A DNA stretch of 35,509 nucleotides from a virus, in the IMG/VR virus record IMGVR_UViG_3300030107_006175, positions 1-35,509 of that record. One strand, 5' to 3'. Shown piece after piece: positions 1 through 35,509 of this stretch. A program made the position numbers and the translations under genes. The notes beneath the pieces were generated by a model, which was not told the DNA's origin, made no database searches, and saw only the letters and a program-made list of their open reading frames with translations. How positions within the stretch are numbered: the stretch's first letter is position 1; each line of letters begins with the position of its first letter.

Positions 1-203
1 CCTATGATGAACTTAAGACTCGTCTAAGTTATGTTCTTGGTAACAAGAAAGTCACTCAAGATGTAGAGACTATTGATGAAGATAATGATAGAGGTGAAGC
101 AGAACAGTTAGTAACTGCTGCTGTTACATCAACACCTACTCCGTCTAGCACGGATGACGATGATGAAGCACTTTCGTATTTTGCGAAACTCGCTGCTGAA
201 TAA
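1..203 (+). CDS. 32: ssDNA-binding protein gp32, C-terminal end (5' truncated)
   Basis: Reading from base 3, 66 codons run into a stop at 201-203. The visible part starts YDELKTRLSYVLGNK and ends with a Thr/Ser/Pro linker, a DDDDEALSYF acidic segment and AKLAAE. In T4 gp32 the core is followed by a comparable stretch (SFEELNTKFGQVMG), a flexible Ser-rich linker and an acidic C-terminal tail that recruits replication and recombination partners. The identification rests on that layout and short similarity, because the OB-fold and zinc site lie outside the window. gp32 coats single-stranded DNA during replication, recombination and repair. It is followed at once by a terminator, so it ends its transcription unit. 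I am fairly sure of the family; another acidic-tailed DNA-binding protein is the alternative. Confidence 0.75.
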   Translation, partial: YDELKTRLSYVLGNKKVTQDVETIDEDNDRGEAEQLVTAAVTSTPTPSSTDDDDEALSYFAKLAAE

Positions 204-210
204 CACAAGA

Positions 211-237
211 AAGGGGTTCTAACGAACCCCTTTTTTT
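211..237. terminator. Bidirectional rho-independent terminator between gp32 and gp53
   Basis: A 9-bp perfect stem (AAGGGGTTC at 211-219 with GAACCCCTT at 224-232) closes on a TAAC tetraloop and runs into seven T residues on the + strand (231-237). The minus strand also shows A/T-rich sequence on the other side. It lies exactly between the convergent gp32 (+) and gp53 (-) genes, so it can end both transcripts. Confidence 0.9.
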
Positions 238-916
238 ATGGCATTGTAATATTAGTATTTTCCGTTCTTATTAATTCATCATTTACAAATTGAGACGATC
301 TACCATATACCATTATATCCCTAAAGTCATTTAAGAAATCTTGTAGATATTCTCTCTTAAGCAAATAAATGCTTCTTTTTTCATTATTTAAACGTGTTTC
401 ATATACATAATTTGCAATTCCTGTTCTAGTATCAGCAGTAGAAGGAGTTACATAGGATCCTGTTTCTCCATCTATACTATTCCAGTATGTTACTGTAAAA
501 TCAGATTGAACAACTTTACCTTCTGGTAAAATTATATGTCCTCTACTATCTTTAATTTCTTTTGTTTCATAATGATGAGTTTCGGATAGTCCTCCTTCAG
601 AACCATATTTATTAAGTGCAAACTCATATAATTCCTGATCATCTAAAGGCCAATCATTTCTAATATGAATTATATTGGCAGTTGTTAAAACAACCCAATC
701 CAATTCATCACTACCATAGTAGTCTTCTGCTACATTTTCTGGACGAAATCCTATAGGTATTTCATACTTATCAAACATAGTGAAAACATTTTGTAAATCA
801 TCTCTTAGTTTTGTTCTACGAAATAAATTTTTTACTTCAACATAATCCAAAGAAGAATTTTTGGATTTTAAGAATGATTGATATAATATGTTTGGTAATT
901 CTTTAAAGTATGCCAT
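236..916 (-). CDS. 53: Baseplate wedge subunit gp53
   Basis: 226 aa, close to T4 gp53 (196 aa). The diagnostic region is residues ~55-95: a block of the form RPENVAEDYYGSDELDW followed by VVLTTANIIHIRNDWPL, matching the T4 'RPEELANAIYGNPQLYWVLL...' core. The C-terminus (RSIYLLKREYLQDFLNDF) matches the T4 'RQIKIIAKSDINSFMNDL' end. In T4, gp53 joins neighbouring wedges in the baseplate inner ring. Its ATG (914-916 complement) overlaps the gp48 stop by one base (TAATG type), so translation is probably coupled. It is the last gene of the minus-strand operon gp4, unknown, gp48, gp53. In T4, genes 4 and 53 are also neighbours. Confidence 0.93.
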   Translation of the reverse strand: MAYFKELPNILYQSFLKSKNSSLDYVEVKNLFRRTKLRDDLQNVFTMFDKYEIPIGFRPENVAEDYYGSDELDWVVLTTANIIHIRNDWPLDDQELYEFALNKYGSEGGLSETHHYETKEIKDSRGHIILPEGKVVQSDFTVTYWNSIDGETGSYVTPSTADTRTGIANYVYETRLNNEKRSIYLLKREYLQDFLNDFRDIMVYGRSSQFVNDELIRTENTNITMP

Positions 917-2223
917 TAGTATCCTACCGTATTGTCTCTATCAGAACCACTATCATCAAGATAATCAATATCATAGATTGGTTCAAGTTCTTTGAAGGTT
1001 AAATCCATAATCATAGCAATTGGTTCTTTATTTTCATATGTTGCATATACTCCTTCAGCAGTATAATTAACTGCTATATCAGTTAAGAAGCATTGCTTAA
1101 ATTTATGAAGGAATGGATGATTTCTTCTTCCTGATTTATACCTTAATTCAAATACACTAGGTGTATCTAGGAATAATGAAGTACCAACATTAGTTGTAGT
1201 GGTTACTTTAGGTGCCATATTCATTTTAAAGGTTCTTATAATTAGTCTTATTTGTTCTGCTTCATCTCTACTTCTTGGCATCATTTTAAATGAGAACCTA
1301 AAGTTTCTTAGAGTAGGACCGTTGAATAACAACTCCATATTTGGATTGAATATTTGTCCACTTTCTCTTGCTAATAGTTGATTAACTGTTACGTTACCAC
1401 CAAATGAACTAACAATACTTGTTGCTAATTTTTTATTAATAAAATTTTTAGCAAAAGGACCAACACCAGAAGCTTCTAATGCACCCATTACTCTGTCTGA
1501 ACCTACAGCAGATGCTTTCCCCATTCTACTTTTATATTTCTCTTTATCTTCCGCAGATAATTCACTACCAAGTATACCACCCAGTTCTTCCATTCCATCT
1601 GCAACGGCACCAACAGCAGTACCTACTATGGTATTCATTTTAGAATCACCATAAGATGTTGAGTTACCATCTTGGATATTTGCTGGTATTTGTAGTAGAA
1701 CAGTTCCCTTATTAACTAGTGAATGATTAGATAATCCACCAGGAACATTTGATTTGCGTTTAGTTCTTCTACTACCAGGTATGGTTGAATAACCTGCTCG
1801 TTCATCTTCATTATTTTGTTTTAGTGGTATATATTTTCCAATATCAATTTGTAGATAATCTGTAGAATCTGTCATTGCTTCTAAAGGATATCTTAATATA
1901 CCACCTCTTGTATAGAATGGTTTTTTAATATTAAATATTGGTGAAGATGTAGGTATCTTATTTTTTGTCTTATTAGAAGAATCTGTATTATCTGGTATTT
2001 CACCAGTTTCATTATATATCTTAAGCAGATCCTGAAATTCTTTTTTTTCTGCTTTATTTAATTCATCAAACCTATCACCACTTCCATCCTTTCTTAAATT
2101 TGGATTCTCCTTTACTACTTTAGTATTTTGAAGTTTATCCTGCCCAGCTTGCCAATTCGGACCTTTGCCCCAACCCATACCTGTAACGTTTCCTTCCTTA
2201 TCATATCTGTATCTTAAGGACAT
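916..2223 (-). CDS. 48: Baseplate tail-tube cap gp48
   Basis: 435 aa, somewhat longer than T4 gp48 (364 aa). The N-terminal ~100 residues are polar and probably disordered. A central section has small-residue stretches (VGTAVGAVADGMEELGG). The conserved C-terminal half contains NPNMELLFNGPTLRNFRF, a MMPRSRDEAEQI segment and a final AVNYTAEGVYATYE...PIAMIMDLTFKELEPI block. This is the tube-cap/tube-like domain in which a ring initiates or caps the tail tube on the baseplate. The T4 protein polymerises on the baseplate dome and is followed by gp54. A CTAAATA late-promoter motif (minus strand, 2256-2262) lies 32 nt ahead of the start. Start choice: ATG at 2221-2223, preceded immediately by an unusual TATAAATA that touches the start codon. 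Met16 is an alternative start. Confidence 0.85.
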   Translation of the reverse strand: MSLRYRYDKEGNVTGMGWGKGPNWQAGQDKLQNTKVVKENPNLRKDGSGDRFDELNKAEKKEFQDLLKIYNETGEIPDNTDSSNKTKNKIPTSSPIFNIKKPFYTRGGILRYPLEAMTDSTDYLQIDIGKYIPLKQNNEDERAGYSTIPGSRRTKRKSNVPGGLSNHSLVNKGTVLLQIPANIQDGNSTSYGDSKMNTIVGTAVGAVADGMEELGGILGSELSAEDKEKYKSRMGKASAVGSDRVMGALEASGVGPFAKNFINKKLATSIVSSFGGNVTVNQLLARESGQIFNPNMELLFNGPTLRNFRFSFKMMPRSRDEAEQIRLIIRTFKMNMAPKVTTTTNVGTSLFLDTPSVFELRYKSGRRNHPFLHKFKQCFLTDIAVNYTAEGVYATYENKEPIAMIMDLTFKELEPIYDIDYLDDSGSDRDNTVGY

Positions 2224-2230
2224 ATTTATA
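2223..2230 (-). promoter_or_regulatory. TATAAATA abutting the gp48 start codon
   Basis: The complement reads TATAAATATG, with the last A-T being the first two bases of the annotated ATG. It is identical to the T4 late consensus. If used, transcription would begin inside the first codons, giving a leaderless-like or truncated message (next Met is residue 16). It may equally be an AT-rich ribosome-binding region. Confidence 0.25.
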
Positions 2231-2250
2231 TCGACCTATTTCGTTAATTA

Positions 2251-2598
2251 TTAGTTATTTAGACGGATTTTTCCATAAGGTATTCCACGTAAGGATTCTA
2301 TCTCATTTGAAGTAACTGTATGTAGGTTTCCAACTACTTCTTGCCATGTATATTGTCTTACATTTCCCCAATGAAAATTCAATCCTTTAAACCCCCAATT
2401 ATAAACATCCGTGACTGCAACCAATGGAAATTCATCATATTGAATACCAGGTGTTTTTGGTTGATAAACAAAAGTATAATAGTTTCCTGCCTCAGGAACT
2501 CCTTCTGTTTCAGATAGTGCTTCTAGTATTTCTAACATTAAATCATCAGGACTTTCAACTCCAATTAAGTTATCTGATATTTCTGCGATTCTATCCAT
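2251..2598 (-). CDS. Conserved-type phage protein of unknown function
   Basis: 115 aa, not assigned to a named family. The C-terminal two-thirds is distinctive: YYTFVYQPKTPGIQYDEFPL, then VTDVYNWGFKGLNFHWG and QYTWQEVVGNLH, ending GIPYGKIRLNN. It is rich in aromatic residues and has no signal peptide or membrane segment. From memory, similar small proteins accompany gp4/gp48 in cyanophage genomes, which I cannot verify here. Its ATG overlaps the gp4 stop by one base (both at 2598), so it is translationally coupled to gp4. Position suggests a head-completion or tail-neck/baseplate role. No catalytic motif is seen. Confidence 0.8.
   Translation of the reverse strand: MDRIAEISDNLIGVESPDDLMLEILEALSETEGVPEAGNYYTFVYQPKTPGIQYDEFPLVAVTDVYNWGFKGLNFHWGNVRQYTWQEVVGNLHTVTSNEIESLRGIPYGKIRLNN
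2256..2262 (-). promoter_or_regulatory. Late promoter (CTAAATA) for gp48-gp53
   Basis: Reverse complement CTAAATA, followed by AC, lies at the end of the upstream 115-aa gene, 32 nt before the gp48 ATG. It matches the CTAAATA variant seen before three other genes in this window. Confidence 0.5.
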
Positions 2599-3035
2599 TA
2601 CTTAATACCTAGTTCGTTCTCTGTTAACACTTTAAATTCTAATTTACGATCTTTACAATATTCTGTTGCTGCTTCCCATTTTGCTTGATTCTTTGCATAC
2701 TCACATACTTCACGAATGTATGATTTAGTTTTTATTTTTTGTACTTTTGGTTCTATACATTGTTTCTTTGGTTTAATCTCAATTACATATTTTTTAACCT
2801 GTCCAGTATTTTCTCGTACCTTAATATAGAAGTCTGGAAAGTATCTATGAGCACGATTATCTATGGGAGACAAATAAGGAATAAAGAATTCTTCACTTCC
2901 CCATTCTAAAATATTTTGATTACTATCACAATATTTCATAAACTTTAGTTCCCATAAAGAACGATATATTATGTTGGTATAATCTCCTTTATACTTCTTA
3001 GGAACGCTTGGTCTGAATTTTCCTTTATAAGCCAT
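2598..3035 (-). CDS. 4: Head completion protein gp4 (gp50/65), PD-(D/E)xK nuclease fold
   Basis: 145 aa versus 150 in T4. The N-terminus MAYKGKFRPSVPKKYKGD matches T4 MAYSGKWVPKNISKYRGD. The sequence continues with YRSLWELKFMKY, then WGSEEFFIPY, RYFPDFYI (Asp68) and VIEIKPKK (Glu86, Lys88), and ends KFKVLTENELG-like. The E...PD...ExK pattern is that of TnsA-like nucleases. In T4, gp4 acts after DNA packaging to make heads competent for tail joining and is thought to trim or finish the DNA end. It is the first gene of the minus-strand late operon, with a CTAAATA promoter 30 nt upstream. The active-site residues appear intact. Confidence 0.93.
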   Translation of the reverse strand: MAYKGKFRPSVPKKYKGDYTNIIYRSLWELKFMKYCDSNQNILEWGSEEFFIPYLSPIDNRAHRYFPDFYIKVRENTGQVKKYVIEIKPKKQCIEPKVQKIKTKSYIREVCEYAKNQAKWEAATEYCKDRKLEFKVLTENELGIK

Positions 3036-3042
3036 CTAAATA
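3036..3042 (+). promoter_or_regulatory. Late promoter (CTAAATA) for the tail-tube family gene
   Basis: TCTAAATAG sits 31 nt ahead of the GTG start at 3074. It faces an opposing CTAAATA at 3066-3072 across the same 38-bp gap, so the two start regions overlap. Confidence 0.5.
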
Positions 3043-3065
3043 GAAATAATATAAGACTCGTAAGG

Positions 3066-3072
3066 TATTTAG
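3066..3072 (-). promoter_or_regulatory. Late promoter (CTAAATA) for gp4 operon
   Basis: Reverse complement CTAAATACC, 30 nt upstream of the gp4 start codon at 3035. It abuts the GTG start codon of the + strand gene (3074), and the + gene's AAGG ribosome-binding site (3062-3065) lies beside it. Confidence 0.5.
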
Positions 3073-3073
3073 A

Positions 3074-3724
3074 GTGGCAAAGGGTATAGTACAAAGAATC
3101 ACGATGGATGATGTCAAGGAGAAACTTGGCAAACTGTCGTTGACGAATCAGTATCAGGTTAATTTCTCATCTTTGAATAAAACTATAACTGATTATCTTC
3201 AATCATTGGGAATTGATAATGCTAGAAATTTCTTATCTAGAAATCTGGGTATACTATGTTCTGATGCATCATTACCTGCGAGTGCATTTGCAACTGGTGA
3301 AGTAAAGGATAATTTTATGGGTATTCCTCAAGAATTTGCTCATACTAGATTATATACTGATATTGATTTTACCTTCTATGTTGATGAAGATTATACATCA
3401 TTGAATATCTTTGAGGGATGGATGGATTATATTTCTGATGGTGCAAGCATAGATCCAGAAACTAAGAATTTTTATAGAAGATTTAAATATCCTGATGATT
3501 ATAAAGTCAATACTATGACTATTACTAAGTTTGAAAAGAATATTAAAAGAACTTTGATGTATGAATTTAAGAATGCTTTTCCTAAATCAATTACATCTTT
3601 ACCTGTTACTTATGGAACAGCAGATCTTTTAAAAGTAACAGTTAACTTTAACTATGATAGATATGTTGTAACAAGAAGTGGTAGTACACAACCAGAATAT
3701 GGTATATTACCACTTACAAATTGA
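3074..3724 (+). CDS. Tail-tube family protein (gp54/gp19-like tube initiator)
   Basis: 216 aa with a GTG start preceded by AAGG at 3062-3065. The tube-fold signature is at residues ~58-120: GILCSDASLPASAF, a GEVKDNFMGIPQEFAHTRLY loop, then TDIDFTFYVDEDY and FEGWMDYIS. That pattern (Cys/acidic-Leu-Pro, then a beta strand of the T-x-D-F-T-F type, then F-x-x-W) is shared by gp19 and gp54. T4 gp19 is 163 aa and gp54 is 320 aa, so length does not decide between them. In T4, gene 54 follows gene 48 and works with gp48 to start tube assembly. Proximity to gp48 here favours gp54 over the main tube protein, which is normally beside the sheath gene. Confidence 0.8.
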   Translation: MAKGIVQRITMDDVKEKLGKLSLTNQYQVNFSSLNKTITDYLQSLGIDNARNFLSRNLGILCSDASLPASAFATGEVKDNFMGIPQEFAHTRLYTDIDFTFYVDEDYTSLNIFEGWMDYISDGASIDPETKNFYRRFKYPDDYKVNTMTITKFEKNIKRTLMYEFKNAFPKSITSLPVTYGTADLLKVTVNFNYDRYVVTRSGSTQPEYGILPLTN

Positions 3725-3740
3725 TAGTTAGAATTACCCC

Positions 3741-3748
3741 TATAAATA
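3741..3748 (+). promoter_or_regulatory. Late promoter TATAAATA for gp26
   Basis: Perfect match to the T4 late consensus TATAAATA, 24 nt before the gp26 ATG and in the only free intergenic stretch (3725-3772). Confidence 0.75.
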
Positions 3749-3772
3749 AATTTACTGAAGTGTGAAAACATT

Positions 3773-4492
3773 ATGCCATTACCAAAGATTAATACTCCAA
3801 CTTATGAGTTAACATTACCTTCTACAGGAAAAAAGATTAAATATCGTCCATTTCTTGTTAGAGAAGAAAAAATCCTCATTATGGCGTTGGAGACTGAAGA
3901 TACTGAACAGATAACAAATGCTGTTGTTGACATAATAAATGGATGTATTCTTACAAAAGGAGTTGATGTTAGTAAACTCGCTACTTTTGATATTGAATAC
4001 TTATTCTTAAATGTTCGTTCAAAGTCAGTTGGTGAAAGTGTTGAGGTTAATGTAATTTGTCCTGATGATAATAAAACATCAGTACAGGTTGAAATTGATA
4101 TTGATTCTATTAAAATTCAAAAAACTAAAGGACATAAAAATATTATTAAACTTGATGATCAATACTCTATGAAACTTAAGTATCCATCACTTAATGAATT
4201 TATAGATTCTAATTTTGAATCTAGTCAGGAAAGTGATGTAGATAAATCATTGAATATGATTACTTCATGTATTGAAATGATTTATGATAAAGAGGAGAGT
4301 TGGGATGCTTCTGATTCAACTAAGCAAGAGTTAGAAGAATTTATAGAACAATTAAATAGTAAACAATTTAAAACTATTGAAAAATTCTTTGAGACAATGC
4401 CTAAACTTTCTCATAAACTTAAGGTAACAAATCCAACCACTGAGGTGGAATCTGAAGTAGTGTTGGAGGGATTGGCAAGTTTTTTCACCTAA
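3773..4492 (+). CDS. 26: gp26-type baseplate hub / tail assembly chaperone
   Basis: 239 aa (T4 gp26: 208 aa). It begins MPLPKINTPTYELTLPSTGK and then KIKYRPFLVREEKILIMA, a hallmark of the T4 baseplate protein family that includes gp26. It continues with a VSKLATFDIEYLFLNVRSKS segment and a C2-like VNVICPDD sequence typical of this family, and the C-terminal half is acidic and helical. In T4 it is listed as a hub subunit. In this layout it looks like the lambda G-type tail chaperone that holds the tape measure. The last sense codons are AGT TTT TTC ACC before TAA, forming a -1 frameshift heptamer (4480-4486). Slipping would join it to the 4495-4674 ORF as a fusion of about 300 aa. Confidence 0.88.
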   Translation: MPLPKINTPTYELTLPSTGKKIKYRPFLVREEKILIMALETEDTEQITNAVVDIINGCILTKGVDVSKLATFDIEYLFLNVRSKSVGESVEVNVICPDDNKTSVQVEIDIDSIKIQKTKGHKNIIKLDDQYSMKLKYPSLNEFIDSNFESSQESDVDKSLNMITSCIEMIYDKEESWDASDSTKQELEEFIEQLNSKQFKTIEKFFETMPKLSHKLKVTNPTTEVESEVVLEGLASFFT

Positions 4493-4522
4493 GTATGGCT
4501 CATACCAATCTTGAGTCATACT
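4480..4522 (+). promoter_or_regulatory. Programmed -1 frameshift cassette (slippery site plus stem-loop)
   Basis: The heptamer T TTT TTC (4480-4486) is in the correct X XXY YYZ register with gp26. After a 5-nt spacer (4487-4491) comes an 11-bp stem: 4492-4502 AGTATGGCTCA pairs with 4512-4522 TGAGTCATACT, with one G-U wobble at 4498/4516 and a 9-nt loop (4503-4511). The zero-frame stop is at 4490-4492. In the -1 frame the reading is CAC CTA AGT ATG with no stop, entering the next ORF. The ATG of that ORF (4495-4497) lies inside the stem and has no good Shine-Dalgarno, so frameshifting is the more likely way to make its product. Both elements are read directly from the sequence; activity is inferred. 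Confidence 0.85.
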
Positions 4523-4674
4523 ATAAAGTAAATTTTGCCTTGGTTCAGCACCATAAATACTCTTTAACAGAGATTGAAAATATGATTCCTTGGGAAAGGG
4601 AAGTTTATGTTACTTTATTACAACAGTACATAGAAGAAGAAAATCTAAAACAAGAACAACGTGGCACTAATTAA
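4495..4674 (+). CDS. Frameshift extension ORF of gp26 (tail-chaperone T-like domain)
   Basis: 59 aa from ATG 4495 to TAA 4672-4674: starts MAHTNLESYYKVNFALVQHH, with a central YSLTEIENMIPWEREVY and a charged helical end. It lies in the -1 frame relative to gp26. Sequence like S-L-x-E-I-E-x-M-x-W-x-R resembles the short helical second domain of frameshift-made tail chaperones (GT type) rather than a stand-alone enzyme. T4 has gene 51 at this place, but T4 gp51 is far longer (249 aa), so I do not assign that name. Its 3' end overlaps the GTG start of the tape-measure-like gene at 4661. Most likely expressed as a C-terminal extension of gp26; free translation is possible but its start codon is in a hairpin. 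Confidence 0.75.
   Translation: MAHTNLESYYKVNFALVQHHKYSLTEIENMIPWEREVYVTLLQQYIEEENLKQEQRGTN
4552..4559 (+). promoter_or_regulatory. Possible internal late promoter CATAAATA
   Basis: A one-base variant of the T4 late motif (NATAAATA) inside the frameshift ORF, 101 nt upstream of the tape-measure-like gene. It lies farther from its gene than the other late motifs, so support is moderate. Confidence 0.35.
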
Positions 4675-5824
4675 TAGTCTAACGACTAAACCAAAATTAA
4701 ATATAAGTAATATCAAATCTCCTTTTGGTAGTGGTGCGACTATACCAAAAATTTCTGCTGGACCACTTGCAAAGGCATTAGGACAAGGGATATCTAAACC
4801 TAAAAAGAGTCCACTTAATATTAATACTTTCCAAATTAAGACAAATATACAAAATATAGATGAGAACATAGCTTTGCGAAAACGCATTGATATGTTATCT
4901 GGAGCCGTATTCAATATAAATCAACAGTTATCAGAAGTTAATGCAGTAATGCAAGATATTGGTGGTGCTTTAGCATTAGATTTTGCCAATAGAATTGCTA
5001 ATCAACAACAAGATAATAAAGCATTAAAGGCACAGGCAAGTGCTAATAAAAGATTGAGTGCTGAAAGTGCATTAGAAGGAAGTAAAAAAATAGGAAAAAG
5101 TATATCATCTGGATTGGGTAATGTAGCAAAAGCAGCAACAGGAGTTTCCTTTAGTAGTATGATGGATGCTGGTAAACTTCTTGCTTTAGGTATTGCACTT
5201 AATGCATTATGGCCGAAGATGGAAAAGATATTTGAGTGGACAATGAACAACCTTCATAAGATATTAATAGTTGGAGGTGCAATTGCTACACTTAATATAT
5301 TAGGTAGTTTGGGAATGCTTTGGAAACTAGTAAAACTTATGGGAAAGGGGAAATTTGCTCTTCTTCTAGCTTCCTTATGGATACAAGATCAATTGCTTAC
5401 TAAACCTGCGAGTAAGTATAGTGAGAATCTAAGAAAAGAAGCAGCTGCTGCTGGATTTACTAAAGATAAGTATGAGAATCCTGCAAACGCATATCTTCAA
5501 CATTTAAGAGATACTAATCAAACAGACAAATTAATGGATCTTTCAAGTATGAAAATGCATGATGGTGGACTTGTAACTGGTCCTACTCAAGAAGTTCCTG
5601 CAATACTTGAACGTGGAGAAGTAGTTATTCCTAAAGAATTGGTAGGAGCAGCACCTAAAGTTAATTTCATGGAAATGGATTTACCTATTATTAGGAAACA
5701 ACCCAGTGTAGGTAAAAAACAAGTTTCACTACCAAAAACTACTGAAGTTGCATATATTCCTTCGACTAATCCTTTGAATTCTTATATGATTACAACACCA
5801 GAATTACATGGAATTTGTGCTTAA
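4661..5824 (+). CDS. Tape-measure-like hub protein 1
   Basis: 387 aa with a GTG start (MALINSLTTKPKLN), overlapping the previous ORF by 14 nt. Residues 1-60 are Lys/Pro/Ile-rich. A helical, Ala/Gln-rich segment follows (~65-150: MQDIGGALALDFANRIANQQ). Hydrophobic helices run at ~168-185 and ~200-240 (ILIVGGAIATLNILGSLGML). Near the C-terminus MHDGGLVTGPTQEVPAI and LERGEVVIPKELVG resemble the G-G-x-V-T-G-P-T ... E-x-V-I-P end of many tape-measure proteins. Placed directly after a frameshifting chaperone, it is the best tape-measure candidate, although T4 gp29 (590 aa) is longer. The tape measure threads the tail tube and sets its length. Confidence 0.65.
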   Translation: MALINSLTTKPKLNISNIKSPFGSGATIPKISAGPLAKALGQGISKPKKSPLNINTFQIKTNIQNIDENIALRKRIDMLSGAVFNINQQLSEVNAVMQDIGGALALDFANRIANQQQDNKALKAQASANKRLSAESALEGSKKIGKSISSGLGNVAKAATGVSFSSMMDAGKLLALGIALNALWPKMEKIFEWTMNNLHKILIVGGAIATLNILGSLGMLWKLVKLMGKGKFALLLASLWIQDQLLTKPASKYSENLRKEAAAAGFTKDKYENPANAYLQHLRDTNQTDKLMDLSSMKMHDGGLVTGPTQEVPAILERGEVVIPKELVGAAPKVNFMEMDLPIIRKQPSVGKKQVSLPKTTEVAYIPSTNPLNSYMITTPELHGICA

Positions 5825-5828
5825 GATT

Positions 5829-6560
5829 ATGACAGCACTAAAAGAAGCAAAAAAACTTAAAATAACAGTAACTAACATTAAAAGTGTTCTTTTAAGGAAA
5901 AATAAGAGATTAGCTAATTTGAAAAAAATAAATACGAGAGATACTCGAAAGTTGTTTTCTTTATCAAAAGCAAGAGATGCTGAAAACAAATTAGAAAGGA
6001 AAAAAGTATCTAATAAAGCAATGGAACCAGTGAGAAAAGTATCCTCTACATTAAAATTTGATAAAGTGATAGATTCTGCAAAATTACTTGTAGGTGGAGT
6101 TGTAATAAATGCTATTTTTGACAATATTGATGGGATAACAGAAACTGTTCAAAGTTGGAATGATAAAGTATCTAAATTTCTTGATAATAATCAAGGTAAA
6201 ATGGATAAAGTTGAAAAGGGTTTAGATGGAATGGATTTAAGTGGTTTTGAAAAATTAACTAATACTATGAATAGTAGTGATACTAGTGATACATCTGATG
6301 ATACATCTGATGATACATCTGATGATGCAGATCCACCTATATTAGGTGGTTTTACTAAAGAGAGGGATAAGCGACTTCTTGGTATTCCAACTTTTCATGA
6401 TGGTGGAATTGTAACTGGCAATAAAAACAATAAAAATGTTAGTTCTACTAGTAGAGTTAAACCTTTAGTAAAAGATAAAAATCTTAGTACTTTATTATCT
6501 AATAGTACTATTGGTAATGATACTACTGTTATTGTTATGAATCAACCAATAGAGGTATAA
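5829..6560 (+). CDS. Tape-measure-like protein 2, low-complexity linker
   Basis: 243 aa from ATG 5829. An in-frame ATG at 5808 would add seven residues and overlap the previous gene, and neither has a clear ribosome-binding site. The N-terminal ~75 residues are very basic and helical (Lys/Arg-rich). A hydrophobic run (~LLVGGVVINAIFDNIDGI) follows, then a Ser/Thr/Asp linker built of DTSD units, then IPTFHDGGIVTGNKN. That last element shares the (F/M)HDGG(I/L)VTG motif with the preceding gene. It ends TVIVMNQPIEV. The shared motif and adjacency suggest a duplicated or split tape-measure end. The function is inferred from context only. Confidence 0.6.
   Translation: MTALKEAKKLKITVTNIKSVLLRKNKRLANLKKINTRDTRKLFSLSKARDAENKLERKKVSNKAMEPVRKVSSTLKFDKVIDSAKLLVGGVVINAIFDNIDGITETVQSWNDKVSKFLDNNQGKMDKVEKGLDGMDLSGFEKLTNTMNSSDTSDTSDDTSDDTSDDADPPILGGFTKERDKRLLGIPTFHDGGIVTGNKNNKNVSSTSRVKPLVKDKNLSTLLSNSTIGNDTTVIVMNQPIEV
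6288..6323 (+). repeat. Three perfect 12-nt tandem repeats (GATACATCTGAT)
   Basis: Units at 6288-6299, 6300-6311 and 6312-6323, encoding DTSD repeats in the linker of tape-measure-like protein 2. Being in frame, slippage would only change linker length. Confidence 0.9.
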
Positions 6561-6565
6561 AATAA

Positions 6566-7849
6566 ATGGCAGCAAGTGCAGCAAGAGCATCAATATATGA
6601 AAAGATGTTCATTCAAAAAGAACCTGGTAGAGGTGCAGATATAAAAGGAAAAACTACAAGTTTTGATTACTATGAAAGTGTATATTCTCCTGAAGTATCT
6701 GGTACTCTGACATTTTTTGATGCTGGTTCATCTATTGCTGCACCAAAAGAACAAGATAAGCAGCAAAGAAGAGGAAGTATTAAATCTTCATTACCTCTTA
6801 CTGGATATGAAAAATTAATTGTAAAAATAGCATCTAAATCTGGTACTTTAGATTTGACAAAAAATCCACTTATAGTAAATGGTGTACCAACTGTTGCACA
6901 AGAAGCAAATCGACAAACTGTTTTTCTTCCACTTAAATCTGGTTCTACATATGAAAATTTAGATATTAAAAATGATTGTAAGAAGTACGAAGGTCCTACA
7001 ATTAGTGCTACTGTTAAAGCAATTTTAAAAGATTTAAATATATCAGAATCGAGAGCAGATATAGAGGATACTCAGAATAATTATAAATTTATTTCTGCTG
7101 CAACTGGTGGATTAGATTTAATAAATGATTTATGTAGAAGATCTATTCCTACCAATGGTGGAGATCCTGGATTTTTCTTTTATGAAACACAGGATGGTGT
7201 TAACTTTAAATCTATTGATACTTTAATATCTCAAGATGAAGTTGAAACTTATACTTATAATGGTGCTTTAAAAGCAAATTTAGATAATGATGAAAATGAC
7301 TTTAGAATTGTATTACCACCAAATGTTATTAAGGATCAAGATATTGAAGATGCATTAAAGTGGACTAATTCTCGTAATGTATTTTTTAATCCACATACTC
7401 TTGAAGTAGAAGATAGTATATATTCTATTAAAACAAATCCACCCAAACAAACTTTAGGTAAAAGAGTTCCTTACACTAATAAATTAAAACCTAAATCATA
7501 TAGTACCACTAACTATCATGTTTTAGATATTGGTAGTTTAAATCCTACTGATATTAATCCAAATAATGATCCAAGAGCATGGCAAGCAAAGTCTCCTATG
7601 AGATATAATCTTCTTCATTCTCAGTTAATGGAAATACAAGTCCCATGTAATTTAAAATTAAGAGCAGGGAATGTAATTAGATGTGAAATTGAAAGGCAAG
7701 GTGATTTAAATGAATTAGGTGCATTGGATGAACAACAAAGTGGTAAATACTTAATATTACATTTGTGTCATCATTTTGATACTAATAGATCATATACTTC
7801 TATGACTCTTGCTCGTGATACTTACGGACTATACGTTAATAACAAATAG
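6566..7849 (+). CDS. Baseplate hub protein, gp27-like
   Basis: 427 aa (T4 gp27: 391 aa). The N-terminal strand-rich domain (MFIQKEP...DYYESVYSPEVSGTLTFFD) and the C-terminal LRAGNVIRCEIERQ...SGKYLILHLCHHFD...TSMTLARDTYG match the pattern of the gp27/gpD tail-hub family. In that family a beta-barrel is followed by a 'G..y.v....H' segment near the end. gp27 forms the trimeric hub ring that bridges the tube and the gp5 spike. It is followed two bases later by the gp5-like OB-fold gene, the usual partner. An AGAGG element at 6549-6553 lies upstream of its ATG. Confidence 0.75.
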   Translation: MAASAARASIYEKMFIQKEPGRGADIKGKTTSFDYYESVYSPEVSGTLTFFDAGSSIAAPKEQDKQQRRGSIKSSLPLTGYEKLIVKIASKSGTLDLTKNPLIVNGVPTVAQEANRQTVFLPLKSGSTYENLDIKNDCKKYEGPTISATVKAILKDLNISESRADIEDTQNNYKFISAATGGLDLINDLCRRSIPTNGGDPGFFFYETQDGVNFKSIDTLISQDEVETYTYNGALKANLDNDENDFRIVLPPNVIKDQDIEDALKWTNSRNVFFNPHTLEVEDSIYSIKTNPPKQTLGKRVPYTNKLKPKSYSTTNYHVLDIGSLNPTDINPNNDPRAWQAKSPMRYNLLHSQLMEIQVPCNLKLRAGNVIRCEIERQGDLNELGALDEQQSGKYLILHLCHHFDTNRSYTSMTLARDTYGLYVNNK

Positions 7850-7851
7850 AT

Positions 7852-8979
7852 ATGGCATTAAAGAAGACATTTTTTGGTAAAGATATATCTTTTTGGATTG
7901 GAAAGATAGTAAATTTTGATGCTCAGAAGGCTCAACTTTCTGGTGCAGGTGGAGAAGAATATTGGGGATGGAGATATAAGGTTCGTATTATAGGAGAATA
8001 TTCTGAGAATGATGATGTTCCAGATGTAGATGTTCATACTGCAGTTGCATTAATTCCAACAACTGGTGGAACAGGTGCTGCAGGTAGATTTGCAACTATA
8101 AGATTATCTCCTGGTGATATGGTTCTTGGTGCTTTTTTAGCACCCAATAAAGGGTTTCCAGTTATTTTATCTGCTTTTGGTAGAAATCAAAAGATAAGTG
8201 AAATTGAGGGTAAATTTGCCATAGAGAGTGGATTTGATGCAACTATAGATCCAACTGGTATAACAGGTACACAAGAATTTAGTGGTAATGGTCAAGTAGA
8301 TACTCCTACATTGGGAGGTCCATCTAAAGGACCTGGTAATGACGAAAGAAAATCTCCAGATGATAGTTTAGAAGAACAAGGTATAAGTACTGAGAAGGAA
8401 CCAGTTGATGGTGCAATACCAGAACCAAAAACACCATTGACAAAAGTAGGTGAAGAATTTGTTAATAGTGATACTCCTTCAAGAACTATAAATGATATAC
8501 GAAGATTGTCTGCTGAGAAGAGAAGGAAAGCAGAAGAAAAGGATTATTATACTGATAAGAATGGTATTACAAGAGTAAGACCAGATTCGCCTATAATGGA
8601 AGAATTAAAGGCAGAACGTAATATTAATAAATCAAGATTTGTCTATAGTAAAGTTGATAGAGATTTAAATATAAGTAATTCAAAAGAGGTTGCATTAGGA
8701 ACTTCTGATGGTGCTGATGAATCTGAAGTAAAAGAAGTTCAATATAAGATTGGAAGAGAATGTCAAAGATATGATAACCAAGAATATAATGCAGATAAAG
8801 GTAAATGGGAAGATCCCTTAGGAGAGGGAAATCCATTAGGACTAGGAAATCCCTTAATAGATCCAAAAATCAAAGAACAGGAAAGATTGGATAAAATATT
8901 AGCTGCAGAAGAAGCTGCATGGGAAGATGCAATGAATGCAACTAAAGAAGAACTTGATGAAGCATTTACTATGTATTAA
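7852..8979 (+). CDS. gp5-like OB-fold hub protein lacking lysozyme domain
   Basis: 375 aa. Residues ~10-120 are the OB-fold at the base of the tail spike: W-G-W-R-Y-K-V-R-I-I-G, then VHTAVALIPTTGGTGAAGRF, then RLSPGDMVLGAFLAPNKGF and PVILSAFGRN, matching the T4 gp5 N-terminal domain layout. The remainder (~130-375) is Pro/Asp/Glu/Lys-rich and low complexity, with no lysozyme catalytic core and no beta-helix. T4 gp5 is 575 aa, comprising an OB-fold, a lysozyme and a beta-helical needle. Here those other parts are absent from this gene. The spike-like repeat gene at 11119 may supply the needle. Confidence 0.7.
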   Translation: MALKKTFFGKDISFWIGKIVNFDAQKAQLSGAGGEEYWGWRYKVRIIGEYSENDDVPDVDVHTAVALIPTTGGTGAAGRFATIRLSPGDMVLGAFLAPNKGFPVILSAFGRNQKISEIEGKFAIESGFDATIDPTGITGTQEFSGNGQVDTPTLGGPSKGPGNDERKSPDDSLEEQGISTEKEPVDGAIPEPKTPLTKVGEEFVNSDTPSRTINDIRRLSAEKRRKAEEKDYYTDKNGITRVRPDSPIMEELKAERNINKSRFVYSKVDRDLNISNSKEVALGTSDGADESEVKEVQYKIGRECQRYDNQEYNADKGKWEDPLGEGNPLGLGNPLIDPKIKEQERLDKILAAEEAAWEDAMNATKEELDEAFTMY

Positions 8980-8986
8980 TACCTCT

Positions 8987-8994
8987 AATAAATA
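8987..8994 (+). promoter_or_regulatory. Late promoter AATAAATA for the 701-aa structural gene
   Basis: AATAAATA lies 19 nt upstream of the ATG at 9014, at the end of the OB-fold gene. It is one base off the T4 late consensus and similar in spacing to 20380 and 29431. Confidence 0.55.
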
Positions 8995-9013
8995 AAGTAC
9001 GGATAGAAATAAC

Positions 9014-11119
9014 ATGACTTCAAGTTATAGAACAAGTATTCAAGATGACGGCCAAGAGAGGTTGTATAGAGATGTTGAGGGTGGAGAAACAACATTATTG
9101 ATGGGTTTTACTACTGAAAATGGTGATGGAAATGGTATTGCTGCTCCACCAGACAAATTATCGGAGTTTCAAATTAAAGCATATACTAATCTTATAGAGA
9201 TTAATCCTAAAGGGTGGGAAAAACAAATCAAAAGTCTTACAGATAATTATTCTACGGAATTGGGAGGTGTAAATGCATATACTAATACGGACATAAATGA
9301 TTTTGATAGTGAAAAGTTAGATTTATATTTTAATAATAAAAACTTTTTTGAACAGGCAATTGGAGAATCTGAGGCAGAGACAGATGCAAAGATAAAATGG
9401 TTGAATAAGACTAAGAATAGTCCAGCAGCTAAATCAGGTGCATTTACTGATAATGAAAGATGGGAACAATATAAAAATAACAATCCTAATTGGAATAAGA
9501 ACGGTAATGGTAATGGTAATGGTGATGGTAAAGGTGATGGTGTATCAAGTGATAGTGATACTACAGGTACAAAAGTTATTAAGGCAAATCCTTGTAAAAA
9601 CAATTTCTTTAGTGATGTAGAAACAACTTTAGATAATTTTATAAATTTAATATCTAGAGCTCAAAATATTGATATTGCTGGAGAAATTAAAGGAGTAACC
9701 AAATTAATTAGTGGTAAAGCAAAGAAATTTGTTGGGCAAATGTCAAATGCACTTTCTGATGGATTAACTTCGTGGGTGAGTAATGGATTAGATATGGGTG
9801 CATCGAAAATATTTAATGCAATTCCTAAATTTAATAAAGCATTGAAAGCAGTTGTTGGATGGCAGAAAGGTTTGATAGGACCGATTAAGAAAATATTTGA
9901 TGCAGTTGGTTGTCTAGCAAATAAAGTTACAAATGCATTAAAAGATACTATCACTGATATGCTAACTGGTATGGCAAAGAATGTATTGAATGGTGTTGCT
10001 TGTGCTGCTCAATCATTTGTAGGTGCAATAACTAATAAGATAACTTCGATGATTGATGGGTTTGTTTCTCCTTTTACAGGTCCATTAAGTAAACTAATGG
10101 GTGGTGCGATGAAAATTAAAGGTTTACTTAGTAAGGGAGTTAATATAATGAAGAAGATTGGTAATTTCTTTAATTGCTCAGATTCTAAATCAGATTGTCC
10201 TGCTACTGATAATTATGTTATTGATGGAACCTCTGAAAAACCAAAAGGAACTAATGAGCAACAAGGTTTTATGAAAGGTGCCTTTAGATCTGCAAATAAG
10301 GCTTTTGACAAAATAGAGAAAGATGGTTTAATTGATACATTAATTCCAGGTGAAGGTGGACCTATTTCTGGAATTACAAAGGAAGTAAATAAATTTGAAG
10401 AAAAGTATGGTAAATGGGAAGTGTTTGGTTCTAAGGTTGGTGATGCTGATACTAATCTCGATGCCGAATGTTATGCTGGAAATATATTTAAATGTGGTGC
10501 ACCTAAAATATCATTATTTGGTGGAAATGGTGTAGGTGGTGCAGGAAAGGTTCTTCTTGGTAAATTTATAGATAAAATCGATCCAGAAGATTTGTATGGT
10601 GATATTAGAAGAACTGGAAGTATTATTGGTGTTAAGTTGGATGATCCAGGTGAAGGATATACTGAAGCACCATATGTTTCATTTACTGATAGTTGTAATC
10701 AAGGAAAAGGTGCTTTTGGTAAGGCGATTATTGATAAAAATATAAATTCTCCTACTTATGGACAAATTACTGATATTATTATCACTAGTGAAGGTGAAAA
10801 TTATCCAGTTGACTCTCCTGCAGAAGTAGGTGAAGTTTATATTGATAAAATTATAGTTGAAGATCCTGGTGTTGGTTATGATTCTGCTTATATTGATAAT
10901 GATGAATGTTTAGAACTTAATATTAAAGATGGTAGAATTGATAGTGTTGATATTAAGTGCCAAAAACCTTATACCTATATACCTAAGTTAATAATTAAAA
11001 ATCCTGGTGTAGGTGCTATTCTTCGTCCTGTTATGAGTACTCAACCTAGAATAGTTCAACAAGAACTTATTCAATCTATTGATTGTGTTGGTGATTTCCC
11101 TAATCCTGGAGATTCATAA
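9014..11119 (+). CDS. Large virion structural protein (unknown role)
   Basis: 701 aa, not assigned to a named T4 protein. Residues ~1-155 are acidic and polar. A linker of NGNGNGNGDGKGDG follows near 165. A long helical, small-residue region (~195-390) contains hydrophobic segments such as MLTGMAKNVLNGVACAAQSF. The C-terminal ~180 residues carry repeated P-G-x-G-Y elements (VKLDDPGEGYTEAPYVSF, VEDPGVGYDSAYI, IKNPGVGAILRP). Several Cys residues (NCSDSKSDC, ECYAGNIFKC) are noteworthy. Its neighbours are the hub OB-fold gene and the spike-like gene, so a hub or spike role is plausible. Its stop overlaps the next ATG (TAATG at 11119). Function is unproven. Confidence 0.8.
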   Translation: MTSSYRTSIQDDGQERLYRDVEGGETTLLMGFTTENGDGNGIAAPPDKLSEFQIKAYTNLIEINPKGWEKQIKSLTDNYSTELGGVNAYTNTDINDFDSEKLDLYFNNKNFFEQAIGESEAETDAKIKWLNKTKNSPAAKSGAFTDNERWEQYKNNNPNWNKNGNGNGNGDGKGDGVSSDSDTTGTKVIKANPCKNNFFSDVETTLDNFINLISRAQNIDIAGEIKGVTKLISGKAKKFVGQMSNALSDGLTSWVSNGLDMGASKIFNAIPKFNKALKAVVGWQKGLIGPIKKIFDAVGCLANKVTNALKDTITDMLTGMAKNVLNGVACAAQSFVGAITNKITSMIDGFVSPFTGPLSKLMGGAMKIKGLLSKGVNIMKKIGNFFNCSDSKSDCPATDNYVIDGTSEKPKGTNEQQGFMKGAFRSANKAFDKIEKDGLIDTLIPGEGGPISGITKEVNKFEEKYGKWEVFGSKVGDADTNLDAECYAGNIFKCGAPKISLFGGNGVGGAGKVLLGKFIDKIDPEDLYGDIRRTGSIIGVKLDDPGEGYTEAPYVSFTDSCNQGKGAFGKAIIDKNINSPTYGQITDIIITSEGENYPVDSPAEVGEVYIDKIIVEDPGVGYDSAYIDNDECLELNIKDGRIDSVDIKCQKPYTYIPKLIIKNPGVGAILRPVMSTQPRIVQQELIQSIDCVGDFPNPGDS
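9503..9538 (+). repeat. Six-nt repeat tract encoding an (NG)n/(DG)n linker
   Basis: Three GGTAAT units (9503-9520) followed by GGTGAT, GGTAAA and GGTGAT. They encode an Asn/Asp-Gly flexible linker in the 701-aa structural protein. Confidence 0.8.
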
Positions 11120-11775
11120 TGGCACAAGAGAATCGTATAATAGAGGGATTAAATCAGCAATTTCTCATAGAATCTGGTACAGATGCTGTAGGTGCTGCTG
11201 GAAAAACAGCGTATATTCTACGCTCAGTTACAAAAGATGGTGTAAAATATAATCAAAGTCTTCATGAGGGTAGTGGTTTATCACGTCAATATGCAGATAA
11301 AACACTACAGGTAGAGTGTGGTTCTAAGGGAGCATCTGAAGGAAAGGCAAAGGATGCCTATGCATTAACAGTTCATAATGGTGATGCTAATATTGTTGCT
11401 TCTAAAGGTGCTGTTTTAATTAAAGGTACTCAAATTACACTTGATGCTGATGATATTGTTATTCAGGGTGGTAAAGTTCGTATTGGATATGAAGAACCAG
11501 GTGCAACTGATGAAGTTGTAATTTTTGGTGATAAGGTTCATGTAACTACTAAAGGTGGTAATATTGGTGATTTACTTAGAACAAGTAATATGTTCACAGC
11601 ATTTTCTGGTAGTTTTGTAACCAATACTCTTGCTGGAAAATTAGCAGCAGGATATGCATCAGGTGGTATTGGTGGTTTTAGTCTTGGTTCTATTGCCAAA
11701 ACTGCTGCTACTGCATATGGTGGTCCTGTGGCAGGTATAGCTGCTGAAACTGCAGTTAATAGTTTAACAGGTTAA
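11119..11775 (+). CDS. Spike-like beta-repeat hub protein
   Basis: 218 aa. Residues ~85-150 are short alternating beta strands (VHNGDANIVASKGAVLIKG, then TQITLDADDIVIQGGKVRIG, then DEVVIFGDKVHVTTKGGNIG) reminiscent of the gp5-type beta-helical needle. In that fold each turn is about eight residues with hydrophobic/Gly alternation. The C-terminal ~65 residues are Ala/Gly-rich and hydrophobic (LAAGYASGGIGGFSLGSIA). It overlaps the 701-aa gene by one base and ends nine bases before the fibre gene. Together with the OB-fold gene at 7852 it would complete a split gp5. This is inferred from fold pattern and context; a fibre-tip chaperone is an alternative. Confidence 0.55.
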   Translation: MAQENRIIEGLNQQFLIESGTDAVGAAGKTAYILRSVTKDGVKYNQSLHEGSGLSRQYADKTLQVECGSKGASEGKAKDAYALTVHNGDANIVASKGAVLIKGTQITLDADDIVIQGGKVRIGYEEPGATDEVVIFGDKVHVTTKGGNIGDLLRTSNMFTAFSGSFVTNTLAGKLAAGYASGGIGGFSLGSIAKTAATAYGGPVAGIAAETAVNSLTG

Positions 11776-11783
11776 GAAATAAT

Positions 11784-14700
11784 ATGACACAGAATTACGG
11801 TAATCAAAACGCACATGATGGTGATTCCATATTTGAAAATGTTTTTATCTATGGAAAACTTCACTATGATTTTGATGGAGACACTGGAATATTTAAAGAT
11901 CTACAGGTTGATACTCTAAAGGTTCTTAAGAACTCAGAGTTTATTGGTGTTGCTACATTTAGAGATGATGTCTTTATTGAAGGAAAATTAGATACTGAAT
12001 TTGCATTAGTTAGACAAAGACTAGATGTTGGTATTGCAGGAACTGTATTATCTGCTGATGCAAATAGTATTGGTAGGGTTGGTATAGCTAATACTTTTCC
12101 TATTCATAGATTCCAAGTTGGAGGACCTAATACTAGTGGTACTCCTATTCCTGGATTTCCTCTTGAAACTGAAGACAAAGCTTTTATAGTATCAAGTGAT
12201 GGTACTGTTGGAATAGGAACTACAGATCCTCTCAATTTCCCAAGTTATAGTGCTAGTCATGGAGCACTAAAAATGGTTGCTGCTGGTAGTATAAAAATTG
12301 ATAGAAACATTTATGACTCTGCTGATTCTGTTGGTTTTAATGGATATTATTTAAAGAGGGATGGTGAAGGTATAAGATGGGCAGAAGCATCTCCGATTGC
12401 GATGGAGGGAATATATGTTCAGGATGAAGGTAATTATCTTCCAACTGTTGGAACTGCTCAAACATTTTCTACTATTAATTTTGTACAAACTAATAGTCTT
12501 GGAATAGGTACTGATACAGTAGTTGCTATACCTGATCCAGATAATCCTACTGATATTGCTAGAATACAGACTAGTGATTTGTGGGGATATACTACTGCTG
12601 GTGATATTAATAGTCCAATCTATAGGATGAGTAAGGTTGGTATTAAAAATGCCCTTCCTGATAAAGAACTAGATGTAAGTGGAGAAGTTCATGTTACAGG
12701 TAATGTTGATTTTGATGCTGATTTAAATGTTGATGGTAATCAACAACTTGATGGGACTTTGAATGTAGATGGTGCTACAACACTTAATAATACACTAGAT
12801 GTGGATCTTGCCACAAGACTTAGAGATATTTTACAAGTTGATGGTGCTACCGAACTTAACGATACATTAGATGTAGATGGTAAGGCAACATTTAATGATA
12901 TTACAGAGGCTACAAGTACTACAAGTGCATCTGTTCAGATTGATGGTGGTGTAGGTATTGTTAAAAAATTATTTGTTGGTGATGATACTAAGATTGAGTC
13001 GGTTACACAATCTACTAATACAGCAAGTGGTGCACTTGTTGTAGGTGGTGGTGCTGGTATTGGACTAAACCTTCATGTTGGTGGTTTAGGTAGGATAAAC
13101 AGTAATACAACATCTAATAGTACAACAAGTGGTGCTTTAGTAGTTACTGGTGGTACTGGTATTGGAGAAAATTTATGGGTAGGTGGATATGCAAGAGTTG
13201 CTTCTACTCAAGGATCTACTGATAAAGATACTGGTTCTCTTGTAGTTGAAGGTGGTGTTGGTATTGAAGAAAATTTAAATATTGGTGGTAATACTCCCTC
13301 AACTGATAAAGATACTGGTGCTCTTGTTATAGAAGAAGGTGGACTTGGTGTTGAGGAAAATGTAAATATTGGCGGTGAGATAAAGGTAGATTCAGATACA
13401 GATTCTACAAATTGTGTTACAGGTGCTGCTGTTGTTACAGGTGGTGTTGGTATTGGTGGAAGTGTTAATATTTGTGGTGATGCAACCGTTCATGGAATTA
13501 CTCAATCAAATGATAAAGATACTGGTGCTCTTGTAGTTGAAGGTGGTACTGGTATTGAAAAGAATTTAAATGTTGGTGAAAATGCAAGAATTATTGGTAC
13601 TTTAGAGTTAGAAAACTCTATTATTGATAAGTTAAACGATGCTGGTTATGATATTACTCGTGCAAAAAATGATTATAGATTATCTGCTATAGGTGCTGGT
13701 GTATCATGGAGACCTTCTGGTGTAGATACTGAAAATGCTATTTGGGTTACTGTAGATGGTGATGATGCTAATACTGGATTCTTAGAAGGTGATGCAAAAA
13801 GAACTGTTGGTGCTGCAGCATCTATAGCAAAAGAAGGAGATACTATTATTATTCGTTCTGGTAGTTATACTGAAAATAATCCAATTGGATTAAGAACTGA
13901 TGTTTCTGTATCTGGTGAAGATTTAAGACTTGTAACTATTATCCCTGAGAATAGAACTAAGGATGTCTTCCATGTTAGAAGAGGATGTTTAATACAGAAT
14001 ATTAATTTCTCTGGTCCTCCTGATGATGGTAAAGGTGGAGTTTCTTATGCTCATACTGGTGCAGGTGCAGTTGCTTTCCCACCACCTGCAGGTGCTGAAA
14101 GTGCAGTGACTGGTTACTTAGAACCAGGACCAGCAAATGAAGGTGCTACTGGTAGGTGGAAGTCTCCATATATTAGAAACTGTACTAATTTTATGAGTAA
14201 TAGTATTGGTATGAAAATTGATGGTGATAATGCTAATGCTGATTTTACAGGAACTAATAATTTAGGACAAGATTTGAAATCTATGGTTTGTGATGCATTT
14301 ACTCAATATAATGAAGCAGGTATTGGAGTATCAATTACAAATAATGCATATGCTCAGTTAGTTTCTATTTTTACTATTGCTTCTGATATTGGAATATCAT
14401 GTAGTAAAGGTGGACAATGTGATTTAACAAACTCTAACTCATCTTTTGGTAATTATGGGTTATTTGCTGATGGTGTAGGTGATACAGAATTTACTGGAAC
14501 AGTATTTAAATCGGCAATTGCTGATAGTGATGCTTTTGAATTAACTAATGTTCAAGATTCTTTGAGTAGATTTAGAAAACCATTTGATGGACAAGGTTTA
14601 TTTTTTAAGATTAATCTAGCAAATTATAATGATACTACTGCAACAGGAACTTTAACTCAACCTTTACAATTAATTAGAGGTATTAGAGTTGTTAATGGTG

Positions 14701-15320
14701 GTAATCCAGGAGATTATTTTGCATCCGCACCACCAGTTATTACTGTTCCAAATCCATTAGGACCAGAAGCTATTCAAGCAGAATTTTCTGCTAATGTGAG
14801 TTCTGCTGGAACAATTACATCTGTTGATGTTGTTGCTAGTGGTAGAAATTTCTTGCCAAATCAATCATTTACTGTTAATATTTCTGGAACAGGAAATGCT
14901 GTACTTGAAGCAGATACAGATCCTATTTTATATACTGTAAATGTTGCTACTGAACCAACAACTGTTGGACTAACAACAGTAACATTTGATCAGTTTATTC
15001 CTTATGAAGTTCCTTCTGGAGTAGATATTGAACTTGTAAGATTAAGTAGAATTATCACCAGTTCTCATTCATTTGAATATATTGGTGCTGGTACGGATAT
15101 AAATAAAGCGAACCCCTTCCAAGGTGGAGAACCTAAACCTGAAAATGAAGTAGTTGCAATAAATGGAGGTCAATGTCCATTTACAAGTACGGATCAAAAA
15201 GGTAACTTTAGAATTGGTGATGGTTTAACAGTTGATCAAACAACTTCAACTATTCGGGGAAGAGACTTTAACAGAGCAATTCAAGCACAATTAACACCAT
15301 TAATCCTAGCGTTGAGATAA
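11784..15320 (+). CDS. Fibre/structural protein with GALVVEGG repeats and pectin-lyase-like domain
   Basis: 1178 aa. The N-terminus contains GIGTT-type beta turns (TVGIGTTDP). Residues ~300-370 hold repeats of the LDVDGATELNDTL kind. Residues ~375-610 hold about seven units of the form DKDTGALVVEGGxGIEKNLNVG. The C-terminal half (from ~650) begins VTVDGDDANTGF and shows right-handed beta-helix features similar to pectin-lyase folds (GDTIIIRSGSYTENNPIGL), with TNSNSSFGNYGLFADG loops. Such domains serve as structural parts of phage fibres. The ATG follows the spike gene with no promoter nearby. I place it as a baseplate-proximal fibre; exact role unknown. Confidence 0.75.
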   Translation: MTQNYGNQNAHDGDSIFENVFIYGKLHYDFDGDTGIFKDLQVDTLKVLKNSEFIGVATFRDDVFIEGKLDTEFALVRQRLDVGIAGTVLSADANSIGRVGIANTFPIHRFQVGGPNTSGTPIPGFPLETEDKAFIVSSDGTVGIGTTDPLNFPSYSASHGALKMVAAGSIKIDRNIYDSADSVGFNGYYLKRDGEGIRWAEASPIAMEGIYVQDEGNYLPTVGTAQTFSTINFVQTNSLGIGTDTVVAIPDPDNPTDIARIQTSDLWGYTTAGDINSPIYRMSKVGIKNALPDKELDVSGEVHVTGNVDFDADLNVDGNQQLDGTLNVDGATTLNNTLDVDLATRLRDILQVDGATELNDTLDVDGKATFNDITEATSTTSASVQIDGGVGIVKKLFVGDDTKIESVTQSTNTASGALVVGGGAGIGLNLHVGGLGRINSNTTSNSTTSGALVVTGGTGIGENLWVGGYARVASTQGSTDKDTGSLVVEGGVGIEENLNIGGNTPSTDKDTGALVIEEGGLGVEENVNIGGEIKVDSDTDSTNCVTGAAVVTGGVGIGGSVNICGDATVHGITQSNDKDTGALVVEGGTGIEKNLNVGENARIIGTLELENSIIDKLNDAGYDITRAKNDYRLSAIGAGVSWRPSGVDTENAIWVTVDGDDANTGFLEGDAKRTVGAAASIAKEGDTIIIRSGSYTENNPIGLRTDVSVSGEDLRLVTIIPENRTKDVFHVRRGCLIQNINFSGPPDDGKGGVSYAHTGAGAVAFPPPAGAESAVTGYLEPGPANEGATGRWKSPYIRNCTNFMSNSIGMKIDGDNANADFTGTNNLGQDLKSMVCDAFTQYNEAGIGVSITNNAYAQLVSIFTIASDIGISCSKGGQCDLTNSNSSFGNYGLFADGVGDTEFTGTVFKSAIADSDAFELTNVQDSLSRFRKPFDGQGLFFKINLANYNDTTATGTLTQPLQLIRGIRVVNGGNPGDYFASAPPVITVPNPLGPEAIQAEFSANVSSAGTITSVDVVASGRNFLPNQSFTVNISGTGNAVLEADTDPILYTVNVATEPTTVGLTTVTFDQFIPYEVPSGVDIELVRLSRIITSSHSFEYIGAGTDINKANPFQGGEPKPENEVVAINGGQCPFTSTDQKGNFRIGDGLTVDQTTSTIRGRDFNRAIQAQLTPLILALR
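15098..15105 (+). promoter_or_regulatory. Internal TATAAATA motif
   Basis: A perfect late-promoter match within the 3' end of the 1178-aa gene (encoding D-I-N-K), 216 nt ahead of the next gene at 15322. It is far from any start and may be chance in AT-rich DNA. Confidence 0.2.
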
Positions 15321-15321
15321 T

Positions 15322-17250
15322 ATGGCAATAGCACCAGTAAATAAGTTTATATCAGTAATGGTTCCTGTGGCACCAGGATTACAGAAATTGTATGAGGTTC
15401 CTACAGGAACTTCTGCGTTGGTATTGTATTCTCAAGTAGCAAATGTTGGTGCTGCAACTACATACCCAACAGTTACTTTTTTTCAGAGAAGAGAGTCTAG
15501 AAGTACAGGACTTACAAGGGATATAAGAGTTATAAAGGATGTAGAGATTCCACCTAATGATGGTGTAATCTTGGTTGATGGTAGAATGGTATTAGAAAAA
15601 ACACCATTGATTGTTGATAGAATATATGTGCAAGGAACTCAAAGTGGTTTAAGTACAATTACAGATGTTGATTATTGTGAACCATTGGGTATTGCTACAA
15701 TAACAACAATAGGTAATCATGGTTTTTCTGCTAATGATCAAATTACTTTAGGTGGAATAGTATTTGAGTGTACAAATAATAATTCAGGTATTACAACAAC
15801 AATATTTCCAGATCCACAAGCATCTTATACAGTAGATGTGGTAAATGATAGTAAACAATTTACAACTATTGTTGGTAGTTCAAATGGTATAATTCATACT
15901 TATCAACCTGCAATTCATGAATTTGTAAAAGCTAATAAAAATTCTATTCACCAACAAACTACTGGTACTAAGTTTACTCCTAGTTTTGCTACTTATGAAC
16001 CATCAACTGGATCATTAGTTTTAACTATGAATAATCATGGTATGACTGCTAGTGCATCATCACATACTCCAAATGGTGCAGAATATGATGCTGTTTCTGG
16101 TATATTAACAGTAACTACTGCAGCAGCTCATGGGTTTTCAAGTGGAGATTTAATTAGGTTTGATGATAACGCATTAACATTCAGTTGTACAATGGGTTCT
16201 GGTAATAAAACTTATCCTCGTTCAACAGATCCTGCTAGTGGTACTTTTAAACCAATTACAGTAAATAGTGGAACAGAATTTGAAATGAATGTTGGTACAT
16301 CACCAATTGTTAATTTTACACCTACTGATGGCGAATATAATGGTGCTGTTGGTATTATGACTCTTACTATTGGTAGTCATAGTTTACCTGGTCCTACAAC
16401 ACATAGTCCAACTAATGCTGTTTATAACCCTACAACAGGTGTTATGACAATTACTCTTGCTAACCATAATTTTATTGATGGAGATTTAATTAAAATTGAT
16501 GATGATGCTATAGGTTTTACATGTACTCATGGTGCTGGAACTAAGTACTATCCTAGATCAACTGACCCAATTTCTGAGAGATGGATTCCTATCACATATA
16601 TTGATGCTAATAGTTTTAGTATTCAGGTTTTGGATTCTGCTCCTTCTACTAATACTACTACTCATACGTTTGTATCATGGAATGCAAATACTTTAAGTAG
16701 AGCAACTACAGCAATTAAGATAGCAACAGAATCTATTAAATTTACTTGTGCACAAGATACACATGCATCTATAAAATCTTATCCAAGAGCAAGTGGTTGT
16801 ACTGGACCTAATTGTGTTGGTGGAGCTGATCCTTATTACAATAAACCTGTTCCTATTGTGGAAGCAAGTGACACAACAATTGCTTTAAATGTTGGTAGAA
16901 CTACTTCTGGTGGTATTCATACATTTTCATCAGCAGATCCTAATGCAATTATAAGTGGTGGTGCTTATGAGCATACTTATGTTAGTGCTCAACCTAATTC
17001 TATGAAGAGATCGACTGAGGCTATTGGTATTGATACTGGATCCATATACTTCACATGCAGTCAAGATGGATTTGCGACAGAACATGCATATCCTCGTGTA
17101 ACAGATCCTATAGTTGGTATTATGACTAATTTTATAGAGGCAACTACCAATACAGTTACCGTTAATGTTGGACCATCAACTTCAGGTGGACTTGCTGCTC
17201 CACTTCAAATGGAATTTCTTGCAAGTATTCTAGAGAATAGTAATGCCTAA
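15322..17250 (+). CDS. Virion protein with FxC-YPRSTDP repeats
   Basis: 642 aa. After an N-terminal beta domain (MAIAPVNKFISVMVPVAPG) the protein carries about five repeats. Each runs from an F-x-C-T/A/S segment through a K-x-Y-P-R-S/A-T/S-D-P motif to a T-x-x-x-x-N-V-G-x-S end. Copies lie near nt 15760, 16180, 16515, 16740 and 17050; the first is degenerate. An N-H-G-F/M-S-G-D/H beta turn (AAHGFSSGDLIRFDDN) precedes several units. One unit has a CTGPNCVGG insertion that might form a disulphide or metal site. The repeats suggest an extended fibre or decoration protein. It begins two bases after the stop of the preceding gene and overlaps the next by eight bases. Confidence 0.7.
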   Translation: MAIAPVNKFISVMVPVAPGLQKLYEVPTGTSALVLYSQVANVGAATTYPTVTFFQRRESRSTGLTRDIRVIKDVEIPPNDGVILVDGRMVLEKTPLIVDRIYVQGTQSGLSTITDVDYCEPLGIATITTIGNHGFSANDQITLGGIVFECTNNNSGITTTIFPDPQASYTVDVVNDSKQFTTIVGSSNGIIHTYQPAIHEFVKANKNSIHQQTTGTKFTPSFATYEPSTGSLVLTMNNHGMTASASSHTPNGAEYDAVSGILTVTTAAAHGFSSGDLIRFDDNALTFSCTMGSGNKTYPRSTDPASGTFKPITVNSGTEFEMNVGTSPIVNFTPTDGEYNGAVGIMTLTIGSHSLPGPTTHSPTNAVYNPTTGVMTITLANHNFIDGDLIKIDDDAIGFTCTHGAGTKYYPRSTDPISERWIPITYIDANSFSIQVLDSAPSTNTTTHTFVSWNANTLSRATTAIKIATESIKFTCAQDTHASIKSYPRASGCTGPNCVGGADPYYNKPVPIVEASDTTIALNVGRTTSGGIHTFSSADPNAIISGGAYEHTYVSAQPNSMKRSTEAIGIDTGSIYFTCSQDGFATEHAYPRVTDPIVGIMTNFIEATTNTVTVNVGPSTSGGLAAPLQMEFLASILENSNA

Positions 17251-20200
17251 GTATATAAGTGGTAGAGTAAAAAGAACTCCGCAAAATAAATTAACGGATG
17301 ATAGATACACATACCTTGGATTAGAGCAGGCTGAACCAAATCTTGGTGATCCTACTCTTTCATTACCTTCTGTTCCTGTGGGGCAGCAGTATGAGATGGT
17401 TTCTTTTGTAGATCATCCAGGAGAAAGATATTGGGTTGTAAAGAGTGGTGGTATAATACCTGGTTCTATTAGTTTATATGATGAAGGAATTCTTGTAGGA
17501 ACTGCTGACAGCATTACTCAAGTTGATTTTAGGGGAAATGCGATAAATGTAGTTGCTGATCCTTATGTTGATGGTGTATCTTCAGGTGTTGCTGGAACTG
17601 TTACTGTTAGACCTCCTGGCGACAATGGAAGTGTATTATTTAAAGAGTCAAATGATTTTGCAACATCAACAGATTTAGTTTTTAATAATACAGTTGGTAT
17701 TTTAACTGTAGGAAATGGATTAGATGTAGGTATTGGTGGAACATTTTTAACTGTAGTATCTGAGACAGGTTACGTTGGTTTAGGAACTACAGTACCAACT
17801 CAAGAATTGCATCTCCTTGGTGATATTAGATTAGAAGGAACCATTTATGATTTCAATAATGATGCTGGTAATCCAAGTAATTTATTAAGTAAGGGAGCAG
17901 ATGGTGTTGAATGGATTAGTTCTTCTTCTGCTGTAACTGGTGCTGGTGGTACAATATATCAAGTTCAATATCATAATACTGGTGGACTTGTAGATGGTGC
18001 AGAAAAACTTGTTTATACTGCAAATAACGATAGAGTAGGTATTGGTAGTACTCAACCTACTACCTTATTAGATGTTTTAGGTCCGTCAATATTCACTGAT
18101 GGTGTTACTATTGATAGATTATATGTTACTGGTATATCTACATTCCTTAATGTTATTAATGCTAATGGTGGTGTAACAGCATCAACTGCAAGAATTTCTG
18201 ATTTAACTCAGGGTAGAGTTGTTTATGCTGGTCCTTCTGGTGAATTGGTAGATAGTTCTGATTTAACATTTGACGGTTCTCTTGTTAGTACTGGTGTAAA
18301 TGTTTCTGGAATTATTACCACTGTAAATTTAAATGTAACTGGTATAGCTACTGCAGGAAATGTAAAAATATCAGGAAATACTGTACAGACATCAACTGGA
18401 GGATTAACTTTAGATTCTACTTCAGGTACAGTAACTGTTGCTGATATATTAGCTGTATCTGATACAACATACTCAGACGATAAAGATAGTGGTGCAGTTG
18501 TTATTGAGGGTGGTGTTGGTATTGAAAAGAATCTCAATGTTGGTGAGAATTTTAAATCTGTTGGAGTTACAACATTAGCATCTGCAGGTGGCATTACTAC
18601 TACAGGTGGTGATTTATATGTTGGTGCTGATTTATATGTTAATGATAGTATTAATACTGCAAATGGAGTTTTCCAAAGACTCCTTATAACAGGTATTGCA
18701 ACATTTAAAGATGATGTAGAATTTCATGGTAATACAGGTGTTACATCTGTTTTCTTTGATAAAGATGAAGATTCATTAAAGATATTAACTGGAAGTAAAT
18801 TAGTAGTTGGTACAGATAATTTAGCAGGTTCTAACCATGTAGATATTTACAATAGTGGTGGTTCTAGTTACATAAGTGGTATTGGAACTTTTGATTTAAA
18901 AATCAATAGTGAAACTGTACGAATTGGTGGAAATAGTGGTAAGAGTAGTTTTGTAGGTATTGAGAGTGGATCTTCAATATTATTTTTTAATGATGCTAAT
19001 AAATTACAAACTTCTGGAATCGGTATTACAGTAACAGGAGTTACTAGTACAACTAGTGCATATGTCACGAGTGCTCTTACTGTTAATGGAGATACTCGAT
19101 TAAATGGAAGTAGTATTTACTTGGGTAGTGATGATTTAGATAATGTTTATTTTGAAGGTGAAGTAAATTCAAGTATTGTACCAAATACAACTACTACTTT
19201 TAATTTGGGTTCAGATTTAAAAAGATGGAATACTGTTTATGCTAGAAATCTTGAAGGATTAACTAATGTTGATATTGAAAATCTATATGTAACTGGCATT
19301 GCGACATTTAAAAATGATGTGCAGCTTCATGGTGATGCTGGTGTTACTTCTGTTAGATGGGATAAGAGTCAAAATTCATTAGAATTTATTGATGGTGCAT
19401 ATGCAACATGGGGTACTGGCAGAGATTTACAGATATATCATGATAAGAGTCTTGCTGATCAAACTGATTCTAATGGAGATTCTATTGTTGATGGTAGAAC
19501 CTCAATAATTAAGGAGAATGGATCAGGTGGAATAGTATTTAAGTCAAATGGTGGTGATGGACCAGGAGCATATCAATTCTTTGATCAACTATGGCAACCC
19601 ATGTTAAAAATGCATGGTGGTACTAATGCAAGAACACTTCTTTATGCTCAGGGTATTCCACGAGTAGAAACATCTGGAGTTGGTGTTACTTTCTATGGTA
19701 ATGCTGGTATCAATTCAATGACTGTATCTGGCATTGCTACTTTTTATGGACCTGTTCATGATAAGGATGGACAAGTGGGTGCTGCTGGTTCTTTATTACA
19801 ATCAACTGGTTCTGGTGTAGATTGGGTTAATGCTACAGGTTTATCTGTAGATAAGGCAGAGCAGGTTAGAATATCACAAAAGAGTAATGATGATACATAT
19901 TATCTAACATTTGTCAATAACAATGCTGATGCATCTTTTGAGGGAATTTGTGTAGATGATACTACTTTAACTTGGAATCCAAGTACTGATTTACTTACTA
20001 TTCCGAATATAAAACCTACAAGTATAAAGGATACAAGTGGTGGATCAGGAACTGGTCAGCAAGTTATAACAGCAGATGGTTCTGGTGGATGGACTTGGGA
20101 AAATAATGAGAGTGGTGGTATCGGTACGGTATTTGTTAAACAATTTACTAATGCATCTAGTTCATCAATAGCACCTTTTATTCCTGTTCCTGTAGAGAGA

Positions 20201-20380
20201 GTTTGTACTTCTTATATCACTGTAGATCAGACTACATCAGGTATTGCTACTATTGGTATTGCAGAAACTAGTAATGCTTATGGAAATAAGTATGTTCAGG
20301 ATGATGATCCTACTTCTGTTGCAGGTGGTAGTTTAACTGTTTGTGATGGTGATATATGGTATGATACTTCAACATCCTAG
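17243..20380 (+). CDS. Tail fibre protein with VGIGTT and GIATFKDDV modules
   Basis: 1045 aa. The N-terminus MPKYISGRVKRTPQNKLTDD could be the attachment domain. The shaft includes VGLGTTVPTQELHLLGDI, DRVGIGSTQPTTLLDVLG, several TGIATF / TGISTF turns, one DKDSGAVVIEGGVGIEKNLN unit shared with the 1178-aa gene, and two HGxxGVTSVxxDK modules (near 18726 and 19330), the second followed by GRDLQIYHDKS. Such short beta-turn units build triple-stranded fibre shafts. The C-terminal ~60 residues (TVFVKQFTNASSSSIAPF onward) may be a trimerisation or receptor tip. Overlap with the upstream gene suggests coupled translation. Host-recognition role is inferred. Confidence 0.8.
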   Translation: MPKYISGRVKRTPQNKLTDDRYTYLGLEQAEPNLGDPTLSLPSVPVGQQYEMVSFVDHPGERYWVVKSGGIIPGSISLYDEGILVGTADSITQVDFRGNAINVVADPYVDGVSSGVAGTVTVRPPGDNGSVLFKESNDFATSTDLVFNNTVGILTVGNGLDVGIGGTFLTVVSETGYVGLGTTVPTQELHLLGDIRLEGTIYDFNNDAGNPSNLLSKGADGVEWISSSSAVTGAGGTIYQVQYHNTGGLVDGAEKLVYTANNDRVGIGSTQPTTLLDVLGPSIFTDGVTIDRLYVTGISTFLNVINANGGVTASTARISDLTQGRVVYAGPSGELVDSSDLTFDGSLVSTGVNVSGIITTVNLNVTGIATAGNVKISGNTVQTSTGGLTLDSTSGTVTVADILAVSDTTYSDDKDSGAVVIEGGVGIEKNLNVGENFKSVGVTTLASAGGITTTGGDLYVGADLYVNDSINTANGVFQRLLITGIATFKDDVEFHGNTGVTSVFFDKDEDSLKILTGSKLVVGTDNLAGSNHVDIYNSGGSSYISGIGTFDLKINSETVRIGGNSGKSSFVGIESGSSILFFNDANKLQTSGIGITVTGVTSTTSAYVTSALTVNGDTRLNGSSIYLGSDDLDNVYFEGEVNSSIVPNTTTTFNLGSDLKRWNTVYARNLEGLTNVDIENLYVTGIATFKNDVQLHGDAGVTSVRWDKSQNSLEFIDGAYATWGTGRDLQIYHDKSLADQTDSNGDSIVDGRTSIIKENGSGGIVFKSNGGDGPGAYQFFDQLWQPMLKMHGGTNARTLLYAQGIPRVETSGVGVTFYGNAGINSMTVSGIATFYGPVHDKDGQVGAAGSLLQSTGSGVDWVNATGLSVDKAEQVRISQKSNDDTYYLTFVNNNADASFEGICVDDTTLTWNPSTDLLTIPNIKPTSIKDTSGGSGTGQQVITADGSGGWTWENNESGGIGTVFVKQFTNASSSSIAPFIPVPVERVCTSYITVDQTTSGIATIGIAETSNAYGNKYVQDDDPTSVAGGSLTVCDGDIWYDTSTS

Positions 20381-20387
20381 ATAAATA
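20380..20387 (+). promoter_or_regulatory. Late promoter GATAAATA for the collagen-like gene
   Basis: GATAAATA overlaps the last base of the upstream stop codon (TAG 20378-20380), 17 nt before ATG 20405. One base differs from the T4 late consensus. Confidence 0.5.
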
Positions 20388-20404
20388 GACAAAAGATATA
20401 AACT

Positions 20405-22027
20405 ATGGCATTAAAGGTAAGAAAAGATGGTGAATGGGTAACTATTGCCGATACAGGCATTAAGGGAGAAAAGGGCCAAAAAGGTGAAAAGGGTGAAAAG
20501 GGTTCTAAAGGTGAGAAAGGACAGAAGGGCGAAAAAGGACAAAAAGGTGAAAAGGGAACTGAAGGATTTAAGGGTGAGAAAGGACAGAAGGGGCAAGAAG
20601 GTGATAAAGGAGAAAAGGGTGAGAAAGGTACTAAAGGGGAAGCTGGAGAAGTAGCAGAAAAAGGACAGAAAGGAGAGAAAGGGCAGAAAGGAGAAAAAGG
20701 TATTAAAGGAGAGAAGGGAGAACAGGCTGAAAAAGGAGATAAAGGTGAAAAGGGACAGAAGGGTATTAAAGGTGACTTTAAAGGACAGAAAGGTGCTAAA
20801 GGTGATGTAGAAGAACAGGGTAATAAGGGGCAGAAAGGAACAGAAGGTGATAAAGGGCAGAAAGGTGAAAAGGGTGCTGTAGAGGATAAAGGTAATAAAG
20901 GTGATAAGGGACAGAAGGGTGTTAAAGGTGACTTTAAAGGACAGAAAGGAGAAAAGGGTGATGTAGAAGCACAGGGTAATAAGGGTGATAAGGGACAAAA
21001 GGGAGAATTAAATGATAATAAAGGAAGTAAAGGGCAGAAAGGTGCTAAAGGTGAAGTAGAGGCAGAAGGTAATAAAGGACAAAAAGGAGAAGAGGGTGAT
21101 AAAGGACAGAAAGGACAAAAAGGTGCTATAGATGAGAAGGGTAATAAAGGTGATAAAGGACAGAAAGGTATTACTGAATTTAAAGGACAAAAAGGACAAA
21201 AAGGTGCTAAAGGTGATGTAGAACAAAAAGGTGCTAAAGGTGAACCCTCTGATGAAAAGGGGCAAAAAGGTGATAAGGGTGCTGTAGAGGATAAGGGTAA
21301 TAAAGGTGATAAAGGTGATAAAGGACAGAAAGGTGACTTTAAAGGACAGAAAGGACAAAAAGGTACTAAAGGTGATGTAGAACAAAAAGGTGCTAAAGGT
21401 GATAAAGGATTAAAGGGACTTAAAGGTGCTACTGGACAAGTTGAGGGTGGAGCAGTTCCTGATGGTGCTATTGTTATGATTGAATCTGTATCAAGCTTGC
21501 CAGATGGTTGGACGGAATGGACAGCTGGAGCAGATAAATTTATTTTAGGTGCTGGTGGATCTGATAGTAGAGTATCTGCTGGAACTGGTGGAAGATTTGA
21601 TGCATGTGCATTAGGACACTTCCATGCAGGTGATACTTATGCTATTAAACAATGGAGTGCACATACTGGTGCAATTAGAGGTATATCCGAAGCATTTGAT
21701 CAAGGTGGTGGAACTTGTGATGGTTTATTTTCAAAATCAGGAGGAGCTCCTAATTTGGATGCAACTAACTCAAGATATGCTGATAGAGGTAATTGTGGAA
21801 CGGTCAATTTAGATCTTGGAGAGGCAGGTTCAAGTGCTCACCAACATAGTATTAATACATGGGGTCAACTTTATGATAATGATTCATATCTTCCATATCC
21901 TACTGCTGATGGCATTCCTGGTCATTGGACTGATATAGGTGGAGATAATGTTTCTACTAATAGTGATCCTTCAGGAAGGAACATACCACCATATTATAAA
22001 TTATACTTTATTAAATTTGCTGCTTGA
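20405..22027 (+). CDS. Collagen-like fibre protein with gp12-type histidine tip
   Basis: 540 aa. Residues 1-17 are a short head. Residues ~18-347 are almost pure Gly-X-Y (about 110 triplets) dominated by KGE, QKG, DKG and EKG, with hardly any proline, so charge pairs rather than hydroxyproline must stabilise the triple helix. The run is broken by recurring non-Gly breaks such as GDFKG, GDVEEQG, GAVEDKG, GELNDNKG. From ~349 a tail-collar-like domain starts GAVPDGAIVMIESVSSLPDG. It has two H-x-H motifs (GHFH, His405/His407; HQH, His479/His481) and ends GRNIPPYYKLYFIKFAA. T4 gp12 uses H-x-H histidines for metal binding in its receptor tip. It is probably a short tail fibre or adhesin. Confidence 0.85.
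   Translation: MALKVRKDGEWVTIADTGIKGEKGQKGEKGEKGSKGEKGQKGEKGQKGEKGTEGFKGEKGQKGQEGDKGEKGEKGTKGEAGEVAEKGQKGEKGQKGEKGIKGEKGEQAEKGDKGEKGQKGIKGDFKGQKGAKGDVEEQGNKGQKGTEGDKGQKGEKGAVEDKGNKGDKGQKGVKGDFKGQKGEKGDVEAQGNKGDKGQKGELNDNKGSKGQKGAKGEVEAEGNKGQKGEEGDKGQKGQKGAIDEKGNKGDKGQKGITEFKGQKGQKGAKGDVEQKGAKGEPSDEKGQKGDKGAVEDKGNKGDKGDKGQKGDFKGQKGQKGTKGDVEQKGAKGDKGLKGLKGATGQVEGGAVPDGAIVMIESVSSLPDGWTEWTAGADKFILGAGGSDSRVSAGTGGRFDACALGHFHAGDTYAIKQWSAHTGAIRGISEAFDQGGGTCDGLFSKSGGAPNLDATNSRYADRGNCGTVNLDLGEAGSSAHQHSINTWGQLYDNDSYLPYPTADGIPGHWTDIGGDNVSTNSDPSGRNIPPYYKLYFIKFAA
20456..21446 (+). repeat. Collagen Gly-X-Y coding repeat
   Basis: About 990 bp of nine-base-like units (for example AAAGGACAGAAAGGTGAA), purine-rich on the + strand and highly repetitive. 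The strand bias produces spurious open frames on the other strand. The tract is a likely site of unequal recombination. Confidence 0.85.
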
Positions 22028-22052
22028 CATATTAAATCTAGTATGATATAAT
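22024..22052 (+). promoter_or_regulatory. Perfect sigma-70 promoter (TTGACA-17-TATAAT, extended -10)
   Basis: TTGACA at 22024-22029, a 17-nt spacer, TATAAT at 22047-22052, and TG at 22044-22045 giving TGaTATAAT. The -35 box overlaps the stop codon of the collagen-like gene (TGA 22025-22027). The start would be near 22059, about 20 nt before the ATG of the small gene at 22079. It is a host-type early promoter, surrounded by late structural genes. Confidence 0.9.
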
Positions 22053-22078
22053 GAAAAAAATAGTGTAAGTACAATTCA

Positions 22079-22273
22079 ATGGATGATGATACAGTATTGG
22101 GAATTGTAGTTGATTTATGTTCTCGTAGGTTTCTATTATTGAGTGATGGAGGACAACAAAAAGTAGTAACTTGTGAAGATCCTGATCAGTTTATGAGAGT
22201 ATTAAAAGTATGTACTGATAAGTTAGATGAGTCACAAATTAAGTATGAAGATCTTTCTTTAAGAGAAGTATAA
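22079..22273 (+). CDS. Small protein behind a host-type promoter, unknown function
   Basis: 64 aa: starts MDDDTVLGIVVDLCSRRF, then LLLSDGGQQKVVTCEDPDQF, ending EDLSLREV. The likely fold is a short beta hairpin followed by helices. It is acidic and has no signal peptide, membrane segment or known domain. It is unlike its neighbours, being neither repetitive nor structural, and it has its own strong sigma-70 promoter 27 nt upstream. From memory, similar small proteins occur in cyanophages; not verifiable here. Early expression suggests a host-takeover or regulatory role, which is inference. Confidence 0.75.
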   Translation: MDDDTVLGIVVDLCSRRFLLLSDGGQQKVVTCEDPDQFMRVLKVCTDKLDESQIKYEDLSLREV

Positions 22274-22295
22274 AAATAACTTACTTTTTTGGTGA

Positions 22296-22302
22296 CTAAA
22301 TA
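22296..22302 (+). promoter_or_regulatory. Late promoter (CTAAATA) for the 1908-aa fibre gene
   Basis: GACTAAATAG lies 33 nt upstream of ATG 22336, the same spacing class as the CTAAATA motifs at 2256, 3036 and 3066. Confidence 0.5.
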
Positions 22303-22335
22303 GAAACATAGAAATATTTTGGTCAATATAAGAAG

Positions 22336-25300
22336 ATGCCTCTTAATAGATTAGAGAATTTTATCAAGAACATTGAAGGAAGGATACTTTATGTTAATCC
22401 GAATGATCTTGATTCATCCGATAGTATAAACAATGACGGTAATTCGTTAGCACAACCATTCAAGACGATTCAGAGAGCACTCATTGAGGCAGCAAGATTC
22501 TCTTATGTAACTGGTAATAATAACGATTATATAGAAAGAACAACTGTCCTTGTTTATCCTGGCGAACATGTAATTGATAATCGTCCAGGATTTGCAATTA
22601 AACCTGATGCTGGAAATCCTACTGCTGCAATTGCAGTTGCACCAGGTGGTGGAGAAACAAACGCACAAGATACTTTCTCTTTAAGTTTAACTTCTAATTT
22701 TGACATAGAGCAAGAAAATAATATTTTATATAAGTTCAATAGTATTAATGGTGGAGTTGTAATTCCTAGAGGAACTTCTATTGTTGGTTTAGATTTAAGA
22801 AAGACTAAAGTTAGACCTAAATATGTTCCTAATCCATTAGACAGTAGTGTATCGTCTTCAGCAATCTTTAGAGTTACTGGTGCTTGCTATTTTTGGCAGT
22901 TTTCTTTCTTTGATGGTGATACAAGTACAACAGTATATACAAATAATAAGAGTTTTACAAATGCAAATGATGTAGCTACTCCTACATTCTCTCACCATAA
23001 ACTTACATGTTTTGAGTATGCAGATGGTGTTAATATTCCTGGTGGATATGAGATTACAGATCTCGACATGTATTATTCGAAGTTATCTAATGCTTTTAAT
23101 GCTTCTGCAGATACAAAAACTGTTCCAGACTCTGATAAGTATCCACTTAATCCTGATGGTTTTGCTAAGAGAAGACCTGAGTATGAAATAGTTGGTGCAT
23201 TTGCCACTGATCCTATTTCTATATCAGATATTATATCTGGTGATGGTTCTACTCCTTCCAGACTTGTTACAGTTACAACTTCTAAGAAGCATGGATTAAA
23301 TCAAGGAACACCAATTAAGGTTAAAGGTGTTACATTAGGTACTAATGATGAATTGGTATATAATGCTTCTTCTTTAGTTGCAAGTGTAGAGAGTGATACT
23401 AAATTTACATATTTAATAACAGGATCTTTAACAGGATTACCTGCTAGTACTTCAGGTACAGGACTTAGTGTTGCTAATGCAACTGTAACTGTTGAGACTG
23501 ATACTGTAGAAGGTGCATCTCCTTATATCTTTAACTGTTCATTGAGATCAGTTTATGGTATGCAAGGAATGAAAGCAGATGGTAAGAAGGCAACTGGTTT
23601 CCGTTCAATGGTTGTTGCCCAGTTTACTGGTATTTCATTGCAGAAAGATGATAGAGCATTTGTAAAATACAATAAAGAAAATAGAAATTATGATGGCATA
23701 TCAACTAGTCTTTTAGCAACTGGTAATGAATTAGCATCTGGTTCTTCTTCATTAGATCCTGATAAAGTTTATCATTTAGACTCTGATGCAATTTATAGAA
23801 AGGGGTGGGATACTGCTCATGTTAAGATTACTAATGATGCTATCCTTCAGATAGTTTCTGTATTTGCTATTGGATATAATAGACATTTCAGTGCAGAATC
23901 TGGTGGAGATGCTTCTATAACAAACTCTAACTCTAACTTTGGACAGTTATCATTAACTTCTGATGGATTTAAGAAAACAGCATTTGATAAGGACAATACT
24001 GCATATATTACCTCTGTAATTACTCCAAAATCAATCACACCAACCGAAAGCAATATTGATTGGTTTAAGATTGATGGTACAAAGACTGCTGCTGTTGGTA
24101 TTTCTAGTCATCTTTATTTGGATGGATTTACGAATCAAAATGATGCTCCACCATCTCTAGTTGCAGGTTATCGTGTTGGAGCTAAACAAGTTAGTGATGT
24201 TTTATATGTCCCTGTCGGTAAACCTTGGAAGGAACCAGCAGATGGTGGTGAAGTAACTGAGACAGCAATAATTCAGATGACTAACGGTGACGTTGGTGGT
24301 GTATCTGTTGGAACTGATGTTTCATTAAAGACTTATGAAGTAACTTCTGGACCTACAGATAGTAAATTTACTATTGGTTCTCATGGACTACAAAATGGTG
24401 AAAATATAAGAATTTTTAGTGATGATGCAGATCTTCCTGAAAATATAACTGCAGGTGAACTTTATTATGCTATTACAAACACAGTTAATACTTCAAGAAC
24501 TGATGGTGTAGTATTAAGCACAACTCAAATTCAATTAGCATCTTCATTTACTGATGCTGAAAACGGAGATCCAATAACAGTTTATGGTGGAACAAAACTT
24601 CATGTAGAAAGTAGAGTTCATGATAAAGAAGCTGGTAAAGCTGGTTCACCTATTCAGTATGATACTACTAATGGACAATGGTATATTCATGTAGATGCAG
24701 GTAATAGTGCATATACAAACATTAAGGCTGGAACTAACCCACTTGTTGATGAAGGTACAAGTCAGGCAACTTATATTAAGAGAATAGAGGATAATAGATC
24801 CTTAGATGATAAGATTTATAAATTAAGAGTTGTAGTTCCTAAAGAAGTTGTAAATGGAAAGAACCCAGAAGAGAGTTTTATTATTCAATCATCTAGTAGC
24901 ACAGGTGCTTTAGCAGATACTGATTTTACAATAACTTCTATAGATAATTCTAATTTTGCTTTCAATAGGAATCCAAGTTATATTGGATTTACTACTGTAT
25001 CTGGTACAAATGTAGTTACAGTAACAACAGAACAACCCCATAATTTAAACAATAATGATGTAGTTATTGTTAAGAATGTAACCAGTACTACTAATACTGC
25101 AGGTGTTGGTAACTCTGGTTATAATGGAACATTTGCTGTAACAGATATTACGAGTAATACATTTAAGTATTCAACAACAGATACTACTGGAACTATTCAT
25201 AATGTTGGTACATTTACAAATGATGTAAGAGTTAGAAATACATCTCTTCCAAGATTTGAAAGAAGTGATTTATTAACTAATTTCTATATTTACAGAAATG

Positions 25301-28062
25301 AAACTATAAGTCCATATATTGAAGGACAGCAAGATGGTATTTACCATGTATTTGCATTAAATGCTGGTAACCAAGTACCTACTGAATATACTAATCTTAA
25401 ATATAGTCAAAATGTAGTAGATCTTTATCCACAACTTGATAGAGATAATACAAATGATAATCCACCAGCAACAGTATCACAAGCAACTAGGAATCCTATA
25501 GGTGATGTTACTACAAACTATCAGAAGAGTAGTTTGACAAGAGAGACTGCTGATAAGTTTATTAAGGATTTTGGTGCTGGAGATGTAATTACTTCTGTAG
25601 TTGATAATGGAACTTCTGCTGATATTAGTTTAGATAAAAAACATACTTTCTCTGGTATATCTACAGGAACTATTAGTGGAACTAATACAGGTTATACAGA
25701 TGGAACATATCAGAATGTAAAATTACTCATTGGTAATGCAGATCCAACTGTTGGAACTTGGAGAGGAGCAACTGCAAAAGTAGTTGTAGCATCCAATAGT
25801 GTTAGTAGCGTTGAAGTCACCAATAGTGGTGGTGGATATTCTGCAGGTGATTTAAAGTTTGATAAAACAGCAACATTAACTCCTGGTGGTGCAACTTTAA
25901 CTGGTACTAATGCTGCATATACTATAGCATCTGGAGGTATTGTTAATAGTGTTGGAGATGTAGTTCAAACTACTGGTATAGGAACTAAAACTGATGGTTA
26001 TTATAGGATCTCGTCAGTTCCTAATGATACTGTGGTATCAGTTGCGAAAACTAGTGGAGATGCTCTTCCTTATGCTGGACAATATGTTTTAGGAATATCT
26101 CCTTCCGTATCCATAGTTAGCACAGAGTATAACTCTGTTGTTGGTATTACAACAGTTAATACATCTTTAGCAAGTCATGGACATGGATTAGTTGCTGGAA
26201 ATAATTTTAGAGTATTAGATAGTAGTAATAACAATAAAGGTGATTACACTGTTGTTAGCGTAGCTTCAACTAATGAATTTACCTTTAAGAATACAACTAC
26301 TGTTGGTAATGTTAATAGTGGATATATTCTTAAACATGGAATGTCTGCTAATAATGCAATTTCTGATAGAGAAGATGAGAATTTAGGTTCAAGAGGATTC
26401 TCAATATTTGATAATGATTATTTGACACTTCAATCAACAGTTACAACTGGTTCAAAATTAACAGTTGATTTAAGTAATTCTGAGATGAATAGGTTCCCAT
26501 TAGGAAGTTATATTCAAATTGATGATGAGATTATGAGAGTTTCTTCATCAGTTTTATCAGGAGCTGGTAATAATGAATTAAGTGTCATTAGAGGTGTATT
26601 TGGTTCAGTTAAGAGTAGTCATGATAGTGGTTCATTAATTAGAAAGATTAAACCAATTCCTGTTGAGTTCCGTAGACCTTCTATTTTACGTGCATCTGGA
26701 CATACATTTGAATATGTTGGATATGGTCCAGGTAACTATTCAACTGGTTTACCTCAGGTTCAAGTTAAGACACTAAATGAAAGAGAAGAGTTCTTAGTTC
26801 AGTCACAAGAAAGATCTTGTGGTGCTGTTGTCTACACTGGTATGAACAACAGAGGTGACTTCTTCATTGGTAATAAGAGAGTTAGTTCTACAACTGGACA
26901 AGAGAGAACATTTGATGCTCCAATACCAACTGTAACAGGTGAAGATCCTTCACGTTTAAGTGTTATCTTTGATGAGGTAATTGCTAAGGAAAGAATTATT
27001 GTAGAAGGTGGTAAATCTAATAGGATTCTATCTCAGTTTGACGGTCCAGTTACCTTTAATGGTGATGTTAAGTTAAACAAAGGATTCTCTGTTGGTGGAC
27101 TAAAAGTTGAGGAAGGTGGTAAATTAGAGATTGATGATGCTGAATTTAGTAATGCTACGTTTAATGGTGATATTCACCTAAAAGATGGCATAGCTGTTGC
27201 ATTTGGTGGTAACAGTGCTTCTGGTGCGGATTTAAGAATATTTCATGATGCTGACAATACTAAGAGTGTTATTAATGATGTTGGTGATGGTAATCTCGAA
27301 CTACAAACAGGTGGTAACACTAAATTAACTATTAACTCTGATGGTATTGATATTACTGGAATTTCAACAGATGATGGTGCAACTCATGATGGAGATGTGA
27401 ACTTTACTGGTGCTTCATATAATGCAGTATGGGATAAGTCAGAAAGTGCACTTCATTTTTATGCTGGTGCAGAGGCAACCTTTGGTAATACTTCAACTTC
27501 TCCTGACTTTAGAATATGGCGTGATACCAGTCATATTAAACTTCAAGCTGCTGCTGGTACTGAACATATTCAGATAGAAGGTGGAACTACTTCTGGACAA
27601 AATGTTGAAATATATACCAATAATACTATAACTGGTAAATTTGGTTATCAAAGTGGTGGTGATGGTAATTATGTAAGATTATATCATGATGGTACTGAGC
27701 GTCTATTAACTAATAGCACTGGTGTTAAAATAACAGGGGAATTGGAAGTAACTGATGACATCACTGCTTTCTCAGCTTCTGATAAGACATTAAAGGATAA
27801 TATTACACCTATTCCAAATGCTCTTGATAAGGTTATTTCAATTAGTGGTAATACCTTTAATTGGAATGAAAAATCTGGTAAAGAAGGACAGGGAGACACT
27901 GGTGTAATTGCACAAGAGGTTGAGAAACTCGATCTTCCTGGTGTAACCACTACTAGAGATGATGGTACTAAGGCAGTTAGATATGAAAAATTGGTTCCAC
28001 TTCTAATTGAGGCAATCAAAGAACTTAAGAATGAAGTTGATGAACTAAAAAGAGGTAAGTAA
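22336..28062 (+). CDS. Giant fibre protein with S74 intramolecular chaperone
   Basis: 1908 aa, the largest gene here. The N-terminal ~600 residues have a pectin-lyase-like right-handed beta-helix look (RILYVNPNDLD..., AQPFKTIQRALIEA, VYPGEHVIDNRPGF). The middle is many beta-rich immunoglobulin-like or beta-helix turns. The last ~300 residues carry LRIFHDADNTKS and VWDKSESALHFYAGAEATFG modules like those in the 1045-aa fibre. The final 94 residues are the Peptidase S74 chaperone: SASDKTLKDNITPIPNALDK, then TGVIAQEVEKLDLP, YEKLVPLLIEAIKEL and a final coiled coil. Catalytic Ser1815 and Lys1820 have the five-residue spacing of the endosialidase chaperone, so the protein should release its own C-terminus after trimer assembly. 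Confidence 0.9.
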   Translation: MPLNRLENFIKNIEGRILYVNPNDLDSSDSINNDGNSLAQPFKTIQRALIEAARFSYVTGNNNDYIERTTVLVYPGEHVIDNRPGFAIKPDAGNPTAAIAVAPGGGETNAQDTFSLSLTSNFDIEQENNILYKFNSINGGVVIPRGTSIVGLDLRKTKVRPKYVPNPLDSSVSSSAIFRVTGACYFWQFSFFDGDTSTTVYTNNKSFTNANDVATPTFSHHKLTCFEYADGVNIPGGYEITDLDMYYSKLSNAFNASADTKTVPDSDKYPLNPDGFAKRRPEYEIVGAFATDPISISDIISGDGSTPSRLVTVTTSKKHGLNQGTPIKVKGVTLGTNDELVYNASSLVASVESDTKFTYLITGSLTGLPASTSGTGLSVANATVTVETDTVEGASPYIFNCSLRSVYGMQGMKADGKKATGFRSMVVAQFTGISLQKDDRAFVKYNKENRNYDGISTSLLATGNELASGSSSLDPDKVYHLDSDAIYRKGWDTAHVKITNDAILQIVSVFAIGYNRHFSAESGGDASITNSNSNFGQLSLTSDGFKKTAFDKDNTAYITSVITPKSITPTESNIDWFKIDGTKTAAVGISSHLYLDGFTNQNDAPPSLVAGYRVGAKQVSDVLYVPVGKPWKEPADGGEVTETAIIQMTNGDVGGVSVGTDVSLKTYEVTSGPTDSKFTIGSHGLQNGENIRIFSDDADLPENITAGELYYAITNTVNTSRTDGVVLSTTQIQLASSFTDAENGDPITVYGGTKLHVESRVHDKEAGKAGSPIQYDTTNGQWYIHVDAGNSAYTNIKAGTNPLVDEGTSQATYIKRIEDNRSLDDKIYKLRVVVPKEVVNGKNPEESFIIQSSSSTGALADTDFTITSIDNSNFAFNRNPSYIGFTTVSGTNVVTVTTEQPHNLNNNDVVIVKNVTSTTNTAGVGNSGYNGTFAVTDITSNTFKYSTTDTTGTIHNVGTFTNDVRVRNTSLPRFERSDLLTNFYIYRNETISPYIEGQQDGIYHVFALNAGNQVPTEYTNLKYSQNVVDLYPQLDRDNTNDNPPATVSQATRNPIGDVTTNYQKSSLTRETADKFIKDFGAGDVITSVVDNGTSADISLDKKHTFSGISTGTISGTNTGYTDGTYQNVKLLIGNADPTVGTWRGATAKVVVASNSVSSVEVTNSGGGYSAGDLKFDKTATLTPGGATLTGTNAAYTIASGGIVNSVGDVVQTTGIGTKTDGYYRISSVPNDTVVSVAKTSGDALPYAGQYVLGISPSVSIVSTEYNSVVGITTVNTSLASHGHGLVAGNNFRVLDSSNNNKGDYTVVSVASTNEFTFKNTTTVGNVNSGYILKHGMSANNAISDREDENLGSRGFSIFDNDYLTLQSTVTTGSKLTVDLSNSEMNRFPLGSYIQIDDEIMRVSSSVLSGAGNNELSVIRGVFGSVKSSHDSGSLIRKIKPIPVEFRRPSILRASGHTFEYVGYGPGNYSTGLPQVQVKTLNEREEFLVQSQERSCGAVVYTGMNNRGDFFIGNKRVSSTTGQERTFDAPIPTVTGEDPSRLSVIFDEVIAKERIIVEGGKSNRILSQFDGPVTFNGDVKLNKGFSVGGLKVEEGGKLEIDDAEFSNATFNGDIHLKDGIAVAFGGNSASGADLRIFHDADNTKSVINDVGDGNLELQTGGNTKLTINSDGIDITGISTDDGATHDGDVNFTGASYNAVWDKSESALHFYAGAEATFGNTSTSPDFRIWRDTSHIKLQAAAGTEHIQIEGGTTSGQNVEIYTNNTITGKFGYQSGGDGNYVRLYHDGTERLLTNSTGVKITGELEVTDDITAFSASDKTLKDNITPIPNALDKVISISGNTFNWNEKSGKEGQGDTGVIAQEVEKLDLPGVTTTRDDGTKAVRYEKLVPLLIEAIKELKNEVDELKRGK

Positions 28063-28065
28063 TCA

Positions 28066-29421
28066 ATGGCAATAAAACCTGCAGGAACACCACTTAAATG
28101 GTCTGAAATTCAAACAGAATTCGGACCTACTCCAACTTCAATGAGTAATATGAAGCAATACAGGGATATTGATCCTGTAGGTGGTATAACTGATTTATCT
28201 TTAGATGAGGAGTATTCTGTTGGAAGATTTCCCACTTCAGGTGAAGTTAAGTTCAGTGATTTTTATGGTAAAAGACTGAATATAATTGTTAATTATTATG
28301 ATACTCTTAGTACAGGTTGGAGCCTTGTTTATAATGCTTTTTCAGTTTCTCCAGTTTATAGAGTGAGACTTGTTGTTGCTACTGGAGTTTATACTTATAC
28401 TGCGAACAATGCTGATGTAGGAACTAGCACTGATACTACATTAGATTTGGGTAGTACGAGATATAGTGTTGGTGATGAGGTAACTGATACAGGTGATTCT
28501 AAAATATTTAAAATAAAAATAGAACAGCAAGGAAATTCTAGAGTTGATGCAAAATTAAAATATGATAGTGGTACAATAGGACAGGATTTTGTTGTTGTTG
28601 GTGGTTTAAGAGGTAAACCAGGAACCACAGCAGGATGTAAAGTTAGAATACATGTTAATCAAGAAATAGTATCTGCAAAAGGTAATCCTGAAATTTGTGC
28701 ATTAAAGACTGGTAATTGGTCTGGTGATACTATACTAGCTATTGATGTTGGTGCTAATGGAAAAATATATGGTGCTGGTGGAAATGGTGGAGGTGGTGCT
28801 GGTAATGGAGATTATCCTGGTGGAGATGGTGGAGATGGAACCAGTGGTATAGGAATTGAACATACTACTCCAGGATTTACTTATGTCAATATTATGAGTG
28901 GTGGATTAGTTCGTGCTGGTTATGGCGGCGGTGGAGGTGGAGGAGGTTCACTTTCCTCTGTTGCGTCAGGTGGTGTTGGGCTTGGTGGTATACGTGTTGG
29001 TGGACAACGACACCATTACCATGGTATCGGTGGCGGTGGCGGTGGCGGTGCTGGAAACCCTATTGGTGATGCTGGACCAGGTGGAAATAATACTTATGGA
29101 AAGCAGGCTGATAAAGATGGAGATGATGGAACTCCTGGAACTATAACTGATGGTGGTGTTGGAGGAGATGGTACTGATAGTGGACATGGTGTAGGTGGAA
29201 GAGGTGGAGATGGTGGAGATGTTGTTGCTACTGCACAAGCAGGTACAAATGCAAGTAGTGGTAATGAGAGAAATAGTGATGGTGGTGCTGGTGGTGCTGA
29301 TGGTGCAGCAATTAGAAAAGCTGCAAGTGTTAGTGTTGTAACTGTCAATACTACAGGAGCTTGGAATAATAATGTTATTGGAGATACAGTTGGCAATGCT
29401 GGTGCATCTGGAGTCCAATAA
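28066..29421 (+). CDS. Glycine-rich adhesin with phage FSDFYGK N-terminal domain
   Basis: 451 aa. Residues ~1-70 form a domain seen widely in phages (GTPLKWSEIQTEFGPTPTS ... EVKFSDFYGKRLN). Residues ~75-225 are beta-rich. From ~229 to the end it is strongly Gly/Asn/Asp-rich (GGNGGGGAGNGDYPGGDGG, GGGGGGGAG, GGRGGDGGDV), consistent with a polyglycine-II sandwich like S16 gp38 distal adhesins. It also carries a HHYHG histidine cluster. It starts three bases after the S74 fibre. This layout (long fibre, then adhesin tip) fits a receptor-binding tip. Host specificity is inferred. Confidence 0.75.
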   Translation: MAIKPAGTPLKWSEIQTEFGPTPTSMSNMKQYRDIDPVGGITDLSLDEEYSVGRFPTSGEVKFSDFYGKRLNIIVNYYDTLSTGWSLVYNAFSVSPVYRVRLVVATGVYTYTANNADVGTSTDTTLDLGSTRYSVGDEVTDTGDSKIFKIKIEQQGNSRVDAKLKYDSGTIGQDFVVVGGLRGKPGTTAGCKVRIHVNQEIVSAKGNPEICALKTGNWSGDTILAIDVGANGKIYGAGGNGGGGAGNGDYPGGDGGDGTSGIGIEHTTPGFTYVNIMSGGLVRAGYGGGGGGGGSLSSVASGGVGLGGIRVGGQRHHYHGIGGGGGGGAGNPIGDAGPGGNNTYGKQADKDGDDGTPGTITDGGVGGDGTDSGHGVGGRGGDGGDVVATAQAGTNASSGNERNSDGGAGGADGAAIRKAASVSVVTVNTTGAWNNNVIGDTVGNAGASGVQ

Positions 29422-29424
29422 ATA
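29417..29424 (+). promoter_or_regulatory. Secondary late motif AATAAATA
   Basis: AATAAATA overlaps the stop of the adhesin gene, 14 bp left of the stronger TATAAATA at 29431. It is weak on its own; a tandem start is possible. Confidence 0.25.
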
Positions 29425-29430
29425 TACGAC

Positions 29431-29438
29431 TATAAATA
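29431..29438 (+). promoter_or_regulatory. Late promoter TATAAATA for the 582-aa fibre gene
   Basis: Perfect TATAAATA, 19 nt before ATG 29458, in the short intergenic gap. Confidence 0.7.
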
Positions 29439-29457
29439 ACTAAAAATAATCATATAG

Positions 29458-31206
29458 ATGGCGAATATCAGAAAGACATTTAAGTTTCGTGAAGGCGTAA
29501 ACGTTGACGACAATGTATTAGTTGTTGCTGGACAAAGAGTAGGTATAGGAACTACTGTTCCTGCACAGGTTCTTGATGTTCGTGGAAGAGTAACTATAAC
29601 TGGAGACATTGATTATAGTAATTCAACAACAACTGGAGTCTCGACATTTGCTGAAGTGAGACTAGGAACTGGAGTTACGATCTCGTCCTTAAGTGGAATA
29701 GTAAGTGCTGTAAGTTTTAGTGGTGATGGTTCTACCTTAAGTAATCTACCAACGTCCCAATGGCAAGATATGGATGTTGGGTTAGGTTTTACAAGTATAT
29801 ACAACGCAGGAAATGTTGGTGTGGGCACTACGGATCCACGCAATACCTTCCAAGTGGGAGATAATCCTGATGATGTAGGTAGAAAAGGTGTCGGAATAAA
29901 TTCTGAGACTGGTAATATTAAATCTAGTGGTATTATAACTGCTACTACTTTTAGTGGTGCTTTATCTGGAAATGCTTCAACCTCAGATTATTCAGTTGTT
30001 TCAGCATCTTCAACTATTGCTGGATATGCAACTACTTCTGGGATCTCGACAACTTCTCAGGGACTTACTGGATCTCCAAGTATAAGTGTTACTGGCATTG
30101 CTGGTTCAACCGCAGTGTTTACTGGTGTTGTAACTGCTAGTTCTTTTAGTGGTGGTTTAAGTGGTAATGCTGATACTGCAACAACAGCAACAAACGCAGA
30201 AGGATTAACTGGAACTCCTAATATTACTGTTGGTATAGGATCTTTCAATTCAATAGGTATTGGTACTGCAAATCCTATTGGTGATATTCAAATAATAAAT
30301 TCAGGAATTTCAACAATCGCAATAGGTAATTCTAGTGCTATTGATGGTAATAATGGTGTATTAGTATTTGGAAATACAAGTGCTAGTTTCCCATATAGTA
30401 ATGCTAATTCATTAGATATTGTCAATTATGGTATTGGTAATGTTAATTTCCATTTAGAGGCAGGTACTACAGGAGTTAGTACAGGAGACTTTAACTGGAT
30501 AAGAAGAAAGAATTTCGATCACTTAATGATACTGACTCATGCAGGTCGATTAGGTTTAGGAATTACTTTACCTGCTAATGACTTACATGTTGTTGGAACT
30601 TCTACTGTAACTGGACTAGCATACTTTGGAAATAATGTTGAGGTAAAGGGTGATTTATCTGTAGATGGTTTTAGTGCAACAGGAACCATAAGTATTCCAT
30701 CTTTAACTGCTAGTTTAACTGGAAATGTAAATGCACAATCTGGTGTTTCTACTTTTACTAAAATAACAACAAAAGCTGGTACTGGTAGTATTGGTATAGG
30801 GACAGATGCTCCTGCTGGTGGTGGTATTAGTATTAATAGTGGTGATAGCACAGTTTATATAAATGAAACTGGAGATGTTGGAATAAACACTACAGATATA
30901 GGATTTGGAGGAATTGAGGCATTACAAACTGCTGCGATTATTGGTGCAGTTGGTGTAGGAACTACTACTTTGGGTGCTTCTCCTGTTGATTTTTATCATG
31001 CAGGTAGAGTTGGAGGTGCAACAACCACTAATAGGTTTATGTTACTACCTACAGTAACTACAGCAGAGAGAAATCTAATTGATGCTATTGCCACACCACC
31101 ATTGGGAGTAGGACAGACAGCGTTGGGTGCTTTAGTCTTTAATAGCACCACCAAAAAGATTCAGTTCTTTAATGGTGATGCGTGGGAAACTGTAACCAGT
31201 GCATAA
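29458..31206 (+). CDS. Tail fibre protein with VGIGTT repeats
   Basis: 582 aa. It opens MANIRKTFKFREGVNVDDNV and then repeats short beta-turn units: VGIGTTVPAQVLDVRGRVTI, VGVGTTDPRNTFQVGDNP, FSGALSGNASTSD and FSGGLSGNADTATTATNAEG, IGIGTANP, GRLGLGITLPANDLHVVG. The C-terminus (LGALVFNSTTKKIQFFNGDAWETV) is a typical fibre-end domain found in related marine phages. The repeats form an elongated trimeric shaft. It has its own late promoter and is followed by the terminator at 31312. No chaperone domain is seen. Confidence 0.85.
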   Translation: MANIRKTFKFREGVNVDDNVLVVAGQRVGIGTTVPAQVLDVRGRVTITGDIDYSNSTTTGVSTFAEVRLGTGVTISSLSGIVSAVSFSGDGSTLSNLPTSQWQDMDVGLGFTSIYNAGNVGVGTTDPRNTFQVGDNPDDVGRKGVGINSETGNIKSSGIITATTFSGALSGNASTSDYSVVSASSTIAGYATTSGISTTSQGLTGSPSISVTGIAGSTAVFTGVVTASSFSGGLSGNADTATTATNAEGLTGTPNITVGIGSFNSIGIGTANPIGDIQIINSGISTIAIGNSSAIDGNNGVLVFGNTSASFPYSNANSLDIVNYGIGNVNFHLEAGTTGVSTGDFNWIRRKNFDHLMILTHAGRLGLGITLPANDLHVVGTSTVTGLAYFGNNVEVKGDLSVDGFSATGTISIPSLTASLTGNVNAQSGVSTFTKITTKAGTGSIGIGTDAPAGGGISINSGDSTVYINETGDVGINTTDIGFGGIEALQTAAIIGAVGVGTTTLGASPVDFYHAGRVGGATTTNRFMLLPTVTTAERNLIDAIATPPLGVGQTALGALVFNSTTKKIQFFNGDAWETVTSA

Positions 31207-31250
31207 ATGAAATTAAATAAACCATTAGTCCACATGCGACTACATCAATG

Positions 31251-31283
31251 CCAGTTCTTTTACTGGGATCCACGTATAGATCC
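31251..31283 (+). other. Two tandem small hairpins in the intergenic region
   Basis: CCAGT (31251-31255) pairs with ACTGG (31262-31266), and GGATC (31266-31270) with GATCC (31279-31283). The two share one base. Together with the terminator they could make a structured 3' leader. A 49-aa open frame (31207-31356) crosses this stretch and the terminator, so I do not annotate it as a gene. Confidence 0.3.
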
Positions 31284-31311
31284 AAGGGAACCAGAATACG
31301 AACCGTCACAC

Positions 31312-31335
31312 ACCCCCTTCACAGGGGGTTTTTTA
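31312..31335 (+). terminator. Strong rho-independent terminator ending the late fibre operon
   Basis: ACCCCCT (31312-31318) pairs with AGGGGGT (31323-31329) around a TCAC loop, followed by TTTTT (to 31334). Stem GC content is high. It separates the structural genes from the helicase operon. Confidence 0.9.
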
Positions 31336-31344
31336 TGCTATAAT
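31318..31344 (+). promoter_or_regulatory. Host-type promoter for the helicase operon overlapping the terminator
   Basis: TATAAT at 31339-31344 is preceded by TG at 31336-31337 (TGcTATAAT extended -10). The nearest -35 candidate is TTCACA (31318-31323), one mismatch, with a 15-nt spacer and lying inside the terminator loop. The start would be near 31350, about 15 nt before ATG 31366. The extended -10 can work with a poor -35. Confidence 0.6.
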
Positions 31345-31365
31345 ATGTTCAGTTGAAATTCATTA

Positions 31366-32553
31366 ATGCCATTACGTCCACACCAAACTGATGCTCTGGA
31401 TGCTATGGCAAACCATTCTAAGGGGCAAATCATTGTTCCTACAGGTGGTGGTAAAACCATGTGTATGATAGAGGATGCCAAGAGAGTATTCCGTACACAA
31501 GAGGTTTCAACCATTGTTGTAGTTGCTCCACGTATCTTATTAGCAGAGCAATTATGCTCTGAGTTCTTGGAAACAGGAGAGTTCAATGATGTAAGAGTCA
31601 TGCACGTTCACAGTGGTGAAACTGAGCATTTCTCTTCAACCAAAGTTTTTGATATTAGATACCATAACTTCCTATGTTATGAGTCTAATTCAAATCAGAT
31701 TATTTTTACAACATACCATTCATTACATAGAGTACAAGAGAGTAATATTGTAATTGATGTAGTTTATTTTGATGAGGCACATAATAGTGTACAACGAAAC
31801 TTTTTCCCTGCTGTGGAACATCTTGCAACTTTGGTTGCTCACAGGAGTTTTTTCTTCACTGCTACTCCTAAGCATAGTCTTACTCCTTTCAAGGCAGGAA
31901 TGAATGATAGTGATGTATATGGTAATGTTATATGTCAAGTACCTGCACCTAAGTTAGTGAAGGAAGGTTACATCCTACCACCAAAGGTAGAAGTATATGA
32001 GTCACGTTTACTTAATAAGCATGAGTTAGTTGCTGACGTTGACTGTGAGCAGATGATTGATTCTATTGATAACTTAGAGAAAGACAAGGTTCTTATCTGT
32101 GCTAAGTCAACTAAGCAGATTACAAACTTAGTATCTCAGACTGACTTCTGTTGCCAGTTGAGAGAACGTGGTTATAATTGGATGTACATTACTGCTAAGA
32201 CTGGTGCTGTTATCAATGGTAAGAAGGTGAGTAGAGATAAGTTCTTTGATATATTAAATACATGGGGTAAAGATGATTATACTAAGTTTGTAGTTCTACA
32301 TCATAGCATCCTATCTGAGGGTATCAATGTAAATGGACTTGAGGCAGTCTTGTTTTTAAGATCTATGGATTACATTGGTATTAGTCAAACGATAGGTAGA
32401 GTGATTCGTAAGGGAGCAACTGATAAGGCATATGGTTTAGTATGTGTACCAGTTTACTCTAAAGTTGGTATCTCTACTGCACGTAAGGTAGAAGCAGTTG
32501 TTGATACTATTTTTAACAAAGGAGAGGCAGCAACATCAGTGGTAACAAAATGA
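31366..32553 (+). CDS. SF2 DEAH-box helicase
   Basis: 395 aa. Walker A PTGGGKT (residues 25-31), motif Ia VVVAPRILLAEQL, motif II DEAH (136-139), motif III TAT (165-167), motif V VVLHHSILSEGINV and motif VI QTIGRVIRK (341-349) are present in order. A RecA-like core with few extensions resembles small phage helicases (UvsW-like or RadD-like), which remodel forked DNA or R-loops. T4 UvsW is longer (587 aa), so I do not use that name. It is the first gene after the terminator and overlaps the next ORF by four bases (ATGA). Confidence 0.9.
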   Translation: MPLRPHQTDALDAMANHSKGQIIVPTGGGKTMCMIEDAKRVFRTQEVSTIVVVAPRILLAEQLCSEFLETGEFNDVRVMHVHSGETEHFSSTKVFDIRYHNFLCYESNSNQIIFTTYHSLHRVQESNIVIDVVYFDEAHNSVQRNFFPAVEHLATLVAHRSFFFTATPKHSLTPFKAGMNDSDVYGNVICQVPAPKLVKEGYILPPKVEVYESRLLNKHELVADVDCEQMIDSIDNLEKDKVLICAKSTKQITNLVSQTDFCCQLRERGYNWMYITAKTGAVINGKKVSRDKFFDILNTWGKDDYTKFVVLHHSILSEGINVNGLEAVLFLRSMDYIGISQTIGRVIRKGATDKAYGLVCVPVYSKVGISTARKVEAVVDTIFNKGEAATSVVTK

Positions 32554-32783
32554 TTAATTGGATAAAAGGATACGAGGATAAACATTCAAATCCTGTATAT
32601 AAACATGCCAAGAATCCCGACAAGTGGGACATAAGTGCTGATAGATTCCATATCACATATTATGGTGAAGGTGGTGCAATAGACATTAAGATTTTAGATT
32701 CTAAAACTGATTTTGCACATCATGTCAACATTACTGTGGATGATGGTAAACTCAAGGCAATAGTATCTGAACAGACTAAATGA
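32550..32783 (+). CDS. Small protein of unknown function
   Basis: 77 aa: starts MINWIKGYEDKHSNPVYKHA, followed by a beta-rich segment (RFHITYYGEGGAIDIKILDS and DDGKLKAIVSEQTK). No catalytic motif, signal peptide or membrane segment. It overlaps the helicase by four bases (ATGA) and the next gene by four bases, so it is co-translated in the operon. Confidence 0.75.
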   Translation: MINWIKGYEDKHSNPVYKHAKNPDKWDISADRFHITYYGEGGAIDIKILDSKTDFAHHVNITVDDGKLKAIVSEQTK

Positions 32784-33337
32784 GAAAGATTCTCTTTGAT
32801 GACTGTATATGTCATACAAAAATATCTAATCATAATGATATTAAAGATAGTATCTTATTTGAGATTGAAAATAGTAAGGACATTGATACATCAGTACAGA
32901 GTCCTTATGATTCTTTCTCAAAAGTAGATTGGCAATCCTGTACTGACTTTGAAAGACCTTGGGTTAAATTGTTTCTTCCTAGTTATACTGAAGCATTAAT
33001 TGAAATGATGAAAGAATTAGGATATACTGGTTATACTACACATGCAATGTGGTTTCAACAATATTTGGAAGGAGGAACACATGGTTGGCACATTCATAGT
33101 AATCATTTTACAGGTGTTTATTACTTAGAATATCCTGAAGGGTGTGGTAGAACTAAAGTATGTTCACCATATAATTTAAAAGGACATGAAGTTGATGCAG
33201 TTGAAGGTGATATGATAATATTCCCTTCTCATTGGATTCATAAAGCAATGCCTAATTTCAAGGATAGGAAAACTATTATATCCTATAACTTTGATATAAA
33301 TGCTGACAATGTAAATACTTACATATTAGATAAATGA
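32780..33337 (+). CDS. 2OG-Fe(II) oxygenase-like protein
   Basis: 185 aa. The double-stranded beta-helix signature reads HGWHIHSNHFTGVYYLEYPE (His104/His106) and then EGDMIIFPSHWIHKAMPN (His154), with RKTIISYNF (Arg163) supplying the 2-oxoglutarate-binding basic residue. This matches the putative 2OG-Fe(II) oxygenase family (PF13759-like), common in T4-like marine phages and cyanobacteria. The substrate is unknown; members hydroxylate proteins or nucleobases. It overlaps the methyltransferase by four bases (ATGA), so the two are made together. The metal ligands look intact, but the usual second position (Asp) is not evident. Confidence 0.75.
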   Translation: MRKILFDDCICHTKISNHNDIKDSILFEIENSKDIDTSVQSPYDSFSKVDWQSCTDFERPWVKLFLPSYTEALIEMMKELGYTGYTTHAMWFQQYLEGGTHGWHIHSNHFTGVYYLEYPEGCGRTKVCSPYNLKGHEVDAVEGDMIIFPSHWIHKAMPNFKDRKTIISYNFDINADNVNTYILDK

Positions 33338-34200
33338 GAGACACAATTTTATTTGGTGACTGTCGTGAGACTCTTAAAGAGTTTGATGAGAAGGCAAGGA
33401 TGTGTGTTACATCTCCACCATACTACGGTTTAAGAGATTATGGTGGTGAAGAATCACAAATAGGATTAGAACAAACTCCAGAAGAGTTTATTGATGAATT
33501 AGTTAAAGTATTCAGGGAGGTTCGCAATGTGCTTACAGATGATGGAACTTGTTGGGTTAATATTGGGGATAGTTACTATAATTACAGGCCAGGTAGAGGA
33601 CAAGGACTGGCAAAACAAACAGTCTCAAATACTAAACAAGACTTACCAGATGTGTGTCCTCGTAGAGGAAATAGACTCACAGGAATCAAAGAAAAAGATT
33701 TGATTGGTATCCCTTGGATGTTTGCGTTTGCTATGAGAGCAGATGGATGGTATCTAAGACAGGATATTATATGGAACAAACCTAATCCAATGCCTGAGAG
33801 TGTGAGAGATAGATGCACAAAATCACATGAATATATCTTTTTGTTTAGTAAGAATCAAAACTATTATTTTGATGTGGATTCTATTAAGGAACCAACAAGA
33901 CGTAAGAGAAGTGTATGGAATGTGACTAAGAAACCATACAAAGGGGCACATTTCGCAGTATATCCACCAGAGTTGATTGAACCATGTATCAAGGCAGGGA
34001 GTGAGAAAGGTGACATTGTGTTAGATCCATTCATGGGTTCAGGAACCACTGCTATGGTGGCAAAATCACTAGGTAGAGACTACATTGGATGTGAGTTACA
34101 TGAAGATTATGGTAATCTAATTCAGAAGAGAGTAGGAGAATATCATCCAGTTGAAGAAGTGTCACAAGAGGACACCATAAACATCCTAGATATTGTATAA
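33334..34200 (+). CDS. Beta-class DNA methyltransferase (N4-cytosine/N6-adenine)
   Basis: 288 aa. Catalytic motif IV TSPPYYGLRDYG (TSPPY at 26-30) comes first, then QIGLEQTPEEFIDELVKVF, GDSYYNYRPG, KEKDLIGIPWMFAFAMRADG, WYLRQDIIWNKPNPMPESV, and the AdoMet-binding LDPFMGSGTTAMVAKSLG (from 231) near the end. That order is the beta class. The TSPPY form is more typical of N4-cytosine enzymes, though N6-adenine is possible. No restriction endonuclease is adjacent, so it is an orphan modifier, likely protecting phage DNA or regulating it. It shares an ATGA start overlap with the upstream oxygenase. Confidence 0.9.
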   Translation: MRDTILFGDCRETLKEFDEKARMCVTSPPYYGLRDYGGEESQIGLEQTPEEFIDELVKVFREVRNVLTDDGTCWVNIGDSYYNYRPGRGQGLAKQTVSNTKQDLPDVCPRRGNRLTGIKEKDLIGIPWMFAFAMRADGWYLRQDIIWNKPNPMPESVRDRCTKSHEYIFLFSKNQNYYFDVDSIKEPTRRKRSVWNVTKKPYKGAHFAVYPPELIEPCIKAGSEKGDIVLDPFMGSGTTAMVAKSLGRDYIGCELHEDYGNLIQKRVGEYHPVEEVSQEDTINILDIV

Positions 34201-34201
34201 T
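34196..34201 (+). promoter_or_regulatory. Possible -10 box before the 46-aa gene and pyrE
   Basis: TATAAT overlaps the methyltransferase stop codon (TAA 34198-34200). No good -35 is found at 16-18 nt, so it is weak. A start near 34208 would lie just upstream of the GAGGA ribosome-binding site (34213-34217). Confidence 0.35.
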
Positions 34202-34223
34202 ACATTTATTCAGAGGATTACTA

Positions 34224-34364
34224 ATGAAGTGTGAAGTTAAACTCTATGTTGCTGGACAGACGTTCAGCGAAGAGGTTCATGCCGTAAACTATCAAGAGGC
34301 AAGACAAGTTGCTCTTGCTAGAAACCCAAACGCCAAAGTTATTAGTGTCAATGCCAAATTTTAA
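34224..34364 (+). CDS. Conserved small protein of unknown function
   Basis: 46 aa from ATG 34224 to TAA 34362-34364, preceded by GAGGA at 34213-34217. It reads [20 protein letters not shown] and [20 protein letters not shown] and ends VNAKF. This is a compact beta-alpha-beta pattern with a conserved-looking helix ([11 protein letters not shown]). From memory, similar 45-50 aa proteins occur in cyanophage genomes. Its end overlaps the pyrE start by 14 bases. It is short but has a clear ribosome-binding site, so it is likely real. Confidence 0.7.
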
Positions 34365-34902
34365 AGATGAGTTCCTAACTCTGTTGAGAGAGAAAGCATA
34401 TCGCAAGGGTGACTATACTCTCTCATCAGGTAGAAAGAGTGAGCATTATGTAAACTGTAAACCAGTTACATTGAGTTCAAGAGGACTTACACTTGCTAGT
34501 TTAATGTTATTATCAAGTGTAGAGGAAGATGCTGTAGCAGTTGCAGGATTGACACTTGGGGCAGATCCTCTAGTTAGTGGTGTTGCTGTTGTCTGTGGAC
34601 TTGATAATCTAAAGATAGATGCTCTCATTGTTCGTAAAGAGGCAAAGGGGCATGGAACTGGAGCATACATTGAGGGACCACTACCTGAGAAGGGTTCTAA
34701 GATAACTGTTCTTGAAGATGTGATTACCACAGGTGGTTCAGCAATTCAGGCAGTTCAGAGACTTCGTGATGCTGGTTACGTTGTTAATCGTGTTGCTGCT
34801 ATTGTAGACAGACAAGAGGATGGTGAAGCGGATGCTGCTATGAAAGAGGCAGACTTAGAGTTAGTAAGTATCTTCAAACTGGAGGATATAACAAGTGAGT
34901 AA
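34351..34902 (+). CDS. pyrE: Orotate phosphoribosyltransferase
   Basis: 183 aa from ATG 34351. An in-frame ATG at 34309 would add 14 residues not fitting the family and is buried in the 46-aa gene. It starts [20 protein letters not shown] and [10 protein letters not shown], typical of OPRT N-termini. The flexible catalytic loop [10 protein letters not shown] lies at 95-104 and the PRPP-binding [12 protein letters not shown] at 120-131. OPRT converts orotate and PRPP to orotidine monophosphate, the penultimate step in UMP synthesis. As an auxiliary metabolic gene it would raise pyrimidine supply for phage DNA. Active-site residues look intact. Confidence 0.93.
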
Positions 34903-35143
34903 AGAGATCCCTACTGAGGATTATATGCAAGATGGGTGGGATTCTGGACCTATTGGATGTCACCCCTACAAACGTGGTAGTAGGCATAATAAGATTGGTA
35001 TGTGGATTATGTACATTTTCTACGGTATAATTACTATTCAAATTGTACATCTTCTTACAGTACTTCCTTGGATTTTTCCTGCATTGATGGGTACTGGATT
35101 AGCATTAGCAGGTTATGTTGTTTTGAGAGTGAACTGGGAATGA
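34895..35143 (+). CDS. Small membrane protein with two TM helices
   Basis: 82 aa with a GTG start at 34895, nine bases after a GGAGG site (34881-34885), overlapping pyrE by eight bases. An acidic N-terminal ~33 residues ([18 protein letters not shown]) is followed by two hydrophobic stretches: [20 protein letters not shown] (~37-56) and [20 protein letters not shown] (~60-79). No signal peptide cleavage site is evident. No family recognised; could be a membrane adaptor or superinfection/lysis factor. Confidence 0.75.
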
Positions 35144-35349
35144 CTAGATGTACTAACTATCAAACTTTCTATAAGAAAGCAATAGATGAAAAGACTGGTT
35201 ATGTTACCAAAGATGGAGCATGGGCAGCAGTACCAACTACGGAGGGTGGTAAGAAACTTGCTATCATCCATAATGGTGAGTGGGTACATACTGCAAGAAA
35301 CTTTGACTTTGCTAAGTCATACATACTCAAAGAAAAGAGGAAGAAATGA
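35140..35349 (+). CDS. Small protein of unknown function
   Basis: 69 aa starting [20 protein letters not shown] at ATG 35140, overlapping the membrane protein stop (ATGA) by four bases. A longer in-frame frame to 35002 exists but lies inside the preceding gene, so the ATG at 35140 is chosen. The middle (WAAVPTTEGGKKLAIIHNGE) and the basic end (YILKEKRKK) suggest a small nucleic-acid- or protein-binding domain; no known family. Confidence 0.75.
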   Translation: MTRCTNYQTFYKKAIDEKTGYVTKDGAWAAVPTTEGGKKLAIIHNGEWVHTARNFDFAKSYILKEKRKK

Positions 35350-35509
35350 GCGAAACTAAACTAGAAAAGTGGGAACGTGGTAAGACTCTTATGTTGGAGT
35401 CTTTACATAAACCTGATGATAGATTGAGAGGATGTGCCCACAATCAAGAATGTTACCATGAACTGATGGAGATAAGAGATGAGGTAATTGAAATAGTAAG
35501 AGCAATGCC
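35346..35509 (+). CDS. Partial small protein (3' end outside window)
   Basis: Starts MSETKLEKWERGKTLMLESL at ATG 35346, overlapping the preceding stop (ATGA) by four bases, and runs open to the window end (54 full codons). A CAHNQECYHELMEIRDEVIE segment is helical with two Cys. No family recognised. Confidence 0.7.
   Translation, partial: MSETKLEKWERGKTLMLESLHKPDDRLRGCAHNQECYHELMEIRDEVIEIVRAM

Follow-up and report, generated by a model that had tools for sequence, protein, structure and literature searches.

A T4-like phage gene with a conserved T_TTT_TTC slippery site that very probably encodes both forms of a tail assembly (baseplate hub) chaperone

The closest described systems are the tail assembly chaperones of T4-like phages, which, judging from its title and from papers that cite it, were identified in the study of Vladimirov, Gautam, and Davidson (2022, Virology 566:9-15; doi 10.1016/j.virol.2021.11.003). 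Poly-T frameshift signals in the short-chaperone genes of these phages are credited to that study by two citing papers (PMC12846349, PMC10885494), and the latter, which describes PRFect, summarizes from it that some T4-like phages have one short and one fused longer gene and no frameshifting. As far as the citing papers describe them, these T4-like gp26 and gp51 are the same proteins as those of the locus analyzed here: The core phenomenon was by these accounts already reported in 2022 and our locus is a well-supported further example, so that an earlier note on this DNA, which knew of no such description, is superseded on this point. Because the central claims appear from these sources to be already published, the added value of our analysis lies in the anatomy of the cis-acting signals and its breadth; possibly new are a Shine-Dalgarno (SD)-like element, exchangeable lineage-specific hairpins, and an invariant CATAAATA inside gp51.

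The window, i.e., the whole stretch of DNA analyzed (35,509 nucleotides of a marine T4-like phage; IMG/VR record IMGVR_UViG_3300030107_006175), contains one gene which, on the sequence evidence presented below, very probably encodes both forms of the T4-like tail assembly (baseplate hub) chaperone via a -1 slip at T_TTT_TTC. The locus is composed as follows:

3074..3724, + strand: tail-tube-like gene directly upstream of gp26 (PF23849, E 1.1e-21; phrog_45 tail tube, E 3.5e-41)
3773..4492, + strand: gp26 (239 aa), the short form of the tail assembly (hub) chaperone, read in the zero frame (PF12322 T4_baseplate, E 2.1e-72; phrog_150 baseplate hub, E 7.8e-81)
4465..4471, + strand: GGAGGGA, putative internal SD-like stimulator (synonymous-site constraint)
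4480..4486, + strand: T_TTT_TTC slippery heptamer, in the gp26 register and kept in relatives
4480..4674, + strand: -1 frame, gp51 tail of the 300-aa fusion, with new residues from 4486 and stop at 4672-4674 (phrog_634)
4490..4492, + strand: TAA, zero-frame stop of gp26 (sequence)
4492..4502, + strand: 5' arm of the hairpin (11 bp, -14.7 kcal/mol, z -5.0)
4495..4497, + strand: ATG of the 59-aa ORF, within the stem, not conserved outside the clade
4512..4522, + strand: 3' arm of the hairpin (codons GAG TCA TAC invariant in the window's clade)
4552..4559, + strand: CATAAATA, late-promoter-like motif inside the gp51 frame (invariant in two cyanophage-like clades)
4661..5824, + strand: next gene, 387 aa, at the position expected for the tape measure (no Pfam or PHROG match)

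The elements of the signal proposed in the earlier note were all recovered in the sequence: With gp26 codons starting at 3773+3n, TTT falls at 4481, TTC at 4484, ACC at 4487, and TAA at 4490, the heptamer lies in the correct register, and the -1 frame is open through 4674. A spacer of 5 nt (4487-4491) separates the heptamer from the stem, which folding reproduced with 11 bp, one G-U pair, and a 9-nt loop. The ATG at 4495 indeed lacks a Shine-Dalgarno sequence at the usual distance; the nearest SD-like run, GGAGG at 4465-4469, ends 25 nt upstream and is thus too distant to serve the 59-aa ORF. Beyond F238 the -1 frame continues with H-L-S-M-A, and the slip product comprises 238 + 62 = 300 residues, that is, a gp26-gp51 fusion. 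In the proposed mechanism, most ribosomes would terminate at 4490 and release gp26 as the short form, while a minority would pause at T_TTT_TTC, with help from GGAGG, the SD-like element on its 5' side, and from the hairpin on its 3' side; both Phe-tRNAs would then re-pair one base back, and translation in the -1 frame would yield the fusion as the long form. On the model of lambda G/GT, the gp26 part would bind the tape measure and the gp51 tail would recruit a tail or hub partner. That slippage occurs, at what rate, and what each form binds we infer from the observed elements, their conservation, the homology, and the paralogy. T4 and its close relatives would make the same two proteins from paralogous genes, 26 for the short form and 51 for the full fusion.

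This last step can be followed in the proteins themselves. The hidden 59-aa ORF matches phrog_634, the family of T4 gp51 annotated as 'baseplate hub assembly catalyst' (E 2.7e-28). T4 genes 26 and 51 are separate and divergent neighbors, and the wording of the earlier note, which spoke of the T4 gp26 locus, does not hold for T4, which judging by this gene arrangement does not itself frameshift here. T4 gp51 (249 aa) consists of a full PF12322 domain (residues 1-201, E 3.9e-52) followed by a tail; T4 gp26 (208 aa) is the PF12322 domain alone. T4-type pairs of these genes were examined in seven phages. A hidden Markov model (HMM) built from the -1-frame tails only matched the C-termini of seven T4-type gp51 proteins (small set; i-E 4.6e-13 to 9.7e-5) and gave no significant match to any gp26; its alignments begin at position 2-3 of the model and at residue 192-201 of gp51, which corresponds to the slip point. 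By homology, T4 gp51 is a paralogue of gp26 to which the same tail is attached at the position of the slip. In an unrooted tree, in which the gp26 proteins of RB43 and Aeromonas 31 form long branches, all T4-type gp26 and gp51 sequences fall on one side of a 99/98 branch versus the frameshift and Ackermannviridae members, a topology that fits one duplication in the T4 lineage; this result agrees independently with Vladimirov et al. 2022 as cited by others. When gp51, gp26, and tails were combined in one alignment, the C-termini were misplaced, and this alignment was excluded from folding.

Since the hidden ORF corresponds to gp51 and T4 gp51 to gp26 plus the same tail, homology backs the assignment of gp26 and the fusion to the G and GT types made in the earlier note. 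Alternatively, the fusion is made, yet the role of gp26 and gp51 is confined to assembling the baseplate hub, and they do not chaperone the tape measure in the manner of G/GT. T4 reviews do list both proteins as hub assembly chaperones, the 2010 review calling gp51 essential and of unknown function (PMC3004832), and the gene after gp51 is not recognized as a tape measure. We nevertheless regard this alternative as unlikely: Vladimirov et al. 2022, going by title and citing papers, class the T4-like proteins as tail assembly chaperones, the short/long architecture is that of G/GT, and a tail tube gene lies upstream. Furthermore, the structure model of gp26 (pLDDT 88.9) has as its best-probability match among solved structures the HK97 tail assembly chaperone (gp13, 2OB9; probability 0.77, rmsd 2.8 over 62 columns), although with an E of 1.1 the fold argument is only suggestive. 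The gp51 model is of low quality over the tail (pLDDT <50 for residues 206-249) and gave no HK97-chaperone-type match in the PDB, and sequence searches of solved structures found nothing. As for the downstream gene, its description as tape-measure-like in the earlier note was not confirmed by family searches: Besides position, the identification leans on a GG-x-V-x-GP...GE-x-V-I-P motif, which we take to be characteristic, and that this gene is the tape measure is therefore unproven.

The G/GT-type reading presupposes a functional slip site, for which conservation is the strongest argument. Within the window, the heptamer alone is only mildly unusual, because 75 heptamers of the form X XXY YYZ occur in register among the 11,041 codons of the long ORFs, four being of the T6 type and two lying within 31 nt of a stop. 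Among relatives it is far beyond chance: TTTTTTC stands exactly 10 nt before the stop in 80/80 close relatives (IMG/VR, 68-97% identical), and TTTTTT[C/T/G] occurs at a distance of 7 to 31 nt from the stop, and in register, at 246 of the 250 gp26 loci with a readable gp26 stop, a set that combines close relatives with more distant loci. The carriers include Kyanoviridae-like phages and phages of Sinorhizobium (phiM7), Rhizobium (RHph_I34), Agrobacterium (OLIVR5), Pseudomonas (Astolliot), Aeromonas (ZPAH1), and Vibrio (nt-1). This conservation rules out a chance heptamer, and the agreement of independent contigs rules out a sequencing artefact. In 143 non-redundant loci the heptamer codons are NNT in 143, TTT in 143, and TTC in 135, compared with a background of 32% TTC among the Phe codons of these genes; as the phages are related, these counts are not independent events. 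The four exceptions among the 250 loci are two Ackermannviridae, vibriophage K475, and Stenotrophomonas phage IME-SM1. The last has five T in place of six (L085:2720-2735) and its annotated gp26 continues in the wrong frame, probably as a consequence of a sequencing indel; the Ackermannviridae and K475 lack the T6 heptamer, yet retain a gp51-like ORF in the -1 frame. In the Ackermannviridae Guerrero (L091, ~3739) and Ds16CZ (L092, ~3751) this ORF directly follows gp26, with A_ATT_TTC instead of the canonical heptamer; in Guerrero it has no start codon, and this phage may use a different slippery site. Near its start, gp26 also shows strong excess synonymous conservation, comparable to that at the slip site (alignment columns -317 to -305).

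Conservation of the -1 frame itself starts with the two Phe, as a comparison of 158 distinct tails shows. This bears on a further explanation, in which gp51 is a short gene of its own, ribosomes that terminate at 4490 re-initiate on the ATG at 4495 (translational coupling), and the heptamer is incidental. The ATG begins 5 nt downstream of the first base of the stop codon, close enough for such coupling, TAATG overlaps occur in Dickeya phage Ds16CZ and vibriophage K475, and many cyanophage GenBank records give gp51 its own ORF. However, the first ten tail codons include no ATG in half of all distinct relatives (87 of 175 distinct contexts), and in many contexts the first ATG is found at codon 20, 21, or 34, well within the conserved tail. 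Residues of the -1 frame upstream of the ATG are conserved, the heptamer codons are fixed at synonymous sites, and the T4 gp51 tail is fused to a gp26 domain, all of which makes re-initiation as the sole route very improbable. The phage of our window retains the ATG, and here some free gp51 could be made by re-initiation. The GenBank records of ACG-2014e, DSL-LC03, and ZPAH1 (L093, L094, L089) omit gp51, seemingly because no early ATG is present (none lies near the tail start in ACG-2014e and ZPAH1), and two of these records label the next gene endolysin or lysozyme C.

Frameshifting at the heptamer is further supported by constraint on the flanking elements. Upstream, GGAGG ends 10 nt before the heptamer and, from its codon usage, is held at synonymous sites: The Glu codon in GGAGGGA is GAG in 72/86 sequences versus a background of 28%, the highest value of 27 Glu columns, and pairing with the anti-SD reaches -6.42, compared with -4.84 when synonymous codons are shuffled (the lowest mean among 100 replicates being -5.11). 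Downstream, none of 200 shuffles was as stable as the hairpin, and the mean z in the window's clade is -4.3. As this clade was chosen by its 5'-arm pattern, only the 3' arm counts as evidence: Its codons GAG TCA TAC are invariant in 54/54 sequences, while the loop codons vary at the expected rate. In alignment A1, 97.7% of the stem cells are paired; a covariation test of this stem is uninformative because 8 of its 11 pairs never vary. In a second clade the hairpin position is taken by a fold of unrelated sequence (ACTCTTCCA/TGGAAGGGT), which shows weak covariation, with 24/500 shuffles scoring as high. In some relatives (L064, L076, L089, L144) the stem is missing or weak, for which reason we consider the hairpin an accessory and not a universal part of the signal; on the present alignments it is lineage-specific. 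Of the conservation across the junction that the earlier note expected in relatives, the heptamer and the open -1 frame are thus borne out while the stem is not universal; the note had held that loss of the stem with both ORFs kept would speak against frameshifting, and this combination does occur in some relatives, where the heptamer nevertheless stays. Transcriptional slippage on the T6 run, which would produce fusion-encoding mRNAs without a ribosomal shift, has next to nothing in its favor beyond the conserved core being a homopolymer run, for this run has only six T and is nearly always broken by C (TTC in 135/143), slippage-driven transcriptional systems prefer longer runs, and the codon register, SD-like element, and downstream hairpin suit ribosomal frameshifting. 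Taken with the synonymous-site constraint and the loss of the gp51 start codon in relatives, conservation strongly backs the -1 frameshift joining gp26 to the hidden ORF as originally proposed, and the site is real and, as far as sequence comparison can tell, almost certainly functional.

Within the gp51 frame, CATAAATA (4552-4559) matches the core of T4-type late promoters. It is unchanged in all loci of two cyanophage-like clades (91/91), although the His and Lys codons could vary, and is found in 19/52 of the other relatives; a possible function is to start late transcripts of the tape-measure-like gene. Other ATAAATA motifs lie just upstream of late genes including gp26 (3742-3748, 8988-8994, 20381-20387, and 29418-29438 on the + strand; 2223-2229 on the - strand). 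The AT-rich window contains 10 ATAAATA matches in total, fewer than the 22 expected by chance.

Taken further, we lean slightly toward a broader picture: The gp26/gp51 site would be a dnaX-like three-part cassette, consisting of an internal SD, a U6 heptamer, and an exchangeable lineage-specific hairpin, on which an invariant late-promoter motif in the -1 frame is superimposed in cyanophage-like phages, and the essential T4 gene 51 would have arisen by duplication into a hard-wired fusion, the T4 lineage thereby trading translational control of the ratio for two separately regulated genes. Independently of this picture, the locus suggests at the level of sequence why T4 cannot do without gene 51, as gp51 would be the long form of a chaperone whose short form is gp26, and it offers a natural comparison of two routes to a ratio of short and long protein, frameshifting and gene duplication. 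It also points to a large group of marine phages in which annotation either wrongly treats the gp51 frame as a gene of its own or omits it.

In comparison with known systems, the locus resembles lambda G/GT in that a short and a minor long form would come from one gene by -1 slippage near its 3' end. The heptamer of lambda G/GT is G GGA AAG and differs from the T_TTT_TTC found here. G/GT lies between the tail tube and the tape-measure region; at our locus a tail-tube-like gene lies upstream, and the downstream gene, at the position expected for a tape measure, has no family match. The TAC-N/TAC-NC pair of the Vandenendeviridae and Andersonviridae, described for phage Adele (PMC12846349), is likewise a myovirus chaperone gene with a conserved T-rich -1 site (GTTTTT) and an open -1 frame; it belongs to other phage families, and the account of it, in the part available to us, mentions neither a hairpin nor an SD-like element. 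The three-part signal of our locus has its counterpart outside phages. Escherichia coli dnaX combines an internal SD ~10 nt upstream, the slippery heptamer A AAA AAG, and a downstream hairpin ~5-6 nt away. GGAGG likewise precedes the heptamer by 10 nt at our locus, and the two differ in the heptamer and in the outcome: The shift in dnaX shortens the product, whereas the shift proposed here would extend it.
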